Source: an uncultured Flavobacteriaceae bacterium (GTDB lineage Bacteria; Bacteroidota; Bacteroidia; Flavobacteriales; Flavobacteriaceae). From it: a stretch of DNA of 64,000 bases. The position numbers and the translations under genes are program-made. Position 1 is the first letter of the stretch. Every line of letters begins with the position of its first letter. The notes below the pieces were generated by a model. The model worked only from the letters and a program-made list of their open reading frames with translations. It did not search any database and was not told the origin of the DNA. The DNA is taken from the NCBI GenBank assembly GCA_947502975.1, contig CANNBV010000006.1:1-64000 (forward strand), written 5' to 3'. Shown here one piece after another: positions 1 through 64,000 of this stretch.

Positions 1-167
1 TACAAATTTATGATCGTTATGGTAAGCTATTAAAACAATTATTAACCTCTTCTAATGGATGGGATGGTACATACAGTAGACAGCTAATGCCTACTGATGA
101 TTACTGGTTTAAAGTATTCCTTGAAGACGGTAGAACTTTTATGGGACATTTTACTTTAAAACGTTAA
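1..167 (+). CDS. C-terminal tail of a T9SS type B sorting-domain protein (partial)
   Basis: The window opens inside a gene. From base 3 an open frame reads QIYDRYGKLLKQL, then SNGWDGTYSRQLMPTDDYWFKVFLEDGR, and stops at 165-167. This matches the gliding-motility-associated C-terminal (type B sorting) domain that targets large secreted or adhesin-like proteins through the type IX secretion system of Bacteroidota. IYDRYG, the N-GWDG turn and the final GHFTLKR are typical of the domain. Only about 54 residues are visible, so the passenger protein is unknown. The family call is firm; the function of the whole protein is not accessible from here. Confidence 0.85.
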   Translation, partial: QIYDRYGKLLKQLLTSSNGWDGTYSRQLMPTDDYWFKVFLEDGRTFMGHFTLKR

Positions 168-246
168 CAGCTTTTTCTTAATTAATTCTTATTCTCATCT
201 ACTTTAAGTAATTTAGATGTTTTAAATATTTTGGGAATTTGCGTCT

Positions 247-2250
247 ATGAAATTTAAAATTCAATCAGATTTTAATCCAACTGGTGATCAACCTGATGCT
301 ATCAAACAACTTACAGGTGGCATAACATCAGATGAAAAACATCAAACACTTCTGGGAGTAACTGGATCAGGTAAAACATTTACGGTAGCAAATGTTATAG
401 AAGAAGTGCAGCGTCCTACACTAGTGTTAGCGCATAATAAAACACTAGCGGCTCAACTATATTCAGAATTCAAACAATTTTTCCCTGAGAATGCTGTGGA
501 GTATTTTGTGTCTTATTATGATTATTATCAGCCTGAGGCGTACATACCTGTTTCTGGCGTTTATATAGAAAAGGATTTATCTATAAACGAAGAAATAGAA
601 AAAATGCGATTAAGTACCACATCTTCCCTACTCTCAGGAAGACGTGACGTTCTTGTTGTAGCATCAGTGTCATGTCTTTATGGTATTGGAAACCCTGTTG
701 AGTTTCAGAAAAATGTAATCACACTTAAAAGAGACCAAGTAATATCAAGAACTCAATTATTACATCAATTGGTTCAAAGTCTATATTCAAGAACGGAAGC
801 CGATTTTCGTCATGGAAACTTTAGAATTAAAGGTGACACCGTAGATATTTTTCCTAGTTATGCCGATGATGCATTCCGCATTCATTTCTTTGGAGATGAA
901 ATCGAGGATATTGAATCTTTTGATATCCAAACTAATGAAGTTATAGAAAAATATGACCGTTTGAATATTTATCCAGCAAACATGTTTGTAACTTCTCCAG
1001 AAATTTTACAAGGTGCGATAAAAGATATTCAAGATGATTTAGTAAAACAACACGATTATTTTAAAGATATAGGAAAACATTTAGAAGCAAAACGCTTAAA
1101 GGAACGCACAGAATTTGATTTAGAAATGATTCGTGAATTAGGCTATTGCTCTGGCATTGAAAACTATTCGAGATATTTAGATGGACGCGCACCAGGCACT
1201 AGACCTTTCTGTTTATTAGATTATTTTCCAGATGATTATTTAATGGTGGTAGATGAAAGCCATGTTACTATTTCTCAAGTGCATGCCATGTATGGGGGCG
1301 ATAGAAGTAGAAAGGAAAACTTGGTTGAATATGGCTTTAGACTACCTGCTGCTATGGACAATAGACCTTTAAAGTTTGAAGAATTTGAAGCATTACAAAA
1401 CCAAGTGATTTATGTGAGTGCCACTCCTGCTGATTATGAATTACAAAAATCTGATGGGGTATATGTTGAACAAGTTATTCGTCCAACAGGACTATTAGAC
1501 CCAATTATTGAAGTGCGACCAAGTTTAAATCAAATTGATGATTTAATTGAAGAAATTCAACAGCGCGTAGAAAAAGATGAACGCACCTTAGTGACTACTT
1601 TAACTAAGAGAATGGCCGAAGAGCTAACAAAATATCTTGATCGTATTCAAATTAGATGCCGATATATACATAGTGATGTAGATACTTTAGAGCGCGTAGA
1701 AATTATGCAAGATTTACGAAAAGGTCTCTTTGATGTGTTGGTTGGTGTTAACTTGCTTCGTGAAGGTTTAGATTTACCTGAGGTATCTCTGGTAGCCATT
1801 TTAGATGCTGATAAAGAAGGATTTTTACGTTCTAATCGTTCTCTCACACAAACTGTAGGTAGAGCGGCAAGAAACTTAAACGGTAAAGCAATTATGTATG
1901 CTGATAAGATTACAAATAGCATGCAAAAAACAATTGACGAGACGGAATACCGACGCGAAAAACAAATAGCTTATAATACCAAACATAATGTAAAACCTAA
2001 AGCTTTAAATAAGAGTTTGGATAACGCATTGTCTAAAAATTCTGTAAGTACTTATAGTTATGAATTAGAAGCTGCAAGAGCCGCAGAACCTGAAAGCGAA
2101 TACTTAACAAAACCCGAGTTAGAAAAAAAAATTCGAGAGAAGCGCAAACTTATGGAAGAAGCCGCCAAGGCCTTAGACTTTATTATCGCTGCTCAATTAA
2201 GGGACGACATAAAAGCATACCAAGATAAACTAGAAAAGCTAAAAGTTTAA
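247..2250 (+). CDS. uvrB: UvrABC excinuclease subunit B
   Basis: UvrB is the damage-verifying helicase-like subunit of nucleotide excision repair. It is loaded by UvrA and recruits UvrC for dual incision. The 667 residues match the usual length. Visible parts are the Q-like motif PTGDQP near residue 11, Walker A GVTGSGKT at 37-44, the YYDYYQPEAY hairpin region near 90 that clamps DNA, the DESH Walker B near 335, helicase motif VI around QTVGRAARN, and a C-terminal UVR motif (about 628-663) for UvrC contact. It has its own transcription unit and ends in a palindrome that overlaps the stop codon. Nothing is odd in the coding sequence. Confidence 0.97.
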   Translation: MKFKIQSDFNPTGDQPDAIKQLTGGITSDEKHQTLLGVTGSGKTFTVANVIEEVQRPTLVLAHNKTLAAQLYSEFKQFFPENAVEYFVSYYDYYQPEAYIPVSGVYIEKDLSINEEIEKMRLSTTSSLLSGRRDVLVVASVSCLYGIGNPVEFQKNVITLKRDQVISRTQLLHQLVQSLYSRTEADFRHGNFRIKGDTVDIFPSYADDAFRIHFFGDEIEDIESFDIQTNEVIEKYDRLNIYPANMFVTSPEILQGAIKDIQDDLVKQHDYFKDIGKHLEAKRLKERTEFDLEMIRELGYCSGIENYSRYLDGRAPGTRPFCLLDYFPDDYLMVVDESHVTISQVHAMYGGDRSRKENLVEYGFRLPAAMDNRPLKFEEFEALQNQVIYVSATPADYELQKSDGVYVEQVIRPTGLLDPIIEVRPSLNQIDDLIEEIQQRVEKDERTLVTTLTKRMAEELTKYLDRIQIRCRYIHSDVDTLERVEIMQDLRKGLFDVLVGVNLLREGLDLPEVSLVAILDADKEGFLRSNRSLTQTVGRAARNLNGKAIMYADKITNSMQKTIDETEYRREKQIAYNTKHNVKPKALNKSLDNALSKNSVSTYSYELEAARAAEPESEYLTKPELEKKIREKRKLMEEAAKALDFIIAAQLRDDIKAYQDKLEKLKV

Positions 2251-2264
2251 ACTTTTAGCTTTTC
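2233..2264. terminator. Palindromic terminator overlapping the uvrB stop codon
   Basis: GAAAAGCTAAAAGTTT is followed directly by its perfect reverse complement, a 32-base palindrome. The left half encodes the last codons of uvrB (EKLKV) and the stop lies at the centre. It can act as a bidirectional hairpin terminator between uvrB and the convergent TerB-like gene. There is no long T run, so strength is uncertain. Confidence 0.55.
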
Positions 2265-2308
2265 ATAAAAATTCAGCCGATTAACCGACCTACCTTTGTC
2301 TACGTTTA

Positions 2309-2722
2309 TTAGTTATACTGTGTTTTAAAAATATCAATTAAAACATCAGGTGGTACAATTTTATTTGGAAAACTTTCCATTAAGTACAATACTTTAGATA
2401 TAGATTCATGACTTAACCCCATACGTAATCCAAAATTATATAGTTTAATAACTCCAGCTGAGGCTTTATTATTTCCATGTTCTTGCTCAATATTCATTAA
2501 TAATACTAATCTATGAAACTGAACAATGCGCTCACTATGAGATTTTAAATGTGTATAGTTTATAGGGTGGTTGATTAAATAGTCAAAATCTTCACGAGAG
2601 ATATCTAATTGTTTAGCTACTCCCAGTAAAAAGTTGTACTCAATGTCTTGTATATCTTTATCGTATTGCGCAAAAGCAATCATTTCTGATAAAAGACTCA
2701 ATTTTTCAATTCTATTAATCAT
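2309..2722 (-). CDS. TerB-like tellurite-resistance-family small protein
   Basis: A 137-residue all-helical cytosolic protein without signal peptide. The start MINRIEKLSLLSEMIAFAQYDKDIQDIEYNFLLGVAKQLDI resembles the TerB/DjlA-N metal-binding-like helical fold, with acidic residues (D, E) in the first helices and the spacing seen in TerB-like stand-alone proteins of Flavobacteriia. Such genes often sit next to uvrB in this group and are sometimes annotated as excinuclease subunits through transfer of the neighbour's name. I see no UvrB homology. It is convergent with uvrB. The role is unknown; the TerB fold assignment is by pattern and moderately sure. Confidence 0.6.
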   Translation of the reverse strand: MINRIEKLSLLSEMIAFAQYDKDIQDIEYNFLLGVAKQLDISREDFDYLINHPINYTHLKSHSERIVQFHRLVLLMNIEQEHGNNKASAGVIKLYNFGLRMGLSHESISKVLYLMESFPNKIVPPDVLIDIFKTQYN

Positions 2723-3088
2723 TCTTATTAGGTAATTTTATTGTATTATAAATTTACACAGAAAGGTTTTTTTCTAATCGTATATATAATACCTCTTATC
2801 GAAAAACGTAACGCCATTTATCGGCTATTTTATCATTTTTATCATATGTGTTTTTCTTTAGTCTGAAATATATGCATATCAACATTTAATCGATAATCTA
2901 ACAACCTAAACACATTAGCGTTTAAAACGCTGATTATAAGTAATTTGAATATTGTTTTTGAACTAAAAATAAAGATTTTTAATAGTGAATTTTGAAGTAT
3001 CTTTGAAAATATAAGCAAAACGCTAGAAACACATTTCATATATTACAAAATCGATGAAATGCAAATTATAAATCCACACATATAAACT
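2723..3088. other. Intergenic region, 366 bp, promoter-containing
   Basis: This stretch separates the divergent TerB-like and YehS-like genes. It is very AT-rich. A predicted 65-residue ORF on the minus strand (2842-3039) has a composition expected of non-coding AT-rich DNA and no recognisable family. A TATCTTTG box lies at 2998-3005. No RNA gene or long inverted repeat was seen. Confidence 0.5.
2998..3005 (+). promoter_or_regulatory. Bacteroidota -7 box (TATCTTTG) for the YehS-like gene
   Basis: TATCTTTG matches the TAnnTTTG element of Bacteroidota primary-sigma promoters. It lies 84 bases upstream of the ATG. A clear -33 TTG at ideal spacing is not obvious, so the call rests on the -7 box alone. 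Confidence 0.4.
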
Positions 3089-3367
3089 ATGACTAATAAT
3101 GATGTTTTAAAAAAACTTAGAGTGGCCTTAAAGTTACGTGATGATGATATCATAAAAATATTAGCCTTAGTAGACTTCAGGATTTCCAAAAGTGAATTAG
3201 GAGCGTTTTTCAGACGAGAAGATCATCCAAAATATATGGAGTGTGGTGATCAAATCCTTAGAAATTTTTTAAACGGACTCGTTATCCACTTAAGAGGCCC
3301 AATGCCTCCTAAACAAAAATCAACTCCCAAAGGAGAAAACAGAAAACAAAAAAAGAGCAACGATTAA
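3089..3367 (+). CDS. Single-domain DUF1456 (YehS-like) protein
   Basis: A 92-residue protein. MTNNDVLKKLRVALKLRDDDIIKILAL and GAFFRREDHPKYMECGDQILRNFLNGLVIHLRG match one DUF1456 unit. The enterobacterial protein YehS has two such units in about 156 residues, so this is a one-unit version with a basic, lysine-rich tail (KQKSTPKGENRKQKKSND). The biochemical function of the family is unknown. The last codons form the left arm of a terminator hairpin. Start choice: ATG after AACT, with a -7 box upstream. It is transcribed alone. Confidence 0.75.
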   Translation: MTNNDVLKKLRVALKLRDDDIIKILALVDFRISKSELGAFFRREDHPKYMECGDQILRNFLNGLVIHLRGPMPPKQKSTPKGENRKQKKSND

Positions 3368-3382
3368 AGTTGCTCTTTTTAT
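3349..3382 (+). terminator. Rho-independent terminator overlapping a stop codon
   Basis: AAAAGAGCAAC at 3351-3361 pairs with GTTGCTCTTTT at 3369-3379, loop of 7, followed by a T-rich run. The left arm is coding (KKSND) and the stop codon is in the loop. It serves the YehS-like gene. Confidence 0.8.
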
Positions 3383-3396
3383 TTATATAATTTTGA

Positions 3397-3423
3397 GATG
3401 CTGAAATAAATTCAGCATGACAT
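3397..3423. repeat. Short palindromic dispersed repeat (TGTCATGCTGAA type) after sucC
   Basis: ATGCTGAA (3399-3406) and TTCAGCAT (3411-3418) form an inverted repeat, followed by GACA. Read on the minus strand it begins TGTCATGCTGAA, eight bases after the sucC stop codon. The same 12-mer occurs eight bases after the glyA stop at 21105-21116. It is probably a REP-like extragenic element that may double as a 3' hairpin. Confidence 0.5.
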
Positions 3424-3430
3424 AATATGT

Positions 3431-4621
3431 TTAAGATAATACAGCTTGAACTTTATCTGCCGCTTCTTGGAATTCTGTTGCACTTAATACATCAAGACCA
3501 GAATTATCAATAAGCTCCTTAGCTATATCAGCATTTGTACCCTGTAGTCTCACAATAATTGGTACACTAATATTACCCATATTTTTATAGGCATCTATAA
3601 CACCTTGCGCTACTCGATCGCAACGTACTATACCACCAAAAATATTTATTAGAATAGCTTTTACAGCTGGGTCTTTTAAAATTATTTTAAAGGCAGCTTC
3701 TACTCTAGCAGCATCAGCAGTACCACCAACATCTAGAAAGTTTGCTGGTTCTCCACCTGCTTGCTTAATCAAATCCATAGTTGCCATTGCTAAACCAGCG
3801 CCGTTAACCATACATCCAACATTTCCATCTAAATCAACATAATTTAAACCTACTTCTTTAGCTTCAACCTCTACTGGATTCTCTTCTCTTAAATCTCTTA
3901 AGTCTACATAATCTTTGTGTCTATATAATGCATTATCATCAATTGTTACTTTAGCATCAACAGCCATAATCTTATTATCACTTGTCTTCAGTACTGGATT
4001 AATTTCAAATAAAGAAGAATCAGATTTTACATAAGCAGTATATAAAGCAGAAACAAATTTTGTCATCTCCTTAAATGCTGTACCTGAAAGCCCTAAATTA
4101 AAAGCTACACGTCTTGCTTGGAAAGGTAACAATCCAACAGAAGGATCAATTTCTTCTGTAAAAATTAAGTGAGGTGTTTCTTCTGCTACTGTTTCAATAT
4201 CCATTCCCCCTTCTGTAGAATACATAATCATGTTTCTACCAGTACCACGATTTAAAAGAACAGACATGTAGAATTCATCGGTTTCTGTTTCTCCTGGATA
4301 ATACACATCCTCAGCAACTAATACTTGATGCACCTTCTTTCCTTCTGCAGAAGTTTGAGGTGTAATTAAATTCATGCCTATAATTTGTCCAGCAATTTCT
4401 TCTACTTCATTTAGGTTTTTAGCGAGTTTTACACCGCCTCCTTTACCGCGCCCACCTGCATGTACTTGAGCCTTAATAACATGCCAACTTGTTCCTGTTT
4501 CAGAAGTTAATTGTTTTGCAGCTGCTACAGCTTCGTGCTTATTTTGTGCAACAATACCACGCTGTATACGCACTCCAAAATTGCTTAAAATTTCTTTTCC
4601 TTGATATTCGTGTAAATTCAT
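3431..4621 (-). CDS. sucC: Succinyl-CoA synthetase (ADP-forming) subunit beta
   Basis: This is the ATP-grasp beta subunit of the TCA-cycle enzyme that converts succinyl-CoA to succinate with substrate-level phosphorylation. It works as a heterotetramer with SucD. The 396 residues match the family. The start MNLHEYQGKEILSNFGV is diagnostic. HAGGRGKGGGVKLAK near 53 is the nucleotide-binding loop. Mg-binding EINPV and D residues lie near 205-225. GNVGCMVNGAGLAMATMD and NIFGGIVRCDRVAQGV form the C-terminal ligase domain. sucD is not adjacent, so the subunits are encoded apart, as in other Flavobacteriia. A TACTTTTG promoter box lies just upstream. Confidence 0.97.
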   Translation of the reverse strand: MNLHEYQGKEILSNFGVRIQRGIVAQNKHEAVAAAKQLTSETGTSWHVIKAQVHAGGRGKGGGVKLAKNLNEVEEIAGQIIGMNLITPQTSAEGKKVHQVLVAEDVYYPGETETDEFYMSVLLNRGTGRNMIMYSTEGGMDIETVAEETPHLIFTEEIDPSVGLLPFQARRVAFNLGLSGTAFKEMTKFVSALYTAYVKSDSSLFEINPVLKTSDNKIMAVDAKVTIDDNALYRHKDYVDLRDLREENPVEVEAKEVGLNYVDLDGNVGCMVNGAGLAMATMDLIKQAGGEPANFLDVGGTADAARVEAAFKIILKDPAVKAILINIFGGIVRCDRVAQGVIDAYKNMGNISVPIIVRLQGTNADIAKELIDNSGLDVLSATEFQEAADKVQAVLS

Positions 4622-4646
4622 AATTTGCGCTTTCTTTTAAGAACAG

Positions 4647-4654
4647 CAAAAGTA
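4647..4654 (-). promoter_or_regulatory. Bacteroidota -7 box (TACTTTTG) for sucC
   Basis: On the minus strand TACTTTTG fits TAnnTTTG, 25 bases before the sucC ATG, giving a leader of about 20 bases. The -33 element is not clear. Confidence 0.45.
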
Positions 4655-4777
4655 AATAATCACATGTAATTATTCTAATATTTATCTGAGTATTGCTTTA
4701 TATTTTAATTATTACAATTCAACTAATTGTTAAATAATTAACAAAATGTTTAATTTGTAATAATTTATTGTTATTTA

Positions 4778-4807
4778 TTTGTTTTTAAAGCTAAAGAAAT
4801 ATCTTTG
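4778..4807 (+). promoter_or_regulatory. lysA promoter (TTTG-18 nt-TATCTTTG)
   Basis: A TTTG at 4778-4781 is followed 18 bases later by TATCTTTG at 4800-4807, a good match to the Bacteroidota TTG/TAnnTTTG promoter. It lies inside the extended ORF of the track and shows that the upstream ATG-like start at 4779 cannot be used. Confidence 0.7.
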
Positions 4808-4826
4808 TCCAAATTATTTAAAACTG

Positions 4827-6062
4827 ATGGAAAATACCCAATTATTAAAGATTGCTAACGAATTTGGTAGCCCCTTGTACGTGTACGATGGAGAAAAAAT
4901 TGAATCACAATACAATAGACTAACGTCGGCTTTTAAATCTGTTAAGAAATTAAAACTGAATTATGCTGTTAAGGCATTATCAAATATATCTGTATTAAAA
5001 CTTTTTAAAAATTTAGGAGCAGGAATAGACACAGTTTCTATACAAGAAGTACAACTAGGTTTAGCTGCAGGTTTTAAAGCTGAACAAATTATATATACTC
5101 CTAATGGTGTTTCATTAGACGAAATTGAAAAAGCTGCTAAACTTGGTGTGAAAATTAATATTGATAACTTATCAATTTTGGAACAGTTTGGGACAAAGCA
5201 TCCAAATACCCCAGTATGTATCAGAATAAACCCCCACGTTATGGCTGGTGGAAATGCAAATATTTCTGTTGGACATATAGATTCTAAATTCGGGATTTCA
5301 ATTCATCAAATACCTCATTTATTGCGTATTGTAGAAAACACAAAAATGAATATAAATGGCATACACATGCACACTGGTAGTGATATTTTAGATATTGATG
5401 TATTCTTATATGCCAGTGAAATTCTTTTTGAAACCGCCAAAAATTTTAAAAATCTAGAATTTATAGATTTTGGATCTGGTTTTAAAGTACCGTATAAAGT
5501 TGGAGATATTGAAACTAACATCGAAGAATTAGGTAAAAAGCTCTCAACCAAATTTAATGCGTTTTGCAAGGAATACGGAAAAGATTTAACCTTAGCTTTC
5601 GAACCTGGTAAATTTTTAGTGAGTGAATCTGGTCACTTTTTAACTAAGGTAAATGCTGTAAAACAAACTACTTCTACTGTTTTTGCACAAGTAGATTCTG
5701 GTTTTAATCATTTGATAAGACCTATGTTTTATGGCTCACATCATGAGATTGACAATATTTCAAATCCAAATGGTCGCGAACGCTTCTACTCAGTTGTAGG
5801 TTACATTTGTGAAACAGATACATTTGGAAATAACAGACGCATTAATGAAATTAATGAAGGTGATATTTTAAGATTTAAAAATGCTGGAGCCTATTGTTTT
5901 TCTATGGCTAGCAACTACAACTCAAGATATAGGCCTGCCGAAGTGTTATGGTATAAAAACAAAGCTCATTTAATTAGAAAGCGGGAAACCTTTGATGATA
6001 TACTAAATAATCAAATTGAAGTTGATTTCTCAACCAAAAAAGAAAAAGCTTCCGCAGTTTAA
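4827..6062 (+). CDS. lysA: Diaminopimelate decarboxylase
   Basis: LysA is a PLP enzyme of fold type III that decarboxylates meso-diaminopimelate to L-lysine, the last step of lysine synthesis. I place the start at the internal ATG of MENTQLLK (411 residues). The ORF-track start would lie within the promoter, whose -7 box is at 4800-4807. Visible features are the PLP lysine in NYAVKALSN (K49), HMHTGSDI, the GSGFKVPY glycine-rich phosphate loop, EPGKFLVSESG, and CETDTFG with the active-site cysteine from the partner subunit. The gene is monocistronic and ends at a strong terminator. Confidence 0.93.
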   Translation: MENTQLLKIANEFGSPLYVYDGEKIESQYNRLTSAFKSVKKLKLNYAVKALSNISVLKLFKNLGAGIDTVSIQEVQLGLAAGFKAEQIIYTPNGVSLDEIEKAAKLGVKINIDNLSILEQFGTKHPNTPVCIRINPHVMAGGNANISVGHIDSKFGISIHQIPHLLRIVENTKMNINGIHMHTGSDILDIDVFLYASEILFETAKNFKNLEFIDFGSGFKVPYKVGDIETNIEELGKKLSTKFNAFCKEYGKDLTLAFEPGKFLVSESGHFLTKVNAVKQTTSTVFAQVDSGFNHLIRPMFYGSHHEIDNISNPNGRERFYSVVGYICETDTFGNNRRINEINEGDILRFKNAGAYCFSMASNYNSRYRPAEVLWYKNKAHLIRKRETFDDILNNQIEVDFSTKKEKASAV

Positions 6063-6067
6063 AAACA

Positions 6068-6102
6068 AAAAAGTGTTACTGAAAATAGTAACACTTTTTT
6101 TT
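6068..6102 (+). terminator. Rho-independent terminator after lysA
   Basis: AAAGTGTTAC (6070-6079) and GTAACACTTT (6088-6097) form a 10-bp stem with an 8-base loop, followed by a T run. Confidence 0.85.
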
Positions 6103-6152
6103 ATATCTTTAAAATCTCCCTAGGTCTCTTAATCCCAACTGTTAAGACTTAT

Positions 6153-8042
6153 ATGATAAAGATTAAAGTTCCAACTCTAGTGGCATGCTTTATATTTTGC
6201 GCTGGATTCTCTCAAACCAAAAATCTCAATCTCGAAAACGCAAAACTACAACCTATTGATTCCTGTTTATCTTGGATGCGTAAAAATGCATACACAGGAA
6301 AAGATTTAGATAATTTTCATTCTATTGCACTTCAAACTTTAAATCGCACTTTAAAAACTGATGATTCAAAACTTATCGCTGAAGTCCATGAAGAAATTGC
6401 CAACTGGCATGGATACAATGGTACATTTTCTCCAGATTCCATAGTGCATCATTCCGAAAAAGCTTTGGAAAACTACATCAAAATAGATGATAAAAAGAAA
6501 ATTGCTGGCACTTACAGAACATTAGCTATAGATTATATGAATGTACGTGAGCTGAACAAAGCCCAAGACGTCCTCTTCAAAGCTATTTCACTATATGAGG
6601 ATATGGAAAATGAAGCAGGAATAGGCAGTTCTTACAGAACACTTGGTGTGCTTCACGAAGTGATGGAAGAGCCCGAAAAAGCCATTGAGTATATTAACAA
6701 AGCTGTTCCTATTTTAGAAAAAACCAAAAACTATGCTTCTGTTGCTATTGCACAATTTAGTCTTATTAAAGCTTATGGTGAATTGGGTGAATTTGAAAAA
6801 GCTTACAAAGCTGCTGACTATTGTTTAGAAATTGTAAGGACAAAAGCATCTGAAGAAATTTTTGTTCCTGTACGTGCACATTCATACAGAGGCGAAGTGT
6901 ATGTGAAAGCCAAAGATTATGACAATGCTTTAAAAGATTTTATAAAAGCTTGGGAATTATGTTCAGCAAATATTGGAAAAGAGCGCTGTTCCACTTATAG
7001 AACAGAAATCGGACAAGTTTATTTACTTCAAAATGATTACAATAGAGCATTAGAGCATCTATCCGCAGGGGTTGAAGCCTATGAAGCTAAAGGACAAACT
7101 TCTATTGTAACCCAATATGAAGATCTAGCTAAATGTTATGAGAAACTAGGAGATTTTCAAAATGCGCTCCACTACCAAAACAAAGCACATGCAAACCAAA
7201 TAAATAATCTTGAAGGTAAAATTGAAAGCATTGAGGAAGAAACCATTGTAAAATACGAAACTGAAAAGAAAGACGAAGTTCTGGCATCTCAAGCCTCTTT
7301 ATTAGAGCAAAAAACAAAAACTCAAAACCTAATTATCGCCACGGCTGCTTTATTAGGCTTATTACTCCTATCCTTATTTTACTTTTTTAGTAAGAACAAA
7401 AAAGCTACAAAAATTATTCGTGCTAAAAATGCTGAAAACGAGTTGCTACTTAAAGAGATTCACCATCGTGTTAAAAATAATTTAGAAATGGTTAAAAGCC
7501 TTATTGCCCTTCAATCTTCAAAAATAGAAGACTCCGCTACCAAAGATGCTATGATAGCTAGTCAAAACAGGGTACAATCTATGGGGATCATTCACCAAAA
7601 ATTGTATCAAGGCGATAATTTAGGCAGTATAGAAATGAAGGATTATTTTCTAAACCTCAGTGAGGGTATTTTAGATACGTTTAATGCAGAAGACAAGGTA
7701 AAGATAAAATGTGTTATGGATACGCTAAATCTTGATGTAGACACTGCTGTTCCAATCGGGTTAATAGTTAATGAACTGCTTACTAATGCCTTAAAATATG
7801 CCTTTCCAGAAGATGAAAAAGGTGAGATTTCTATTAGTTTGGAAAAGTTTCAGGAAAATCATTTGAAACTAAAAGTGTCGGATAATGGTGTTGGAAAACA
7901 GAAAGATATTGCGCCAAAAGGCACAGGGTTTGGTTCTCAATTAGTCCACCTTTTAACCCAACAACTTAATGGTAAAATGACTGAGACATCAGAAAAAGGC
8001 ACATACGTAGAATTTGATTTTCTAATTGACACCGCAGCATAA
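6153..8042 (+). CDS. TPR-containing sensor histidine kinase, HisKA_2 family
   Basis: A 629-residue membrane kinase. An N-terminal signal-like helix (about 1-20, ending GFSQ) is followed by a periplasmic array of tetratricopeptide repeats (about 75-350; for example AGIGSSYRTLGVLHEVMEEPEKAIEYINKAV). A coiled-coil stretch, one transmembrane helix (about 388-407) and a cytosolic HisKA_2 dimerisation helix, LLKEIHHRVKNNLEMVKSLIALQS, come next. The phospho-accepting histidine is about 438. The HATPase domain shows the N box NELLTNALKYAF, the G box DNGVGK and GTGFGSQLV. Its last A is shared with the ATG of the next gene, a LytTR response regulator, so the two form one two-component system. The signal is unknown. 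Confidence 0.9.
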   Translation: MIKIKVPTLVACFIFCAGFSQTKNLNLENAKLQPIDSCLSWMRKNAYTGKDLDNFHSIALQTLNRTLKTDDSKLIAEVHEEIANWHGYNGTFSPDSIVHHSEKALENYIKIDDKKKIAGTYRTLAIDYMNVRELNKAQDVLFKAISLYEDMENEAGIGSSYRTLGVLHEVMEEPEKAIEYINKAVPILEKTKNYASVAIAQFSLIKAYGELGEFEKAYKAADYCLEIVRTKASEEIFVPVRAHSYRGEVYVKAKDYDNALKDFIKAWELCSANIGKERCSTYRTEIGQVYLLQNDYNRALEHLSAGVEAYEAKGQTSIVTQYEDLAKCYEKLGDFQNALHYQNKAHANQINNLEGKIESIEEETIVKYETEKKDEVLASQASLLEQKTKTQNLIIATAALLGLLLLSLFYFFSKNKKATKIIRAKNAENELLLKEIHHRVKNNLEMVKSLIALQSSKIEDSATKDAMIASQNRVQSMGIIHQKLYQGDNLGSIEMKDYFLNLSEGILDTFNAEDKVKIKCVMDTLNLDVDTAVPIGLIVNELLTNALKYAFPEDEKGEISISLEKFQENHLKLKVSDNGVGKQKDIAPKGTGFGSQLVHLLTQQLNGKMTETSEKGTYVEFDFLIDTAA

Positions 8043-8785
8043 TGAGTGACAAAATCAAGATATTAATTGTAGAAGACGAAATGGTTATTGCTGCAAATAT
8101 TTCGCTTCAACTGACTGAATTGGGGTATGAAGTAATTGGAATTGTGCCAAGAGGCGAAGACGCCTTAAAACAGATTGAAATAAATGCACCAGATATTTTA
8201 CTATTAGACATCAATTTAAAAGGTGCTTTGGATGGTATAGAAACTGCTAAGGCAATGCAAAAAACGCATAATATTCCCATCATTTATTTAACGGCAAATA
8301 TTGATGATGCAAATTTTAATAGAGCTAAAACTACGCATCCTTATGGTTTTATTGCTAAACCTTATAAAAAACTAGACTTACAACGTACTATAGAATTAAC
8401 CATAAGTCAAATAACTTCAGAAACTAAAACATCTTATCATACTGAACCAGAACATTCAGAATCTTACATATTAAGTGATAGCGTATTCGTTCGTCATAAT
8501 AATACAATGGTAAAAGTGAATATAAATGATATTCTATACATTGAAGCAGAACGCAATTATTGTCGCATATATTCAAAGAATAGAGAATACTTGTTGGTTA
8601 TAACTCTTAAGGATATGGATGGAAAGTTACCTTCTAAACACTTTCTTCGTGTACATCGATCATTTATTGTAAGCATTTCCAAAATCAATGAAGTTAGTAA
8701 TACGCATATCGTTATAGAGAAAAAAGCAATTCCTATAAGCAAATCATTGAAGGAAGAGCTGTTGAAACGTCTACAAACCATATAG
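8042..8785 (+). CDS. LytTR-type response regulator
   Basis: A 247-residue two-domain regulator. The receiver domain (1-125) has acidic pocket residues E11, D12 and E13, phospho-accepting D56 in ILLLDINL, a T in IIYLTAN and the lysine of FIAKPYKK. A linker is followed by a LytTR DNA-binding domain (about 140-245; DILYIEAERNYCRIYS and FLRVHRSFIVSISKI). It probably binds DNA direct repeats after phosphorylation by the preceding kinase. Stop and start overlap as TAATG, which implies translational coupling. Targets are not evident; the secreted protein downstream is a candidate by position only. Confidence 0.92.
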   Translation: MSDKIKILIVEDEMVIAANISLQLTELGYEVIGIVPRGEDALKQIEINAPDILLLDINLKGALDGIETAKAMQKTHNIPIIYLTANIDDANFNRAKTTHPYGFIAKPYKKLDLQRTIELTISQITSETKTSYHTEPEHSESYILSDSVFVRHNNTMVKVNINDILYIEAERNYCRIYSKNREYLLVITLKDMDGKLPSKHFLRVHRSFIVSISKINEVSNTHIVIEKKAIPISKSLKEELLKRLQTI

Positions 8786-8934
8786 CTGTTCTTCTATTAA
8801 TATTATAATAATTAATAACGACGTTTCGGACAAAAAAACAGCACTTTCGTCCTAGATCACTCTATTTTAAAATTGATAATCAGTTACTTGGTACATGAAT
8901 TCAATTATCATTAACCATTAAAATACTATTAATT

Positions 8935-9672
8935 ATGAAGATTATCAAAACAACATTGGTATTGGTATTATTACTATTAATTCTACCAATTTCTACACAA
9001 GCGCAAGATGATGAGAGCTTTATTTTAAATTTAACCGAGTTTACTATAAAGTTTGGACACAACTCGAACTTTACAGATGGTGTAAAAAAATGGAACAAGT
9101 GTTACAAAGAAAACGATGGCAAAGACAAATGGAATGTTTGGCACCGTTTACAAGGTAAAGGTAATGTTTATGTAATGGCGTCTCGTCTTAACAATTGGGC
9201 AGAAATGGATGAAAGAGACCCTGCTGGAAAAGCTTGTAGAGCAATTGCAATAAGCGCTATTGTACCTTATATCGAGGGCTCAGAGTTTAACACCGCATCA
9301 CCAATGCTGGAGATCAGCAAGAAAGATCCTCTAGGAGACAACACCATAGTCTGGGTAAATAGCTTTAAGGTAAAAAATAGCATGGTTTTTAATGAAATCG
9401 TAAAAGAGGTGACTTCAACCATAAAAGCTGAAGAAGGCGACTTTCGTGCCTATTGGTACCGTCAGATGGCTGGAGAAGGTGCCAATTATTTTGTATCTAC
9501 TCCATTTAAGGATTTTGCAGCCATGGACAACGATAGAGACAGTGTATGGAAAATTTATGAAAAAGTACATGGGAAAACAAAAACAAAAGAAATTCGAGAA
9601 AAATTTTATAAGGTTTTAAAAAGTTCATCTAGCTATACTTACACTTTAGATAAAGATTTGAGTATGCAATAA
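8935..9672 (+). CDS. Secreted protein of unknown function
   Basis: A 245-residue protein with a clear Sec signal peptide (MKIIKTTLVLVLLLLILPISTQAQ, cleavage near 24). I do not recognise the family. The mature part seems to hold two similar alpha/beta halves: FTIKFGHNSNFTDGVKKWNKCYKENDGKDKWNVWHRLQGKGNVYVMASRL and VNSFKVKNSMVFNEIVKEVTSTIKAEEGDFRAYWYRQMAGEGANYFVSTPF. This is reminiscent of duplicated ferredoxin-like (ABM/NIPSNAP-like) folds. It follows the HK/LytTR pair by 150 bases, same strand, and could be a target. The function is open. Confidence 0.6.
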   Translation: MKIIKTTLVLVLLLLILPISTQAQDDESFILNLTEFTIKFGHNSNFTDGVKKWNKCYKENDGKDKWNVWHRLQGKGNVYVMASRLNNWAEMDERDPAGKACRAIAISAIVPYIEGSEFNTASPMLEISKKDPLGDNTIVWVNSFKVKNSMVFNEIVKEVTSTIKAEEGDFRAYWYRQMAGEGANYFVSTPFKDFAAMDNDRDSVWKIYEKVHGKTKTKEIREKFYKVLKSSSSYTYTLDKDLSMQ

Positions 9673-9978
9673 ACGAACTCAACTTTGTTGACCTTCGAAA
9701 ATTCCAAAAATCTAGGTAGTTCAATCTTTCCATAAGTTAGTATTGCTTCTTAGGTTTTTGGAATTTTAATATATGCAAAACAGGCAAGACTATAAAAATC
9801 ACATCAGTAATAGCAATTTTGCTTCTACTAAACTGAAATGTTTTGAAGTATTGTAATTAGTTAATGATAAGCTATTACTGGTGGTCTGTTTTGAGAAAAC
9901 TACAAAAGGAACCAATCTAAATTTTAATCCTTTTTGTATACCTTTAGACAGATTATTAACTATTGAAAAGTAACATAA
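9673..9978. other. Intergenic region, 306 bp, with nested inverted repeats
   Basis: Two inverted-repeat pairs are visible. AAAATTCCAAAAATCTA (9698-9714) pairs with TAGGTTTTTGGAATTTT (9751-9767), 16 of 17 bases, loop of 36. A second structure has CAAAACAG (9776-9783) with CTGTTTTG (9886-9893), and inside it CAGTAATAGC (9805-9814) with GCTATTACTG (9871-9880). The first could terminate the upstream gene. The second is unexplained and may be a structured leader or remnant of a mobile fold-back element. A weak promoter-like TACCTTTA is near 9943. Confidence 0.5.
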
Positions 9979-11160
9979 ATGTCATCAATCAAATCTAAAA
10001 GAATTGAATCTATAGATATTTTAAGAGGTCTAGTAATGGTATTAATGGCTTTAGATCATACACGCGACTTCTTCCATTATGATGCCTTTTTCTCTAACCC
10101 TACAAATCTAGAAACGACAACACCATTTATATTCTTTACGAGGTTTATAACGCATTATTGTGCTCCTGTTTTTATTTTTTTGGCAGGAACCTCAGCATTC
10201 TTATATGGAAATAAAAAGAGTAAATCTAAACTATTTAAATTTTTAATTATTAGAGGAATTTGGCTTATTATTTTGTCCATTGTGGTTAATAATTTTGTTT
10301 GGAAATTTGATATTACCTATAGTTTTATTATTCTCCAAGTTATTTGGGCAATTGGCCTATGCATGATTCTACTTTCTTTTGCTATATATCTTCCCATGAG
10401 AGCATTGTTGCTAATAGGTATAATACTAGTAGCCGGCCATAATTTACTAGATGGAATTACTGCTGAAGGCACAAGTTTTATATCCATAGTTTGGTATATA
10501 CTCCACCAGCAACAATTTGGTATAGTAGGTAACCGAATGTTTTCTATTGCTTATCCTATTATTCCTTGGTTTGGATTAATAATTTTAGGCTATTGCTTTG
10601 GAAGGTTGTATATAAAAGATTTTAACCCTAAAAGAAGAAGAATGTATTTAATGTATTTAGGAATTGGTGCAATTGTATTATTCTTCCTTGTTAGAGGCAT
10701 AAATGTCTATGGAGATTTAGTACCATGGACAGTTCAAGATACACCAACCAAAACGGTACTGTCGTTCTTTAAAGTCACAAAATATCCACCATCACTAAGT
10801 TATCTCTTAATCACTATGGGGCCTGCACTTTTGTTTTTATGCGCTATAGAAAACATTAAAAATAGAATAACAGATTTCCTTCTTGTTTTTGGCCGCGTAC
10901 CACTATTTTATTACTTCCTACATATAATTCTGATACATATCTTAGCTATAATTGGTATGCTAATTTTTGGAGGAGATTGGAAAAACATGATTTTAACTAG
11001 TGATGTTTTTATGAATGCTAAACTCTTAGGTTACGGATATTCTTTATTTACAGTATATTTAGTTTGGATTTTAGTAATCGCCCTACTCTATTTTCCTTGT
11101 AAAAAATATATGATTTACAAGGCAAACAATAAAGATAAATGGTGGTTAAGCTACCTTTAG
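9979..11160 (+). CDS. Membrane acyltransferase-like protein (DUF1624/HGSNAT-like)
   Basis: A 393-residue polytopic membrane protein of about ten helices. The start RIESIDILRGLVMVLMALDHTRDFFHYDAF is the hallmark of the DUF1624 / heparan-alpha-glucosaminide N-acetyltransferase-like group. The family moves acyl groups, in known cases from acetyl-CoA, across the membrane onto amino sugars. The bacterial substrates are largely unknown. Other visible conserved parts are HYCAPVFIFLAGTSAFLYG and LFYYFLHIILIHILA. A start at ATG TCA TCA fits the signal-less N terminus. It stands alone on the plus strand. The family is confident, the substrate unknown. Confidence 0.8.
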   Translation: MSSIKSKRIESIDILRGLVMVLMALDHTRDFFHYDAFFSNPTNLETTTPFIFFTRFITHYCAPVFIFLAGTSAFLYGNKKSKSKLFKFLIIRGIWLIILSIVVNNFVWKFDITYSFIILQVIWAIGLCMILLSFAIYLPMRALLLIGIILVAGHNLLDGITAEGTSFISIVWYILHQQQFGIVGNRMFSIAYPIIPWFGLIILGYCFGRLYIKDFNPKRRRMYLMYLGIGAIVLFFLVRGINVYGDLVPWTVQDTPTKTVLSFFKVTKYPPSLSYLLITMGPALLFLCAIENIKNRITDFLLVFGRVPLFYYFLHIILIHILAIIGMLIFGGDWKNMILTSDVFMNAKLLGYGYSLFTVYLVWILVIALLYFPCKKYMIYKANNKDKWWLSYL

Positions 11161-11232
11161 AAATATGGAAATCGTTTTTAAAGAAAGCATTGGTTTCGAC
11201 TCTCAATCAGTTAAAGGAAAAGTTGGGTTAAA

Positions 11233-11790
11233 CTAATCTCGCAACTTTCCAGCAAACACACTTACTTTAGAATTAAACGGATTCCCTGAAGCACGACGCA
11301 ACATCACCACTTGTCCACAATGCCATAAGGCATCGGCAATAGGGCCGTTAATGATGTTCCAAAATGGAAATCTGTTATTATCAAACTTTGATATATCATC
11401 AGTAGACCTTAAAATATCTGATGCTGTTTTATAATTCAGTAAAGTTTGCTTACGTTTTTCTTCAAATATCATTTTACTTCCATCTACTGGTTTAAAATCT
11501 TTAATTATGGTACCCAAAATAAAATTTGATAATCCATACAAATGATCAATAGTTTCCATTGTGGTTCTACCAGATTCACTTGGTTTATACGTTAGATCTT
11601 CTGGCCGTAATCCTTCAGTTGCCCAATAATAACGAAACCCTAAGCCATCAATCATCCTTGAAACTGTGGTTCCTGCTGTATAGGTTTCTGCTGCTTCTGG
11701 TATTTCATAATATGGTAATTCTTGTTTCACTTCTTGTGCCGTTATTAAATGAGATAATAGAATTGCAAAAGCTAAAGTTATGGTTTTCAT
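11233..11790 (-). CDS. Secreted DinB-like protein
   Basis: A 185-residue protein with a Sec signal peptide (MKTITLAFAILLSHLITA, cleavage near 18). The helical core TTMETIDHLYGLSNFILG ... ALWHCGQVVMLRRASGNPFN matches the DinB/YfiT-type four-helix bundle, with a histidine in the first metal site (IDHL) and the WHCGQ helix typical of the superfamily. A periplasmic location is unusual, since DinB relatives are mostly cytosolic thiol-S-transferases. It is the third gene of a minus-strand set after M28 peptidase and TfoX-like genes (38-base gap). The function is not known. Confidence 0.65.
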   Translation of the reverse strand: MKTITLAFAILLSHLITAQEVKQELPYYEIPEAAETYTAGTTVSRMIDGLGFRYYWATEGLRPEDLTYKPSESGRTTMETIDHLYGLSNFILGTIIKDFKPVDGSKMIFEEKRKQTLLNYKTASDILRSTDDISKFDNNRFPFWNIINGPIADALWHCGQVVMLRRASGNPFNSKVSVFAGKLRD

Positions 11791-11828
11791 TAATTCGAAT
11801 TTAAAGTTTGATATTATTTATTACAAAA

Positions 11829-12155
11829 TTATTTGGGAGGTAAAGACATGACATAATCATAGCTTTCATTTAATAGATTTACGATGGTTTCAGAATCGTC
11901 TAGCATTCTGTCTGGAATTAATACATAACCTTTCATTACTGCACCGTATGATTTGTATATGGAGGTCTCAAATGCCTCGATATATTGTGCTTTTACAGCT
12001 TCAGAAAATCGAATACCTATTTCTCCTGCTTTATTTAACAATGCAAACATGTAACCATTAGCGGAGGTATAAATCATGGATTTCCCTTTCCTTTCAAATC
12101 GAGGACATTGCTCTACTAAGTTATCAAAAAGCTGTAATTTTTCATCCCAAGTCAT
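11829..12155 (-). CDS. TfoX N-terminal-like domain protein
   Basis: A 108-residue cytosolic protein. The pattern GKSMIYTSANGYMFALLNKAGEIGIRFSEA fits the TfoX-N fold (small alpha/beta domain, found alone in many bacteria). No C-terminal TfoX domain is present, so a competence role should not be assumed. It starts 11 bases after the M28 peptidase stop and is followed by the DinB-like gene; all three probably share one transcript. No catalytic residues can be named. Confidence 0.6.
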   Translation of the reverse strand: MTWDEKLQLFDNLVEQCPRFERKGKSMIYTSANGYMFALLNKAGEIGIRFSEAVKAQYIEAFETSIYKSYGAVMKGYVLIPDRMLDDSETIVNLLNESYDYVMSLPPK

Positions 12156-12166
12156 ACTTAAAAGTA

Positions 12167-13579
12167 TTAATTTTTAATTCTTGGTGGATTAGCTATCGGA
12201 TTAACACCATAAGTATCATATAAATAAACTAAAGCAGTCATGGTAGCTGCACCCAATTCTAATTCTCTTTTATTCACTGCGTCAAAGGTGTCGTTACTAG
12301 CATGATGATGGTCGAAATAACGTTGAGAATCTGGTCGTAGTCCTGCTAAAACATTTGTATTGCTTTTTAACGGCCCAACATCTGCGCCACTGCCACCTTG
12401 TTCAAAATAGTGAATTAAATAGGGTTTAAAAAGAGATTTCCATCCTAAAACTTGATTAAAATTAGCATCATTACAATCAAAAGAAAATCCTCTTGGTGTA
12501 AATCCACCAGCATCACTTTCTAGCGCAAAAATGTGATTTTCGCCTTTAGCTTTTGCTTCTGCTGCGTATTTTTTACCGCCTCTTAATCCGTTTTCCTCAT
12601 TCATAAACAATACGACTCTAATGGTGCGTTTGGGTTTTATATTTAGAACTTTCATTAGTCTAAGTACTTCCATGGATTGTACAACACCTGCCCCATCGTC
12701 ATGAGAACCATCACCTAAATCCCAAGAATCTAAATGGCCACCAACAATAATATATTCGTCTGGAAATTCGCTGCCTTTTATTTCACCAATAACATTATAG
12801 GATTGTACATCTTTTAATTGTTTACAATGTTGACGAAAGTGGAATTTTGTATCCGCATCTAATTTCAACATACTACTCAATAACTCAGCATCATTGGTAC
12901 TTATGGCAGCAGATGGGATGCGTTTATCGTTTGGTAAATCATCATACGTCATACTTCCTGTATGTGGCAAATCGTCTAATCTTAAATTCATAGAACGCAC
13001 CACGACACCTATCGCACCATATTTTGCAGCTTCAACGGCGCCTTTATAGCGTTGGTTTACACAGCCACCATAAGCTTGAAAGGTTTGTATTAAATCGGCT
13101 TGCATAGGGCGATTAAAAAACACAATCTTCCCTTTCACATGTTCAACTCCTAATGTTTCTAATTCCTCAAAATTTTGAACTTCAACAACCGAAGCTTTGA
13201 TACCTAAGCTTGGTGTTGCAATAGAGCCTCCCAAAGCGCAAATATTAACAGTTGTAGTTTTGCCTTCTCCTGATTCTATATAGGCGTACTCTTTAGCACC
13301 TCGTACCCATTTTGGGACCATGACTGGCTGCAACCATACTTTGGTTAGTCCTAATTTTTCTAATTCTTCTTTCGTGTATTTTACAGCGCGTTCTGCATTA
13401 TATGATCCTGATAAACGCCCACCAATTTGATTCGACAAATGGTCTAACCACTCATAACTATTGCCATTGGTCAATGATGTTGTATAAATATTTTTTATGG
13501 TAGCTTCATCCGTTTGTGCTTTGGTTTGGAATGGTAATAGCAACAAAAGTGTCAACATACTTAGGTTCAGTAATCGCAT
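12167..13579 (-). CDS. Secreted M28 family zinc peptidase (carboxypeptidase Q-like)
   Basis: A 470-residue exopeptidase with a Sec signal peptide (MRLLNLSMLTLLLLLPFQTKAQ). The M28 catalytic core shows the zinc and catalytic residues GGHLDSWDLGDGSHDDGAG (about 278-296), MNEENGLRGG (about 325) and the C-terminal DHHHASNDTFDAV histidine. A PA-type insertion domain lies between (about 130-260; VKGKIVFFNRPMQ). The family removes N- or C-terminal residues from peptides in the periplasm or outside the cell. It is the first gene of a three-gene minus-strand unit. There are no anomalies. Confidence 0.9.
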   Translation of the reverse strand: MRLLNLSMLTLLLLLPFQTKAQTDEATIKNIYTTSLTNGNSYEWLDHLSNQIGGRLSGSYNAERAVKYTKEELEKLGLTKVWLQPVMVPKWVRGAKEYAYIESGEGKTTTVNICALGGSIATPSLGIKASVVEVQNFEELETLGVEHVKGKIVFFNRPMQADLIQTFQAYGGCVNQRYKGAVEAAKYGAIGVVVRSMNLRLDDLPHTGSMTYDDLPNDKRIPSAAISTNDAELLSSMLKLDADTKFHFRQHCKQLKDVQSYNVIGEIKGSEFPDEYIIVGGHLDSWDLGDGSHDDGAGVVQSMEVLRLMKVLNIKPKRTIRVVLFMNEENGLRGGKKYAAEAKAKGENHIFALESDAGGFTPRGFSFDCNDANFNQVLGWKSLFKPYLIHYFEQGGSGADVGPLKSNTNVLAGLRPDSQRYFDHHHASNDTFDAVNKRELELGAATMTALVYLYDTYGVNPIANPPRIKN

Positions 13580-13790
13580 ATGGTTTTTTGTTTCTAAATA
13601 TAGGGCTTATGAAACTTTCTGTATCCAAAAGTAATCTTAAAATTGTCTCTCATAAAGATATTTAGTCTCAAGGAGATATGACTGTAACAGAAAAATAATG
13701 ATTTACTCAGTAAATCTAGCTGCTATTAAAATTTTTGTATTATTTTTATTATGACTCAAAATATAGGTTAATTTAAGAGTTGTACTGCAT
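13580..13790. other. Left boundary of the cassette-like island
   Basis: The region is AT-rich and lies between the divergent M28 peptidase gene and the first gene of the island. It holds a small hairpin, GATTTAC-TCA-GTAAATC (13700-13716), and a TTTTTG at 13732-13737 that could be a -33 element, but no clear TAnnTTTG box and no integrase gene. Confidence 0.35.
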
Positions 13791-14294
13791 ATGGCTAACT
13801 TAATAATCATAGTAATTGTAATGTTATCTTGGGTAGTTTTCGGAAACCTTGGAATTCACCTCTATTTTAAAAAGAAAAGAGAAAATGTAATTGAGAATTT
13901 GAATGGAATAAACTACGAAATGATTAATAATATCGTGACTCATATCTCTAAAAAAAATAGATTTAGTATTTCCTATCAGAGAAAAAAATCAGATGTAGTA
14001 TTCTATGAAAATAATATTTTAATACTTCCTTATAACGCAACCAAACTATTCAAACAATATCAACCTTCATTGCAATACTCTTTTTCAAAAACAGAAAAAA
14101 AAATTGATGGAATAAGCACTACGATTGAAATTGAAAGTATTATGCAAAAAGAAAACAAAATAAAACTTTCGCATCAAGGAATAGGTGGAATTTTAAATGG
14201 AAAGATGACAACTGAATTGGAATTCACAGCAACTGGAATTAATTTATATGAAATTATAAACAACAATAAATACGCAATACAACAATGGTTATAA
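13791..14294 (+). CDS. Membrane-anchored protein of unknown function (cassette gene A)
   Basis: A 167-residue protein with one N-terminal transmembrane helix (about 3-24, LIIIVIVMLSWVVFGNLGIHLYF) followed by a basic segment (KKKRE) and a cytosolic domain rich in beta strands (SISYQRKKSDVVFYENNILILPYNATKLF). I do not recognise the family. The last residues (IQQWL and the stop) are encoded by the left end of the spacer repeat S1, so the ORF runs into the recombination-like site. It is the first of about ten plus-strand genes in the island. Confidence in coding is good; function is open. Confidence 0.6.
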   Translation: MANLIIIVIVMLSWVVFGNLGIHLYFKKKRENVIENLNGINYEMINNIVTHISKKNRFSISYQRKKSDVVFYENNILILPYNATKLFKQYQPSLQYSFSKTEKKIDGISTTIEIESIMQKENKIKLSHQGIGGILNGKMTTELEFTATGINLYEIINNNKYAIQQWL

Positions 14295-14407
14295 ATAATA
14301 GCCGGTTATCGCCTGCTTATAAAAATCCTTTCGAATTTTCAGTTTGGTGTGTACTTGAAAAGTTAAGTGCTCACACACGCAACTAATCATAGCTGAGACC
14401 GTTAAGC
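14278..14407 (+). repeat. Cassette spacer S1 (attC-like fold-back)
   Basis: The left end TACAACAATGGTTATAAATAATAGCC is nearly identical to spacer S7 (20755). The right end CGCAACTAATCATAGCTGAGACCGTTAAGC is nearly identical to S3 (15832). GTTAAGC matches the integron attC core GTTRRRY. An internal near-palindrome (AAAATCC..TTTCGAATTTT) lies between the ends. It separates genes A and B. Confidence 0.65.
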
Positions 14408-14431
14408 AACATTTGACAAAAACAGTAGAAA

Positions 14432-14671
14432 TTGAAATTTAAGATTGGACTTTCATTATTTTTTATCTTCGGGTTTTTCTTTTTCAGAATAATCGGACCA
14501 ATTATTACCAAAAAGTTGAAAGATTTTCATGTCAGAAATAATACCGGATTAGTTGAAAAAGCACCTGGTGTTTTTAAATTTTTTAATCTTTTTTTCAAGG
14601 CTTCTGCAATTTTCTGTTTAATTTATGTGGTAATGATTTGGACTGGATTTGTTACAATACCGAGTGAATAA
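14432..14671 (+). CDS. Small two-helix membrane protein (cassette gene B)
   Basis: A 79-residue protein starting at TTG. It has two hydrophobic helices (about 6-26, LSLFFIFGFFFFRIIGPII, and 50-72, LFFKASAIFCLIYVVMIWTGFV) separated by a basic loop. It matches no family I know. Its stop codon overlaps the ATG of the DUF2199 gene by one base, so the two are probably one two-gene cassette between spacers S1 and S2. No promoter is visible. The TTG start is required because no early ATG exists. Confidence 0.5.
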   Translation: MKFKIGLSLFFIFGFFFFRIIGPIITKKLKDFHVRNNTGLVEKAPGVFKFFNLFFKASAIFCLIYVVMIWTGFVTIPSE

Positions 14672-15207
14672 TGTTCTGGAAAAGAAAGAAAAATAAATCA
14701 ACGGAATTTAAATGTGCTGTATGTGGACAAATACATTCGGATTGGCCTGCATTAGCTTATAGCTCACCTGCGAATTACCACAACCTTTCTGAAAAGGAAA
14801 AATCGGAAATTGGTAAATTGGACACGGACTTTTGCGAAATTCATTACGCAGACCAAATTGACCGTTTTATAAGAGTAACGCTTACTCAAAAAGTAAAAGA
14901 CGCTTGCGAAACGTTGGAATACGGACTTTGGGTATCATTAAGCGAAAAAAGTTATTTAGACTATAAAGAAAATTACAATAATCCGAATCACGAAAATAAA
15001 TACTTTGGTTGGTTATGTAGCAATGTCCCTGAATATGGAGATACATCTTCAATTCCTTGCGATGTAATAACAAAAAGCGGAAATAACAGGCCAGAAATTT
15101 TTCCTCACGAAGATTTTGACCATCCATTAGTTCGGGATTATTACGACGGAATTTTAAAAACAGAAGCTGAAAATAGAATAAACGAAATGATAAAAAACCT
15201 TGGGTAA
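14671..15207 (+). CDS. DUF2199 domain protein (cassette gene C)
   Basis: A 178-residue cytosolic protein. FKCAVCGQIHSDWPALAYSSPANYHNLSEKEK, then DTDFCEIHYADQIDRFIR, and VSLSEKSYLDYKENY match DUF2199, whose N terminus carries a CxxC pair (C14, C17) that may bind zinc. The function of the family is unknown; in several genomes such proteins are encoded in immunity-gene or cassette settings. It is translationally coupled to the small membrane protein before it and is followed by spacer S2. The family call is solid. Confidence 0.75.
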   Translation: MFWKRKKNKSTEFKCAVCGQIHSDWPALAYSSPANYHNLSEKEKSEIGKLDTDFCEIHYADQIDRFIRVTLTQKVKDACETLEYGLWVSLSEKSYLDYKENYNNPNHENKYFGWLCSNVPEYGDTSSIPCDVITKSGNNRPEIFPHEDFDHPLVRDYYDGILKTEAENRINEMIKNLG

Positions 15208-15320
15208 CAACGTATATAACTTATTGCTTGGTTCTCGCTTACCTACAAAATCCTAGCGGATTTTCTATTCGGTTTGTATTTGATTAACCACGCAACAAAC
15301 CATATACAAACACGTTTGCA
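15205..15320 (+). repeat. Cassette spacer S2 (attC-like fold-back, best structure)
   Basis: The left arm AACGTATATAACTTATTGCTTGGTT (15209-15233) pairs imperfectly with the right arm AACCACGCAACAAACCATATACAAACACGTT (15286-15316). In between is the perfect inner palindrome AAAATCC-TAGC-GGATTTT (15247-15264). The core is ACGTTTGC. This nested architecture is what single-stranded attC sites look like. Confidence 0.65.
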
Positions 15321-15364
15321 GTAATTATGTGAACGCAATAAAACTGAAAAAATATATTTGCTAA

Positions 15365-15754
15365 ATGAATTTCTTCAAAAAAATATTCTCAATTAATACG
15401 AAGGGAAATTCTTTTCCAAGAAAAGAAAGATATCCTGAAAATTCAAAGGGCGATTTTTATGTAGAGAACCAAGTCTGTATAACTTGTGGTGCACCCGAAG
15501 CAGAAGCACCTGATTTAATTGAACATTCTAAACTTGAATATGGACATTGTTATTTTAAAAAACAACCTACAACAGCAGACGAATTAGACAGAGCAATTAG
15601 CGCAATGCAAGTTTCTTGTATCGCAGGAATCCGATATGGCGGAAAAGACCAAGCGATACTTAAAAGACTATCTGATTTGAATTTGCAAGCAGAATGTGAT
15701 TATACTTTGAAAGATGTACTTAAAGAATACAATGAAATTGATAAACAGAAATAA
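15365..15754 (+). CDS. Cysteine-motif protein of unknown function (cassette gene D)
   Basis: A 129-residue cytosolic protein. A basic N terminus is followed by CITCGAPEAEAPDLIEHSKLEYGHCYF, with a CxxC pair and a third cysteine that suggest metal or cluster binding. The helical tail LDRAISAMQVSCIAGIRYGGKDQAILKRL follows. I do not recognise a named family; CGAPEAEAPDL-type proteins occur as hypotheticals in Bacteroidota. It sits alone between spacers S2 and S3. The start ATG AAT TTC comes soon after AATATATTTG. The function is open. Confidence 0.55.
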   Translation: MNFFKKIFSINTKGNSFPRKERYPENSKGDFYVENQVCITCGAPEAEAPDLIEHSKLEYGHCYFKKQPTTADELDRAISAMQVSCIAGIRYGGKDQAILKRLSDLNLQAECDYTLKDVLKEYNEIDKQK

Positions 15755-15860
15755 AAAAAAACTACTGCCAAAAATGTATGAAAATAATGCTTAAATTTAA
15801 TCCTAAATCTAAACGTTAGTGAGTAGAAATCCGCAACTACTCATAGCCGAGACCGCTGGC
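15755..15860 (+). repeat. Cassette spacer S3
   Basis: The right end CGCAACTACTCATAGCCGAGACCGCTGGC (15832-15860) matches the S1 right end at nearly every base. A local hairpin AGTGAGTAG ... CTACTCAT lies just inside. The core is degenerate, GCTGGC rather than GTTRRRY. The left half is AT-rich and poorly conserved. Confidence 0.6.
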
Positions 15861-15884
15861 AAAAAGCTCAAAAAAGATTAACAA

Positions 15885-16136
15885 ATGAAGAACACAGACT
15901 TGAAAAGTAAAACGACTGAAAATTTAGAAGCAGAATTGAAAGGAATTAAGATTATCACTTGGGCATTAATTGGAATCTTAATACCATTATTTTCATTAAC
16001 AATTTATGGACTGATTACGAATAAAAGCTCTACTGATTTACCTTTATTGGTAGTTGCAATTTCTTGTAGCGCAATACTTCCATTACAATTTATTAATATG
16101 AAGAAAATCAAAACAGAATTGAATGCCAGAGGCTGA
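15885..16136 (+). CDS. Small two-helix membrane protein (cassette gene E)
   Basis: An 83-residue protein with a charged N terminus (KNTDLKSKTTENLEAELKGIK), two transmembrane helices (about 22-44, IITWALIGILIPLFSLTIYGLI, and 52-70) and a short basic tail. I do not recognise it. Fourteen bases separate it from the lipoprotein gene that follows, so they are likely co-transcribed and probably one cassette after spacer S3. Confidence 0.5.
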   Translation: MKNTDLKSKTTENLEAELKGIKIITWALIGILIPLFSLTIYGLITNKSSTDLPLLVVAISCSAILPLQFINMKKIKTELNARG

Positions 16137-16150
16137 ATTTGAAACCTGAA

Positions 16151-16846
16151 ATGAAAAAATTACAGAAAGTCATACTAATAATCGTTGGATTGATTTGTTT
16201 TTCCCAATGTAAAAGAAAAGTGAATATATCAAATGACATTGCTTATAGCGGAAAACCTAAGATTAAACTTGACAGTCTAAAGAATTTAGACAGTTTAGAT
16301 ATAGATTTCCAATTAAGAGGGAATTGCTACGCTTTTAGTAGTAAAAAAAATGCTAAAAAATCAAATGGAGAAGCACACTCAAAGAATATAGCGAAGCCCA
16401 ATAATGGAAAGTTTGAAAAAGGATTATTCGGACTTTATCTGAACGAAAATGAACTTCAAAAAATTTATGAGAAAAATATTGGTCATACTCTTTATTTAAT
16501 CAATACAACCTCCAAGAATATTGATTTATCTGCTCAAGACAGTCGAATTGATATAAAAACAGAAGTTAAATCTAAAGTTGGATTATGGACTGAAATTACT
16601 TATCTACCATCAAGTTGGTGTGGAAATAGTTACCACACAATTACTCTAGGTTCTGACGAATATTGGGAATTTGTCCAACCTATATTTAAGGGAAGTTTTA
16701 AAACAACGCTTCGCTATAAATTAGAACTAGAAGATAGTACAATTGTATCTAATGAAATAGTGGCTTTCATCAATCCAGAACAGTTAGACAAAGACAGAAA
16801 AGAAGGTCATAAACCGAACAACATAATGGATCCTTACAACGAATAA
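16151..16846 (+). CDS. Lipoprotein of unknown function (cassette gene F)
   Basis: A 231-residue lipoprotein. I choose ATG at 16151 rather than the TTG of the ORF track, because it gives a clean SpII signal: MKKLQKVILIIVGLICFSQC with a lipobox-like CFSQC. The mature part is beta-rich (NTTSKNIDLSAQDSRIDIKTEVKSKVGLWTEITYLPSSWCGNSYHTITLGSDEYWEF) and no catalytic motif is seen. It pairs with the small membrane protein upstream. It is surface- or periplasm-facing and the function is unknown. Confidence 0.6.
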   Translation: MKKLQKVILIIVGLICFSQCKRKVNISNDIAYSGKPKIKLDSLKNLDSLDIDFQLRGNCYAFSSKKNAKKSNGEAHSKNIAKPNNGKFEKGLFGLYLNENELQKIYEKNIGHTLYLINTTSKNIDLSAQDSRIDIKTEVKSKVGLWTEITYLPSSWCGNSYHTITLGSDEYWEFVQPIFKGSFKTTLRYKLELEDSTIVSNEIVAFINPEQLDKDRKEGHKPNNIMDPYNE

Positions 16847-16926
16847 AACTCAAAAACTTGGTAACATTATCTAATATTTTGCGTCTCTTTTGGCAATGAA
16901 AATTATATGTATTAATCAAAAAGAGA

Positions 16927-18003
16927 ATGAAAAAACGGATAATTGGAATTGATGTGGCAAGAGCTATAGCTATCATCGGAATGATAATAGTGAATTTTAA
17001 AGTCGTTTTTGGTAATACTGGATCCAATTGGGTAAAATCTGTTGCAAGTGTTTTCGATGGAAAAGCAGCGGCAACATTTGTTGTTATAGCTGGTATTGGA
17101 CTTGCTTTAATTACAAACTCTGCTATTGATCAAAAAGACAAACTCAAATTAAAAATTGCTCGAAATAGAATTATCAAAAGAGCTATATTTCTGTTCATTA
17201 TTGGAATTTCATATATAGCAATTTGGCCAGCAGATATTCTACATTTTTATGGTATTTATATGGCAATAACAATCTTGCTGTTGTCTAGTAAAGAAAAAAC
17301 TATTTTAATTTCAGCTATCTCTTTTATTATAGCCTTTCCAATACTAATGGCATTTTGGGGTTACGAAACGGGTTGGGATTTTGATACATTAAGCTATCAA
17401 GAATTTTGGTCAATAAAAGGGTTTATTAGAAATCTATTTTATAATGGTTTTCACCCAGTAATTCCTTGGACCGCTTTTATGCTATTTGGTTATTGGTTTG
17501 GTAAACAGGATTTACATAACGAAAAATTTATAAAAAAAACATTTTGGGTTAGTACAATCATTTTTATTGCTATTCAAGTACTTTCATATTTGTCTATTTC
17601 ATTTTTATCAGAAGGAAACCAAGATTCTGCAAAAGCATTATCCGAAATTCTTGGAACCAATCCTATGCCACCATTACCAATTTATATGTGCAATGGTATT
17701 GCAATTTCTTTCGCCATAATTTCTGCTTGTATAATGATTTCCAAACGATTTGAGAATAGTTTTATAATTGATGCTTTAAACAAAACTGGACAATTAGCTT
17801 TGACTTTCTACGTAGCGCATGTTATTATCGGAATGGGAATAGTAGAAGCAATAAATCCTTCTGAAATGGGAAAATACTCTATTGAATTTTCTGTGATTTA
17901 TGCGTTAGGGTTTAGTCTATTATGCATTGTATTTGCAGTAATCTGGAGAAAATATAAAAAAACAGGACCATTAGAGTGGCTTATGCGAAAAATAACAGAT
18001 TGA
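16927..18003 (+). CDS. DUF418-type membrane protein (cassette gene G)
   Basis: A 358-residue polytopic membrane protein. RIIGIDVARAIAIIGMIIVNFKVVFG at the N terminus and the C-terminal LNKTGQLALTFYVAHVIIGMGIVEAI fit the DUF418/YeiB-like acyltransferase superfamily that also contains the HGSNAT-like proteins. The function is unknown in most members, probably transfer of acyl groups at the membrane. Eighty bases separate it from gene F; there the pair TCTCTTTT/AAAAGAGA flanks the start codon. It is followed directly by spacer S4. Confidence 0.7.
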   Translation: MKKRIIGIDVARAIAIIGMIIVNFKVVFGNTGSNWVKSVASVFDGKAAATFVVIAGIGLALITNSAIDQKDKLKLKIARNRIIKRAIFLFIIGISYIAIWPADILHFYGIYMAITILLLSSKEKTILISAISFIIAFPILMAFWGYETGWDFDTLSYQEFWSIKGFIRNLFYNGFHPVIPWTAFMLFGYWFGKQDLHNEKFIKKTFWVSTIIFIAIQVLSYLSISFLSEGNQDSAKALSEILGTNPMPPLPIYMCNGIAISFAIISACIMISKRFENSFIIDALNKTGQLALTFYVAHVIIGMGIVEAINPSEMGKYSIEFSVIYALGFSLLCIVFAVIWRKYKKTGPLEWLMRKITD

Positions 18004-18010
18004 AAAAACT

Positions 18011-18134
18011 AGTTACAAAAAGGTGTATAGTTCATTGCTCGGGTTTATGTTAATCGGAAAATTCGAAGGATTTACCTTAGGTTCGGTTCCTTTTGCTAAA
18101 TTAGTTGTGAAGCAATCGATACTAACCGTTCTAA
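18011..18134 (+). repeat. Cassette spacer S4
   Basis: The left end AGTTACAAAAAGGTGTATAGTTCATTGCTCGGGTTTATG resembles S2 (TAACAACGTATATAACTTATTGCTTGGTT). The right end TGAAGCAATCGATACTAACCGTT (18108-18130) pairs with the left as an imperfect inverted repeat (TTCATTGCT against AGCAATC). An open frame with a GTG start crosses the whole element. Confidence 0.55.
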
Positions 18135-18148
18135 AATATCTGAGAACA

Positions 18149-18709
18149 TTGAGTTTAAAAGAGAAAATATTTGAGAAATATGATGAATTTAGTTTACTTG
18201 AAAACCAAACTGAAAAGGACATTTTACGCTCTGAAATCAAAACAATACTAGCGGAATATTCTGAAATGGATTCCAATTGTTATCATCTGCTTGGACTTGT
18301 TGATTATGAATCAGACGACTGGAAAGAAAATATTGAAGCCTCTATTGGAAATTTTAAAAAGGCAATTGAATTAGATAAGGATAATTTTTTAGCTCAATTA
18401 TATTTAGCACACTGTTACCACGATTTGAATAGATTGGAATTGGCTTTGGAAAACTATAACAAAGTTGACAGAGAAAAACTAAAAGTGTTTCAAGTATGGA
18501 GATACACAAAACTGATTGAACAAATTGGATATTGCCAATATAAGCTTGGAAATAAACAAATTGGAGAGCAACACTTTGAGGAAGTTTTGGAATGGTATAA
18601 AAAACTTCCAGAAATCGACCGAGCTGTTCCATCTGAATTAATTGAATGTTTACCAAAAAATCATCGGATTGTAACCGAAATGAAAAAGATAGAAAGTTAT
18701 TTAGAATAA
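18149..18709 (+). CDS. TPR-like protein (cassette gene H)
   Basis: A helical protein with tetratricopeptide-like units (SIGNFKKAIELDKDNFLAQLYLAHCYHDLNRLELALENYNKVD, then YCQYKLGNKQIGEQHFEEVLEWYKKLP). The ORF track starts at GTG 18023, but those first 42 codons lie inside spacer S4 and do not look like protein. I prefer the in-frame TTG at 18149 (LSLKEKIFEKYDEFSLLE), giving 186 residues. It has no signal peptide. It presumably mediates protein contacts; the partner is unknown. The start needs testing. Confidence 0.6.
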   Translation: MSLKEKIFEKYDEFSLLENQTEKDILRSEIKTILAEYSEMDSNCYHLLGLVDYESDDWKENIEASIGNFKKAIELDKDNFLAQLYLAHCYHDLNRLELALENYNKVDREKLKVFQVWRYTKLIEQIGYCQYKLGNKQIGEQHFEEVLEWYKKLPEIDRAVPSELIECLPKNHRIVTEMKKIESYLE

Positions 18710-18716
18710 AAAAACG

Positions 18717-18848
18717 TTTTACAACAATAACCATAATTCATTGTGATTTTATGCCATACCAAAATAAAAGTATAAATCAAACGGATGGATTTTGGTAGAA
18801 TAATCCTGCGGATGATTCCGCATCGAAATCATAACCAAACCGTTAGGC
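18717..18848 (+). repeat. Cassette spacer S5 with GTTAGGC core
   Basis: The left end TTTTACAACAATAACCATAATTCATTGTG resembles the S1/S7 left ends. The interior holds CCTGCGGATGATTCCGCATCG hairpins. The right end is ATAACCAAACCGTTAGGC, whose GTTAGGC fits GTTRRRY exactly. A further 60 bases of leader precede the CPBP gene. Confidence 0.6.
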
Positions 18849-18908
18849 ACAACGTAACAGTACTATGACCGCGTCGTCTTCCTAGAACAAACTAATCTTA
18901 AAAGCATA

Positions 18909-19763
18909 ATGCCTAAAAATTTATCGGAACATAGAGAAACTTGGACAACGATTTTTATTTTTATCACAATTGTTACTATTATTAGTTCGCTATTTCATTT
19001 TGCAATAGTTAATCTATATCCTTCGCGAATATATATTGGAGGTCTAATGTGGTGTCCAGCTGTAGCCGCCATAGTTACGCTAAAACTAAAAAAACGACCT
19101 ATTTCTTCACTAAATTGGAATTGGGGAAATTGGAAGTATATTCGATTTTCATATTTTATTCCTGCTTTATATGGCGTAATCACTTATATACTAATCTGGA
19201 TTTTTGGATTTGGAAGTTTAACAAATAGAGAAGCTATTACGGATTGGGCAAAAGATCTTGGTTTGATTGGTATAGGAACATTAAATACTACATCAATTAT
19301 AGTCATAGCTATTATCTTATTAGGAACTATAGAAGTAATACGATCTGCAGCAACAACTTTAGGAGAGGAAATTGGGTGGCGAGGTTTTTTTATTTATGAA
19401 TTAAGAAAAGTGCTTTCCTTTACTGGTGTTTCCCTTTTTAGCGGGATTGTTTGGGCATCTTGGCACTGGCCATTAATTGTATACTACGGAGATAATGTAA
19501 TATTGGAATTAACAACATTTTATGTAGTTATTATAGCAATGTCATTTATTATGACATACTATACTTTTAAATCTAAAAGTCTATGGCCCGCAGTAATATT
19601 TCACGCAGTAAGTAATGTGTATATTCAAAAAATATTGCCTGAATTAACAATTAAGAATGAGGGAACGGAACATTGGCTTGGTGAAAACGGAATTATGTTT
19701 GCAATTGTTACGTGTATTTTTGGATTTTACTTTTGGAGAAAAGCAATTAAAGAAAAATTATAA
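18909..19763 (+). CDS. CPBP family intramembrane glutamic endopeptidase (cassette gene I)
   Basis: A 284-residue polytopic protein of the CAAX-protease/bacteriocin-processing (CPBP, Abi) family. Motif 1, LGEEIGWRGFFIYEL, supplies the catalytic EE and R near residue 155. Motif 2, WASWHWPL, supplies the first histidine. HAVSN near the C terminus is motif 4. Bacterial members cleave membrane substrates and in some cases give immunity to peptide bacteriocins. It is flanked by spacers S5 and S6. Whether it relates to the bacteriocin-like operon 37 kb away cannot be told from sequence. Confidence 0.85.
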   Translation: MPKNLSEHRETWTTIFIFITIVTIISSLFHFAIVNLYPSRIYIGGLMWCPAVAAIVTLKLKKRPISSLNWNWGNWKYIRFSYFIPALYGVITYILIWIFGFGSLTNREAITDWAKDLGLIGIGTLNTTSIIVIAIILLGTIEVIRSAATTLGEEIGWRGFFIYELRKVLSFTGVSLFSGIVWASWHWPLIVYYGDNVILELTTFYVVIIAMSFIMTYYTFKSKSLWPAVIFHAVSNVYIQKILPELTIKNEGTEHWLGENGIMFAIVTCIFGFYFWRKAIKEKL

Positions 19764-20014
19764 GTAAAAAACAGCGCCCAATGCCGTATTAATTAATACT
19801 ACAGCTGGAAATCACAGCTAATCTTCCCTGATTAATCATCCATGAAGTGTTGAATGTAATAGCTTCTCGACATATTTTAAGCTATCTTTGGTTAGTCGAC
19901 TCAAAACTACACACATCAGCGTGTATAATGAATGAGGTGTAATTATGACACTCGTGAGGCTCGCCTCGCTTCACCATACAAAGTGGACGTTGTGCTTAAT
20001 GTAAAATTTCATCA
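19764..20014 (+). repeat. Cassette spacer S6 (19918-19995 is the conserved part)
   Basis: The gap of 251 bases ends in a fold-back. The left end is AGCGTGTATAATGAATGAGGTG. A GAGGC-TC-GCCTC hairpin lies in the middle, and the right end is TTCACCATACAAAGTGGACGTTGTGC. TGTATAATG... and ...CCATACAAAGT are imperfectly complementary. The core GTTGTGC differs from GTTRRRY at one base. The first 150 bases of the gap hold only short repeats (TTAATTAATAC, CAGCTGGAAATCACAGCT). Confidence 0.5.
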
Positions 20015-20755
20015 ATGAAAGACAAATTAGGACTAATATTTATTCATGGTGCCGGATTGGGAAATCATATTTGGAATGACCTCCATGACCTCCAACAGAA
20101 TTTAAACTATTTGTACTTAATGATTGAATTCCCAAATAGAAATGCAGGCGACAACGCAAATTCCAAATTAAGTTTCGAAGATTATGTTACAAAAGCAATT
20201 TCGGATACGAAAAATTTTGAAAAGCAAAAAGTAATTATTGTTTCTCACTCAATTGGGGGGCTTATTGGACTAAGAATCGCAGAACATTTAAAAGACAAAG
20301 TAGTTGGATTTGTTGGAATTGGTTCTGCAATCCCAAAAAACGGAAAATCATTTATTTCTTGTCTACCTTTTCCCCAAAAGCTAATAATGCCATTGATCAT
20401 GAAATTGGCAGGTACCAAACCACCAAAATCGGCTATTGAAAATGGATTATGTAATGATTTAAAGCCATCACAATCGAAAAAGATTGTCGAAAAATTTACA
20501 GCTGAATCAAGAAGCCTGTACACAGATAATTCTAAAACAGTAATTCCCAACGTAAACAAACTATATATAGAATTGACTAACGATAGAGAATTCCCCTTAC
20601 CTGTTCAAAGGAAAATGGCAGAAAATCTGAATTGTAAAAACATTGTATCACTTGACAGTGGTCATTTACCAATGTTAAGTGTTCCAGAAAAACTTACCGG
20701 AATTTTGAATGCATTTATTGATAGTTGTATGGAACAGGATTTAGAAAATATCTAA
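20015..20755 (+). CDS. Alpha/beta hydrolase (cassette gene J)
   Basis: A 246-residue cytosolic alpha/beta-hydrolase. LIFIHGAGLGNHIWND carries the HG oxyanion motif. The nucleophile elbow is VSHSIGG with S79, where serine replaces the usual first glycine of GxSxG. An acidic residue lies in ELTNDREFPL (about 190) and the catalytic histidine in DSGHLPML (about 216). Substrate is unknown; esterase or lipase activity is plausible. The stop codon abuts the left end of spacer S7. This is the last gene of the island. Confidence 0.8.
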   Translation: MKDKLGLIFIHGAGLGNHIWNDLHDLQQNLNYLYLMIEFPNRNAGDNANSKLSFEDYVTKAISDTKNFEKQKVIIVSHSIGGLIGLRIAEHLKDKVVGFVGIGSAIPKNGKSFISCLPFPQKLIMPLIMKLAGTKPPKSAIENGLCNDLKPSQSKKIVEKFTAESRSLYTDNSKTVIPNVNKLYIELTNDREFPLPVQRKMAENLNCKNIVSLDSGHLPMLSVPEKLTGILNAFIDSCMEQDLENI

Positions 20756-20830
20756 TACAACAATGGCTATAAGTAATAGCCTGTAACGCGTGAAATCACT
20801 TTTCGTAAGCGCTCTCAAAAATAAAACATA
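20755..20830 (+). repeat. Cassette spacer S7 (left half recognisable)
   Basis: TACAACAATGGCTATAAGTAATAGCC (20755-20781) matches the left end of S1 at 24 of 26 bases. A matching right end with a GTT core is not evident, and a different dispersed repeat begins near 20935. The array may have been truncated here. Confidence 0.55.
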
Positions 20831-20934
20831 TTTTAAATTTAAACACTTGAGCTAGCAGATAGGTGCGTTAAGGATAGAAGCGGCATCCTTTTTATGGTTA
20901 AAACATATGTATTTTGATATTTGAGCACAAAGTA

Positions 20935-21025
20935 ATGAGATTGCTTCGTCGCCCTCTCCTCGCAATGACACCATAAAAAGATACAGCGGATAGCCTGACC
21001 ACGCCACAGGCGTGGTAACGCCCAA
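20935..21025 (-). repeat. Dispersed repeat copy R1 (GGGCGTTACC family)
   Basis: Read on the minus strand this is GGGCGTTACCACGCC-TGTG-GCGTGG, then TCAGGCTATCCGCTGTATC and GTGTCATTGCGAGGAGAGGGCGACGAAGCAATCTC. It is clearly more GC-rich than its surroundings. Blocks GGGCGTTACC and GTCNGGCT recur at 23932 and 38639. The two overlapping ORFs of the track here are not genes. Confidence 0.55.
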
Positions 21026-21030
21026 AAACA

Positions 21031-21057
21031 AAAAATCCCACACAAGGCGGGATTTTT
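21031..21057. terminator. Bidirectional terminator between the island and glyA
   Basis: AAAAATCCC (21031-21039) and GGGATTTTT (21049-21057) form a 9-bp stem with a 9-base loop, with A and T runs on either side. It can serve both convergent units. Confidence 0.75.
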
Positions 21058-21080
21058 AAATTTTATAGCTGCTTAAACTT

Positions 21081-21116
21081 ACTTCGACTTCGCTCAGTAA
21101 GGAGTTCAGCATGACA
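21081..21116 (-). repeat. TGTCATGCTGAA element after glyA
   Basis: On the minus strand TGTCATGCTGAACTCCTTACTGAGCGAAGTCGAAGTAAG begins eight bases after the glyA stop. Its first 12 bases equal those of the element after sucC at 3411-3422. The rest is a CTTACT-related fold-back. Confidence 0.45.
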
Positions 21117-21124
21117 CTTGTTTA

Positions 21125-22396
21125 TTACACAAACAACGGCTTATCCTTCATCATAGTATTTACACGTGCTTTTACCGATTCTAAAGTCGCTTCGTTATCG
21201 AAATTAGTAATGACCTCGTCTATTAGCTCTACTATCACTTTCATGTCGTCTTCCTTACAACCACGTGTGGTGATTGCAGCAGTACCTAAACGAATACCTG
21301 AAGTTACAAATGGTGATTTATCATCAAATGGCACCATGTTTTTATTTGCGGTAATATCTGCTTTTACTAAGGCTTGCTCTGCATCTTTTCCAGAAACGTT
21401 TTTGTTTCTAAGGTCGATAAGCATCATGTGGTTATCGGTTCCTCCAGAAATGATGTTGTAATCTTTAGCAACTAATGCCTCGGCCATTGCTGATGCATTC
21501 TTTTTTACTTGTAATTGGTAGTTTAAAAACTCATCTGTTAATGCCTCACCAAATGCAATTGCTTTTGCTGCGATGATATGTTCTAAAGGCCCGCCTTGGT
21601 TTCCTGGGAAAACAGCTGAATCTAACAACGACGACATTTTTCTTAATTTTCCACTCTTTAGAGTGATACCAAATGGGTTATCAAAATCTTTTCCCATCAT
21701 AATCATACCTCCTCTTGGACCTCTTAAGGTTTTATGCGTTGTTGTGGTTACAACGTGACAATGTGGTAACGGATCGTTTAAAATACCTTTAGCGATAAGT
21801 CCTGCAGGATGTGAAATATCTGCCAATAAAATAGCACCAACGCTATCGGCAATGTCTCTAAAACGCTTAAAATCTATATCTCTTGAATATGCAGACGCCC
21901 CAGCGATAATAAGCTTAGGTTGCTCTTTTGTAGCAATCTCCTGAATTTTATCGTAGTTCAACACACCTGTGTCCTTTTCAACACCATAAAACACTGGATT
22001 GTACAAACGCCCTGAAAAGTTTACTGGCGACCCATGTGTTAAATGCCCTCCGTGTGACAAATCGAAACCTAAAATAGTATCTCCAGGCTTAATACAAGCG
22101 TGGTATACTGCAGTGTTAGCCTGACTTCCAGAGTGTGGTTGTACATTTACATACTCCGCATTAAACAAAGCTTTGGCTCTATCAATAGCTATTTGCTCTA
22201 CTTCGTCAACCACCTCACAGCCGCCGTAGTAACGCTTGCCTGGATACCCTTCAGCATACTTATTGGTTAATACAGAACCGCCAGCTTCCATCACTTGGTC
22301 ACTAACAAAATTCTCTGATGCTATAAGTTCTATACCATGTAATTGGCGCTCTTTTTCGGCTTGAATAAGTTCAAAAATTTGTTCGTCGCGTTGCAT
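21125..22396 (-). CDS. glyA: Serine hydroxymethyltransferase
   Basis: GlyA is the PLP enzyme that interconverts serine and glycine and charges tetrahydrofolate with one-carbon units. The 423 residues match the bacterial family. [41 protein letters not shown] and [17 protein letters not shown] are the N-terminal signatures. [20 protein letters not shown] carries the PLP lysine (about residue 222), and [15 protein letters not shown] lies at the C-terminal end. It is monocistronic and divergent from fahA, with a promoter box 29 bases upstream. Confidence 0.97.
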
Positions 22397-22424
22397 AAAA
22401 TTAAATTGTCGTTAAATAATTGCG

Positions 22425-22460
22425 CAAAAATAACAAATACAAGCCTTAAAAACATCAAAA
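22425..22460 (-). promoter_or_regulatory. glyA promoter (TTTTG-23 nt-TATTTTTG)
   Basis: On the minus strand TTTTG (22460-22456) precedes TATTTTTG (22432-22425) by 23 bases, fitting the TTG/TAnnTTTG promoter at the long end of accepted spacing. Confidence 0.5.
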
Positions 22461-22557
22461 TACATATATTTACTAAGCAAGTTATACACCGATTTATTAA
22501 CCTTGTAATGAAACGTATATTTTATTGATTTTTTTCTATAAAAATGAAAAAAATACG

Positions 22558-22565
22558 TAGGTTTG
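22558..22565 (+). promoter_or_regulatory. Bacteroidota -7 box (TAGGTTTG) for fahA
   Basis: TAGGTTTG fits TAnnTTTG and lies 25 bases before the fahA ATG. The -33 element is not clear. Confidence 0.4.
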
Positions 22566-22589
22566 ATAAGCAAATAAAAAGATAAAAAT

Positions 22590-23873
22590 ATGCCTTTGTC
22601 AGCAAATAATCCAGATAGAACGTCGTGGTTGCACGTCGATAAAAATTCCGATTTTCCCATTCAAAACATTCCTTTTGGTGTGTTTTTAACACGAGATGAT
22701 ATCATCACCATTGGTACACGAATTGGTGACACTGCTATAGATTTAGGCGCATTGCACCAATTAGGATATTTTGATGGCATTCCTTTAACAGACGATATCT
22801 TTCTTCAAGACACTCTAAACGACTTTATTGCAGACGGTAGAAAAACGTGGCGCTTGGTACGCAATCGTATTGCCGAAGTTTTTGATGCTGAAAACAATGC
22901 ATTAAAAGACAACAAAAAACACAAAGAAATTGTACTCTTTCGTTTGGATGAAATAGAAATGCAGTTACCTGTGCAAATAGGAGATTATACCGATTTTTAC
23001 TCAAGTATAGAACACGCCACAAATGTAGGCACCATGTTTAGGGATCCTGATAATGCACTATTACCAAACTGGTTGCATATTCCTGTGGGTTATCATGGTA
23101 GAAGTTCGTCTATAATTCCATCGGGGATTCCGGTACACCGTCCACAAGGGCAAACCTTACCAAGCGATGCTAAAACACCTGTTTTTGGTCCGAGTAAGTT
23201 GGTAGATTTTGAGTTAGAAATGGCATTTATTACCACAGATGCTAACGACTTGGGAGAACCTATTCCTATCGAAGAAGCTGAAGAATATATCTTCGGTCTC
23301 GTATTATTAAACGATTGGAGCGCACGCGACATCCAAAAGTGGGAATACGTGCCGCTAGGTCCGTTTTTAGCAAAAAATTTCGCTTCATCCATTTCACCGT
23401 GGATTATCACCTTAGATGCTCTGGAACCTTATCGCGTAGAAGGCCCAAAACCAAAACAAAAACAATTGCCATATTTGCAAAGTAAAGGCGCAAAGAGTTT
23501 CGATATCAATCTAGAAGTAGCTTTGCAACCAAAAGGCGCTAAGGAAACTGTGGTAAGTAAATCCAACTTCAAACACATGTATTGGAATATGTCGCAACAA
23601 TTGGCACACCATACCGTAAACGGATGCCCAGTAAACTCAGGAGATATGATGGGAAGCGGCACCATTTCTGGCCCTACCGAAGATAGCTACGGCTCTATGC
23701 TAGAACTCACCTGGAAAGGTGAAAAACCACTAAAAATGGCAGATGGTACGGAACGAAAATTCATCAACGACCACGATACAGTCATCATGCGTGGGTATTG
23801 CGAAAAAGACGGCACACGCATCGGTTTTGGCGAAGTTACCACAAAACTATTGCCAGTTTACAGTAAAAAGTAA
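22590..23873 (+). CDS. fahA: Fumarylacetoacetase
   Basis: This enzyme hydrolyses fumarylacetoacetate to fumarate and acetoacetate, the last step of tyrosine breakdown. The 427 residues match the family. The N-terminal domain (1-115; PIQNIPFGVF) is followed by the metal-dependent FAH fold: DFYSSIEHATNVGTMFRDPDNALLPNWLHIPVGYHGRSSSI with catalytic and metal residues, LVDFELEMAFI, NDWSARDIQKWEYVPLGPFLAKNF and GDMMGSGTISGP. The other tyrosine catabolic genes (hmgA, hpd) are not in the window. It ends at a terminator and then a dispersed repeat. Confidence 0.96.
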   Translation: MPLSANNPDRTSWLHVDKNSDFPIQNIPFGVFLTRDDIITIGTRIGDTAIDLGALHQLGYFDGIPLTDDIFLQDTLNDFIADGRKTWRLVRNRIAEVFDAENNALKDNKKHKEIVLFRLDEIEMQLPVQIGDYTDFYSSIEHATNVGTMFRDPDNALLPNWLHIPVGYHGRSSSIIPSGIPVHRPQGQTLPSDAKTPVFGPSKLVDFELEMAFITTDANDLGEPIPIEEAEEYIFGLVLLNDWSARDIQKWEYVPLGPFLAKNFASSISPWIITLDALEPYRVEGPKPKQKQLPYLQSKGAKSFDINLEVALQPKGAKETVVSKSNFKHMYWNMSQQLAHHTVNGCPVNSGDMMGSGTISGPTEDSYGSMLELTWKGEKPLKMADGTERKFINDHDTVIMRGYCEKDGTRIGFGEVTTKLLPVYSKK

Positions 23874-23901
23874 CAGTGTATCACAAACAAATTAGCAATA
23901 G

Positions 23902-23928
23902 AAATCCTGCCTAGTGTAGGATTTTTTA
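23902..23928 (+). terminator. Rho-independent terminator after fahA
   Basis: AAATCCT (23902-23908) and AGGATTT (23918-23924) form the stem, followed by T residues. Confidence 0.7.
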
Positions 23929-23931
23929 TTT

Positions 23932-24075
23932 GGGCGTTACCCCACTTGTTCGCTGAGGCTCTCGAAGCGGGGTCGGGCTTTCCATTACAAGTCCTCGCAC
24001 CTCCTTCGTCGGGCTGTGGGCTTTCCTCTGCAATCCCTAACGCAGGGTCTGTTTGCTTTGGCCTTCACTCAATCT
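23932..24075 (+). repeat. Dispersed repeat copy R2 (GGGCGTTACC family)
   Basis: GGGCGTTACCCC, GGGGTCGGGCTTTCC, CCTCCTTCGTCGGGC and CAATCCCTAACGCAGGG follow one another in a GC-rich block unlike its AT-rich surroundings. The same blocks in the same order occur at 38639-38730. The GCGTTA and TAACGC ends are inverted repeats. The ORF predicted at 23946-24152 lies on it and is not a gene. Confidence 0.6.
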
Positions 24076-24148
24076 ATAAGTCTTTTCTATTTGAAATGTA
24101 TGATGACATATCATACCGTTTACGATGTTCTTATAAAACTTACAAAAT

Positions 24149-24676
24149 ATGAACGCAAAACTTATTTTTCTATCCTTACTCATTAGCCTAATTTATGGAT
24201 GCTCAAGAGACGAATCAGACCCCATTATTGAGACTAGCGCAAACCTAACTTTAAATATTGCTGGTATGCAGGAAATTGTATTAGAAAACACCTCAGGAAC
24301 AGCAATGGGAAGTAATTATGAATCAGGGTTTCGTGAATCTGCGGAAATAATTGCAACAAATAGTTTAAATGATGTTACCGTTACAATTAATTTAGTAGAT
24401 AATACAAGTGCTATCGGAACAAAAGATTTACAACCCGGTGAAACCATAAGTATAGACCCTACGATGTCTGTAGGAGTTTATGCAACATTAAATATCGACA
24501 ATGGTACTATATACGAAGCAAACTCTGGTACAATTAGCATATCGTTTTATGATTATGAATCTCAAAGCGGTGACAAAATCATAGTCTCTGGTAGTTTTAA
24601 TGTCTCAGATGGCAATCAATCTGCAACTGGAACATTCTCAAATATTAAACTCAATTGCACAGAATGTGGTGGATAA
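24149..24676 (+). CDS. Small lipoprotein of unknown function
   Basis: A 175-residue lipoprotein (MNAKLIFLSLLISLIYGC, lipobox IYGC) followed by an acidic spacer (SRDESDP), typical of surface-directed lipoproteins in Bacteroidota. The rest is an all-beta domain with a final CTECGG, and no enzyme motif is visible. I do not recognise it. It lies between repeat R2 and a degraded open frame, so it may sit in a plastic spot. Confidence 0.6.
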   Translation: MNAKLIFLSLLISLIYGCSRDESDPIIETSANLTLNIAGMQEIVLENTSGTAMGSNYESGFRESAEIIATNSLNDVTVTINLVDNTSAIGTKDLQPGETISIDPTMSVGVYATLNIDNGTIYEANSGTISISFYDYESQSGDKIIVSGSFNVSDGNQSATGTFSNIKLNCTECGG

Positions 24677-24690
24677 AGAGTTACAGCTAA

Positions 24691-24867
24691 ACAACTGTTC
24701 AACATATTTTCAAATCAATATTCAAATTAGTCCGTAGCATTTTTGCTTCACCAGATTATAGCACTTTAAGCTTAAAACACATACTTACTCTTGGCTTTCT
24801 AGAAGGGAAACTCATACTAAATCATTTAGAAGAAAACATTCTGAAATTTAAAAAACACCTTAAATAA
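24691..24867 (+). pseudogene. Possible gene remnant (58 codons, no start)
   Basis: After the lipoprotein stop an open frame without ATG reads TTVQHIFKSIFKLVRSIFASPDYSTLSLKH, continues through ILTLGFLEGKLILNHLEENIL and ends at TAA 24865-24867. Its amphipathic helical character looks more like protein than the surrounding DNA, but no family is recognised and no start exists. It could be the 3' end of a decayed gene. Low confidence. Confidence 0.25.
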
Positions 24868-24993
24868 GAAAGAATAAACTTTCAAAATTGAATTATTTTT
24901 TACATTTTAACGTATATATTGGTATTTCATAGATATATTCATTATTTTGGCACCACAATTGAATAGGTAACCAAAACCTTTAAATTTAGACCC

Positions 24994-26181
24994 ATGAAAA
25001 AAATTTTACTTTCAGTATTAGTATTCGTCTTTCTATTGTCTTGCAGCACACGAAGACAAATGGAAAAAACGATTAGTTATGGCAACTACGATCGTGCTAT
25101 TAACGATGCCATTGGAAAACTAAAAATAAATAAAGACCGAAAAGGAAAAGCCGATATCATAGTGCTTTTGGAAGAAGCATTCCATAAAGCTACCGCCCGT
25201 GATTTAGAGAATATCAGTTTTTTAAAGAAAGATAACAACCCAGAAAATTATCTGCGCATTTTTGATGCTTACGTTAGTATAGATCACCGACAAGAAGCCA
25301 TCAAACCTCTATTGCCATTATATGTAAAAGGTAATGAGGTTAGGTTTGATTTTAACAATTACAGCAACCAGATTATCACGTATAAAAACAGTGCGTCTTT
25401 ACAATTGTACAATAACGCACAAGCCTTATTAAAATCTAATAACAAGTTTGATATTAGAGCGGCTTACGATCAGCTTAGAGAGATCGAAAACATCAATCCT
25501 AATTACAAAGACACTCGTGCTTTAATGGATGTTGCACATCAAAGAGGTACCGATTTTGTACTTGTGGATATGATTAACGATTCTGGAAAAATTATTCCGG
25601 CGCGTTTAGAAAACGATCTGCTAAACTTTAGCAGTTATGGTTTAAACAACTTTTGGTTACAGTTTCATAGTACACCAGAAGATAAAGTGAACTATAACTT
25701 TAATATGAAGGTAAACCTTCGTGACATCAACATTTCACCAGAGCAAATAAAAGAGCGTCAAATTATCAAAGAGAAGCAAATTGCTGACGGTAAAGAGGAT
25801 TTACTTGAAAATGGTAAAGTTGTAAAAGACAGCTTAGGTAATGCCATTAAAATAGACCGTATGAAAACGGTACGTTGCGAATATTATGAATTCACACAGT
25901 TTAAAGCCTCACAAATCACTGGCAATGTAGAATATTATGATTTAAGCAACAACCAATTAGTAGACGCTTTCCCAATAAGTAGCGAATTTGTATTCGAACA
26001 TATTTACGCCACTTCAAGAGGTGATAGAAGAGCATTAGAACGCACACTAATTCCGTTTTTAGACCTTCGAGCAGTGCCCTTCCCTACCGAAGAACAAATG
26101 ATTTATGATACAGGCGAAGATTTAAAAATACAGCTCAAACAAATTATAAACTCTTATTCCACAGCAGTAGCAGGAATTTAG
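24994..26181 (+). CDS. Flavobacterial lipoprotein, TPR-like N-terminal half
   Basis: A 395-residue lipoprotein with SpII signal MKKILLSVLVFVFLLSC. The helical N-terminal half (YDRAINDAIGKLKINKDRKGKADIIVLLEEAFHKA, then the NNAQALLKSNNKFDIRAAYDQLREIENINPNYKDTRALM region) looks TPR-like. The second half is mixed (DFVLVDMINDSGKIIPARLENDLLNFSSYGLNNFWLQFH). It is conserved in outline in Flavobacteriia but has no assigned function that I know. It is alone on the plus strand and ends at a strong hairpin. Probably outer-membrane anchored. Confidence 0.65.
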   Translation: MKKILLSVLVFVFLLSCSTRRQMEKTISYGNYDRAINDAIGKLKINKDRKGKADIIVLLEEAFHKATARDLENISFLKKDNNPENYLRIFDAYVSIDHRQEAIKPLLPLYVKGNEVRFDFNNYSNQIITYKNSASLQLYNNAQALLKSNNKFDIRAAYDQLREIENINPNYKDTRALMDVAHQRGTDFVLVDMINDSGKIIPARLENDLLNFSSYGLNNFWLQFHSTPEDKVNYNFNMKVNLRDINISPEQIKERQIIKEKQIADGKEDLLENGKVVKDSLGNAIKIDRMKTVRCEYYEFTQFKASQITGNVEYYDLSNNQLVDAFPISSEFVFEHIYATSRGDRRALERTLIPFLDLRAVPFPTEEQMIYDTGEDLKIQLKQIINSYSTAVAGI

Positions 26182-26187
26182 AATACA

Positions 26188-26217
26188 AAAACTCCCAACA
26201 ATGTTGGGAGTTTTTTT
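26188..26217. terminator. Rho-independent terminator
   Basis: AACTCCCAACA and TGTTGGGAGTT form a near-perfect palindrome (26190-26212) followed by seven T residues. It ends the lipoprotein gene and may also serve the convergent serine hydrolase gene. Confidence 0.85.
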
Positions 26218-26250
26218 GTGGCTAAGAAAGTAGCAATACGCTACTTGTTT

Positions 26251-28005
26251 TCAAATTCTTTCATTGTCAATTTTTGAGACTTTTGTAAAATATAAGCTCA
26301 AAAAGACAAGCCATGAGGTCCATCCTAAAAATAGTAACCTCTGAATGATACCCCAATAATTTTGAACAAATTCAGGAATAGAAGATCTGCTCATAATAAT
26401 ACCTATAGAAGCTATCATCAAAAGAAAACTAACAACAGAGAATAGCCTAATTTTTGATAATCTCTTACTTCTCCAAATAATAATAGCTAGTATTGGTCCT
26501 AGAATACTTAAAATAATACAGTTCGCGAAAATAGGGAATAACACATTTGGAAATGGAAATAATGATGAGCCAATCATATATACGGGAATGAAAACCATCG
26601 GTATTAAAGGAATTATATTAATACTTAATTGTTTGCAGCTTATATAGGATCTGATAAGAAATGGTATGAAAAGTATTGAAATTATTAACTGAATACTAGT
26701 CATAAAAGTTCCAGAACCACTATAAAAAGAATTCAATTTAGTAACCCCATCGCTAACATGACTATATTTCCCGTACAAAAATCCAGAGATGATTGTTCCT
26801 ACCCAAAATAGTGCAGGAATAATGAACCCTAAGTAAAGAGGATATTTAGTATTTAGAAATTCTTTGCATTTTAATTTAACGATCAAAAATAACATGAGTC
26901 CAATCCCAAAAATTAGAAACGCTTGAAAATTTCTATTCATAGATATTGCAAACGGTTTATTGTGATAAATTTTTAAAACATTATGTAATATATCTTCTTT
27001 GCTAATCACATAACCATTAGTAGTATATGCTACTGCTAGCCTATCTTCTGGATAATAAAAAAGACTAGATTGTGATAGCCAGCTTCCTGTATGCCCAAAA
27101 CCTTCATGTTTATCAAATTGTGTTTTCATTAATCCAAGTCTATAGAAATCTTCTCCCTCAAGCATTTTATTGAGGCTCTGCTTTGTAACTAATTTTTCAT
27201 CAAACAACGCATCGATAAACAGTGCCATATCTTCAGTTGTTGAGACGATACCACCATCGGCAGTAGCAAGATGATTATTGTAACTCGCTTCTTCTGGTGT
27301 TGCTTTCCAAATCTTATCGTAATAAAATGTATTCGCTTTATTGGTAAGACTTCTTAGTCCATTTTCGCCAAAATGAGTGTTTTTGAGATTTATTTTGGAA
27401 GAGATTCTCTTAGAAAGTGAAGTTGCATAAGTAGAATTATCTAAAATTTCAATAATATATCCTAAAAACAGATAGTTAGAATTACTATATCTAAAGCTCT
27501 CATCAGGTTTAAAATTAGGTTTAAATTGTGCTATAACTTGTGCAACAGAATCTTTACTTTTTATACCATTTAGATTGACACTTTCTTTAATATCGTTTAC
27601 ATAATCAAATATGCCACTTCTATGAGAAAGCATAAGTTTTATTGTTATTTTTTCGGCATTTGGTATTTCAGGATAAAAGGTATTTAAGGTAGTTTCTAAC
27701 GACAATTTGCCTTCTTCTATCAATTGAAAAATCATAACTGCTGTATATGTTTTAGTGATAGACCAAATTTTATAATGTGTGTTTGTGCTAGAATTAGTTT
27801 TCTTTTCACCCTCTATAGTTTTATATCCTATTGCTTTAGAATAAATGAGTTCACCATTTTTAGATATAGCAATACTTCCCATGGCTTCATTTCTCTTTTC
27901 GAGTGAATTAAAAAAATCATCAAGTTTGTTGGTGTCTAAATTTTGTGAAAAAGTGTGACTAGACAATAAAACTAGTATTGTAAAAAAGGTTGTTTTTAAT
28001 TTCAT
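26251..28005 (-). CDS. Serine beta-lactamase-fold hydrolase with C-terminal membrane domain
   Basis: A 584-residue protein. A Sec signal (MKLKTTFFTILVLLSSHTFS) is followed by a class C beta-lactamase/penicillin-binding-like domain (about 25-340): SxxK in WSITKTYTA (serine near 87), YSN in FRYSNSNYLFLG and HTG in GFGHTGSWLSQ. The second part (about 360-575) has five or six transmembrane helices. Such proteins are usually esterases or D-aminopeptidases rather than resistance enzymes. It is alone on the minus strand; an XRE regulator is next upstream but unlinked by sequence evidence. Confidence 0.85.
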   Translation of the reverse strand: MKLKTTFFTILVLLSSHTFSQNLDTNKLDDFFNSLEKRNEAMGSIAISKNGELIYSKAIGYKTIEGEKKTNSSTNTHYKIWSITKTYTAVMIFQLIEEGKLSLETTLNTFYPEIPNAEKITIKLMLSHRSGIFDYVNDIKESVNLNGIKSKDSVAQVIAQFKPNFKPDESFRYSNSNYLFLGYIIEILDNSTYATSLSKRISSKINLKNTHFGENGLRSLTNKANTFYYDKIWKATPEEASYNNHLATADGGIVSTTEDMALFIDALFDEKLVTKQSLNKMLEGEDFYRLGLMKTQFDKHEGFGHTGSWLSQSSLFYYPEDRLAVAYTTNGYVISKEDILHNVLKIYHNKPFAISMNRNFQAFLIFGIGLMLFLIVKLKCKEFLNTKYPLYLGFIIPALFWVGTIISGFLYGKYSHVSDGVTKLNSFYSGSGTFMTSIQLIISILFIPFLIRSYISCKQLSINIIPLIPMVFIPVYMIGSSLFPFPNVLFPIFANCIILSILGPILAIIIWRSKRLSKIRLFSVVSFLLMIASIGIIMSRSSIPEFVQNYWGIIQRLLFLGWTSWLVFLSLYFTKVSKIDNERI

Positions 28006-28106
28006 TTTCGATTTATTTTGATTGCGTTCAAAAATATTCGAATAATGATTTTATAAATAGAGAAGTCACAAGCAATTTTTATGACATTTTTATGACATTT
28101 GTAGTG

Positions 28107-28670
28107 TTATACTATGTTTGGAAAGAATTTTAAAATCTTCTTTTTTTTGTCTATTGCAAGAGAAGTATGAATTACAATAAGGATATTTACTGTTGAATAC
28201 AAAAAGTAAATTATGGGCACAGGTCTTGGAATAGCTCCATTTCCTCTACCTATAATAAAAAAAAGACTGATTGCTATACCAGATAAAATAAAAGTGATTA
28301 GTATTTGAATACTAAGTATTCTTCTACCTAAATTATTTACATGCTTATTAGATTTATTAAGAATAAAAAGAATAGTTGGAAGAATAATATTACCAAAAGG
28401 TATAAGTAAGACAGATAATATACTAAAATTTATAAGTTTTACTTTTTGATAGTCATCATTAATTGCATTTTCTTGTTTAGTAATTATTAAATCAGAACTT
28501 TCAATATTAAGTGCTTTCGCCAATGCTTTTATAGTATGCGAACTTCCAGTTGTTAACCCTTTTTCAATTCGCTGAATTGTTCTGATTGATATGCCAGAAT
28601 GTTTAGCTAATTCTTCTTGGGTATAATTCTTCACTTTTCTATATGCCTTTAGCGTATTCAGTTTTTTCAT
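28107..28670 (-). CDS. Membrane-bound XRE family regulator
   Basis: A 187-residue protein. An XRE helix-turn-helix (about 8-62; KNYTQEELAKHSGISIRTIQRIEKGLTTGSSHTIKALAKALNI) is followed by about four transmembrane helices (75-175). The HTH-plus-membrane architecture is common in Bacteroidota and suggests a regulator tethered to the membrane that senses an envelope signal. No clear operator was seen. A short fold-back with cassette-spacer-like ends (28697-28745) lies immediately upstream on the same strand. Confidence 0.8.
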   Translation of the reverse strand: MKKLNTLKAYRKVKNYTQEELAKHSGISIRTIQRIEKGLTTGSSHTIKALAKALNIESSDLIITKQENAINDDYQKVKLINFSILSVLLIPFGNIILPTILFILNKSNKHVNNLGRRILSIQILITFILSGIAISLFFIIGRGNGAIPRPVPIIYFLYSTVNILIVIHTSLAIDKKKKILKFFPNIV

Positions 28671-28696
28671 TTTATAATGGAATTCTTATGATGAAT

Positions 28697-28745
28697 ACCA
28701 ACGGTTAGATATAATTTCGTTTAATGAACTATATCGTTCGATAAG
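28697..28745 (-). repeat. Possible degenerate cassette-spacer end S8
   Basis: On the minus strand GATATAGTTCATT is followed, within 15 bases, by TTATATCTAACCGTTGG. TATAGTTCATT matches the left end of S4, and CTAACCGTT matches its right end. The element is only about 45 bases long, so homology is uncertain. Confidence 0.3.
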
Positions 28746-28849
28746 CGAAGTTAGAGTTTTCGTATTATAAAATCAACACCTACTTACATATAGTTTTTAA
28801 CGATGAGTAAACATAATTCATTGTCAAAGAAATTCTACCAATGTAAACT

Positions 28850-29254
28850 CTAAAAATATATCTGATACATCTTATCTTCTACTTGAAGCTTGACAGGTTT
28901 GTGTTTATAAGACATATCAAAATGAAGTATTTTAGAGATACTCTTATTTGGTTTCAGTTTTATCTTTTTTTTCGTTAAAGGGCTAGGGAAACGTACACGA
29001 TAATAAGTATTGATACGATCGAGCGCAAAAACATCCTTCAAATCTATAACTAAAGTATTTTTTCCTGTGTTGGTAAACTTAAATTTCAACTTAGTGTATT
29101 CATCATCCCCAGAAGTTGGAAAATTAGGATCATAACTCCTAATTTTCTGCTCTACATGTTCTAAGAACTCAACCTCTAAGTATTTTAAATCTAAATTTTG
29201 ACCAACAACGTACAAAGAACAGCATAGAAATAATGCAAAAAAGGAAGTTTTCAT
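28850..29254 (-). CDS. Small secreted protein of unknown function
   Basis: A 134-residue protein with Sec signal MKTSFFALFLCCSLYVVGQ. The mature part is beta-rich (YTKLKFKFTNTGKNTLVIDLKDVFALDRINTYYRVRFPSPLTKKKIKLKPNKSISKILHF), resembling an immunoglobulin-like periplasmic domain. No family was recognised. It stands alone, divergent from the thioredoxin lipoprotein. Confidence 0.55.
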   Translation of the reverse strand: MKTSFFALFLCCSLYVVGQNLDLKYLEVEFLEHVEQKIRSYDPNFPTSGDDEYTKLKFKFTNTGKNTLVIDLKDVFALDRINTYYRVRFPSPLTKKKIKLKPNKSISKILHFDMSYKHKPVKLQVEDKMYQIYF

Positions 29255-29408
29255 AATTGATGATTTAGCTGAGTAATTAGAATATGGAAAGTTACAAAAG
29301 AAGTGTCAGATTGTTTAAGTGCATATTAAATAAAAAGAGTTAATACTAAAATTTGACGTATGCGTGAAAATCATAACCAAATTAATCACATCTAAAACAC
29401 TCAATCTT

Positions 29409-29416
29409 TATTTTTG
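29409..29416 (+). promoter_or_regulatory. Bacteroidota -7 box (TATTTTTG) for the thioredoxin lipoprotein
   Basis: TATTTTTG fits TAnnTTTG and lies 29 bases before the ATG at 29446. No clear -33 TTG is seen. Confidence 0.4.
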
Positions 29417-29445
29417 TAAATTCAACATCCAATTAAACAAATATC

Positions 29446-30645
29446 ATGAAATCATTTTTCCATTATTTCACCGTTTTAGTAGTGTCTATTACAATCCTAT
29501 CTTGCAAACAGTCAAAACAGGAACCAACCGCAACAGAAACAACACCTAAAGACGTCGTCTTTTTTACACCTAACCCTCAAAAAGTAAAAAAACAAGAGAT
29601 AAAAACCTTAGAAGTTGGAGCAAAAGCCCCAGATTTCAAACTCCCTGGTGTAGATGGTAAATACCATACACTTAGTGAGTACACCTCTGATGTTTTAGTC
29701 ATTTTATTTACGTGTAACCATTGTCCAACGGCACAAGCTTATGAAGATCGTGTAATTACATTTGTAGACGATTATAAAGATAAAAATGTGGAATTGATTG
29801 CCATTTCTTCAAATAGTATTTTAGGATTATTGCCCGAAGAATTAGGCTATTCTGATTTAGGTGATAGTTTTGAAGATATGAAAGTAAGGGTTGAAGAAAA
29901 AGGCTATAATTTCCCTTATTTGTATGACGGCGACACTCAAGAAGTTGCTTTAAAATATGGACCAGTTGCCACACCGCACATCTTTGTTTTTGATAAAACC
30001 AGAAACTTACAATATGTAGGGCGTTTGGATGGCACAGAAAAACCAGGTACTGCCAATGCTGAGGATTTACGCAATGCTGTAGATGCTTTATTATCTGGAG
30101 CATCACCCGAAGTTCAAAAAACTAAAACCTTTGGTTGCTCTACCAAATGGGGATGGAAGTTTGAAAACAAAGTAAAAGCTGATATCGAATGGAAACAAAA
30201 ACCTGTAGAGCTAACTAGAATTAATGAGGCTGGAATTAAAACACTTCTAAAAAATGTAGACTCTAAAAAATTAAGATTACTAAATATTTGGGCAACATGG
30301 TGCGGCCCCTGTAGGATAGAATATCCTGAGTTTGTTAACATACAACGTATGTTTGCTTGGAGAGATTTAGAGTTTATATCCTTATCTGCCGACAACCTAA
30401 AAAGTGAAGCTAAGGCTCTTGAATTCCTTAAAAACAACTATTCTGCTGTTGAGAATTACATTTTTGAAAATGAGGACAAATATGCGTTAATTGAAGCAAT
30501 TGACCCTGATTGGGATGGTGCTTTACCTTATACTCTTTTAATAGAACCTAATGGTAATATAGCGTGGACGCATCAAGGCGAGGTAGATTTTAGAGAACTA
30601 AAAAAAGTTATTGTTGAACACGATATGATTGGTAGATATTATTAA
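29446..30645 (+). CDS. Lipoprotein with two thioredoxin-fold domains
   Basis: A 399-residue lipoprotein (MKSFFHYFTVLVVSITILSC). Domain 1 (about 60-220) is an AhpC/TSA-like redoxin, KAPDFKLPGVDGKYHTLSEY, with CNHC in LFTCNHCPTAQAYEDRV. Domain 2 (about 255-395) is TlpA-like with LLNIWATWCGPCRIEYPEF and a cis-proline region in DGALPYTLLI. The protein probably reduces or isomerises periplasmic disulfides or detoxifies peroxide. Tandem fusion of the two fold types in one lipoprotein is less common than single domains. Monocistronic, with a hairpin after the stop. Confidence 0.85.
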   Translation: MKSFFHYFTVLVVSITILSCKQSKQEPTATETTPKDVVFFTPNPQKVKKQEIKTLEVGAKAPDFKLPGVDGKYHTLSEYTSDVLVILFTCNHCPTAQAYEDRVITFVDDYKDKNVELIAISSNSILGLLPEELGYSDLGDSFEDMKVRVEEKGYNFPYLYDGDTQEVALKYGPVATPHIFVFDKTRNLQYVGRLDGTEKPGTANAEDLRNAVDALLSGASPEVQKTKTFGCSTKWGWKFENKVKADIEWKQKPVELTRINEAGIKTLLKNVDSKKLRLLNIWATWCGPCRIEYPEFVNIQRMFAWRDLEFISLSADNLKSEAKALEFLKNNYSAVENYIFENEDKYALIEAIDPDWDGALPYTLLIEPNGNIAWTHQGEVDFRELKKVIVEHDMIGRYY

Positions 30646-30661
30646 ATCTTTCTAGTTGATA

Positions 30662-30703
30662 TGAACTAAAACCTCCCAAGTTTTCCTCAGGAGTTTTAGT
30701 TCA
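30662..30703. terminator. Hairpin between convergent genes
   Basis: TGAACTAAAAC (30662-30672) pairs with GTTTTAGTTCA (30693-30703), loop of 20 with extra CTCC/GGAG pairing. There is no T run, but it lies exactly between convergent stops. Confidence 0.55.
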
Positions 30704-30737
30704 CCACTTTTTAAACTTTAACTAAATAAGTAGAAAA

Positions 30738-31292
30738 CTATTTTTTAGTTTTAATGATAACCACACCGTTAGGCGCATTGTATTTCTTTAAAGCCTTTTC
30801 ACCTTTTATAACATCAATACTTTCTATATCATCTGGTGATAATTTCTCAGTAGCCTTTTTATTAGACACTTTACCATCTATAATTATCATCGGAGCCAAC
30901 TCACTCATTTCTTTCATATTAGGACCCTTTGATGTATCAAAAGGTACAGTATGTTTTTTATCTTTTGCCTTTATCTTTTCTTTTGATTTACCATCAGAAC
31001 TCCCTTCCTCTTTAGTTTTAATCAATATGACGCCATTGGGAGAATTGTATTTTTTCAATTGCTCTCCATCTTTAACTACAAATATTGATTCTATTTTTTT
31101 TTGATCTATTAATCCTACAGGAAAATCAAATTTCTTTCCATCAACATAAACATCTGGTTTTGCACCATCTTTAAGCTTTACGAAGAGTTTTCCTAAATTT
31201 GGTTCTCCTTCTATAGTTACTTTTTTCCCTTGTTCTTGTGCCATAGAAACGGAAAAACATATTGCAAAAACTGCTACTAGTATTTTTTTCAT
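30738..31292 (-). CDS. Secreted protein with two TonB-plug-like repeats
   Basis: A 184-residue secreted protein (MKKILVAVFAICFSVSMAQ). It holds two copies of a TonB-receptor-plug-like signature: PDVYVDGKKF...KKIESIFVVKDGEQLKKYNSPNGVILIKTK, and PMIIIDGKVS...DDIESIDVIKGEKALKKYNAPNGVVIIKTK. In SusC-like receptors this motif (VIDG ... DIESIEVLK ... YG..NGVI.ITTK) marks the plug domain, but no barrel is present here. It is the third gene after an ECF sigma factor and its likely anti-sigma partner, 46 bases downstream. Its role is unknown; it may be an envelope-stress or TonB-linked accessory. Confidence 0.7.
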   Translation of the reverse strand: MKKILVAVFAICFSVSMAQEQGKKVTIEGEPNLGKLFVKLKDGAKPDVYVDGKKFDFPVGLIDQKKIESIFVVKDGEQLKKYNSPNGVILIKTKEEGSSDGKSKEKIKAKDKKHTVPFDTSKGPNMKEMSELAPMIIIDGKVSNKKATEKLSPDDIESIDVIKGEKALKKYNAPNGVVIIKTKK

Positions 31293-31338
31293 CTTTTTAA
31301 ATATTTAACTGTTAGTACTTTTTATTTTAATGTTTACT

Positions 31339-31764
31339 CTATTCATATTTTGTATACACAACCACCAAATCATCTTCATAAATGATGTTTTGTAAAGTCT
31401 GTACCTGTTCTGTTTCGGGAAACATATTTAATGCTTCTTCAAGTAGTGCCTGCTTCTCTGCATAACTTAATTCTTTTGGTTTAAGACTATTTATGGTAAT
31501 GGTTATCAATAATAGTATTGAAGCCGCCGCTGATAGTATTTTTATAAACCGGTTATTTCTAAACGTTTTCTTTTCAAAAGAAGCCCAAAGTGTATCGTTG
31601 AAATTTTTAGGTGCTGTCTTTTTATGTGTTTTAACAAATTCTCCCAATGCTTTAAATTCGGAGGCAGATGGATCTGCAGTCTCAAACAGTAATTGTTCCT
31701 CTTCTAAAGTACTATTACCTGCTTCGTACTTTTCAATCAGCGCTTTAATAGTGTCCTCTTTCAT
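31339..31764 (-). CDS. Putative anti-sigma factor
   Basis: A 141-residue protein. The cytosolic N-terminal part (DTIKALIEKYEAGNSTLEEEQLLFETADPSASEFKALGEF) is followed by a single transmembrane helix (about 76-95, IKILSAAASILLLITITINSL) and a short periplasmic tail. This matches short Bacteroidota anti-sigma-like proteins. Its start overlaps the 3' end of the ECF sigma gene by 20 bases, the arrangement expected for a sigma/anti-sigma pair. There is no zinc-binding HxxxCxxC motif, so it is not a ZAS-type factor. Assigned by context and layout. Confidence 0.65.
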   Translation of the reverse strand: MKEDTIKALIEKYEAGNSTLEEEQLLFETADPSASEFKALGEFVKTHKKTAPKNFNDTLWASFEKKTFRNNRFIKILSAAASILLLITITINSLKPKELSYAEKQALLEEALNMFPETEQVQTLQNIIYEDDLVVVYTKYE

Positions 31765-32260
31765 AACTATATGTGTTTTTTAATGCTGTACCAATTTGTT
31801 TTCTTGCGCGCGACAATAAAACTCTAGCATGTTCTACTTTAATTTCCATAGCAGCAGCTATCTCTGTAAACTCATAACCATCTATATCTCTCATCATAAA
31901 CACCTCTTGCTGCTGTTCTGGAAGGGTTTTTAAAACGTTTTTGATAATACTATTTAACTCCTTCCATTCTACATCTTTGTGATCTTCTCCCGATTTTAAA
32001 ACATTTAGATATGGTGTTGCATCATCTACAATCTGTTTCTTTTTTCGCAACACATCTATACAGTAATTACGCGCCATTAGAAATACAAACCCAGTAATAT
32101 TTGGATGGCGTTCAAGATCTTTACGCTTATCCCAAAGCTTCATCATGATATCTTGGATTGCATCTTCTGTACTTGTAGCATTTCCAAGCAAACGAGATAC
32201 CATTGGGAACAACCGTTCTGATAATGAAAATACCTTAAGCTTAAAATCGTTTTTGTTCAT
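31745..32260 (-). CDS. ECF-type RNA polymerase sigma factor
   Basis: A 171-residue group 4 sigma-70 factor. Region 2 is seen in ATSTEDAIQDIMMKLWDKRKDL and FVFLMARNYCIDVLRKKK (DNA melting and -10 contacts). Region 4 is LPEQQQEVFMMRDIDGYEFTEIAAAMEIKVEHARVLLSRARKQI (HTH for -35). It heads a three-gene minus-strand unit with a likely anti-sigma factor and a secreted TonB-plug-like protein. The signal and regulon are unknown, but autoregulation would be usual. Confidence 0.92.
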   Translation of the reverse strand: MNKNDFKLKVFSLSERLFPMVSRLLGNATSTEDAIQDIMMKLWDKRKDLERHPNITGFVFLMARNYCIDVLRKKKQIVDDATPYLNVLKSGEDHKDVEWKELNSIIKNVLKTLPEQQQEVFMMRDIDGYEFTEIAAAMEIKVEHARVLLSRARKQIGTALKNTYSYERGHY

Positions 32261-32604
32261 TCTATTTTAATAACGATAAAATGGATGTGTTCATAACAAC
32301 ATTTTCGATTTTATTTTTTTAGTAGGTAAAAGTGAAATAGAAATCCTTGATTAAATCAAGGGTTACAAGAACCTTAAAATTTGATTTCAAAATACATGTT
32401 ATAGATGATCTTTGAATATTTTTTCATTCAATATTCTGAATTAAACCTAACCAACATTATGATTTTGCTAATTACAACAATACTGAAAACTAACAACTTG
32501 TTAAAATGTTGAGTTTTTATCTAGTCAATTGTCAGGCATTTGATTGCAATAACTTCTGAAGACAACTTTTTGTATGTGTTTTTTTTATAAGTTGCAGGAG
32601 CACG
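32261..32604. other. Intergenic region, 344 bp
   Basis: This lies between the divergent sigma-factor operon and the VOC gene and is mostly AT-rich. It holds a short hairpin CCTTGAT-TAA-ATCAAGG near 32350 and a good Shine-Dalgarno-like GCAGGAG at 32594-32600 ahead of a small upstream ORF. No other gene is seen. Confidence 0.45.
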
Positions 32605-32649
32605 ATGGCTAAACCTAAAAAAACAACACATTTAAGCGCTTTATTATGA
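32605..32649 (+). CDS. Upstream ORF / leader peptide (14 codons) coupled to the VOC gene
   Basis: ATG at 32605 is preceded at a proper distance by GCAGGAG, rare in this AT-rich Bacteroidota background. It opens MAKPKKTTHLSALL and ends with TGA in the overlap ATGA (32646-32649) that contains the VOC start codon. The layout suggests translational coupling. Not in the ORF track because of its size. Only the sequence arrangement supports it. Confidence 0.4.
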   Translation: MAKPKKTTHLSALL

Positions 32650-33185
32650 GACATAGAAACAACACCCAGAAAAACAAAAATCATAATTTTTCTAATCTAT
32701 TTGGGAAATACTTTTTTATCGCAATGTTTACAATTGCAAGTATGGGTTACGGTTATGCCCAAAATACAGATGTACAGTCTAACCAAAATGATCAGGCAAG
32801 AGTTACGGGCTTAAAATACATCTGTGTGCATGTACTTCAACTTGAAAAAACGTTAAAGCTGTACCAGGAGATCCTCGGTTTTAAAATGTCTGACGCAAAG
32901 GTGCTTCATGGTCCGGGACTTGAGGGTATGCTTGTAATGAAACTGAAGGCAGATGATTTAGAAATTAATCTGTCACTAACTGCACCAGAATTTCAACACA
33001 CTATTGGACCTGTTGGAAACACTAATCATAATCACTTTATGCTTCAGGTTAATGATATTGGACCTATTGGAGACAAGTTAAAAGAAGAAGGCTACGAATT
33101 AGAAAACGAGAACTACGTTCGTGATAAATACACATTTTTTGTTGGACCAAACGGAGAAATTATTGGTCTATCTGCTTGGGATTAA
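32646..33185 (+). CDS. Secreted VOC (glyoxalase/bleomycin-resistance fold) protein
   Basis: A 179-residue protein. A long basic N terminus is followed by a hydrophobic signal helix (about 22-38, YFFIAMFTIASMGYGYAQ). A single vicinal-oxygen-chelate domain (about 50-178) follows: LKYICVHVLQLEKTLKLYQEILGFKMSDAKV and GNTNHNHFMLQVNDIGPIGDKLKEEGYE, with possible metal ligands H in CVHV, H in NHNHF and E near the end (GEIIGLSAW). Periplasmic VOC proteins are unusual. The substrate is unknown. A short coupled upstream ORF precedes it. Confidence 0.75.
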   Translation: MRHRNNTQKNKNHNFSNLFGKYFFIAMFTIASMGYGYAQNTDVQSNQNDQARVTGLKYICVHVLQLEKTLKLYQEILGFKMSDAKVLHGPGLEGMLVMKLKADDLEINLSLTAPEFQHTIGPVGNTNHNHFMLQVNDIGPIGDKLKEEGYELENENYVRDKYTFFVGPNGEIIGLSAWD

Positions 33186-33210
33186 CATCTTATCATTTAA
33201 CATAAAACAG

Positions 33211-33235
33211 AACTCTCAAGAATTCTTGGTAGTTT
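33211..33235. terminator. Weak hairpin between convergent VOC and DUF1080 genes
   Basis: AACTCTCAAG and the mirrored CTTGGTAGTT flank the palindrome GAATTC (33211-33234). Pairing is imperfect and the T run is short. Confidence 0.35.
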
Positions 33236-33257
33236 ATAATTATCAATTCATTGGGCT

Positions 33258-34157
33258 CTAAAACAGTGCCTTCTGCGTTTGAGTTAACGCATCGATCTCT
33301 CTAATTCTAATGTCTTTAAAAAAGACTTCAGCACCTTCACTTTGCAATTGAATTTTTCCTTGAATTAAAGGTACACCATTACCATTGTCGTCAATATATC
33401 TAGAGTTTTTAAGAATCATCACCACTTCACCGTTTACGACATGTAAACTCTTGCCTTCGTAACAGTATAAGTCTAGCGTATTCCATTCATCATGTGGCTT
33501 TTCATAATTACTCTTCTTTCTACAATAGCCTTTATAAGGACTATTCATTCCTATTGGTAGAAAATCTTGAGATTCGTGTGCCAGAGGATCTAATACAGAT
33601 TCTGGTTTGTAGGCCCTAATATCGATGGCTGAGTTTTTCTGACTCCAAAAATCCCCTGTATGGCCTTCCATAATTTGAAACTCTTGAGACAACATCCAAG
33701 ATCGCCAATATTCCACACCCATCGGTCCTATAGAATGGTAGAGAATTCCAGAATCCTTAAGCAATTCTTTTCTAAAACCCCATGTATTATCTCCCCATTT
33801 GTATTTTAATTGGAAGTGGTAATTTTTAAACTCTTCTTTGGTAATTAAACAACCATAATATTCGCCAGTGTTTCTTATGATGGCCTCACCACCTTCTTGA
33901 ATAGTGGTGAATACATCATAGCCTGATTTATTTAACCCGATGGGTGGAATTAATTCCCCGTGTTCATTTTTTGGCTGAGAACCATTGTAACCAACTTGAT
34001 GTTGATAACTTAAAAAAACATCCCATTTGGATAGATTGTCATCAATTAAATCGTTCCATTTATAATTGTCTTCTGAATTAGATGTCTTTTCAGGATTACC
34101 CTGAGCACAGGATACAATGATCAAAAAAACGAAGCCTAGTGTTTTACTATAATTCAT
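33258..34157 (-). CDS. DUF1080 (3-keto-disaccharide hydrolase-like) lipoprotein
   Basis: A 299-residue lipoprotein (MNYSKTLGFVFLIIVSC). The concanavalin-like DUF1080 domain shows WNDLIDDNLSKWDVFL, FKNYHFQLKYKWGDNTWGFRKELLKDSGILYHSIGP, and the C-terminal IQLQSEGAEVFFKDIRIREID. Members of the domain hydrolyse 3-keto-glucosides or bind sugars. W and E residues in the WG-N and QSEGAEV parts are conserved. Monocistronic on the minus strand. The family is sure, the substrate inferred. Confidence 0.85.
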   Translation of the reverse strand: MNYSKTLGFVFLIIVSCAQGNPEKTSNSEDNYKWNDLIDDNLSKWDVFLSYQHQVGYNGSQPKNEHGELIPPIGLNKSGYDVFTTIQEGGEAIIRNTGEYYGCLITKEEFKNYHFQLKYKWGDNTWGFRKELLKDSGILYHSIGPMGVEYWRSWMLSQEFQIMEGHTGDFWSQKNSAIDIRAYKPESVLDPLAHESQDFLPIGMNSPYKGYCRKKSNYEKPHDEWNTLDLYCYEGKSLHVVNGEVVMILKNSRYIDDNGNGVPLIQGKIQLQSEGAEVFFKDIRIREIDALTQTQKALF

Positions 34158-34209
34158 ATATGTTGGTTATTTAATGTAGTTTAAGCAATTTTACAAAATT
34201 CCATTACTA

Positions 34210-35892
34210 TTAAAAAGGTGTTTTGCTAATAAACTCTAAAACTTCTTGTGTCACAGGATGTGTGAATTTTAACTGTGCTGCATGTAAATGTAAACGTTCT
34301 CCTTTTGTACCGTACAAATCATCACCAACTATTGGGGTATTTAATCCATCTGTATGTGCTGCATGCACGCGTAACTGATGTGTACGTCCAGAAATTGGGG
34401 AAAAGTGAATTCGTGTTTTTCCGTTTTCAATACTAACAACTTTGTATTTGGTTTTAGCAGGTTTACCATGTTGGTAACAGACCAATTGTTGCGGACGGTT
34501 ATCTAAATCTACACGCAAAGGTAAATTAATAACGCCTTCCGTATTTGAAATTATACCATCTAACAAAGCGACATATCGTTTTTTGATAGAACGATTAATA
34601 AACTGCTTTTGAAGGTTTTTATGTGTTTTTTCATTTTTAGCTACTAACAACAATCCAGAGGTGGACATGTCCAACCGATGTACTAACAAAGGCCCCTTGG
34701 CTTTTGGCAAATAGCGTTTCATTCGCGTTAATACAGATTCCTGAATATGCTTCCCAGGAACCGATAAAAACTCATGAGGTTTGTTTACCAATAGTAAATA
34801 TTCATCCTCATAAATGATTTCTAGTGGCGCTTTGTGTGTTATTATATGTTGAATGGGGTTTACTTCAACATTTAAACCTTGCATCATATGTCCTAAAATA
34901 GGTTCGCATTTACTACGACATGATGGGTAAAATTGCTTGTGTTTTCGCACTTCAGATTTTGGAGAGGCGCCCCACCAAAACTCTGCCATGGCAATCGGTT
35001 TTAAATCATTTTCATATGCATATTGAAATAACTTTGGTGCCGCACACTCTCCTGATCCAGCTGGAACTGGCGTCATAGCATCTTTAAAAATATCAAGTAA
35101 ATCTTTAGTAACCCCTTCCGCATTCAAAAAACGGTATTGCTCGTGTAAACGTTTCTGTAAGTTAGCTGATAACGTAGCACGCTTTTCTTTTAAATGCTCA
35201 ATAGGTTGCAAAACAGTATTTAAATCTGTTTTGGCTTGTTTAATTTTTGCTTCCCAATCTTGTTTTAAATCTTTTAGCCGAAAATGATAATAAATACTTT
35301 GTTTTTTTAAATCTTCATCTAAAGCTTTATACGCCTCTTCAGACAATTCACTTAACGCTTTTTCACGCTTAATTTTTCGCTCCTTTTTCTTGCTTTTAAT
35401 TTCTGCTTTAAAAGTGTTTAATTGTGCAGCATACTTATGAATCTCTCCATCTAAATTGAACTTTGCTTCCTCTAATGCTTTGGTAGTTTCCAAATATTCG
35501 ATTTCACGATTTAGTCTATTTAACTCCGCTTCCCCTTTTTTGTAAAATCCGTTTTCATCTAAAGTATCGTAGACTGTAGGTACAAAACCTTTATGATAAT
35601 TATTCTCAGCCAATTTCCCTGAGAATGCAGCCAAATAGCCTAATTCACCTTCGCTATTTTGTGCTACCATCACACCAAACATCTTGCCTATTTGTAAGCC
35701 CGTTTGCTCAGAATCTAATCCAAAGTTATGTACAAAATCGGTTTGAAGCTTCAAATAATTTTGCAGATCTATAGCAGCTAAAACACTTAATTGATGTGGC
35801 GTGTAATAGAATGGAAATGTAAATTGTTTCGGTAACTCTATTTTAGTTTCTAGATATAACCGATGAAATAAGGTTTCACCAAAGTCCTGCAT
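34210..35892 (-). CDS. RluA-family pseudouridine synthase with long N-terminal extension
   Basis: A 560-residue protein. The C-terminal 200 residues are an RluA-type catalytic domain: LVNKPHEFLSVPGK, HRLDMSTSGLLLVAKN with the catalytic aspartate (near 405), KRYVALLDG and RTHQLRVHAAH. The first 330 residues are a flavobacterial extension with a coiled coil (about 120-250, very rich in K and E) and a cysteine-bearing segment (PAGSGECAAPKLFQYA, FYPSCRSKCEPILGHMMQG) that looks like a second module. It modifies uridines in rRNA or tRNA; the target is unknown. The overlong N terminus is known in the group but its task is not. Confidence 0.88.
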   Translation of the reverse strand: MQDFGETLFHRLYLETKIELPKQFTFPFYYTPHQLSVLAAIDLQNYLKLQTDFVHNFGLDSEQTGLQIGKMFGVMVAQNSEGELGYLAAFSGKLAENNYHKGFVPTVYDTLDENGFYKKGEAELNRLNREIEYLETTKALEEAKFNLDGEIHKYAAQLNTFKAEIKSKKKERKIKREKALSELSEEAYKALDEDLKKQSIYYHFRLKDLKQDWEAKIKQAKTDLNTVLQPIEHLKEKRATLSANLQKRLHEQYRFLNAEGVTKDLLDIFKDAMTPVPAGSGECAAPKLFQYAYENDLKPIAMAEFWWGASPKSEVRKHKQFYPSCRSKCEPILGHMMQGLNVEVNPIQHIITHKAPLEIIYEDEYLLLVNKPHEFLSVPGKHIQESVLTRMKRYLPKAKGPLLVHRLDMSTSGLLLVAKNEKTHKNLQKQFINRSIKKRYVALLDGIISNTEGVINLPLRVDLDNRPQQLVCYQHGKPAKTKYKVVSIENGKTRIHFSPISGRTHQLRVHAAHTDGLNTPIVGDDLYGTKGERLHLHAAQLKFTHPVTQEVLEFISKTPF

Positions 35893-35933
35893 AAATCATT
35901 TTAAACAGCTACAAAGAAACGAAATTTAATAGA

Positions 35934-37721
35934 TTAACTGGCTTTAACACTAGCTATCCAAGCATCAATTTTGTTTTCTAATAACTGCAATGGAATGCAA
36001 CCAGTTTCTAAAACTTGATCATGAAATTCTCTAACATCGAAAGCATCACCTAATTCAGCCTTGGCTTTAGCTCTTAACTCAATAAGCTTTAGTTGTCCTA
36101 TCTTATAAGACAATGCCTGTCCTGGATTTGCCATATAACGTTCTATCTCACTAGTGATACTTGCTTCAGATTCTGCTTCATTATCTAGTGAATATTCAAT
36201 GGCCTGTTCTCTAGTCCAACCTTTAGCATGCAATCCTGTATCAACTACCAAACGTATAGCACGATGAATTTCCGCACTTAGCATACCAAAGTATTGGTAT
36301 GGATCTTTATACAATCCTAATTCTTCTCCCATCGATTCTGTATATAATGCCCATCCTTCTCCATAAGCACTATACCATAATGTTTTTCTAAAATCAGGTA
36401 ATTCTTCATTTTCTTGAGCCAATGAAATCTGGAAATGATGACCAGGTATAGCTTCATGTAAAAATAAATCTTCTTTATCAAAAATATTATAAGCCAATAC
36501 ATCTGGAATTGGCGTATAAAAAATTCCTGGGCGTGTACCATCCAAAGATCCAGCACTATAGTTGGCAGCAGCAGATTTTTCTCTAAATGGTTCTGTTCGT
36601 CTTACTTCAAAAGGTGTTTTAGGTTGTTTTCCAAATAACTTATCAATTTTTGGTTTCATAACATTATGTATGCTATCATAAAACGCAATAACTTGAGAGC
36701 GCTCTGTAAATGGTTTCAAAGCTTTATTAGTTCTTACATGATCAAAAAAAGCTTTTAAATCTCCCTTAAAACCTACTTTACTCTTTATCTCTTCCATCTC
36801 TTGCCTAATTCTAGCTACTTCTTTTAAGCCTAATTGATGGATGTCATCAGCTGTCATAGACGTTGTTGTATATAACTTGATTTGGTGATTATAGTAGGCA
36901 TCTCCTAGAGGTGTAGCATTTATACCATCGGTATCTCTTCCAGCTGACAAATAATCTGTTTTGAGAAAATCAGTCATTGCAGCATATGCAGGTATAACTT
37001 TATCTTGCACCATAGATCTGTATGCAACAGTTATAGCATCTCTATCTTCTTTTGAAAATGTTTCTGGTAATAATTTAATTGGCGAAAAATACAAGTGGGA
37101 TTCTACGTCTCCTTTTGATAATCCTTCAAATTGAGGAATTACTTTTTTAATTAACGACTTTGGCAGTACATAACCACTAGCTATACCCTTTTCCATATTA
37201 GCTTTGGCAGAAGCCAACCACACCAAATATCCATCCACACGTTTTAACCAGTTTTCATAATCTTCAACAGTTTTAAATGGTTGTGCAGTAATACCGCTAG
37301 CTAACTGATTGAAATCTAAATTTTTAGACCACATTTGATCTATAGGCATTAAATCTTTACTAAAAGAAAGCGACTCTAAATTGATTTCGCAATCCCATTG
37401 TAACACAGCCATACTCATTCTTTCTGTATCAGTAAGCGTAGTTTCGTCTATGTTAGATAATGCCTCTAAAGACTGCTCATAAAATGCCTTTTTCTCTGCT
37501 TTATAAGATTCCGAAAGAAAATCTGGATACGCAGCATTGTATCTGTTGTCACCAGCTCTAGTCGCTTGAACTGGATCTAGCTCATAACCTTTTTCGCCAT
37601 AATCAGACAATAGTTTGGTAAGCTTTAACTCATTTTCATATGTTGCAGTTTCTTTCTTAGAGTTTTCTTTACATGAAATTAAAAAAAGTAATAAAATAGA
37701 AGTAAGAATCAGTTTTTTCAT
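35934..37721 (-). CDS. DUF885 family lipoprotein (putative metallopeptidase)
   Basis: A 595-residue lipoprotein (MKKLILTSILLLFLISC). The DUF885 fold is helical and carries the HEAIPGHHFQISLA zinc-type motif (about 430-443), with downstream YGEGWALYTESMGEELGLY giving a further glutamate, as in gluzincin-like peptidases. RLVVDTGLHAKGWTREQAIEY is also typical. It probably degrades peptides at the outer membrane or in the periplasm. Monocistronic. The family is sure; proteolytic activity is inferred from the motif. Confidence 0.88.
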   Translation of the reverse strand: MKKLILTSILLLFLISCKENSKKETATYENELKLTKLLSDYGEKGYELDPVQATRAGDNRYNAAYPDFLSESYKAEKKAFYEQSLEALSNIDETTLTDTERMSMAVLQWDCEINLESLSFSKDLMPIDQMWSKNLDFNQLASGITAQPFKTVEDYENWLKRVDGYLVWLASAKANMEKGIASGYVLPKSLIKKVIPQFEGLSKGDVESHLYFSPIKLLPETFSKEDRDAITVAYRSMVQDKVIPAYAAMTDFLKTDYLSAGRDTDGINATPLGDAYYNHQIKLYTTTSMTADDIHQLGLKEVARIRQEMEEIKSKVGFKGDLKAFFDHVRTNKALKPFTERSQVIAFYDSIHNVMKPKIDKLFGKQPKTPFEVRRTEPFREKSAAANYSAGSLDGTRPGIFYTPIPDVLAYNIFDKEDLFLHEAIPGHHFQISLAQENEELPDFRKTLWYSAYGEGWALYTESMGEELGLYKDPYQYFGMLSAEIHRAIRLVVDTGLHAKGWTREQAIEYSLDNEAESEASITSEIERYMANPGQALSYKIGQLKLIELRAKAKAELGDAFDVREFHDQVLETGCIPLQLLENKIDAWIASVKAS

Positions 37722-37764
37722 AAATATTTATAATTGAAGACTAAAAATACCCAAAAAACTATTA

Positions 37765-38172
37765 TTAATCATCAGAAAACGTTAAAAAATCACCTGAAAT
37801 TATATGTGTAACATCAGTAACTGAACCATTATAAAGATACACCCAAGCATCTATAGAATTTCCATTTTCTAAAAAAACTGTTGTAATTTTTCGCTTGAAT
37901 AAGCTTTCATTTGGCTGTTCTACATCAAAACCTTCATAGTCATCTAAAACCTTAAACGTTTCAGATATATGTTTTAACTTATAAACAGTACCATATACAT
38001 GTTCTGAAGTAACGTCACTAGAAATAGCACCAGGAAACCAAGAAATCTTGTAGAGTTTACCTAAAATAAACCCTTTGCTTACAACCTCAGAGTACTGTGA
38101 CAAAAATTTAGACATCTCATTATCTAAATCTTGTTGTAATGTGCCGTAAACAAAAAGATAGTCAGAATTCAA
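37765..38172 (-). CDS. Gamma-glutamylcyclotransferase-like (AIG2/GGCT) protein
   Basis: A 135-residue cytosolic protein. YLFVYGTLQQDLDNEM carries the YGTL substrate-binding loop, and LDDYEGFD the catalytic glutamate. The family converts gamma-glutamyl compounds to 5-oxoproline, or removes similar groups, but single-domain bacterial members are often unproven. If active it would make 5-oxoproline, the substrate of the pxp gene products 7 kb away; this link is speculative. Ten bases separate it from ytxJ upstream, so the two are probably co-transcribed. Confidence 0.8.
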   Translation of the reverse strand: MNSDYLFVYGTLQQDLDNEMSKFLSQYSEVVSKGFILGKLYKISWFPGAISSDVTSEHVYGTVYKLKHISETFKVLDDYEGFDVEQPNESLFKRKITTVFLENGNSIDAWVYLYNGSVTDVTHIISGDFLTFSDD

Positions 38173-38181
38173 AAGAAAATA

Positions 38182-38571
38182 CTAAACAAATCGATTCAAA
38201 TCCACCTGATTAATTTGTCCGTGAGACGCATGAGCAACTAACTCACCGTTTTTAATCACCAAAAGTTGTGGAGATTCATGAATCAATTGAAATTTATAGC
38301 CAACTTCATCAGAAACTTGTCGGTAATTTAAAATATCCAAATAGTATAAATCTAAATCCTTTTCACTAAAGTTGTAGTCATTGATAAACTGACGTTGCAC
38401 CATACTACTAATGCCACATCTCGTAGAATGTTTAAAAATAACCTGAGTTTTAATGCTCGATTTTTTCTTTATATAATCTATTTGTGGTAAATCATTTAAG
38501 GGAATCCATGGTAACACTTTCTCCTCTTTTTCTACTTTTTCTCCTCCAAATATTTTTTTTAATAATCCCAT
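38182..38571 (-). CDS. ytxJ: Bacillithiol-system redox protein YtxJ
   Basis: A 129-residue thioredoxin-fold protein. TQVIFKHSTRCGISSMVQRQF matches YtxJ, where one cysteine (TRCG, about 52) replaces the CxxC pair. YLDILNYRQVSDEVGYKFQLIHESPQLLVIKNGE contains the cis-proline (SPQ). YtxJ (BrxC) is a bacilliredoxin-like protein that removes bacillithiol from proteins; bacillithiol is made by many Bacteroidota. It is upstream of and close to the GGCT-like gene. Biosynthesis genes (bshA, bshB, bshC) are not in the window. Confidence 0.85.
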   Translation of the reverse strand: MGLLKKIFGGEKVEKEEKVLPWIPLNDLPQIDYIKKKSSIKTQVIFKHSTRCGISSMVQRQFINDYNFSEKDLDLYYLDILNYRQVSDEVGYKFQLIHESPQLLVIKNGELVAHASHGQINQVDLNRFV

Positions 38572-38909
38572 AAATTGCTATTAACCGTATCTTAGTTTTA
38601 TTTAAACGTAATGTTTAAGCTTACATTGTATGTTTTCAGGGCGTTACCCAAAGGGTCGGGCTTTCACTACTCAATCCCTCCTTCGTCGGGGATTTCAAAC
38701 ATGCCGTTCAATCCCTAACGCGCCACTGTTATGTGCTTACTCAAACCTTAAGTCGCATATCAATTTAAAATCTTACATCTGACGAAAAGTCATTTGTTTC
38801 GGGAGAATTCACGACATTTTGTCTTAAATCAAGATGCTTTTTAAATTGGTAAGATAATTGACTTATACAGAACGTAAAGTTAACGAAAAAGAAACCAAAT
38901 CATATAAAA
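38572..38909. other. Intergenic region before clpB, 338 bp
   Basis: It holds repeat copy R3 (38639-38730) and about 180 bases of clpB leader. No clear heat-shock operator (CIRCE-like TTAGCACTC) is seen. TTGACTTATACAGAACGTAAAG near 38857 could be a promoter but does not fit TAnnTTTG. Confidence 0.4.
38639..38730 (+). repeat. Dispersed repeat copy R3 (GGGCGTTACC family)
   Basis: GGGCGTTACCC, AAGGGTCGGGCTTTC, CTCCTTCGTCGGGG and TTCAATCCCTAACGCGCC share order and sequence with copy R2 at 23932. The element is GC-rich against an AT-rich background and has GCGTTA/TAACGC ends. No ORF. Confidence 0.6.
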
Positions 38910-41513
38910 ATGAATTTTAATAATTATACTATAAAATCTCAAGAAGCCATACAGCAAGCGCAACAAATAGCGCAAAGCCATGGCCATCAACAAATTGAAA
39001 ATGAGCATATATTTAAAGGCATTTTCGAAGTTGATAAAAACGTGTTACCATTCATTTTAAAAAAATTGAATGTAAACGTTTCTATATTAGAACAAGCCTT
39101 AGATAAACAACTAGAAAGTTTTGCTAAAGTCTCTGGCACAGAACTAATGTTATCTCGAGAAGCTGGCAAAGCCTTAAACGAAGCGTCTATTATAGCAAAA
39201 AAGATGAAAGATGATTTTGTGTCTATTGAACATTTAATACTAGCTGTTTTTAAATCAAACAGTAAAATAGGACAAATGTTAAAAGACCAAGGCGTTACTG
39301 AAAAAGGATTAAAAGGAGCTATTGAAGAATTACGTAAAGGCGAAAACGTGACCTCTCAAAGTCAAGAGGAAACTTATAACGCTTTGGGGAAATATGCGAA
39401 AAATTTAAATCAATTAGCCAAAGATGGTAAACTAGATCCAGTTATTGGTCGTGATGAAGAAATCCGAAGAATACTTCAAATTTTATCAAGGCGTACAAAA
39501 AACAACCCAATATTAGTTGGAGAGCCTGGTACTGGAAAAACTGCTATTGCCGAAGGTTTAGCCCATAGAATTATAGATGGTGATATCCCTGAAAATCTCA
39601 AAGAGAAGCAAATTTTTGCTTTAGATATGGGAGCCCTTATCGCTGGTGCAAAATATAAAGGGGAGTTTGAAGAACGCTTAAAAGCTGTTATTAAGGAAGT
39701 GACTACAAGCGATGGTGATATTGTATTATTTATAGATGAAATTCACACGCTTGTTGGTGCTGGTGGTGGACAAGGCGCTATGGATGCGGCAAACATCTTA
39801 AAACCCGCACTTGCTCGTGGTGAATTACGTGCTATTGGCGCAACAACTTTAGACGAATATCAAAAATACTTTGAGAAAGACAAGGCTTTAGAGCGTCGTT
39901 TTCAAAAGGTAATGGTAGACGAACCAGATACAGAAAGTGCCATTTCAATATTGAGAGGTATCAAAGAAAAGTACGAAACGCATCACAAAGTACGCATAAA
40001 AGATGATGCTATCATTGGTGCAGTGGAGTTATCACAGCGGTATATTACAAATCGATTCTTACCAGATAAGGCTATCGATTTGATGGACGAAGCTGCTTCA
40101 AAAATGCGTATGGAAATTAATTCCAAACCAGAGGAACTTGACGTTTTAGATCGTAAAATCATGCAGTTAGAAATTGAAATTGAAGCGATTAAGCGAGAAA
40201 AAGATGAAACAAAGTTAAAATCGTTGCGTGCAGATTTAGCTAATATTAAAGAACAGCGCAATGAGATTAACGCCAAGTGGAAATCTGAGAAAGAAGTTGT
40301 AGACAATATTCAGAATACAAAACAAGATATTGAAAACTTTAAGCTAGAAGCAGAAAAGGCAGAACGCGAAGGTGATTACGGCAAAGTAGCAGAGTTGCGA
40401 TATGGCAAAATTAAAGAAGCCCAAGAACAGCTTGAGATACTGCAAAAGCAATTACAAGAACAACCTGAAAACTCTTTAATTAAAGAAGAAGTTACCTATG
40501 ACGATATTGCAGAAGTTGTAGCAAAATGGACAGGAATTCCAGTTACCAAAATGCTACAAAGCGAACGCGAGAAGTTGCTAAAACTTGAAGATGAACTACA
40601 TAAACGCGTAGTTGGACAAGAAGAAGCTATTGAAGCAGTAAGTGATGCTGTAAGACGTAGCCGTGCTGGTTTGCAAAACCCACAAAAACCTATCGGTACC
40701 TTTTTATTCTTAGGAACAACTGGTGTGGGTAAAACTGAGCTTGCAAAAGCCTTAGCCGAGTATTTATTTGATGACGAAAACGCTATGACTAGAATTGATA
40801 TGAGCGAATATCAAGAACGTCACGCTGTAAGCAGATTAGTTGGTGCACCTCCAGGATATGTTGGGTATGATGAAGGTGGACAGCTCACCGAAGCTGTACG
40901 AAGAAAACCTTATTCTGTAGTGTTGTTAGATGAAATTGAAAAGGCACATCCCGATACATTTAATATCCTTTTACAAGTTTTAGATGAAGGCCATTTAACT
41001 GATAATAAAGGTCGTGTTGCAGATTTTAAAAACACCATCATTATCATGACCTCTAATATGGGAAGTACTGTTATTCAAGAACGTTTTGAAGCGACAAAAG
41101 ATATAGATTCTGCCATAGAGGCTGCAAAAGTAGATGTGCTGGCATTGTTAAAGCAAACGGTGCGTCCAGAGTTTTTAAACAGAATTGACGACACTGTAAT
41201 GTTCACACCATTAAGTAAGGAAAATATTGTTGATATTGTTGGATTACAGCTTAAAAGTGTAACAAAAATGATAGCCCAGCAAGGCATAACATTCGATGCT
41301 ACTCAAGAAGCTATAAGTTACTTGGCAGAAAAAGGATATAATCCAGAATATGGTGCAAGACCTGTAAAGCGGGTCATTCAAAAAGAAGTATTGAATGCTT
41401 TGAGTAAAGAAATACTTTCTGGTAAAGTTACCACAGACAGCATTATTTTGCTAGATGCTTTTGATGATAAGTTAGTTTTTAGAAATCAAAGCGACTTAGT
41501 AGAACATATATAA
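38910..41513 (+). CDS. clpB: ATP-dependent disaggregase ClpB
   Basis: ClpB is the hexameric AAA+ chaperone that extracts polypeptides from aggregates together with DnaK. The 867 residues are standard. The N-terminal Clp repeat domain (1-145) binds substrates. NBD1 has Walker A GEPGTGKT (about 202) and FIDEIHTLVGAGG. The M-domain coiled coil spans about 400-525 (LRADLANIKEQRNEINAKW). NBD2 has GTTGVGKTELAKALAE (about 605), GYVGYDEGGQLTEAVRRKPYSVVLLDEIEKAHP and a C-terminal D2-small domain. The M domain distinguishes it from ClpA and ClpC. Monocistronic with a strong terminator. Confidence 0.97.
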   Translation: MNFNNYTIKSQEAIQQAQQIAQSHGHQQIENEHIFKGIFEVDKNVLPFILKKLNVNVSILEQALDKQLESFAKVSGTELMLSREAGKALNEASIIAKKMKDDFVSIEHLILAVFKSNSKIGQMLKDQGVTEKGLKGAIEELRKGENVTSQSQEETYNALGKYAKNLNQLAKDGKLDPVIGRDEEIRRILQILSRRTKNNPILVGEPGTGKTAIAEGLAHRIIDGDIPENLKEKQIFALDMGALIAGAKYKGEFEERLKAVIKEVTTSDGDIVLFIDEIHTLVGAGGGQGAMDAANILKPALARGELRAIGATTLDEYQKYFEKDKALERRFQKVMVDEPDTESAISILRGIKEKYETHHKVRIKDDAIIGAVELSQRYITNRFLPDKAIDLMDEAASKMRMEINSKPEELDVLDRKIMQLEIEIEAIKREKDETKLKSLRADLANIKEQRNEINAKWKSEKEVVDNIQNTKQDIENFKLEAEKAEREGDYGKVAELRYGKIKEAQEQLEILQKQLQEQPENSLIKEEVTYDDIAEVVAKWTGIPVTKMLQSEREKLLKLEDELHKRVVGQEEAIEAVSDAVRRSRAGLQNPQKPIGTFLFLGTTGVGKTELAKALAEYLFDDENAMTRIDMSEYQERHAVSRLVGAPPGYVGYDEGGQLTEAVRRKPYSVVLLDEIEKAHPDTFNILLQVLDEGHLTDNKGRVADFKNTIIIMTSNMGSTVIQERFEATKDIDSAIEAAKVDVLALLKQTVRPEFLNRIDDTVMFTPLSKENIVDIVGLQLKSVTKMIAQQGITFDATQEAISYLAEKGYNPEYGARPVKRVIQKEVLNALSKEILSGKVTTDSIILLDAFDDKLVFRNQSDLVEHI

Positions 41514-41537
41514 GAAATAGTTTAGTTTGGTTAGTTG

Positions 41538-41580
41538 AAAAGCAGCGGAAATCTCCTTAAGATGTACGCTGCTTTTTTTT
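41538..41580 (+). terminator. Rho-independent terminator after clpB
   Basis: AAAAGCAGCG (41538-41547) pairs with CGCTGCTTTT (41567-41576), followed by a T run. The loop is about 19 bases. Confidence 0.85.
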
Positions 41581-41630
41581 GTAACAAATTATAAGTTTTT
41601 AATACTTATGAATAAATCAAAACAACTTTT

Positions 41631-42485
41631 ATGAAATCTACCTTACTTACTTTTGTTGCTCTACTTTTCATTTTTACAATAACTGCTCAAAACTTAGAGA
41701 ATTCTACACTTTGGAAAATTAGCGGAAATAATCTTGAAAAACCTTCATATCTTTTTGGGACAATACATCTAACATGCAATGCTTCATTTGATGAAGATGC
41801 CAAGAAAGCCTTAGATGAAACCACTCAAATAGTGTTAGAAATCGATATGGATGATCCAGCATTACAACAAAAAATGATGGGAGATATGTTTATGAAAGAA
41901 GGTAAAACAATTAATGATTTTCTTTCTGAAGAGGATTACAAGATTATTGATACCTTTTTTTTAGAAAATCTGGGAATATCTTTAAAAAACATGCAAAACC
42001 TAAAACCGTTCTTTTTATCTACAATGCTATATCCTAAAATGTTAGATTGTCCAATACAATCTTATGAATTAGAATTGGTTAAAATTGCTAAAACTCAAGA
42101 AGAAGAGATATTGGGTTTAGAAACAATTGAAGATCAATTACTCGTATTTGATACCATTCCCTATCAAGATCAAATTAACGACTTACTTAGAACAGCTAAG
42201 GATAAACTTAAGTATGATAAAGAAAATTTTTCCAAGATGCTTAAATTATATGATGATGAAGATATTTCAAAGTTATTAAAGATGATCATAGAAGATGAAA
42301 ATTACTCTTTTGGTAAATATCAAGATGTGTTTTTAAATAATCGCAATAAAAACTGGATTTCTAAAATTAAATCCTATTCTAAAGATAAACCTACGTTTTT
42401 TGCTGTTGGTGCTGGTCATTTAGCAGGAGAAGAAGGCGTTATAAATCTTCTAAGAAAAGCTGGTTTTACTGTTACAGCGCTTTGA
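41631..42485 (+). CDS. TraB/GumN family secreted protein
   Basis: A 284-residue protein with Sec signal MKSTLLTFVALLFIFTITAQ. The TraB/GumN domain shows SYLFGTIHLTC near the N terminus, conserved E in VLEIDMDDP, GLETIEDQ in the middle and FFAVGAGHLAGEEGVINLLRKAGFTV at the end. The two GxxH motifs (GTIH, GAGH) are thought to bind metal, in a tiki-like metalloprotease fold. The role in bacteria is unclear. It is followed 59 bases later by the tetR operator and gene. Confidence 0.85.
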   Translation: MKSTLLTFVALLFIFTITAQNLENSTLWKISGNNLEKPSYLFGTIHLTCNASFDEDAKKALDETTQIVLEIDMDDPALQQKMMGDMFMKEGKTINDFLSEEDYKIIDTFFLENLGISLKNMQNLKPFFLSTMLYPKMLDCPIQSYELELVKIAKTQEEEILGLETIEDQLLVFDTIPYQDQINDLLRTAKDKLKYDKENFSKMLKLYDDEDISKLLKMIIEDENYSFGKYQDVFLNNRNKNWISKIKSYSKDKPTFFAVGAGHLAGEEGVINLLRKAGFTVTAL

Positions 42486-42504
42486 TAAAATTTAAAGTGA
42501 TAAT

Positions 42505-42528
42505 AAAATATACCAATTGGTATATTTT
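42505..42528. promoter_or_regulatory. TetR operator O1, perfect 24-base palindrome
   Basis: AAAATATACCAATTGGTATATTTT is a perfect palindrome ending two bases before the TATCTTTG promoter box of tetR, so bound repressor would block RNA polymerase. The core TATACCnATTGGTATA recurs at O2 (43157-43172) before the thioesterase gene. Confidence 0.85.
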
Positions 42529-42530
42529 AT

Positions 42531-42538
42531 TATCTTTG
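42531..42538 (+). promoter_or_regulatory. tetR -7 box (TATCTTTG)
   Basis: TATCTTTG fits TAnnTTTG. The ATG at 42544 is only six bases further, so the transcript is predicted to be leaderless or nearly so. Confidence 0.65.
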
Positions 42539-42543
42539 TACTT

Positions 42544-43140
42544 ATGATTTCAAAAGCTGAACTTACAAAACAACATATTATAGAGGTCACAGCGCCTATT
42601 TTTAATAAGAATGGCTATGCAGCCACTTCCCTTTCTGATATTACAAAAGCCACAGGTTTAACTAAAGGTGCTATTTATGGCAACTTTAAAAATAAAGAAG
42701 AACTAGCATTTTCCTGCTTTAAATATATGGTGAGGTATTTAATGAAACCTTTATCTGATCATCTTAAATTAAGCGACTCTCCTATTCAAAAACTTTTTCT
42801 TATTACCGATTTTTACAGAAATTATTACCCTTTTAGTAAAAATTTGGGGGGCTGTCCTGTTTTAAATATTGGTGTTGATGCCAATAACAGTAATTCAGAA
42901 TTACTTGGGAAAGTTAGAGATGTCATACAGCGTATACAAGATAATTTATGCTCTTTGATAGAAAATGGTATTGCTGCGAATGAAATATCATCTGAAATAA
43001 ATGCAATGACATATGCTAAACGTATGGATACCATTATTCAGGGTGCAATTTTTATGACATACACCATGAATGATGAATTTTATATGAAAGATGCTATGAA
43101 TTACTTAGATCAAATAATTAACAATGAACTAAAAGTTTAA
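42544..43140 (+). CDS. TetR/AcrR family transcriptional repressor
   Basis: A 198-residue regulator from the ATG at 42544 (MISKAELTKQ); the longer track start runs through the operator and promoter and is unlikely. The HTH (about 20-50) is FNKNGYAATSLSDITKATGLTKGAIYGNFKNKEELA. The C-terminal ligand domain (70-198) is helical, with GGCPVLNIGVDAN as in TetR_C-type regulators of the YcdC/AcrR branch. Perfect palindromes before itself and before the adjacent thioesterase indicate autoregulation and local control. The ligand may be an acyl compound, by context only. Confidence 0.9.
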   Translation: MISKAELTKQHIIEVTAPIFNKNGYAATSLSDITKATGLTKGAIYGNFKNKEELAFSCFKYMVRYLMKPLSDHLKLSDSPIQKLFLITDFYRNYYPFSKNLGGCPVLNIGVDANNSNSELLGKVRDVIQRIQDNLCSLIENGIAANEISSEINAMTYAKRMDTIIQGAIFMTYTMNDEFYMKDAMNYLDQIINNELKV

Positions 43141-43156
43141 AAAATTTAAATTAAAA

Positions 43157-43172
43157 TATACCGATTGGTATA
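43157..43172. promoter_or_regulatory. TetR operator O2 before the thioesterase gene
   Basis: TATACCGATTGGTATA, in the context TTAAAATATACCGATTGGTATAAAAA, matches O1 with one mismatched centre base. It lies 15 bases upstream of the thioesterase ATG. Confidence 0.8.
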
Positions 43173-43186
43173 AAAAACTAAAAATT

Positions 43187-43678
43187 ATGAAACAACTTCC
43201 AAAAGTATTAGAATCCACTACAAAAATTAGATTTCAACATTGCGACCCATTTAATCATTTAAATAATGGTAGTTACATAGATTATTTCATGAATCATAGA
43301 GAAGATATGCTCATAAAGTATTATGATTTAGACATATATACAATAGCAAAAAAAACAGGAAAAAGTTGGGTGTCTAGCAGTAACCAAATTGCATATTTAA
43401 AACCAGCCTTTTTAATGGAAACTGTAACTATCGAGTCGCAACTTATAAATTATAATAATAGTGAATTATTTGTTGAAATGCGCATGTATAATGAGCATAA
43501 AACACATTTAAAATCAATTATCTGGTGTAGTTTCGTACATTTTAATCTTTTAGAACAAAAACGTGAAACACATTCAAATGACCTAATGTCTCTTTTTAAA
43601 GATGTAAATCATCCTGTACTACAAAATTCCTTCGAAAATCGTTTAAAACATCTTAAAACCAATAGTATACACTCTTGA
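43187..43678 (+). CDS. Acyl-CoA thioesterase (4HBT hotdog fold)
   Basis: A 163-residue protein. IRFQHCDPFNHLNNGSYIDYFMNHREDM is the 4HBT-type catalytic region, with D in HCDPFNHLNN as the probable catalytic acid (near 18). NYNNSELFVEMRMYNEHKT and SIIWCSFVHF belong to the following strands. It hydrolyses acyl-CoA or related thioesters; chain length is unknown. It lies 46 bases after tetR with operator O2 between, so it is the likely main target of the repressor. Confidence 0.85.
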   Translation: MKQLPKVLESTTKIRFQHCDPFNHLNNGSYIDYFMNHREDMLIKYYDLDIYTIAKKTGKSWVSSSNQIAYLKPAFLMETVTIESQLINYNNSELFVEMRMYNEHKTHLKSIIWCSFVHFNLLEQKRETHSNDLMSLFKDVNHPVLQNSFENRLKHLKTNSIHS

Positions 43679-43967
43679 GAGTAATTATAAATTTCATTTT
43701 TTAATGATATAAATGTGAGTTTTTCTTAAAACTTTGGTTATCAATCATAAAACCTAAATATTGATTCCTTTCATCGAATAATGTCATAAATAACCTTCAT
43801 ACTGTATAATAATGTTTACTTTTAAATGTTTATTAATCTGTTGATAAAAATATATGTCGGAAGCTCTCCAAGCTGGCTTAAATTTTTAATTTCACACACA
43901 GATCTTATTGCCCCAATAAGAAGACGGTAAGAAATAATAATATTTAAAGGAAAACCTACTTTTATTT
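43679..43967. other. Intergenic region, 289 bp
   Basis: AT-rich. A small hairpin TCTTATT-GCCCC-AATAAGA (43903-43921) lies 46 bases before the deoC ATG, and AAGCTCTCCAAGCTGGCTT near 43861 has short repeats. No gene seen. Confidence 0.4.
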
Positions 43968-44711
43968 ATGAATTTATCTAATTATATAGACTACACATTT
44001 TTAAAGCCAATTGCTACAGAAAGAGATATTATAAATGTATGCAAAATTGCAAAGGCAAACTCCTATTTTTCGGTATGTATTAATGGCTGTTATGTAAAAT
44101 TAGCTAAAGAACTTTTAAAAGATACTCAAGTAAAAGTATGTACAGTTGTTGGGTTTCCTTTAGGTGCTTCTTCTACACAAAGTAAAATAGCTGAAGCCAC
44201 CAATGCTATTGAAGATGGTGCCGACGAAATAGATATGGTTATCAATTTAGGATACCTAAAAAGTAGAAATTATGTTTCTGTTTTAAGAGATATCTCTGAT
44301 GTGAAACGTGCTATAGGTGATGTTACTTTAAAAGTTATTATTGAGATTTCTGAGCTTAATAAAAATGAAATAGTCAAAGCTTGTGAAATAGCTGTTGATG
44401 CTAATGCAGATTTTGTCAAAACCTCTACTGGATTTGCTTCAGGAGGCGCAACATTTACCGCTGTGAAAATCATGAAAAAGACGGTAAAAGATAACGCTAA
44501 AATAAAAGCATCTGGTGGTGTTTCTGATTTTGAGACTGCCGTTAAATATTTAGAGTCTGGCGCTGATAGAATTGGTACATCTACTATGTTAAAACCTGAG
44601 AAAGATACGCTTCAAAAACGTAATTCTAAAATCTATAGACGTTATATGGAAACGTCTCAAAGAAGCGAAGTATCTCTTGAAGTTTTAAAAGATATTAAAG
44701 TAAAACTTTAA
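43968..44711 (+). CDS. deoC: Deoxyribose-phosphate aldolase
   Basis: DeoC splits 2-deoxyribose-5-phosphate into acetaldehyde and glyceraldehyde-3-phosphate in deoxynucleoside salvage. The 247 residues fit. The class I Schiff-base lysine is in DFVKTSTGFASGGAT (about 150), with a second lysine in IKASGGVSD (about 180) and an acidic D in DEIDMVINLG (about 90). IDYTFLKPIATERDI at the N terminus is characteristic, with F in place of the more usual H of DHT-L. Monocistronic and convergent with pxpC; the two ORFs overlap by four bases. Confidence 0.92.
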   Translation: MNLSNYIDYTFLKPIATERDIINVCKIAKANSYFSVCINGCYVKLAKELLKDTQVKVCTVVGFPLGASSTQSKIAEATNAIEDGADEIDMVINLGYLKSRNYVSVLRDISDVKRAIGDVTLKVIIEISELNKNEIVKACEIAVDANADFVKTSTGFASGGATFTAVKIMKKTVKDNAKIKASGGVSDFETAVKYLESGADRIGTSTMLKPEKDTLQKRNSKIYRRYMETSQRSEVSLEVLKDIKVKL

Positions 44712-45556
44712 TCTTTTAGTTTAAAACACACTTTGCTACCTGTATACTTTTGTGCCAAGGTATTAATTGCACTTTCGGTTAGCTGCAGTACTCTCGGGTA
44801 ACCTCCCGTTGTTTGACAATCACGCATCAAAATTATCAGTTTGCCGGATGGTGTTAACTGTACAGTTCCTGGTAATACTGGAGATGTAATGATCGGCTCT
44901 AAAGTGTTTTCTAGAGCTTCTTCAAGTTGATACGCCATCCTACTATTATCTTTTGAAATTGTAAATAGTTCTGAAAACAATTTATCTTTTTGAACCTCTG
45001 TTAAATTTTCAAATTCTGGAGCTTTATAAACATCTAGATTTGAGTTTTTTATATAGGAATCATTCATCTTTAATCCAGAAAAGTGTTTCTGATATTTTGG
45101 ATTATTTTGATTAATCCTTAATACATCTTCTTTATTAATACAAGCAAATTGAGTTACACCTTTATACATACTCTTACTGCCTAAAACCTCTTTAGTTTGA
45201 AAGCCTCCGATAACAGATAAATAACTCCTAAAACCTGAATTCAACCTCCCAAAACTTAAAACATCTCCTTTGTTAATAATAATAAATCGATTATAGTCAA
45301 GTGATTTTCCATTCAACGACGGAGCCATATCTGCTCCTGTAATAGCAATTGCAGAATTACATTCAAATTTCAACTTTGGTCCGCTCATTGTAATTTCTAG
45401 TACCGCAGCTTCTTCTGAATTTCCGACTAAAACATTTGCTAATCTAGTAGCTCTTTGATCCATAACTCCAGAAATAGGCACACCATGATGCTGAGCACCT
45501 AGTCTCCCAATATCTTGGATACTAGAATAAAACCCTGTATTTAAAACCCTAACCAT
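44708..45556 (-). CDS. pxpC: 5-oxoprolinase subunit C (biotin-dependent carboxyltransferase-like)
   Basis: PxpC is one of three subunits of the prokaryotic ATP-dependent 5-oxoprolinase, which opens pyroglutamate to glutamate. The 282 residues and motifs (VRVLNTGFYSSIQDIGRLGAQHHGVPISGVMDQRATRLANVLVGN; LIILMRDCQTTGGYPRVLQLTESAI) match the AHS2/KipA domain. Its start overlaps the pxpB end by eight bases, and it is last in the unit nramp-pxpA-pxpB-pxpC. The C terminus overlaps the deoC stop by four bases. Confidence 0.92.
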   Translation of the reverse strand: MVRVLNTGFYSSIQDIGRLGAQHHGVPISGVMDQRATRLANVLVGNSEEAAVLEITMSGPKLKFECNSAIAITGADMAPSLNGKSLDYNRFIIINKGDVLSFGRLNSGFRSYLSVIGGFQTKEVLGSKSMYKGVTQFACINKEDVLRINQNNPKYQKHFSGLKMNDSYIKNSNLDVYKAPEFENLTEVQKDKLFSELFTISKDNSRMAYQLEEALENTLEPIITSPVLPGTVQLTPSGKLIILMRDCQTTGGYPRVLQLTESAINTLAQKYTGSKVCFKLKD

Positions 45557-46280
45557 GAATCACCTCACTTTCTATTTGATACACTCCTGCATTAACTAAC
45601 GTTTTGATATCACTAAACTCTTCTAATGTAATTGAATAAAACCGAAGACTATCTCCTGCCTTAGCAAAGCAAGGTTCTGTTTTTAAAACGTCAAAAAAAT
45701 GAATTGGAGAATTACCGATAATGTTCCATCCACCAGGGCTTTCATTCGGATAAACCCCAGTTTGCTCACCTCCAATAGCTACAGCTCCCTTTTCAATCTT
45801 TAATCTTGGTGTCTTTCGCCTAGGTGCATAAAGCGCTTTATCTAGACCGCCTAAGTATAAAAATCCAGGTAAAAAACCTATAAAGAAAATTGTATAAATT
45901 GGCTTGGTATGCTTCTTAATTATTTCATCTACTGTGATTTGTTTTCCTTTTGAAAGTACTTTTAAATCTATTCCAAAGCTTTCATGATAACATACCGGTA
46001 TTTTCCATAATGTATGTGATATTTTTTTTGAGATGTCTGATGATTGATATATTTCCTTTAATAAATGTACTTCAGAAGAAAAATTAAAACATCCTTCATT
46101 AAATATAATTATAAGTGAAGCATAAGCATGATTTAAACTTTCAATACCTAAAATATTGGCTTTCTCTAATTTTGATTTAAACGTGAGAATATCATTAAGA
46201 ATAGATTTGTCTATTATTTGCGGCCATTCTACAAGAATCGAATTCGCTCCGTATTGTTTGTATTTCAATTGAAACTTCAC
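45549..46280 (-). CDS. pxpB: 5-oxoprolinase subunit B
   Basis: A 243-residue AHS1/KipI-domain protein. FIGFLPGFLYLGGLDKALYAPRRKTPRLKIEKGAVAIGGEQTGVYPNESPGGWNIIGNSP is diagnostic. Together with PxpA and PxpC it hydrolyses 5-oxoproline. The Bacillus homologue KipI was first described as an inhibitor of the kinase KinA, but the three-gene context here supports the metabolic role. It starts two bases after pxpA and overlaps pxpC by eight bases, so all are translated from one message. Confidence 0.92.
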   Translation of the reverse strand: MKFQLKYKQYGANSILVEWPQIIDKSILNDILTFKSKLEKANILGIESLNHAYASLIIIFNEGCFNFSSEVHLLKEIYQSSDISKKISHTLWKIPVCYHESFGIDLKVLSKGKQITVDEIIKKHTKPIYTIFFIGFLPGFLYLGGLDKALYAPRRKTPRLKIEKGAVAIGGEQTGVYPNESPGGWNIIGNSPIHFFDVLKTEPCFAKAGDSLRFYSITLEEFSDIKTLVNAGVYQIESEVIHG

Positions 46281-46282
46281 CT

Positions 46283-47026
46283 CTACTGAATACTTATACC
46301 TTTAAATTGTAAGGCGCTTTTCAATCTATTTACCAATCCTATAGCTTTAGGATTATCACCATGTACACAAAATGTTTGTGCCTTAATTTTAATGTGTTTA
46401 CCAGAAACTGTCTTAACTTCTCCGTTAGAAATCATTCTAAAAACATGATCAAAAACTTCATTTTCATCATATAAAACTGCATTTTTTTCCTGTCTAGGAA
46501 CTAATGTTAAATCATTATTATAATTTCTATCTGCAAAAGCTTCATAAACTATAGGAATTCTATTTTTAATTGCAATTTCAGCTATAACAGAATTGTAAGG
46601 TACATACAAATGCACTGGTAAATGCATGGCTTTCATAACCTCAATAATAACTGTTGCAATTTTAGAATCTGTCATGGCCATATTGTACAGCGCACCGTGA
46701 GGTTTTACATGATGTAACGTAACGCTTTGTTCCTTCAAAACATCAACTAAACTATTAACCTGATCTTCGATAGTTTTAAATAATGCAGCACAAGGCATAT
46801 CCATTGGAAGTCTCCCGAAATTCTCAACATCAGGAAATGATGGGTGTGCACCTATTTTTACTTTATGAGTCTTAGCTAGTCTTATTGCTTCCCGCATTGT
46901 ATTTTCATCTCCTGCATGGCCGCCACAAGCAATATTGCAAGATGATATTAATGGCATTAGTTGGGCTTCATTACCTATACCTTCTCCTAAATCTGCATTT
47001 ATATCTATTGACAATTGTTGCATCAA
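46283..47026 (-). CDS. pxpA: 5-oxoprolinase subunit A (LamB/YcsF family)
   Basis: A 247-residue LamB/YcsF protein. The start LSIDINADLGEGIGNE, SCNIACGGHAGDENTM, KIGAHPSFPDVENFGR, HVKPHGALYN, and CVHGDNPKA near the C terminus are the conserved metal- and substrate-site motifs. It overlaps the transporter gene upstream by four bases (ATGA). The operon order transporter-pxpA-pxpB-pxpC resembles the Bacillus subtilis ycsF-ycsG/kipI-kipA locus. Confidence 0.93.
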   Translation of the reverse strand: MMQQLSIDINADLGEGIGNEAQLMPLISSCNIACGGHAGDENTMREAIRLAKTHKVKIGAHPSFPDVENFGRLPMDMPCAALFKTIEDQVNSLVDVLKEQSVTLHHVKPHGALYNMAMTDSKIATVIIEVMKAMHLPVHLYVPYNSVIAEIAIKNRIPIVYEAFADRNYNNDLTLVPRQEKNAVLYDENEVFDHVFRMISNGEVKTVSGKHIKIKAQTFCVHGDNPKAIGLVNRLKSALQFKGISIQ

Positions 47027-48252
47027 AATAAATTCAAATGAAACACTTTATTTAAAGCTGCTAATGCCAAAAGTACACTAATTAAAAAAATCAGTCCACC
47101 AAAAACATTATGAAGTATCGTATTTTTATAAGTACCTAATAGTGCCTTTCTATTCATAATCCAAAGTAAAAAACCAGCAATAATAGGGAGCAACACACCA
47201 TTAGCTACTTGTGCAAATTTAATAATTTGAATAGGTTTTAAACCAGAAGACGACAGTACAACACCTAAAACTAAAATAACTATCCAAACCATTCTAAATC
47301 GTGAAGACTTTAGGTTTGAGTGCCATCCTAAACATCCAGTTGCAACATATGCTGCTGCTAATGGTGCTGTAATAGCACTTGTAATACCAGCTGCAAATAA
47401 ACCAATAGCTAAAAAATATTTTGAAAAACTACCAAATAATGGTTCTAAACCTAAGGCTAAATCTGCTGCATTTGTTACATCATTACTTTTAATAACTGTT
47501 GCAGAAACAATAATACTCATAGAAACCAAACCGCCTAAAACTATTGCTATAACTGTATCTTTTCTAGCATATTTTAAATCATCTGGGTTACTCCATTTTT
47601 CTTTAACCAAGGAAGCATGTAAAAATAAATTGTAGGGTACAACTGTCGTACCAATTAAAGCTACAATCATTAATGTACTCCCATCAGGAAATTTTGGGGT
47701 TAATACCCCTCGAAATAGCTCTGTAAGATCTGGTTGCGTTAAAATTGCTGTAGTTAAAAAAGCGATACTCATTAATATTACTAGACCTATAAGTGTACGT
47801 TCTAAGATTTTGTAATTACCAATGTACAATAAAATAAATGCTATAATACCTATAAGAAAACTGAAACCATTTAATTGAAAATTACCAAAATCTATTAATG
47901 ATTTTCCAAACAAAGTTTCTAAGCCTAAAACACCTCCACTAATATTACCGCCTTCATAAGCCGCATTTCCGATAACTATCGCAGCGAGTACTAAACCTAT
48001 TGATAAAAACTTAAGGAATGGTGTTTTTATCTCTTGTCGTATTACTTCAGATAATCCTTTTTGCGTCACCAAACCTAATCTGGCTGTCATTTCTTGAAGT
48101 ACAATTGTAGCAATTACCGATAATACCATTGCCCACAGTAGTGCAAAACCAAACTTTACACCAGCAAGCGTACAGACCGTAACTGTTCCTGGGCCAATAA
48201 AAGCAGCAGCAATCAAAGGCCCAGGACCAATATTTTTGAATAATTTTCTCAA
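47023..48252 (-). CDS. Nramp-superfamily transporter with altered metal site (probable 5-oxoproline operon transporter)
   Basis: A 409-residue polytopic protein of the Nramp superfamily with about 11 helices. In metal-transporting Nramps helix 1 carries DPGN and helix 6 MPHN. Here the aligned sequences read IGPGTVT (G20, T23) and TVVPYNLFLHASLV (V in place of M, Y in place of H). All direct metal-coordinating side chains except the backbone are therefore lost. It lies in one transcription unit with pxpA, pxpB and pxpC (four-base overlap). I infer a non-metal substrate, possibly 5-oxoproline. Databases will label it a divalent metal transporter. Confidence 0.8.
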   Translation of the reverse strand: MRKLFKNIGPGPLIAAAFIGPGTVTVCTLAGVKFGFALLWAMVLSVIATIVLQEMTARLGLVTQKGLSEVIRQEIKTPFLKFLSIGLVLAAIVIGNAAYEGGNISGGVLGLETLFGKSLIDFGNFQLNGFSFLIGIIAFILLYIGNYKILERTLIGLVILMSIAFLTTAILTQPDLTELFRGVLTPKFPDGSTLMIVALIGTTVVPYNLFLHASLVKEKWSNPDDLKYARKDTVIAIVLGGLVSMSIIVSATVIKSNDVTNAADLALGLEPLFGSFSKYFLAIGLFAAGITSAITAPLAAAYVATGCLGWHSNLKSSRFRMVWIVILVLGVVLSSSGLKPIQIIKFAQVANGVLLPIIAGFLLWIMNRKALLGTYKNTILHNVFGGLIFLISVLLALAALNKVFHLNLF

Positions 48253-48275
48253 ATTAAAATAGTTTCCTCAATATA

Positions 48276-51200
48276 CTATTTTAATTGACTTAATAATTCA
48301 TCTACTGCCTTTTTAAGTTGTGTGTCTTTTTGTTTTGCTTTATCATCTGGATTATTATCGACAATAATGTCTGGAACTGCTGGCCCTAATTCCATATTTG
48401 ATTTAGTTGCTTTTACATACCAACCTCTAAAAGGCATTCTTATAAAAGAACCATCTATTAACCCATTCCCGCCAGTAGAAATTACAGCTCCAAATGTTGG
48501 TATGCCAACCAAAGTACCAATATCTAATGTTTTGTATGCATGTGAAAATATCTCTGCATTTGAATAACTATTCTGATTACATAAAGCAATTGATGGTTTT
48601 GTCCAAGATGCCAATGGTAAGCGTTCACTATATGGATAATGTCCTGTAAATTTTGTTTGTTCGGCTTTTAAATCTTTGGCAGCACCTCGGGGCACTGTAT
48701 ATGCATGTTGCTTTACCGTTAATACTGCCATGAGGTAATCTGTAGTCCAGCCGCCACCATTAAACCTCACATCAATCACAATCCCATCTTTACCTAGTCC
48801 TGCGGCGGTCAATTCGCGCTCAAAACGTTCAAAGCTGGTCCAATTCATACCTTGAATATGGATATACCCTAATCTTCCATTAGAGTATTGCTCCGTTAAA
48901 CGTTGACGTTCTTTTACCCAAGCATTATAATTTTCAGCACGGTTACTACTTTTTGGTCTGATTACGATCTCTTTTGAACTACCTCCACGATCAACTTCAA
49001 GATATATTTTTTCGTTAGAAGTACCTTCTAACAATTCGTAAACATTTTTAGTCTTATCGAGAGCATAACCGTTTACTGCTGTAATAATATCACCAACAAA
49101 CATTTGACTTGAACTTCTGTCTCCAGGCATTGCAGGTACAACTGATATTACTTTTAGATGCCCTTTTGATGTTGGTTCTAATTCAACACCTAATAATCCA
49201 GTGCGTTCTCTTTCTAAATCTTCTCTAGTTTCAACGCGATATAATCCCATATGGCTCGCATTAATCTGACCTAACATCCAATTAAAAATCGTCTGAAAAT
49301 CACTTCGTGTGGAAGCGTTCAAGGCTAATGACTCGTATTTCTTTCTTAGATTCTCCCAATTTTGCCCATGGAAATCCGGATCGTAAAACCCGTCATTGAT
49401 GGCTTTCCAGGCTTCATTAAATATTTGTTGAGATTCAATATTATAATCTATATCCATCTTAGCAGAAAATGATAACGCTTCCATTTTATCACTAGACATA
49501 TTAATACTTGATACACTACCCCCTCTTTTAGTTAAATAAATTTTAGAGTTCTTTTTATCTTTAGCTAAATTTGATGGTCTTGTATTTTTAGAGGTTAATG
49601 ATTTTTTATCATTTCCATCCCATTTTATTTTGAATAGATCAGATTCTGTATCAGCATTACCCCTACTACCATTACCAGTTGTGTAATAAATGGTTTTTGA
49701 ATCTTTGGAAAACAACTGCCCGAATTCACCGCCAGTAAAAGAAGTCACTTGAACTTGACGTTCATGAATGTCGTCAAAATCAATAACAACTGGATTTACT
49801 TTTGGAGTTTTATCTTTTTTACTCGTATCACCTTTTTTATCGTTCTTTTTATCGCCTTTCTTGGCTTTGTCATCATCGGTATCTTCTTCCCAATCTTGAG
49901 TTGTTTTTTCCCAATCAGCTTTTGCTAACCATGTAAACCACACATCATAATCACTATTATTTCTATTAGATGAAAACATCAATTTTTTACCATCTGGACT
50001 CCATACTGGTCCTCGATCTTGTTTAGGGTGCATTGATATATTTACAGGTTTTTCACTATTATCAGCTTTGTGAATATAAATTTCAGAATTAAAATCTAAA
50101 TCACTTAAGCTATAAGCTAACCATTTAGAATCTGGAGACCAGGACACATTGCTTGCAGTTGCCCAACCATCTAACATCGTCTTTTTGTTAGAAAGCTTAC
50201 CATTATTATCGATATTAGCAACCATTAATTTTCCTCTTCCTAAATTATATACAATTGACTTTCCATCTGGAGATATCACTGGATTATTTTCATTATCAGA
50301 AGTTTTTGTGAGCCTCTCAATTTTGTGCTTTAGTGTTTTAAATAAATCACTTTCATTTGCATTATTAGATCTCACCAAATACATATCTTTTTGTCCATCT
50401 CTATCAGAAATAAAAAGTAAAGTAGTGTCATTTATCCATGTGGCATCAGTATCTCTAAAAGATGATCTTGTTAGGTTTACTGTTCGCTTTTTATCTTTTG
50501 AAGTTTCTCGAATAAACACTTCACCTCTAATATTAATTGCTGCATATTTTCCGTTAGGTGAAATAGAAATTTCGTCCACATCGTTACTATACGTTTTATG
50601 CACCACAGGGTTGAATCTATAATCAGATGCAATATTTATAGCAACTGCTTGTTTAGCTTTTGTTTGAGCATTAACTAAAAACACCTTATCACCTTTAACT
50701 GCAACTATATCTTTACCATTTCTACTGATCTGAAATGAAAAAATGCCCATGTCTGAAAAATCAGTGATTTGCGAAATATTACCTTGCTTGGCTCCAGCAT
50801 CACTGATAGTCATTTTATGAACATTGTATTTTCCTGATCTCGAAGACTGAAAATAAATGGTATTATCATCGCCCCATTGTGGATAAAAATCGTTGCCATC
50901 ATAATCTGTTAACTTCGTATAGCTATCATTCTTAATGTTGTATAACCAAACATCTCTATTTGCTGGACCTCTGTAAGTTTCGCGTTCTAGCCTACAACTC
51001 CCTTTCACAAAAATCAAAAAATTACCATTGGGTGATAATGCAGCATCAAAACCAGTAGCATCTAAATAGCGTGTTGGTGTGCCACCATCTTCACTCACAA
51101 TGTGTGTTTCAAATTCACGTTCAACTTGAACAAAATTGCGTCTTGTAGAAAATAGAAGGTTACCTTCAGGTGTGTAGTCGGTTATAATATCTGCGGTTGA

Positions 51201-51518
51201 GTGATACGTAATACGCTTGGGTGTACCTCCAGAAGCTGGCATTAAGAACACATCATTATTACCGAAACGTTCACTTATAAATGCAATAGATTTCCCGTCT
51301 GCGCTCCAAACAGGTTTGGTATCGTAAGCTTCATGAACAGTAAGTCGTTTTGGATTTGAGCCATTAATAGCACTCGTCCAGATATCACCTTGGTAATTAA
51401 ATGCAATGGTTTGTCCGTCTGGACTGATAGTAGGAAAATTAATTAAAGGATTTTGGGCTATTCCTAAACTTGCAAATAGTATAACTACAAGTTTGAAAAT
51501 TGCTGATGGTAGTTTCAT
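48276..51518 (-). CDS. Tricorn-like S41 peptidase with beta-propellers and PDZ
   Basis: A 1080-residue secreted protease (signal MKLPSAIFKLVVILFASLGIA). Tandem PD40/WD40-like propeller repeats fill about 25-540 (SPDGQTIAFNYQGDIW, SADGKSIAFISERFGNNDVF). A charged low-complexity linker (DDDKAKKGDKKNDKKGD, about 545-575) and a further propeller part follow. A core domain, a PDZ (about 760-850; VISVVPAMPGDRSSSQMFVGDIITAVNG) and the S41 C-terminal protease with GIVIDVRFNGGGWTTD and nucleophile S in NSYSNAEIFSHA (about 980) complete it. It degrades peptides, as in archaeal tricorn. Its stop is 23 bases before the Nramp-like gene. Confidence 0.93.
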   Translation of the reverse strand: MKLPSAIFKLVVILFASLGIAQNPLINFPTISPDGQTIAFNYQGDIWTSAINGSNPKRLTVHEAYDTKPVWSADGKSIAFISERFGNNDVFLMPASGGTPKRITYHSTADIITDYTPEGNLLFSTRRNFVQVEREFETHIVSEDGGTPTRYLDATGFDAALSPNGNFLIFVKGSCRLERETYRGPANRDVWLYNIKNDSYTKLTDYDGNDFYPQWGDDNTIYFQSSRSGKYNVHKMTISDAGAKQGNISQITDFSDMGIFSFQISRNGKDIVAVKGDKVFLVNAQTKAKQAVAINIASDYRFNPVVHKTYSNDVDEISISPNGKYAAINIRGEVFIRETSKDKKRTVNLTRSSFRDTDATWINDTTLLFISDRDGQKDMYLVRSNNANESDLFKTLKHKIERLTKTSDNENNPVISPDGKSIVYNLGRGKLMVANIDNNGKLSNKKTMLDGWATASNVSWSPDSKWLAYSLSDLDFNSEIYIHKADNSEKPVNISMHPKQDRGPVWSPDGKKLMFSSNRNNSDYDVWFTWLAKADWEKTTQDWEEDTDDDKAKKGDKKNDKKGDTSKKDKTPKVNPVVIDFDDIHERQVQVTSFTGGEFGQLFSKDSKTIYYTTGNGSRGNADTESDLFKIKWDGNDKKSLTSKNTRPSNLAKDKKNSKIYLTKRGGSVSSINMSSDKMEALSFSAKMDIDYNIESQQIFNEAWKAINDGFYDPDFHGQNWENLRKKYESLALNASTRSDFQTIFNWMLGQINASHMGLYRVETREDLERERTGLLGVELEPTSKGHLKVISVVPAMPGDRSSSQMFVGDIITAVNGYALDKTKNVYELLEGTSNEKIYLEVDRGGSSKEIVIRPKSSNRAENYNAWVKERQRLTEQYSNGRLGYIHIQGMNWTSFERFERELTAAGLGKDGIVIDVRFNGGGWTTDYLMAVLTVKQHAYTVPRGAAKDLKAEQTKFTGHYPYSERLPLASWTKPSIALCNQNSYSNAEIFSHAYKTLDIGTLVGIPTFGAVISTGGNGLIDGSFIRMPFRGWYVKATKSNMELGPAVPDIIVDNNPDDKAKQKDTQLKKAVDELLSQLK

Positions 51519-51606
51519 TTTTACGGGTTGTATTAGTTTTCTCGATAAAAATAAAACTTATAATAGGAAGATCTTTAAAAATTAAAATATGTTTAACAAA
51601 GAACAG

Positions 51607-52740
51607 TTACAAACTAGAAGAGTTTAAGGCATAAATAGCAAAACTGCCTAACCAATGTCCGCCCATATAATCGTCACCAAAAATACTTGGCAAGGAATAA
51701 TTGATATGTTGATTAGCTACTGATTTAAGGTGTTTATATTCAGGCAGGTCTTGAGCTATTTTAAACAAATTCCAAGCACGCGAAAAATTAACACCATCCA
51801 AATGCACTAAATGCCCATCTGTCCTATCGGATACTACTCCAACTTCAATATTAAAATTTTTGTTTTTCAATTGAGGTAAAAATGTGTCTAACCAAATCTT
51901 GTAATCATCTGTTGGCAATAAACGTTTCATCAATGCTGCTTCTTCTAAACAAGGGGACAAAAAATCACTTCCGCTAGGCTCCCATGTAATAGGACATCCT
52001 GTATCATTTTTATAAAAATACATAGCACGCTCTTTTATGGCGTGTTGTAAAGCTTCATGGTTTACTGTTGTAGCATAATCGTATGCAAAAGACAACCCAA
52101 AAGCTGTATTAGTATGTGTTCCCACACGTTGTGGATAATTTAATTTTGGTAAAAATGTGATGTATTTATCAACAATTAAATCAGTTAGCGGTTGTAAATT
52201 GTTTTCTAATAGTCGTGCCGTGTCATCATCCCAAGTATGCAGTTCCTCCGCAAGTTTTAAAAGCCAAGCCCAACCATAAGTGCGCTCATAAGATGTGTTA
52301 TGTTTTCCATGAAAATATGCAACTTCTGCTTCTATATTTTCTTTTGAAATGTTATGGAGTAAGCGTTGTTTTATATCATCTGAATGCTTAATATTGGGAA
52401 ACGATTTTAATAAACTCACCAAACTCCAGTGTCCGTGAACAGAAGAGTGCCAATCAAAACAACCGTAAAATGCGGGATGTAATTCAGTTGGAGGTCTTAA
52501 ATCATCGTCACCTCCTAGAGTTTGAGATAAACGGTTTGGATATTCAATATTAATACAGTGCAATGGTAATTCAGCTAGTTTAATTGCCTGCGCCTCATCT
52601 AATCGTGTAATTTCTGTACTGATTTTTGAATTTACGTTGAACGTTTCTTCTGAGTTTAAATTTTCTGATGCTTTGGATGCTTTAGAATTTTCACATCCTA
52701 AAACCAAAATAAAAATTATAATATATCTGATTTGCTTCAT
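51607..52740 (-). CDS. DUF2891 lipoprotein
   Basis: A 377-residue lipoprotein from the ATG at 52740 (MKQIRYIIIFILVLGC); the track start 22 codons earlier would bury the lipobox. The DUF2891 fold is helical, an alpha/alpha-barrel type: CFDWHSSVHGHWSLVSLLKSFP, YERTYGWAWLLKLAEELHTWDD, LNYPQRVGTHTNTAFGLSFAYDYA and GDDYMGGHWLGSFAIYAL. The conserved D, H and W residues suggest a glycan-active or related enzyme, but the activity is not known. 88 bases upstream of the tricorn gene; divergent from the GH2 gene. Confidence 0.85.
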   Translation of the reverse strand: MKQIRYIIIFILVLGCENSKASKASENLNSEETFNVNSKISTEITRLDEAQAIKLAELPLHCINIEYPNRLSQTLGGDDDLRPPTELHPAFYGCFDWHSSVHGHWSLVSLLKSFPNIKHSDDIKQRLLHNISKENIEAEVAYFHGKHNTSYERTYGWAWLLKLAEELHTWDDDTARLLENNLQPLTDLIVDKYITFLPKLNYPQRVGTHTNTAFGLSFAYDYATTVNHEALQHAIKERAMYFYKNDTGCPITWEPSGSDFLSPCLEEAALMKRLLPTDDYKIWLDTFLPQLKNKNFNIEVGVVSDRTDGHLVHLDGVNFSRAWNLFKIAQDLPEYKHLKSVANQHINYSLPSIFGDDYMGGHWLGSFAIYALNSSSL

Positions 52741-52820
52741 TAGTTTTGTTTTTGAACAATACTTACATGTTTTTGAAGATATGTGACCTATATAATTTAA
52801 GCCCACGTTTCTTTATACAA

Positions 52821-52828
52821 TATCTTTG
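52821..52828 (+). promoter_or_regulatory. Bacteroidota -7 box (TATCTTTG) for the GH2 gene
   Basis: TATCTTTG lies 46 bases before the ATG at 52874. CGTTTC about 12 bases upstream is a weak -33. The spacing suggests a leader of about 40 bases. Confidence 0.55.
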
Positions 52829-52864
52829 TAATATCAAAAATTAAATATAACACAACTAAACTGA

Positions 52865-56134
<3,270 letters not shown>

Positions 56135-56155
56135 TGTAATAACGTATCGAATTTT

Positions 56156-56190
56156 GAGGGTGATTTTTAATAAAATTGCCCTCTTTTATT
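56156..56190 (+). terminator. Terminator after the GH2 gene
   Basis: GAGGG (56156-56160) pairs with CCCTC (56179-56183), with further A/T pairing inside, and is followed by TTTTATTTT. Confidence 0.6.
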
Positions 56191-56214
56191 TTATACATTG
56201 TACTTCTTGATATG

Positions 56215-56237
56215 CTTCGAAGTTATAAACTTCGAAG
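56215..56237. terminator. Perfect hairpin at the end of the exporter operon
   Basis: CTTCGAAGTT and AACTTCGAAG (10-bp arms, 3-base loop) lie 25 bases beyond the HlyD-type gene's stop on the minus strand. No T run follows, so this may be a processing or attenuating hairpin. Confidence 0.45.
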
Positions 56238-56262
56238 GGTTGGTGAATAATAATTTCATATA

Positions 56263-57312
56263 CTACTGCACTTTAATCCTATCAAATTTTTTAAGATTAG
56301 ATAACACTTCCGTATAAATACCATCTGAAAGACCTGTTTCTATTTCAATTTCTTTAATATTATCATCTATCCCAATGACTTCGACAAAAGAATTTTTATT
56401 CCTATATATGATGTTTTTTTCCTTTATAGTCAAGGTGTGTTCTTTCTTTTGCAAAACAAATTCAGCCAAGCCAGTATAACCAGGCTTTATATTTGAAATA
56501 GTATCTAAAACTATAGCACTTGCTAGATAATAAAAACTTTCACCTTCTTTTATCAAAGGCTTTAATTCTTGCACTTTTGCACTAATTAATTTATTGCTTA
56601 AAGCCTTAATATAAACGCCAAAAGTATCTCCAACTTTTACGTTAGGAACATCTATTTCTGTTACTTCAAATTCAAAATTAAAACTAGAAGTATTAACTAT
56701 TGTAGCAATGGTATTACCATCATTGAATGTATTGCGCTCAGTAACATTCATCCCTTTCTTAACAAGTACATTTAAAACTTCTCCATTAATTGTAGCTTTA
56801 ACTATATTAGGTGATTCATTTGCGTTTTTAGAAAATCCATTTTTAACAATATTGTAATTATTCTGTGAATTTGTATATTCTATTTTAGCAAAATTCAATG
56901 CTAATTCAGTTGTTTCAAATTCAGATCTAGCAATAACACCTTTTTTAAATAACTTTATACTCCTATCGTGATTAATCTGTTTTTGTTTTAAATCAGTTAA
57001 TGCCATACGTAAGCTTCGTTTTACGCGTTCCATGTCCTCTGGTATTGGAACAATTCTGAGCTTAGCTATATTTTCACCAACTGAAACAGTGTCTCCTGTT
57101 TTAACATAAATAGAATCAACAACACCAGAAATCTTAGGTTGGATTTTTACCATTTCATAAGGTTTAAATTTACCTAAGAAAAAAATCATTTTATTGATGT
57201 CTCTATATTTAGGTGATTCACTTGGAATTGTTTTTCCAGTGTTCACCGATGAGACAACCACAACAATAGCGATGAAAAACAGTATTATAAAAAAAATTAT
57301 TCTCTTATTCAT
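56263..57312 (-). CDS. HlyD/RND-type periplasmic adaptor of the peptide-export operon
   Basis: A 349-residue membrane-fusion protein. An N-terminal anchor helix (about 4-24) is followed by a split lipoyl domain (VKIQPKISGVVDSIYVKTGDTVSVGENIAKLRIVP, with the second half NGEVLNVLVKKGMNVTERNTF). A short alpha-helical hairpin (about 88-150) and beta-barrel and membrane-proximal domains complete it. It bridges an inner-membrane transporter to an outer-membrane channel (TolC-like, not encoded here). It is last in the operon, seven bases after the MacB-type permease. It could serve that permease, the PCAT, or both. Confidence 0.85.
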   Translation of the reverse strand: MNKRIIFFIILFFIAIVVVVSSVNTGKTIPSESPKYRDINKMIFFLGKFKPYEMVKIQPKISGVVDSIYVKTGDTVSVGENIAKLRIVPIPEDMERVKRSLRMALTDLKQKQINHDRSIKLFKKGVIARSEFETTELALNFAKIEYTNSQNNYNIVKNGFSKNANESPNIVKATINGEVLNVLVKKGMNVTERNTFNDGNTIATIVNTSSFNFEFEVTEIDVPNVKVGDTFGVYIKALSNKLISAKVQELKPLIKEGESFYYLASAIVLDTISNIKPGYTGLAEFVLQKKEHTLTIKEKNIIYRNKNSFVEVIGIDDNIKEIEIETGLSDGIYTEVLSNLKKFDRIKVQ

Positions 57313-57319
57313 AAACCTC

Positions 57320-58546
57320 TTAATTATTTAATTCTCTAAGCGCCTCAACTGGCAAAACTTTCGATGCTTTTCTTGCTGGTATAATACCAGCAATACAACC
57401 AGATAACACCAATAATAAAATAGCAGATACAATGACGGAAATATTAAGATCTAATATGAGAAATTGGATGTTTCCACCAGAAATTTCTAGATACTTATTG
57501 ATAAGACAAATAACAATAAAACCGATTGTCAGACCAATTACCCCAGATACTAAGGTAATCAGTAATGATTCTAAAAGCACCATAGTTTGAATTGAAACTG
57601 GTCTAGCTCCAAGAGCTTTTCTAAGACCAAATTCCCCGGTTCTTTCCTTTACAATGACTGTCATAATATTAAATATACTCAACATACCACTAATCAAAAA
57701 TGAAATACCTATAAACCATAAAAAAAGGTTGACGGCATTAAATAGTGTATTAAGTGATTTAATGGTATTCTCAATGTTATTAAAAAAGAAAGCCGTTTTA
57801 TCTTTAGAATTAACTCCTTTTTTATTAGATAAATATATTTTTAGTGTTTTTTGAAACTCCTCGGTATTTATATCGCTTTTTAAAGATAAAATGAATTCAT
57901 TCAACTCAGTTTCAGAGTTTATATTTAATGCATTTTCATAAGAAATATATGCTTCATATCCAGAGTTATTGAACATATTATCTTTTTTTACTACTCCAAT
58001 AATTTTATAACCTACATTATCTATAAAAACTAATCTTCCAACACAATTGACATTGTTAAAGAGTTGCTTTGCAATTTCATACCCAACTATGATAACCTTT
58101 CTATTCATATCATGAATATTAAAAGCTCTCCCTGTATTAAATTTTAAGGTCTTTATACTAAAGTAGTTTTCATTGATACCTTTAAGTGAAAAATGATTTA
58201 TACTTTTTCTTTCTGAAATAATTTTAGACACATTAACATTTACAACTGGCGATATATTCTGAATTTCATTAAAATTTAGAATACAACTTTTAATGTCTAT
58301 CATCGTAAAAGAAATCAAATCTCCCTTGGTGACATTAATATCTGATATTGATGCTTCGCCAGAAAAAACCTCAATTGTATTTACAGTATAATCTGCAAAT
58401 AACTTCTTAACTCCATTCTGCAAACCTTCACCAATACCTACTAAAATAATTAATAGCATAATACCCCAAGCCACAGTAATACCTGCAATAATACTTTTGC
58501 TTTTGTTCTTGTATGTGGCACTTAAAACCTCTGGTGTATGAAACAT
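57320..58546 (-). CDS. MacB/FtsX-type ABC permease without fused ATPase
   Basis: A 408-residue permease. Helix 1 (about 20-42, IIAGITVAWGIMLLIILVGIGEGL) is followed by a MacB-like periplasmic domain (about 45-255) and an FtsX core with three helices (about 278-395; IGISFLISGMLSIFNIMTVIVKERTGEFGLRKALGA and the closing GIIPARKASKVLPVEALREL). It lacks an ATPase domain, and no separate MacB-type ATPase gene lies in the window, so its ATPase partner is either elsewhere or absent. It starts one base after the PCAT gene. The MacB fold pumps peptides or siderophores from the periplasm. Confidence 0.88.
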   Translation of the reverse strand: MFHTPEVLSATYKNKSKSIIAGITVAWGIMLLIILVGIGEGLQNGVKKLFADYTVNTIEVFSGEASISDINVTKGDLISFTMIDIKSCILNFNEIQNISPVVNVNVSKIISERKSINHFSLKGINENYFSIKTLKFNTGRAFNIHDMNRKVIIVGYEIAKQLFNNVNCVGRLVFIDNVGYKIIGVVKKDNMFNNSGYEAYISYENALNINSETELNEFILSLKSDINTEEFQKTLKIYLSNKKGVNSKDKTAFFFNNIENTIKSLNTLFNAVNLFLWFIGISFLISGMLSIFNIMTVIVKERTGEFGLRKALGARPVSIQTMVLLESLLITLVSGVIGLTIGFIVICLINKYLEISGGNIQFLILDLNISVIVSAILLLVLSGCIAGIIPARKASKVLPVEALRELNN

Positions 58547-58547
58547 T

Positions 58548-60662
58548 TTAAGCGTACTTTAATGAAATTATTTTTTCTTCAAGTAAATAGTTATCTTCTG
58601 GGTTGTCTGAAGAAAGTTGCTCGTTGTGAGTTATAAATAAAATTACCATGTTTTCCTTTAGCTTATCTAAAAGCTCTAAAATCCTACTTTGAATTGCTTT
58701 GTCCATTGAAGCAGTAGCTTCATCAAGAATCAATACTTTGGGTCTTGAGAATAAAGCCCTAGCAATGGCTATAATTTGCTTTTCTCCTCCAGATGGCATA
58801 ACTCCTTCTTTTCCTAAAATAGTCCAATATGAGTTTTTGAATTTTGAAATTATATCACCAAAATTCAGATAACTTTCACAAAAATCAATCACTTTATCTT
58901 CTAAGAGTTTATCATCCAAACAGATATTGAACAAAACACTATCATTAAAAATCTTTATGTTTTGAGAAACATAGGCAATATTTTTACGCCACAACTCAGT
59001 TTTTATAGCTGATAGCTCATACTCGTCGTTAATTGTAATGTTTCCAGAGTGGGGTTTATAAAATTTTAAGAGCAATTGTGAGAGTGTACTTTTCCCACTT
59101 CCACTTTTGCCTTTAAGAAACGTTATATTTCCTTTACTTAACTTTAAGTTTGCTTTTGTAATCAAGCAATCTTGACCAGGATATGAAAAGGATAAGTCTT
59201 TAATAGAAATCAGATATATCTGTTCAACATCCTTTTTATTGGTTTGGCTTTTTGCTTCGTCTAACTCATTACTTCTTTCTGCAAAATCAAACATACGTTC
59301 AATAGCTATCTTACTTTCAAAAATCTCAAAATTAAGCTGAACTGTACTTTTTACTGCCCCTAGAACCATAAATATCAATGATATGATAGCAATTAAGTCC
59401 CCGACTTCAATATTTTTATTAAAGACTAATAAAACAGCATAGGCAATTGCAGAGACAGATATAGCCATACTACAAATTTCAATAAATGTTTCTTGATTAA
59501 CCTCATGTCTTATTAATTTCAAAATTGAATCTTGAAATACCTTATGTTTTGTTACATTTTTTTTATAGAATAAAGCTTCTTTGTTAAATATTTTTATAGT
59601 TTCTATACCACTAATAGTATCTATATAGTGAGATTCTGTTTGTGCATAGTCAATAAACATTCTATGCTGAAATGTTTTAATATTGGTATTGAATAGCCAC
59701 GAACATAAATAAAGTACAGGAAAGGATGCTAAGAGTATCAAAGCCACACCGCTAGAATAATAGAATAAGAGAATAAGTGCTATTACTATCACAAACAGTT
59801 CAATTAATGAATCAGCTATAACAGTCTTTATATTTCTTTGTATACGCTGAGTATCATTCATTCTCGCAATCATGTCGCCTTGCTTTTTACTATCAAAAAA
59901 CACTTTTGGCATTTTGAGTAAACGCTTAAAGAAATATTTAAATACTCTTATATTGAAATTATAAGCTTGTTGAACCAATACTACTGACCTGATATATCTA
60001 AGTCCTATTGTTGCTAGTAGTAAGATAAACCATATACTTATGGTTTTAAGCAATAACTCTAAACTTCTTGAAGGTAAAACAACGTCTATTAATTTTTCAG
60101 TAAAAACTAATGTTGTCATATTAAGCAAAGCAATAATAATACCCAGAAAAACAGCCGAAATATAATATGATGCATCCTCTTTTACCATATCCAATATCCA
60201 ATTTAGATAGTCTCTTTTTTGGGTTTTAACTATTGGAATTGAATTATTTTTTTTTATTATTAGGATATAACCACTTTTCCAAACTTTTAAAAGGTCTTCT
60301 TTTGAATAAGTTTGAATACCTAAAGCGGGGTCTATGATGGTAAACCCTTTTTTATTTTCATAACCAAAACATAGAAGGTAATGTAAAAAGCCTTGACGCT
60401 CAATATGAATAATAAATGGATCTTCGATTGTTTTTATATCGTTAATTGATGCTTCGTATGCTTCAGATGATAAACCAATTTTCTCAGATGCCTGAATAAG
60501 ACCAAAAAACGATGTACCTTTGGAACTAGTTCCACTAATCTCTTTAAGATATTCTAAGTTGGCATCACCACCATAGTATCTTAAAGCCATTTTAAGGCAG
60601 GCACAACCACAATCTTTTTGGTCGTGTTGTAAAACCACATATTTCTTGTAGGTATTAATCAA
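58548..60662 (-). CDS. Peptidase-containing ABC transporter (PCAT, C39)
   Basis: A 704-residue exporter that cuts double-glycine leaders and exports the cargo. The C39 peptidase (1-130) has QKDCGCACLKMALRYYGG with catalytic C18 (two more cysteines, C20 and C22, adjoin), H in FLHYLLCFGY (about 98) and D in IIDPALG (about 112). Six helices span about 160-435. The ATPase (about 480-704) has Walker A GKSGSGKSTL (about 525), signature SGGEKQ (about 625) and Walker B LILDEATASMD. It overlaps the thioredoxin-like gene by eight bases. The two GG-type peptides at the operon head are its likely substrates. Confidence 0.95.
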   Translation of the reverse strand: MINTYKKYVVLQHDQKDCGCACLKMALRYYGGDANLEYLKEISGTSSKGTSFFGLIQASEKIGLSSEAYEASINDIKTIEDPFIIHIERQGFLHYLLCFGYENKKGFTIIDPALGIQTYSKEDLLKVWKSGYILIIKKNNSIPIVKTQKRDYLNWILDMVKEDASYYISAVFLGIIIALLNMTTLVFTEKLIDVVLPSRSLELLLKTISIWFILLLATIGLRYIRSVVLVQQAYNFNIRVFKYFFKRLLKMPKVFFDSKKQGDMIARMNDTQRIQRNIKTVIADSLIELFVIVIALILLFYYSSGVALILLASFPVLYLCSWLFNTNIKTFQHRMFIDYAQTESHYIDTISGIETIKIFNKEALFYKKNVTKHKVFQDSILKLIRHEVNQETFIEICSMAISVSAIAYAVLLVFNKNIEVGDLIAIISLIFMVLGAVKSTVQLNFEIFESKIAIERMFDFAERSNELDEAKSQTNKKDVEQIYLISIKDLSFSYPGQDCLITKANLKLSKGNITFLKGKSGSGKSTLSQLLLKFYKPHSGNITINDEYELSAIKTELWRKNIAYVSQNIKIFNDSVLFNICLDDKLLEDKVIDFCESYLNFGDIISKFKNSYWTILGKEGVMPSGGEKQIIAIARALFSRPKVLILDEATASMDKAIQSRILELLDKLKENMVILFITHNEQLSSDNPEDNYLLEEKIISLKYA

Positions 60663-61200
60663 TTTGAGCTGCTTTTATATATCTAAGTATAGTTTTAACA
60701 GGAACATCATCATTAATGATTTTAATAAGTTCCTGCTTGGTATTGTATATAAAGTATGATGGAGTGATAGTTTGTTTAAAGAGTGTAAAGAAATCTCCTT
60801 TGCTACATCTCAGAAATTTCACATTAGATATTGAATCTAGCTTAAATTGTTTTTGATAAGCAATAATTTTTTCTTTTGAATTATGAGAAACAAAAATAAC
60901 TTGTGATGCTTTATGGAATTTTTTGAATGTATTAAATAATTTACCTGACTTTTTACAAAGACTACAATCAGGATCAAAATAAACTAGGATTAGACTTTCA
61001 TTTTTTTCTAAGTCATATTTTGAGAAGGGAATAGAATCTAAGGTGTAAAATTCAAAAAGTGGTAGTTTTATATTACTTATCTCAACAGTTGACAACTCAT
61101 TTTCACTTACCTTCTCTGAAGTTTGTTTAGCTTTATTAAAGACTATAATGAGAATACCTATTAGCGATAAAACTATAATAACCTTCACAACCGTTCTCAT
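60655..61200 (-). CDS. Membrane-anchored thioredoxin-like protein (CSLC)
   Basis: A 181-residue protein with one N-terminal transmembrane helix (about 4-22, VVKVIIVLSLIGILIIVF) and a periplasmic thioredoxin fold. The active site is LILVYFDPDCSLCKKSGKLF (C-S-L-C near 82), with a cis-proline in TITPSYFIY. Redoxin proteins of this type are common in peptide-export operons of Bacteroidota and may form or repair disulfides in the exported peptides, which carry two cysteines each. Three bases separate it from the five-helix gene upstream. Confidence 0.8.
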   Translation of the reverse strand: MRTVVKVIIVLSLIGILIIVFNKAKQTSEKVSENELSTVEISNIKLPLFEFYTLDSIPFSKYDLEKNESLILVYFDPDCSLCKKSGKLFNTFKKFHKASQVIFVSHNSKEKIIAYQKQFKLDSISNVKFLRCSKGDFFTLFKQTITPSYFIYNTKQELIKIINDDVPVKTILRYIKAAQID

Positions 61201-61203
61201 AAT

Positions 61204-61923
61204 TTAAACAAGATCAAAAAGATACCAAAAAACGGTGTTGTAGAATATAAAAATTATAGAATAGGCTAAATAGGAATAACCAATAAGTGCTCTTTTTTTA
61301 ATATTTGTGTAGATATAGCCTAGAAGCAAACCAACAATTAACGGAAATAACACATATACAAAACCTGTTTCATTAACTATATTCCATAACCATTTTGATG
61401 TATTAGCTTTATCAAAAAACATATTGAATCTAAAATAACTTTCAAAGTTATGAATATCATTAAGCTGATAATTTTTCTTGAATATTATAAAGTAAATAGC
61501 AGAAATAACTTCTGGAACATAAAAAACTATAAACGCAATTAATGAGGCTTTCAATATGTTAAGGTATTTTAAAATGTATAGCTTTTTATGAAATAGAATT
61601 AAAATTAAAAAAGTAGCGCTAAAACCCAATGAAACCAAAAGAAGTGGTACTAGAACAAACAATGAATCAACATAGAATGTATCCCAACCATAACTACTAT
61701 CATCAGCGGTTTGTTCAAATTGTTTAAGTTCATCTTCAAATTCAGTTAAATCAATATCTAAATTCCTATACTCATTATATTTTGTTTCATATTTTTTATC
61801 TAAATGTTTTTGGTATACTTTGTCACTTAGTACAACATCATTTGATACAAAAGAAACTAAATAAGAAATTATAATAACTAAAAGTGTAATTAATAATGTG
61901 CTACTATCTAAAAACTTTTTCAT
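61204..61923 (-). CDS. Five-helix membrane protein of unknown function
   Basis: A 239-residue protein with about five transmembrane helices (about 9-30, 84-110, 120-150, 183-206, 214-238) and a soluble acidic loop (30-80; KHLDKKYETKYNEYRNLDIDLTEFEDELKQFEQ). I do not recognise the family. Its start overlaps the end of the upstream gene by four bases (ATGA) and the next gene follows at once, so it is part of the export operon. A self-immunity or transporter accessory role is plausible from position but not shown. Confidence 0.6.
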   Translation of the reverse strand: MKKFLDSSTLLITLLVIIISYLVSFVSNDVVLSDKVYQKHLDKKYETKYNEYRNLDIDLTEFEDELKQFEQTADDSSYGWDTFYVDSLFVLVPLLLVSLGFSATFLILILFHKKLYILKYLNILKASLIAFIVFYVPEVISAIYFIIFKKNYQLNDIHNFESYFRFNMFFDKANTSKWLWNIVNETGFVYVLFPLIVGLLLGYIYTNIKKRALIGYSYLAYSIIFIFYNTVFWYLFDLV

Positions 61924-63323
61924 TGATGTTCAAACTGTTCTTTTAGGCTTATCTTCTTTTCTAAGTCATTAATCATCTTTTTTTCTTCTTTAGATTCTAA
62001 AAGAATATTATAATTATCCCAAAACTCTTTATCGTATGGCCTAGGAGTAAAAATATTACTATTCCAATCTGTATCAACTTTAATAAGATTACTATTTGTA
62101 ATAATATTTGTAAATAATATTTCTTGTTTAAGAAAATACTGATTCTCTTTATTTATCTCCTTTTTTGAGACCATGCTATCCATTATAGCGCCCATTCTAA
62201 AAAATATTTTAGGTTTTTCATATGATATATATTTTGGATACATTTTCCCATTAATTTTCATAAGTTTAACTGTGAACTTAGAATGTACTTTTGAACCACC
62301 TATTTTACTAAAAACTCTTACTTTATTGTCATGAATTAAAATGTATTCAAACTCTACTATAGAATAATCATTTGCGTTAATATAAATCCAACCATAAGGC
62401 AATAGATACTTTCCAAAATGCTTATTCAATTTAGCTGGTGGGTTCTTGGGTGTTATTTTAATTTTACAGATATCTGCATTATCAATGTCGCTGGTTATAA
62501 TTGTATCTATTTTAAACGAATGTTTTTTGAGTAAGTTTTTATCTAGAAAAGCATTTTTTTGATTATAATATCTTATTGGATTTATACCACTTGATAATAC
62601 GTATTCCGGATTACCAGATTTATTATCATTATAAATGATAGCTTTTTCAATTTCATCAATTGAAACTTTCTGGATATCGATTACTTTTTTTTGTGATTTT
62701 TTAAAAGACATCCCCTTAACATTACTTAAATAGTTTCTGTAAAAATCTAAAGTATCAATGTTTCTGTTATCATAACTTTTTTTGATTTTAACTATATTAG
62801 TTTTTATATGTTCAATATCTTTATCATATCCAGGATCATACATTTGGATTGCTGCTTCAATCAACCATTTATACTCCAGCTTGTTTTTTTCTGTATGCCG
62901 CAAAAATCCTTCAGCTACAAAGGCTGATTCTGGAAAATTCTTATTGTATAAATCAAATGCTTTATTAACTATTTTTTCAGCAGATAGTCCTGGTTTTATA
63001 ATAACCTCGTCAAGGAGTATGTTTTTAGATTCCAACCTTACAAAATCCATATTAAGCACTTCATGTACACTTAACTTTTTAAGTTCATATCCTAATACTG
63101 AAACAATTAGTTTATTATCATTCTTGGTAATATTTTTAGGTATCGAAATTTTGACATGACCATCTTCATTACTTATGGTGCCCATGGTTTTATTCTCAAA
63201 AAAAATATTTGCATAAGGGATAGGAATACTATCATTATTTACTAGAGTAAACTCAATAATATTCTGAGCATATACTGATAATTGTAAAAATATAAATGTG
63301 AATAATGTCAAGCTCTTTTTCAT
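61920..63323 (-). CDS. Secreted protein with carboxypeptidase-regulatory-like domain
   Basis: A 467-residue protein from the ATG at 63323 (MKKSLTLFTFIFLQLSVYAQ, a clean Sec signal); the track start 27 codons earlier gives a non-signal extension. A CarboxypepD_reg-like domain (about 20-100; FTLVNNDSIPIPYANIFFENKTMGTISNEDGHVKISIPKN) is followed by a domain with VIIKPGLSAEKIVNKAFDLYNKNFPESAFVAEGFLRH, seen in Bacteroidota outer-membrane-linked proteins. The rest is beta-rich. It is the first large gene after the two peptides (134 bases) and overlaps the next by four bases. Function in the peptide system unknown. Confidence 0.7.
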   Translation of the reverse strand: MKKSLTLFTFIFLQLSVYAQNIIEFTLVNNDSIPIPYANIFFENKTMGTISNEDGHVKISIPKNITKNDNKLIVSVLGYELKKLSVHEVLNMDFVRLESKNILLDEVIIKPGLSAEKIVNKAFDLYNKNFPESAFVAEGFLRHTEKNKLEYKWLIEAAIQMYDPGYDKDIEHIKTNIVKIKKSYDNRNIDTLDFYRNYLSNVKGMSFKKSQKKVIDIQKVSIDEIEKAIIYNDNKSGNPEYVLSSGINPIRYYNQKNAFLDKNLLKKHSFKIDTIITSDIDNADICKIKITPKNPPAKLNKHFGKYLLPYGWIYINANDYSIVEFEYILIHDNKVRVFSKIGGSKVHSKFTVKLMKINGKMYPKYISYEKPKIFFRMGAIMDSMVSKKEINKENQYFLKQEILFTNIITNSNLIKVDTDWNSNIFTPRPYDKEFWDNYNILLESKEEKKMINDLEKKISLKEQFEHQ

Positions 63324-63457
63324 TAATAAATACTTTTTTCGATGAAATAATGCTTTTAATAAAAAATAAAGATGATATTGATATCGACTAAATTTTAATT
63401 TCAAACAACAAATACAATTCTTAACACATTTGTTGTTTGAAATAATTTAGTAAACAA

Positions 63458-63616
63458 TCAAAACCATATAGTTCCAGAACAATTCTTTTCTATTCTAGCT
63501 TTTAAACGTGTTTCTCCACCACCTCTTCTCTGCCATCTACTAGCCATTGCCATACAACGTCCATATGTAGCCCCGCCAAAAATCTTTGAATTTTGTATAA
63601 AGTCTATTTTTTTCAT
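63458..63616 (-). CDS. Double-glycine leader peptide 1 (52 aa), putative bacteriocin precursor
   Basis: Not in the ORF track. The ATG at 63616-63614 opens a 52-residue peptide: leader MKKIDFIQNSKIFGG, then core ATYGRCMAMASRWQRRGGGE..., ending NCSGTIWF. The GG (14-15) follows IF and fits a C39 cleavage site, with isoleucines at -4 and -12. The core is strongly basic (six Arg, two Lys), carries C21 and C46 and has a second glycine run. It lies just upstream of the operon that encodes the PCAT, and it shares its leader pattern with peptide 2. Product properties are inference. Confidence 0.75.
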   Translation of the reverse strand: MKKIDFIQNSKIFGGATYGRCMAMASRWQRRGGGETRLKARIEKNCSGTIWF

Positions 63617-63651
63617 TTTTCTTAAATTAATTAATTTAAATTCAGTTTTAA

Positions 63652-63798
63652 TTACAAAACTCTTTCATGTCTCTCTACCATTCTATAGAATCTTGCACAA
63701 TCTCCATGATTGTAACATTTATTCATTTGTTTTCTCATGCGCTCTGCAAGCCCCGAAGCAAAAATCTCACTACTTTCGTTTAATTCTAATTTTCTCAT
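63652..63798 (-). CDS. Double-glycine-like leader peptide 2 (48 aa), putative bacteriocin precursor
   Basis: Not in the ORF track. The ATG at 63798-63796 opens a 48-residue peptide: leader MRKLELNESSEIFASG, then core LAERMRKQMNKCYNHGDCARF..., ending ERVL. It aligns with peptide 1 as M(K/R)K(I/L)(D/E)..S(K/E)IF..G, with SG instead of GG at the predicted cut. The core is basic and holds C28 and C34. It is the first gene of the unit, 35 bases upstream of peptide 1. Two related but different cores suggest a two-component bacteriocin or signal peptides. Confidence 0.72.
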   Translation of the reverse strand: MRKLELNESSEIFASGLAERMRKQMNKCYNHGDCARFYRMVERHERVL

Positions 63799-64000
63799 AA
63801 AATAAGGTTTTAAAATATTGTCTACTCTATTAGCTTTTCGACCTCCGCTTTTCTTACATTTTACAAATGCAAAAAATATTTAGAACAATTAAATAACTAA
63901 TTTTGGATATGTTTAAATATCAAAATCAGAAGTGAAATTTTGTTTTAATTTTTGTAATCTTTAGATAAAAACAATTCTTTCTACCCCATAAATCTAAATA
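63799..64000. other. Region upstream of the peptide operon
   Basis: No further small ORF with a GG leader was found on either strand in these 202 bases. The minus strand holds a TATTTTTTG (one base longer than TAnnTTTG) near 63871 and an unusual GCGGAGGT about 50 bases before the first ATG. The operon promoter is probably here but cannot be pinned. Confidence 0.35.

Follow-up and report, generated by a model that had tools for sequence, protein, structure and literature searches.

Two near-identical spacer ends in a Flavobacteriaceae genome point to an integron-like gene cassette system in Bacteroidota

Two intergenic spacers in the genome of a member of the Flavobacteriaceae end in almost the same sequence, each just before an unrelated gene. 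To what kind of element does this end belong, and why does it recur between unrelated genes? We examined the 64,000-nt stretch of DNA carrying both copies (hereafter, the window), the remainder of its genome, and other genomes of the family and phylum. Very probably, the motif closes the right side of an attC-like recombination site. Such sites would form part of an integron-like system of Bacteroidota, represented in the window by an island that, judging from sequence comparisons, resembles a CALIN (IntegronFinder's term for a cluster of two or more attC sites that lacks an integrase).

The repeated motif and the site family

The near identity of the right ends of the two spacers, described in an earlier note on this DNA, was confirmed at positions 14378-14407 and 15832-15860 of the forward strand. 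The core, CGCAACTA(A/C)TCATAGC(T/C)GAGACCG, occupies 14378-14401 and 15832-15855 in the 64,000-nt window and is followed by TTAAGC at the first copy and by CTGGCA at the second. Allowing up to three mismatches, we found two matches in the window versus none in 100 dinucleotide-preserving shuffles; the genome-wide mismatch search that the note had recommended, run at the same tolerance, yielded 12 copies and none of the reversed pattern. With its flanks, the motif forms the right end of a ~125-bp element (ACAACAATGGCTATAAGTAATTGC ... GCAACTACTCATAGCCGAGACCGTTRGCA) located at, or just past, the stop codon of the upstream gene. Its extent had been underestimated: the motif first noted amounts to the right-hand third of an element, and the first element, S1, is a complete site of ~140 bp. 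The idea that it is a functional end sequence held and could be made more precise, since it corresponds to the putative L'-R' end of an attC-like site. The unrelated gene behind each copy is likewise explained: every site closes one cassette and adjoins the next one.

A covariance model (R1) built from 25 sites retrieved 75 attC-like sites, many of them clustered, in the window's genome at an E value of 0.01. It also had matches in 106 of the 120 genomes sampled from the family (one per genus) and, phylum-wide, in 42 of 158 genomes. Given these 75 sites and 106 genomes, the chance local duplication that the earlier note envisaged for a motif absent elsewhere does not apply. One related cluster of this genome (L011) contains ~15 small genes, all on one strand, and behind every one of them stands a site of this kind, with varied arms. 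Comparison of the sites showed strong covariation in the L arms, with 94.6% of cells paired versus 22-40% when one side was slid. RNAalifold applied to a MAFFT alignment predicted zero pairs because the loops misalign, so hand-named pairs were counted in its place; a simple arm detector, noisy relative to Markov controls, was replaced by the covariance model.

The sites are multi-copy and dispersed and have an inverted-repeat character, which could also suggest a transposon or MITE family with its terminal repeats, or a chance local duplication. However, the units are arranged head to tail on one strand, with the longest ORF on the strand of the site in 200 cassettes and on the opposite strand in one, the motif is widespread, and the end sequences vary between cassettes yet stay complementary (see below). 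We therefore regard an origin as transposon repeats or as a duplication as extremely improbable.

A cassette island in the window

The island (13645-21103, without assigned strand) was delimited by blastn synteny as a stretch that three congeners lack at this position, their peptidase gene and glyA being 250-1325 bp apart. All the cassettes and sites described here lie on the forward strand. The first cassette, C1 (13780-14401), starts with TTGTACTGCAT, contains a gene at 13791-14294 and has G14401 as its last base; its start is complementary to the R'' of S1 at 7 of 9 nt, versus 1-2 of 9 for wrong pairings. The site S1 (14272-14412; R1 score 99.8 bits, E = 1.9e-18), with a likely crossover at 14401^14402, includes the first motif copy (14378-14407), made of the L' arm, the spacer GAGACC and the G^TT core. 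C2 (14402-15314) has two ORFs, 14432-14671 and 14671-15207, the latter coding for a DUF2199 protein (Pfam PF09965, E = 2.3e-51), and its ends show partial complementarity, at 5 of 9 nt as against 1-2 for wrong pairings. S2 (15197-15325; 93.7 bits, E = 3.6e-17; predicted crossover 15314^15315) is situated between S1 and S3; its arm sequence is different, the right arm having diverged. C3 (15315-15855; gene 15365-15754), whose ends match at 7 of 9 nt (1-2 when wrongly paired), is closed by S3 (about 15761-15866), a decayed site identified by the model (23.3 bits, E = 0.013) and by end complementarity, in which the left AAC has become AAA and the right GTT has become GCT, with a probable crossover at 15855^15856. 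The second motif copy (15832-15860) corresponds to the right arm and core of S3.

The following composite stretch, C4 (15856-18128), carries ORFs at 15885-16136, 16139-16846 and 16927-18003, the last one encoding a DUF418/HGSNAT acyltransferase; its cassette limits are partly lost, with no site match from 15866 to 18008 in the R1 search. It is followed by S4 (18008-18159; 51 bits, E = 2.3e-8; GTT core at 18128-18130) and by the weak site S5 (18714-18853; 28.1 bits, E = 0.0013), which ends in CCGTTAGGC and has a putative crossover at 18842^18843. A degenerate candidate, S6 (about 19906 to 20000; 20.3 bits, E = 0.054), comes after a CPBP/Rce1-like gene (18909-19763; Pfam PF02517), and only the left half of S7 (AACAATGGCTATAAGTAATAGCC, 20757-20785) was recognized, by comparison with the consensus, after an alpha/beta-hydrolase gene (20015-20755). 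S3, S5, S6 and S7 are weak or decayed. Most cassette genes lack a Pfam family; those that could be named include genes for DUF2199, a CPBP protease, an acyltransferase, cyclases and one ParE-like toxin. An Rfam search of the window detected no family at the sites, its sole match being Flavo-1 at 20850-21004; this RNA (RF01705, 52.2 bits) lies at the right edge of the island.

Cassette ends, strand and movement

In 163 units, the 9 nt after GTT and the 9 nt before the AAC of the next site were complementary at a mean of 7.33 of 9 positions, compared with 3.38 (sd 0.11) when pairings were shuffled, and the two ends of one and the same site reached only the background level (3.39). The end sequence differs for each cassette while complementarity is retained. 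Since the matched ends belong to the same gene unit, they would meet only in a circular unit. The circular form gave a better bottom-strand fold in 66 of 70 sites and surpassed swapped ends in 65 of 70; sites folded as they stand in the array had weak z-scores, because stem formation depends on the start of the cassette itself, which the circular form provides.

Canonical attC sites use their bottom strand (PMC2727003). In the L arms of the sites studied here, top-strand mismatches comprised 510 A.C versus 30 G.T, so that mismatches on the bottom strand are mostly G.T wobbles, a polarity that would be expected of a folded single-strand substrate. The right spacer was 2-3 nt longer than the left one in 236 of 247 sites. 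In the sites of L011-L086, a top-strand A.C combination is also kept between R'' position -8 (A in 212 of 216) and R' position +8 (C in 151 of 163), equivalent to a G.T wobble on the bottom strand. Complementarity of cassette ends also disclosed an array in Rufibacter (L098, 9068-17068; 10 chained hits, none in shuffles) whose sites score poorly with R1, indicating that site types vary among families.

Comparison of genomes provided evidence for cassette limits and mobility. Genome G101 and Winogradskyella ursingii share a 904-bp cassette without a single difference; the identity is bounded by G^TT on both sides, and the 60-bp upstream flanks are unrelated (32% alike). Inside arrays, 99.8% identity was seen between copies of 557-567 bp whose neighbours differ. 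These comparisons indicate that cassettes move singly and, together with the edges of attI, place the probable crossover at G^TT. Homologous cassette genes with different attC arms were also observed (L081 11483-12480, L102 12535-13501 and, on the reverse strand, L071 13236-14196), the break falling inside the left arm.

Array heads

In other genomes of the family, the arrays are headed by a tyrosine recombinase gene, mostly of 370-403 residues. In 23 of 29 heads, 20 of which (L067-L086) had been picked for the closeness of integrase and site, a G^TT found 30-161 nt past the integrase stop codon matched the end of the first cassette at no fewer than 10 of 12 nt. Unlike in integrons, this attI-like G^TT is often preceded, at 4-7 bp, by a perfect palindrome of 11-12 bp, and the integrase gene is usually oriented toward the array, L081 and L115 being divergent. 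When loci were retrieved solely by their integrase, 43 of the 45 sites lay downstream on the same strand and the other two were in divergent layout. Clade integrases of Mesonia (L122) and Saprospirales (L105) had no detectable array nearby, phage and plasmid searches returned distant integrases only, and the one Bacteroidota plasmid examined, from Persicobacter (L169), had no array. A downstream scan of two IntI carriers detected no chained cassettes, as expected given their usually divergent layout, and none were found in non-integron controls. In one congener (G305; L189-L193), the last 43 integrase codons and the palindromic attI occur at six places, with a different cassette at each from G^TT onward; these repeats are dispersed, truncated integron heads.

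An alternative interpretation is that the elements act at gene ends as REP-like palindromes, attenuators or terminators and take no part in recombination. Being palindromic, intergenic and located at or just past stop codons, the sites do look like such elements. However, complementarity is found between the ends of a gene unit and is at background level within a single site, and by its polarity the wobble favours a fold in the strand that would pair with the transcript of the genes. Entire units have moved, with G^TT at their edges, and the arrays begin at an integrase plus attI. The boundary and movement data refute this interpretation unless they are due to chance, and we give it almost no credence.

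The integron-like reading supposes that a cassette is excised as a circle and that a hairpin forms from the bottom strand of its site; this hairpin would comprise a 9-12 bp R stem made from the two cassette ends, a 2-3 nt bulge and a long L stem. A dedicated tyrosine recombinase, most likely the clade integrase, would then join the folded site at G^TT either to the attI-like site next to its own gene or to another site. Weighing against this reading are the weak or decayed state of several sites in the window, the poorer match of the C2 ends and the lost limits of C4, the lack of the integrase in the window's genome, the selection of 20 heads for closeness, and the clade members with no array detected nearby.

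An integrase lacking the IntI-specific domain

The six catalytic positions (R235, K260, H324, R327, H350 and Y359 in the L084 protein) are invariant in the array integrases, which share these residues and the core fold with XerA, XerC and XerD. By sequence and predicted fold, their core is nearest to XerA and IntI: NF040815 (XerA/integron) was the top NCBIfam match for nine of ten of them (~205-230 bits), with scores far under the XerC and XerD cut-offs, and the top structural hits of the predicted fold were XerA (5hxy, 4a8e) and, beside them, IntI (2a3v). To our knowledge, chromosome-dimer recombinases (XerA/XerC/XerD) do not head cassette arrays. The ~100 additional N-terminal residues had no Pfam match; in the L087 protein, a small alpha/beta domain is predicted with good confidence for residues 1-75 (8001-8225), also without a Pfam match.

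These arrays might be ordinary IntI-type integron cassettes, or plain CALINs, merely missed by standard tools. As in integrons, including sedentary chromosomal ones such as that of Vibrio cholerae (IntI/attI/attC), there are an integrase with attI beside it and an array of one-gene cassettes, a G^TT crossover (here deduced from sequence edges), R and L stems with an unpaired spacer, R''/R' complementarity within the cassette, and bottom-strand hairpins that fold more strongly and appear, by comparison, more constrained. Furthermore, the array integrases share with IntI a PLD-like C-terminal motif and score 192-213 bits on TIGR02249. Nevertheless, these scores are under the cut-off of 265, and a search of 149 family genomes with this model, which did expose recombinases, found none over it. 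In addition, 64 residues separate the catalytic lysine motif from HxxRH versus 106-107 in six IntI sequences, and the alignment with the IntI structure 2a3v has its gap where the IntI-specific domain sits; comparison thus indicates that the array integrases lack this ~42-residue domain (I2). In the tree, array integrases and IntI form separate groups (100/100 each), with archaeal/CPR recombinases nearest to IntI. The sites also differ from the integron consensus RYYYAAC/GTTRRRY: the Bacteroidota R box consists of a conserved GTTR plus free but covarying bases (9-12 nt), and GTTRRRY is matched by just 23 of 252 R' boxes, and RYYYAAC in 21 of 252 cases. An IntI-type reading is already weakened by these differences, and we consider it very unlikely.

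The I2 domain has been called a defining characteristic of integron integrases and is required by the integrase search of IntegronFinder (PMC9668308), and a broad survey reported a complete integron in Bacteroidetes proper only in Salinibacter (PMC9024848). We found no description of the present system in the open-access literature. We lean towards a second integron lineage in Bacteroidota, derived either from a pre-I2 ancestor that recombined folded cassette sites or by parallel evolution from a Xer-like recombinase. If so, integron activity would not need the domain held to define integrons and, should the arrays recombine, a major environmental phylum would commonly be shaped by an overlooked process of gene-cassette capture. 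Escudero et al. 2016 (PMC4792948) described the joint emergence of I2 and attC as a chicken-and-egg paradox; an integrase that serves attC-like sites without I2 would make this question directly testable.

Status of the window island

The array integrase has a strong match in nine of ten congeners (one interrupted by stops). The 36 contigs of the window's genome contained no platform integrase, only XerC/D-like recombinases and two phage-type integrases; a gap between contigs could possibly hide one. Since the integrase is missing, array activity in this genome probably belongs to the past or occurs in trans, and the island may owe its formation to an integrase that was later lost or that acts in trans. 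With ~75 sites and no platform integrase, the genome resembles CALIN carriers, from which it differs in that its sites are of the Bacteroidota type. On its sequence features, the array in the window is a CALIN-like island of putatively mobile gene cassettes that has no integrase. Finally, the acyltransferase-like membrane protein genes at 9979-11160 and 16927-18003, the second of them inside the cassette island, share a short similar stretch.

Follow-up and report, generated by a model that had tools for sequence, protein, structure and literature searches.

A conserved clade of Nramp-fold proteins without the canonical metal ligands keeps company with oxoprolinases and probably imports 5-oxoproline

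Analysis of a 64,000-nucleotide stretch of DNA from an uncultured Flavobacteriaceae bacterium (the window, by which we mean the whole stretch) revealed a transporter gene, coupled to the genes of 5-oxoprolinase (PxpABC), whose product belongs to a clade of Nramp-fold proteins that we call clade X. Because this branch is devoid of the metal-binding residues and is found in nearly constant company of oxoprolinase genes, the window protein is most likely an importer of 5-oxoproline (pyroglutamate) or of a very close lactam amino acid, a reading that we consider probable from the combined analysis of its site and genome context. A sequence-only reading had proposed a carrier for an organic acid such as 5-oxoproline rather than for a metal, and context and the neutral site make this the best reading, although the missing DPGN motif by itself excludes no metal. 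The genes concerned are as follows.

44708-45556, minus strand: pxpC-type subunit (CT_A_B), under the PxpC equivalog cut-off
45549-46280, minus strand: pxpB, 5-oxoprolinase subunit B, from family matches
46283-47026, minus strand: pxpA, 5-oxoprolinase subunit A, with its start at TTG 47026 or ATG 47023, overlapping the transporter stop
47023-48252, minus strand: clade X Nramp-fold transporter (proposed 5-oxoproline importer), 409 amino acids, TTG start
48276-51518, minus strand: exported peptidase of tricorn-like/S41 type, lying upstream of the transporter at a distance of 23 bases
51607-52806, minus strand: DUF2891 protein, a probable lipoprotein that likely heads the operon; its true start is likely about 52740

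The three oxoprolinase genes lie downstream of the transporter and on the same strand, with PxpA and PxpB clearing their NCBIfam cut-offs and PxpC assigned to the right family. The TTG start of the transporter is preceded by GAGGAAA, and its TGA stop codon sits within the TTG/ATG start of pxpA (TTTTGATGCAA), giving a stop/start overlap of 1-4 bases (TTTTGATG). Coupling of the transporter to pxpA, as first read from this DNA, is thus upheld, and the tight spacing recurs among relatives, with an overlap or a gap of at most 30 bases in 64 of the 68 measurable pxp-linked clade X loci. The S41 peptidase gene lies immediately upstream of the transporter only in the window and its close relatives (L005, L009 and L030), standing between the DUF2891 gene and the transporter in the window, L005 and L009, and its exported product may supply peptide-derived input to the 5-oxoproline pathway.

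The 409-residue protein matches the Pfam Nramp family (PF01566) with 309 bits and scores over the cut-off of the NCBIfam model NF037982, 'divalent metal transporter'. We read its metal-site residues off an alignment to BfraNramp (10ky), which located the following motifs.

48184-48195, minus strand: helix-1 break motif GPGT (residues 20-23) replacing DPGN, from the alignment; the structural model breaks the helix here
47944-47958, minus strand: helix-3 motif YEGGN (residues 99-103), from the alignment
47629-47649, minus strand: helix-6 break motif TTVVPYN (residues 202-208) replacing the MPHN region, from the alignment
47368-47382, minus strand: helix-8 motif TSAIT (residues 291-295), with S292 and T295 clade-invariant, from the alignment

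The Asp and Asn of DPGN are represented by G20 and T23, and the Met and His of MPHN by V205 and Y207 with P206 between them, confirming the earlier observation that GPGT stands for DPGN and VPYN for MPHN within a retained Nramp frame. The replacement is wider than had been stated, because the helix-3 Glu, a canonical Slc11/Nramp feature (E134 in DraNramp; E116 in BfraNramp, where it binds Mn, PMC12873925), aligns with N103 of the window protein.

We gathered 132 signature-carrying relatives, whose sources are Bacteroidota genomes, plasmids of haloarchaea and a pair of plasmids from proteobacteria; a plain contig scan hit Bacteroidota alone, and we therefore widened the sample by searching whole genomes and records of plasmids. 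Viral contigs were also searched, and no relatives of the window protein were found in them. G20-P21-G22, N103, T202-T203, V205, Y207-N208, S292 and T295 are invariant in all 132, part of these residues being the rule by which the relatives were selected, and we therefore retested them using a profile stripped of its motif columns. This motif-blind profile returned 112 proteins at 260 bits or more, and by our own count 111 of the 111 that cover helix 1 bear both motifs, so that the motifs are invariant in a clade defined without them and do not reflect chance. The profile does not separate the deeper members of clade X from other Nramp-related proteins, and deep membership therefore rests on the tree, a careful maximum-likelihood reconstruction in which 31 representative members form one clade with support 97/94. 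The window protein falls in this single clade and carries its signature (GPG[TS], helix-3 Y/F..N and TT[VI]V.YN), while paralogues in the window's own genome differ, one (L002) having GTGS and another (L003) being very distant. Metal-ligand replacement is without exception in clade X, every ligand position being neutral. We therefore rejected a decayed metal site, the residues being invariant across bacteria and archaea, and what had been described as a 'destroyed' site is instead an alternative one common to the whole clade. The separate status of clade X is new as far as we found in the literature.

The AlphaFold2 model of the window protein (mean pLDDT 92.6) breaks its helices at GPGT and VVPYN. 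In Foldseek searches the closest solved structures were Nramps and EleNRMT, at TM 0.8-0.85 (about 0.8 for DraNramp), such that the model has the Nramp version of the LeuT fold; beyond the Nramps the search also picked out amino-acid carriers, AdiC and ApcT among them, and in LeuT-fold amino-acid carriers the main-chain groups of unwound helices 1 and 6 bind the substrate (PMC5809530). A degenerate Nramp paralogue that transports nothing and plays a regulatory or structural part beside PxpABC would fit the loss of all canonical ligands, but it is highly improbable given that the predicted fold is intact and that the site is strictly conserved in bacteria and archaea with no signs of decay.

Canonical Nramp/MntH proteins (DraNramp, BfraNramp) resemble the window protein in fold and overall sequence frame, whereas their ligands (DPGN, MPH and the helix-3 Glu) are all replaced in it. 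Many canonical Bacteroidota Nramps (in G021, G025, G057 and others) have open frames of about 625-650 residues against the ordinary 400-450, which suggests an additional domain. Turning to described groups, the available text of PMC10606218 (Cellier) reports for a Slc11 'orphan' outgroup a helix-1 change of D to G and N to T, V.Y in helix 6, a helix-3 Y and N at a spacing of four residues, and extra helix-3 glycines. These substitutions are the residues of clade X, and clade X is therefore, on sequence grounds, most likely this orphan outgroup, for which that text proposes no function and for which the genome context of clade X would supply one.

Clade X genes lie close to pxpABC in about 100 Bacteroidota loci, including nearly all Flavobacteriaceae loci, and the four core clade X genomes in which the transporter lies away from pxpA each have pxpA elsewhere. 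Haloarchaeal members, 48-50% identical to the window protein and carrying GPGT with VGYN, have genes for HyuA and HyuB of the hydantoinase/oxoprolinase family directly downstream; HyuA and HyuB also adjoin the transporter in the Bacteroidota genomes G003, G008, G050, G058, G073 and G018, and a fused HyuA-HyuB protein of about 1280 residues abuts it in G108. Because HyuA/HyuB and PxpABC do not share a Pfam family, the link of the transporter persists while the enzyme changes, and HyuA/HyuB probably takes the role of PxpABC in these other lineages. That clade X is also linked, in archaea as well as bacteria, to a second family of oxoprolinases is new as far as we found in the literature. Among 198 Bacteroidota genomes, PxpA or HyuB is present in every one of the 48 with clade X (PxpA in 36, HyuB in the remaining 12), against 28 of the 150 without it, in a Fisher test that covers Bacteroidota and carries no correction for kinship, and whose p value overstates the independence of cases because the genomes share ancestry.

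The enzymes also bear on the possibility that a related substrate is imported in place of free 5-oxoproline: a hydantoin or another lactam, glutamate, glutamine or a short pyroglutamyl peptide. Relatives of HyuA/HyuB include caprolactamase and N-methylhydantoinase (the nearest named models for the clade X-adjacent pair are caprolactamase and acetophenone carboxylase, both under cut-off), a gene of the Asp/Glu/hydantoin-racemase family comes next in two haloarchaeal operons, and the window operon includes an exported peptidase. Such a substrate is nonetheless quite unlikely: most loci pair the transporter with PxpABC, which is a 5-oxoprolinase (PMC13274462), and a single substrate that would suit both partner enzymes as well as the DUF2891 link is most simply 5-oxoproline. 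Two further arrangements were seen. In G053 (L086, 5415-9626) the transporter has DUF2891 on one side and a gamma-glutamyltranspeptidase on the other, pxpABC being found at another place on the same contig, and this arrangement suggests a path from gamma-glutamyl compounds to 5-oxoproline. Certain pxp loci with neither clade X nor the Nramp-like group described below (clade Y) have an MFS carrier inside or close by, which would fit a need for some carrier of organic solutes; at L172 (3993-7646) an MFS carrier between pxpC and pxpA is a different candidate 5-oxoproline importer.

DUF2891, the family of the apparent lipoprotein at the likely head of the window operon, recurs upstream of the transporter in 55 of the 132 clade X loci, in many of them close by (for example L009, L010, L043 and L139), and opens the transporter-pxpABC operon or lies close to its beginning; it is also found upstream of the transporter and fused oxoprolinase of G108 (L105). 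In Campylobacter jejuni, cj0552-4 encodes DUF2891 together with DUF969/DUF979, and loss of the cluster abolishes growth on 5-oxoproline (PMC12795558). The DUF969/DUF979 proteins, a putative 5-oxoproline transporter, thus resemble clade X in accompanying DUF2891 and in being tied to 5-oxoproline use, whereas they are of other protein families and include no Nramp. A DUF2891 structure has been solved (8ieu), we found no function for the family in the literature, and as far as we found its link to the transporter and to 5-oxoproline is new. One DUF2891 reading frame (G047:C165:1582-2542) has four internal stop codons and is possibly a pseudogene.

In other Bacteroidota, pxpA is adjoined by a Nramp-like protein about 20% identical to that of the window and carrying GPGFLTQT and GGTVGGYI, which we call clade Y. 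The loci are as follows.

L163, L164, L165, L167 and L169: clade Y Nramp-like genes beside pxpA in other Bacteroidota
L162, 5528-6832, minus strand: Nramp match beside pxpA, left out of the tree

Clade Y relatives are also found in Bacillus badius, Moraxella, Klebsiella, Rhizobium and Deinococcus. The Bacillus badius order of pxpA, transporter and putative hydro-lyase fits the ycsF-ycsG-ycsI order of B. subtilis. On an Acinetobacter contig that also holds a relative the order is LysR, Nramp, LamB/YcsF, conserved protein, allophanate hydrolase and biotin carboxylase, which is that of the mum operon (compare PMC5050338). One record, the 328-kb L182 (CAKLQH020000001.1), is labelled 'Acinetobacter phage MD-2021a', holds a complete mum-type operon and resembles a bacterial chromosome contig. 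By Foldseek identity, a clade Y model is 63% and the window model 21% identical to the B. subtilis YcsG structure (9a52), and therefore clade Y takes in YcsG, MumT and PxpT, whereas the window protein falls in clade X, with YcsG placed by this Foldseek identity and PxpT solely through its published 50% identity to YcsG. In the careful tree X and Y form one clade in 4% of bootstrap trees, and holding them together is not rejected (p-AU 0.69). Orthology of the window protein with YcsG or MumT was rejected by identity and tree. PxpT of Corynebacterium glutamicum, YcsG/MntG of B. subtilis and MumT of A. baumannii likewise combine a Nramp fold, a helix-1 GPG and a place beside pxpA, whereas they differ from the window protein in identity, motifs and clade. 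The suggestion that Bacillus YcsG is its counterpart accordingly fell away, and as to the conservation of GPGT/VPYN in pxpA-adjacent Nramp homologues, the clade X form of these motifs (GPG[TS] and V.YN) was found throughout clade X, whereas clade Y has motifs of its own. Among the pxp-linked homologues, none was found with DPGN/MPHN.

Work on PxpT has already shown that a Nramp-fold protein encoded next to pxpA serves 5-oxoproline: growth on 5-oxoproline, or its use, depends on PxpT and on YcsG, and the authors say that metal transport cannot be excluded (PMC13274462). Mn2+ import has been concluded for YcsG/MntG because its overexpression raised Mn2+ and because of the phenotype of a triple mutant (PMC10448178); the same conclusion was drawn for MumT from Mn tolerance and a cell Mn content that falls on its loss (PMC5050338). 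These reports, together with the shared Pfam family and the NF037982 match, would suit an importer of divalent metal (Mn2+ or Mg2+) whose site is non-canonical and which provides for a metal-dependent oxoprolinase or for the whole cell, in which case the oxoprolinase linkage could reflect cofactor supply to the enzyme. EleNRMT, which is likewise Nramp-related, of similar fold (TM 0.83) and without DPGN/MPH, does carry Mg2+ and Mn2+ (PMC8806188), and a canonical DPGN Nramp is encoded by 2 of 48 clade X-positive against 63 of 150 other Bacteroidota genomes, a comparison confounded by lineage and family composition. However, NRMT keeps a helix-1 Asp (NDAGG), which clade X lacks, has no helix-6 Tyr-Asn and forms a separate clade, and its site (DxxG / TxxA,T) is absent from the window protein. 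In clade X all ligand positions, the helix-3 Glu included, are invariantly neutral, the genes linked to the transporter are those of DUF2891 and of two lactam hydrolases unrelated to each other, and the scans done found no recurring metal gene nearby. We found no canonical Nramp in the window's genome, which has other candidates for metal import, namely a binding protein of ZnuA type and two genes of ZIP type, and clade X coexists with a canonical Nramp in G018 and G073. Metal import is on this evidence unlikely, and the automatic name 'divalent metal transporter', already doubted in the sequence-only reading, is probably wrong for the window protein.

In the mechanism that we infer for 5-oxoproline import, which extends to substrate, pose, transport direction and any coupling ion, the protein would act as a secondary importer whose central pocket is neutral and polar where acidic and sulphur metal ligands would otherwise stand, formed by the broken helices 1 (GPGT) and 6 (TTVVPYN) with helix 3 (Y99, N103) and helix 8 (S292, T295). 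From the alignment and the helix breaks, the exposed backbone at the GPG break could hold the carboxylate, as in LeuT-fold amino-acid carriers, and Y207, N208, T23 and N103 could hold the lactam ring. Imported 5-oxoproline would then be converted to glutamate through ATP-driven hydrolysis by the PxpABC of the same coupled operon, or, in other lineages, probably by the HyuA/HyuB enzyme.

More broadly, we tentatively propose, with somewhat less than even confidence, that the Slc11 orphan outgroup of bacteria and haloarchaea consists of 5-oxoproline carriers that work with two unrelated oxoprolinases, that the Mn2+ phenotypes of MntG and MumT are indirect or secondary, and that DUF2891 is a further part of the 5-oxoproline pathway. 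This bears on the conflict by which proteins beside 5-oxoprolinase genes have been named both Mn2+ and 5-oxoproline importers, and on the 'divalent metal transporter' label that such proteins carry in many genomes. If true, DUF2891 becomes tied to 5-oxoproline use, a branch called an orphan outgroup of the Nramp metal transporters gains a candidate substrate, and the Nramp fold has served an organic anion besides metal cations, such that the switch of one fold between an organic anion and metal ions becomes testable.
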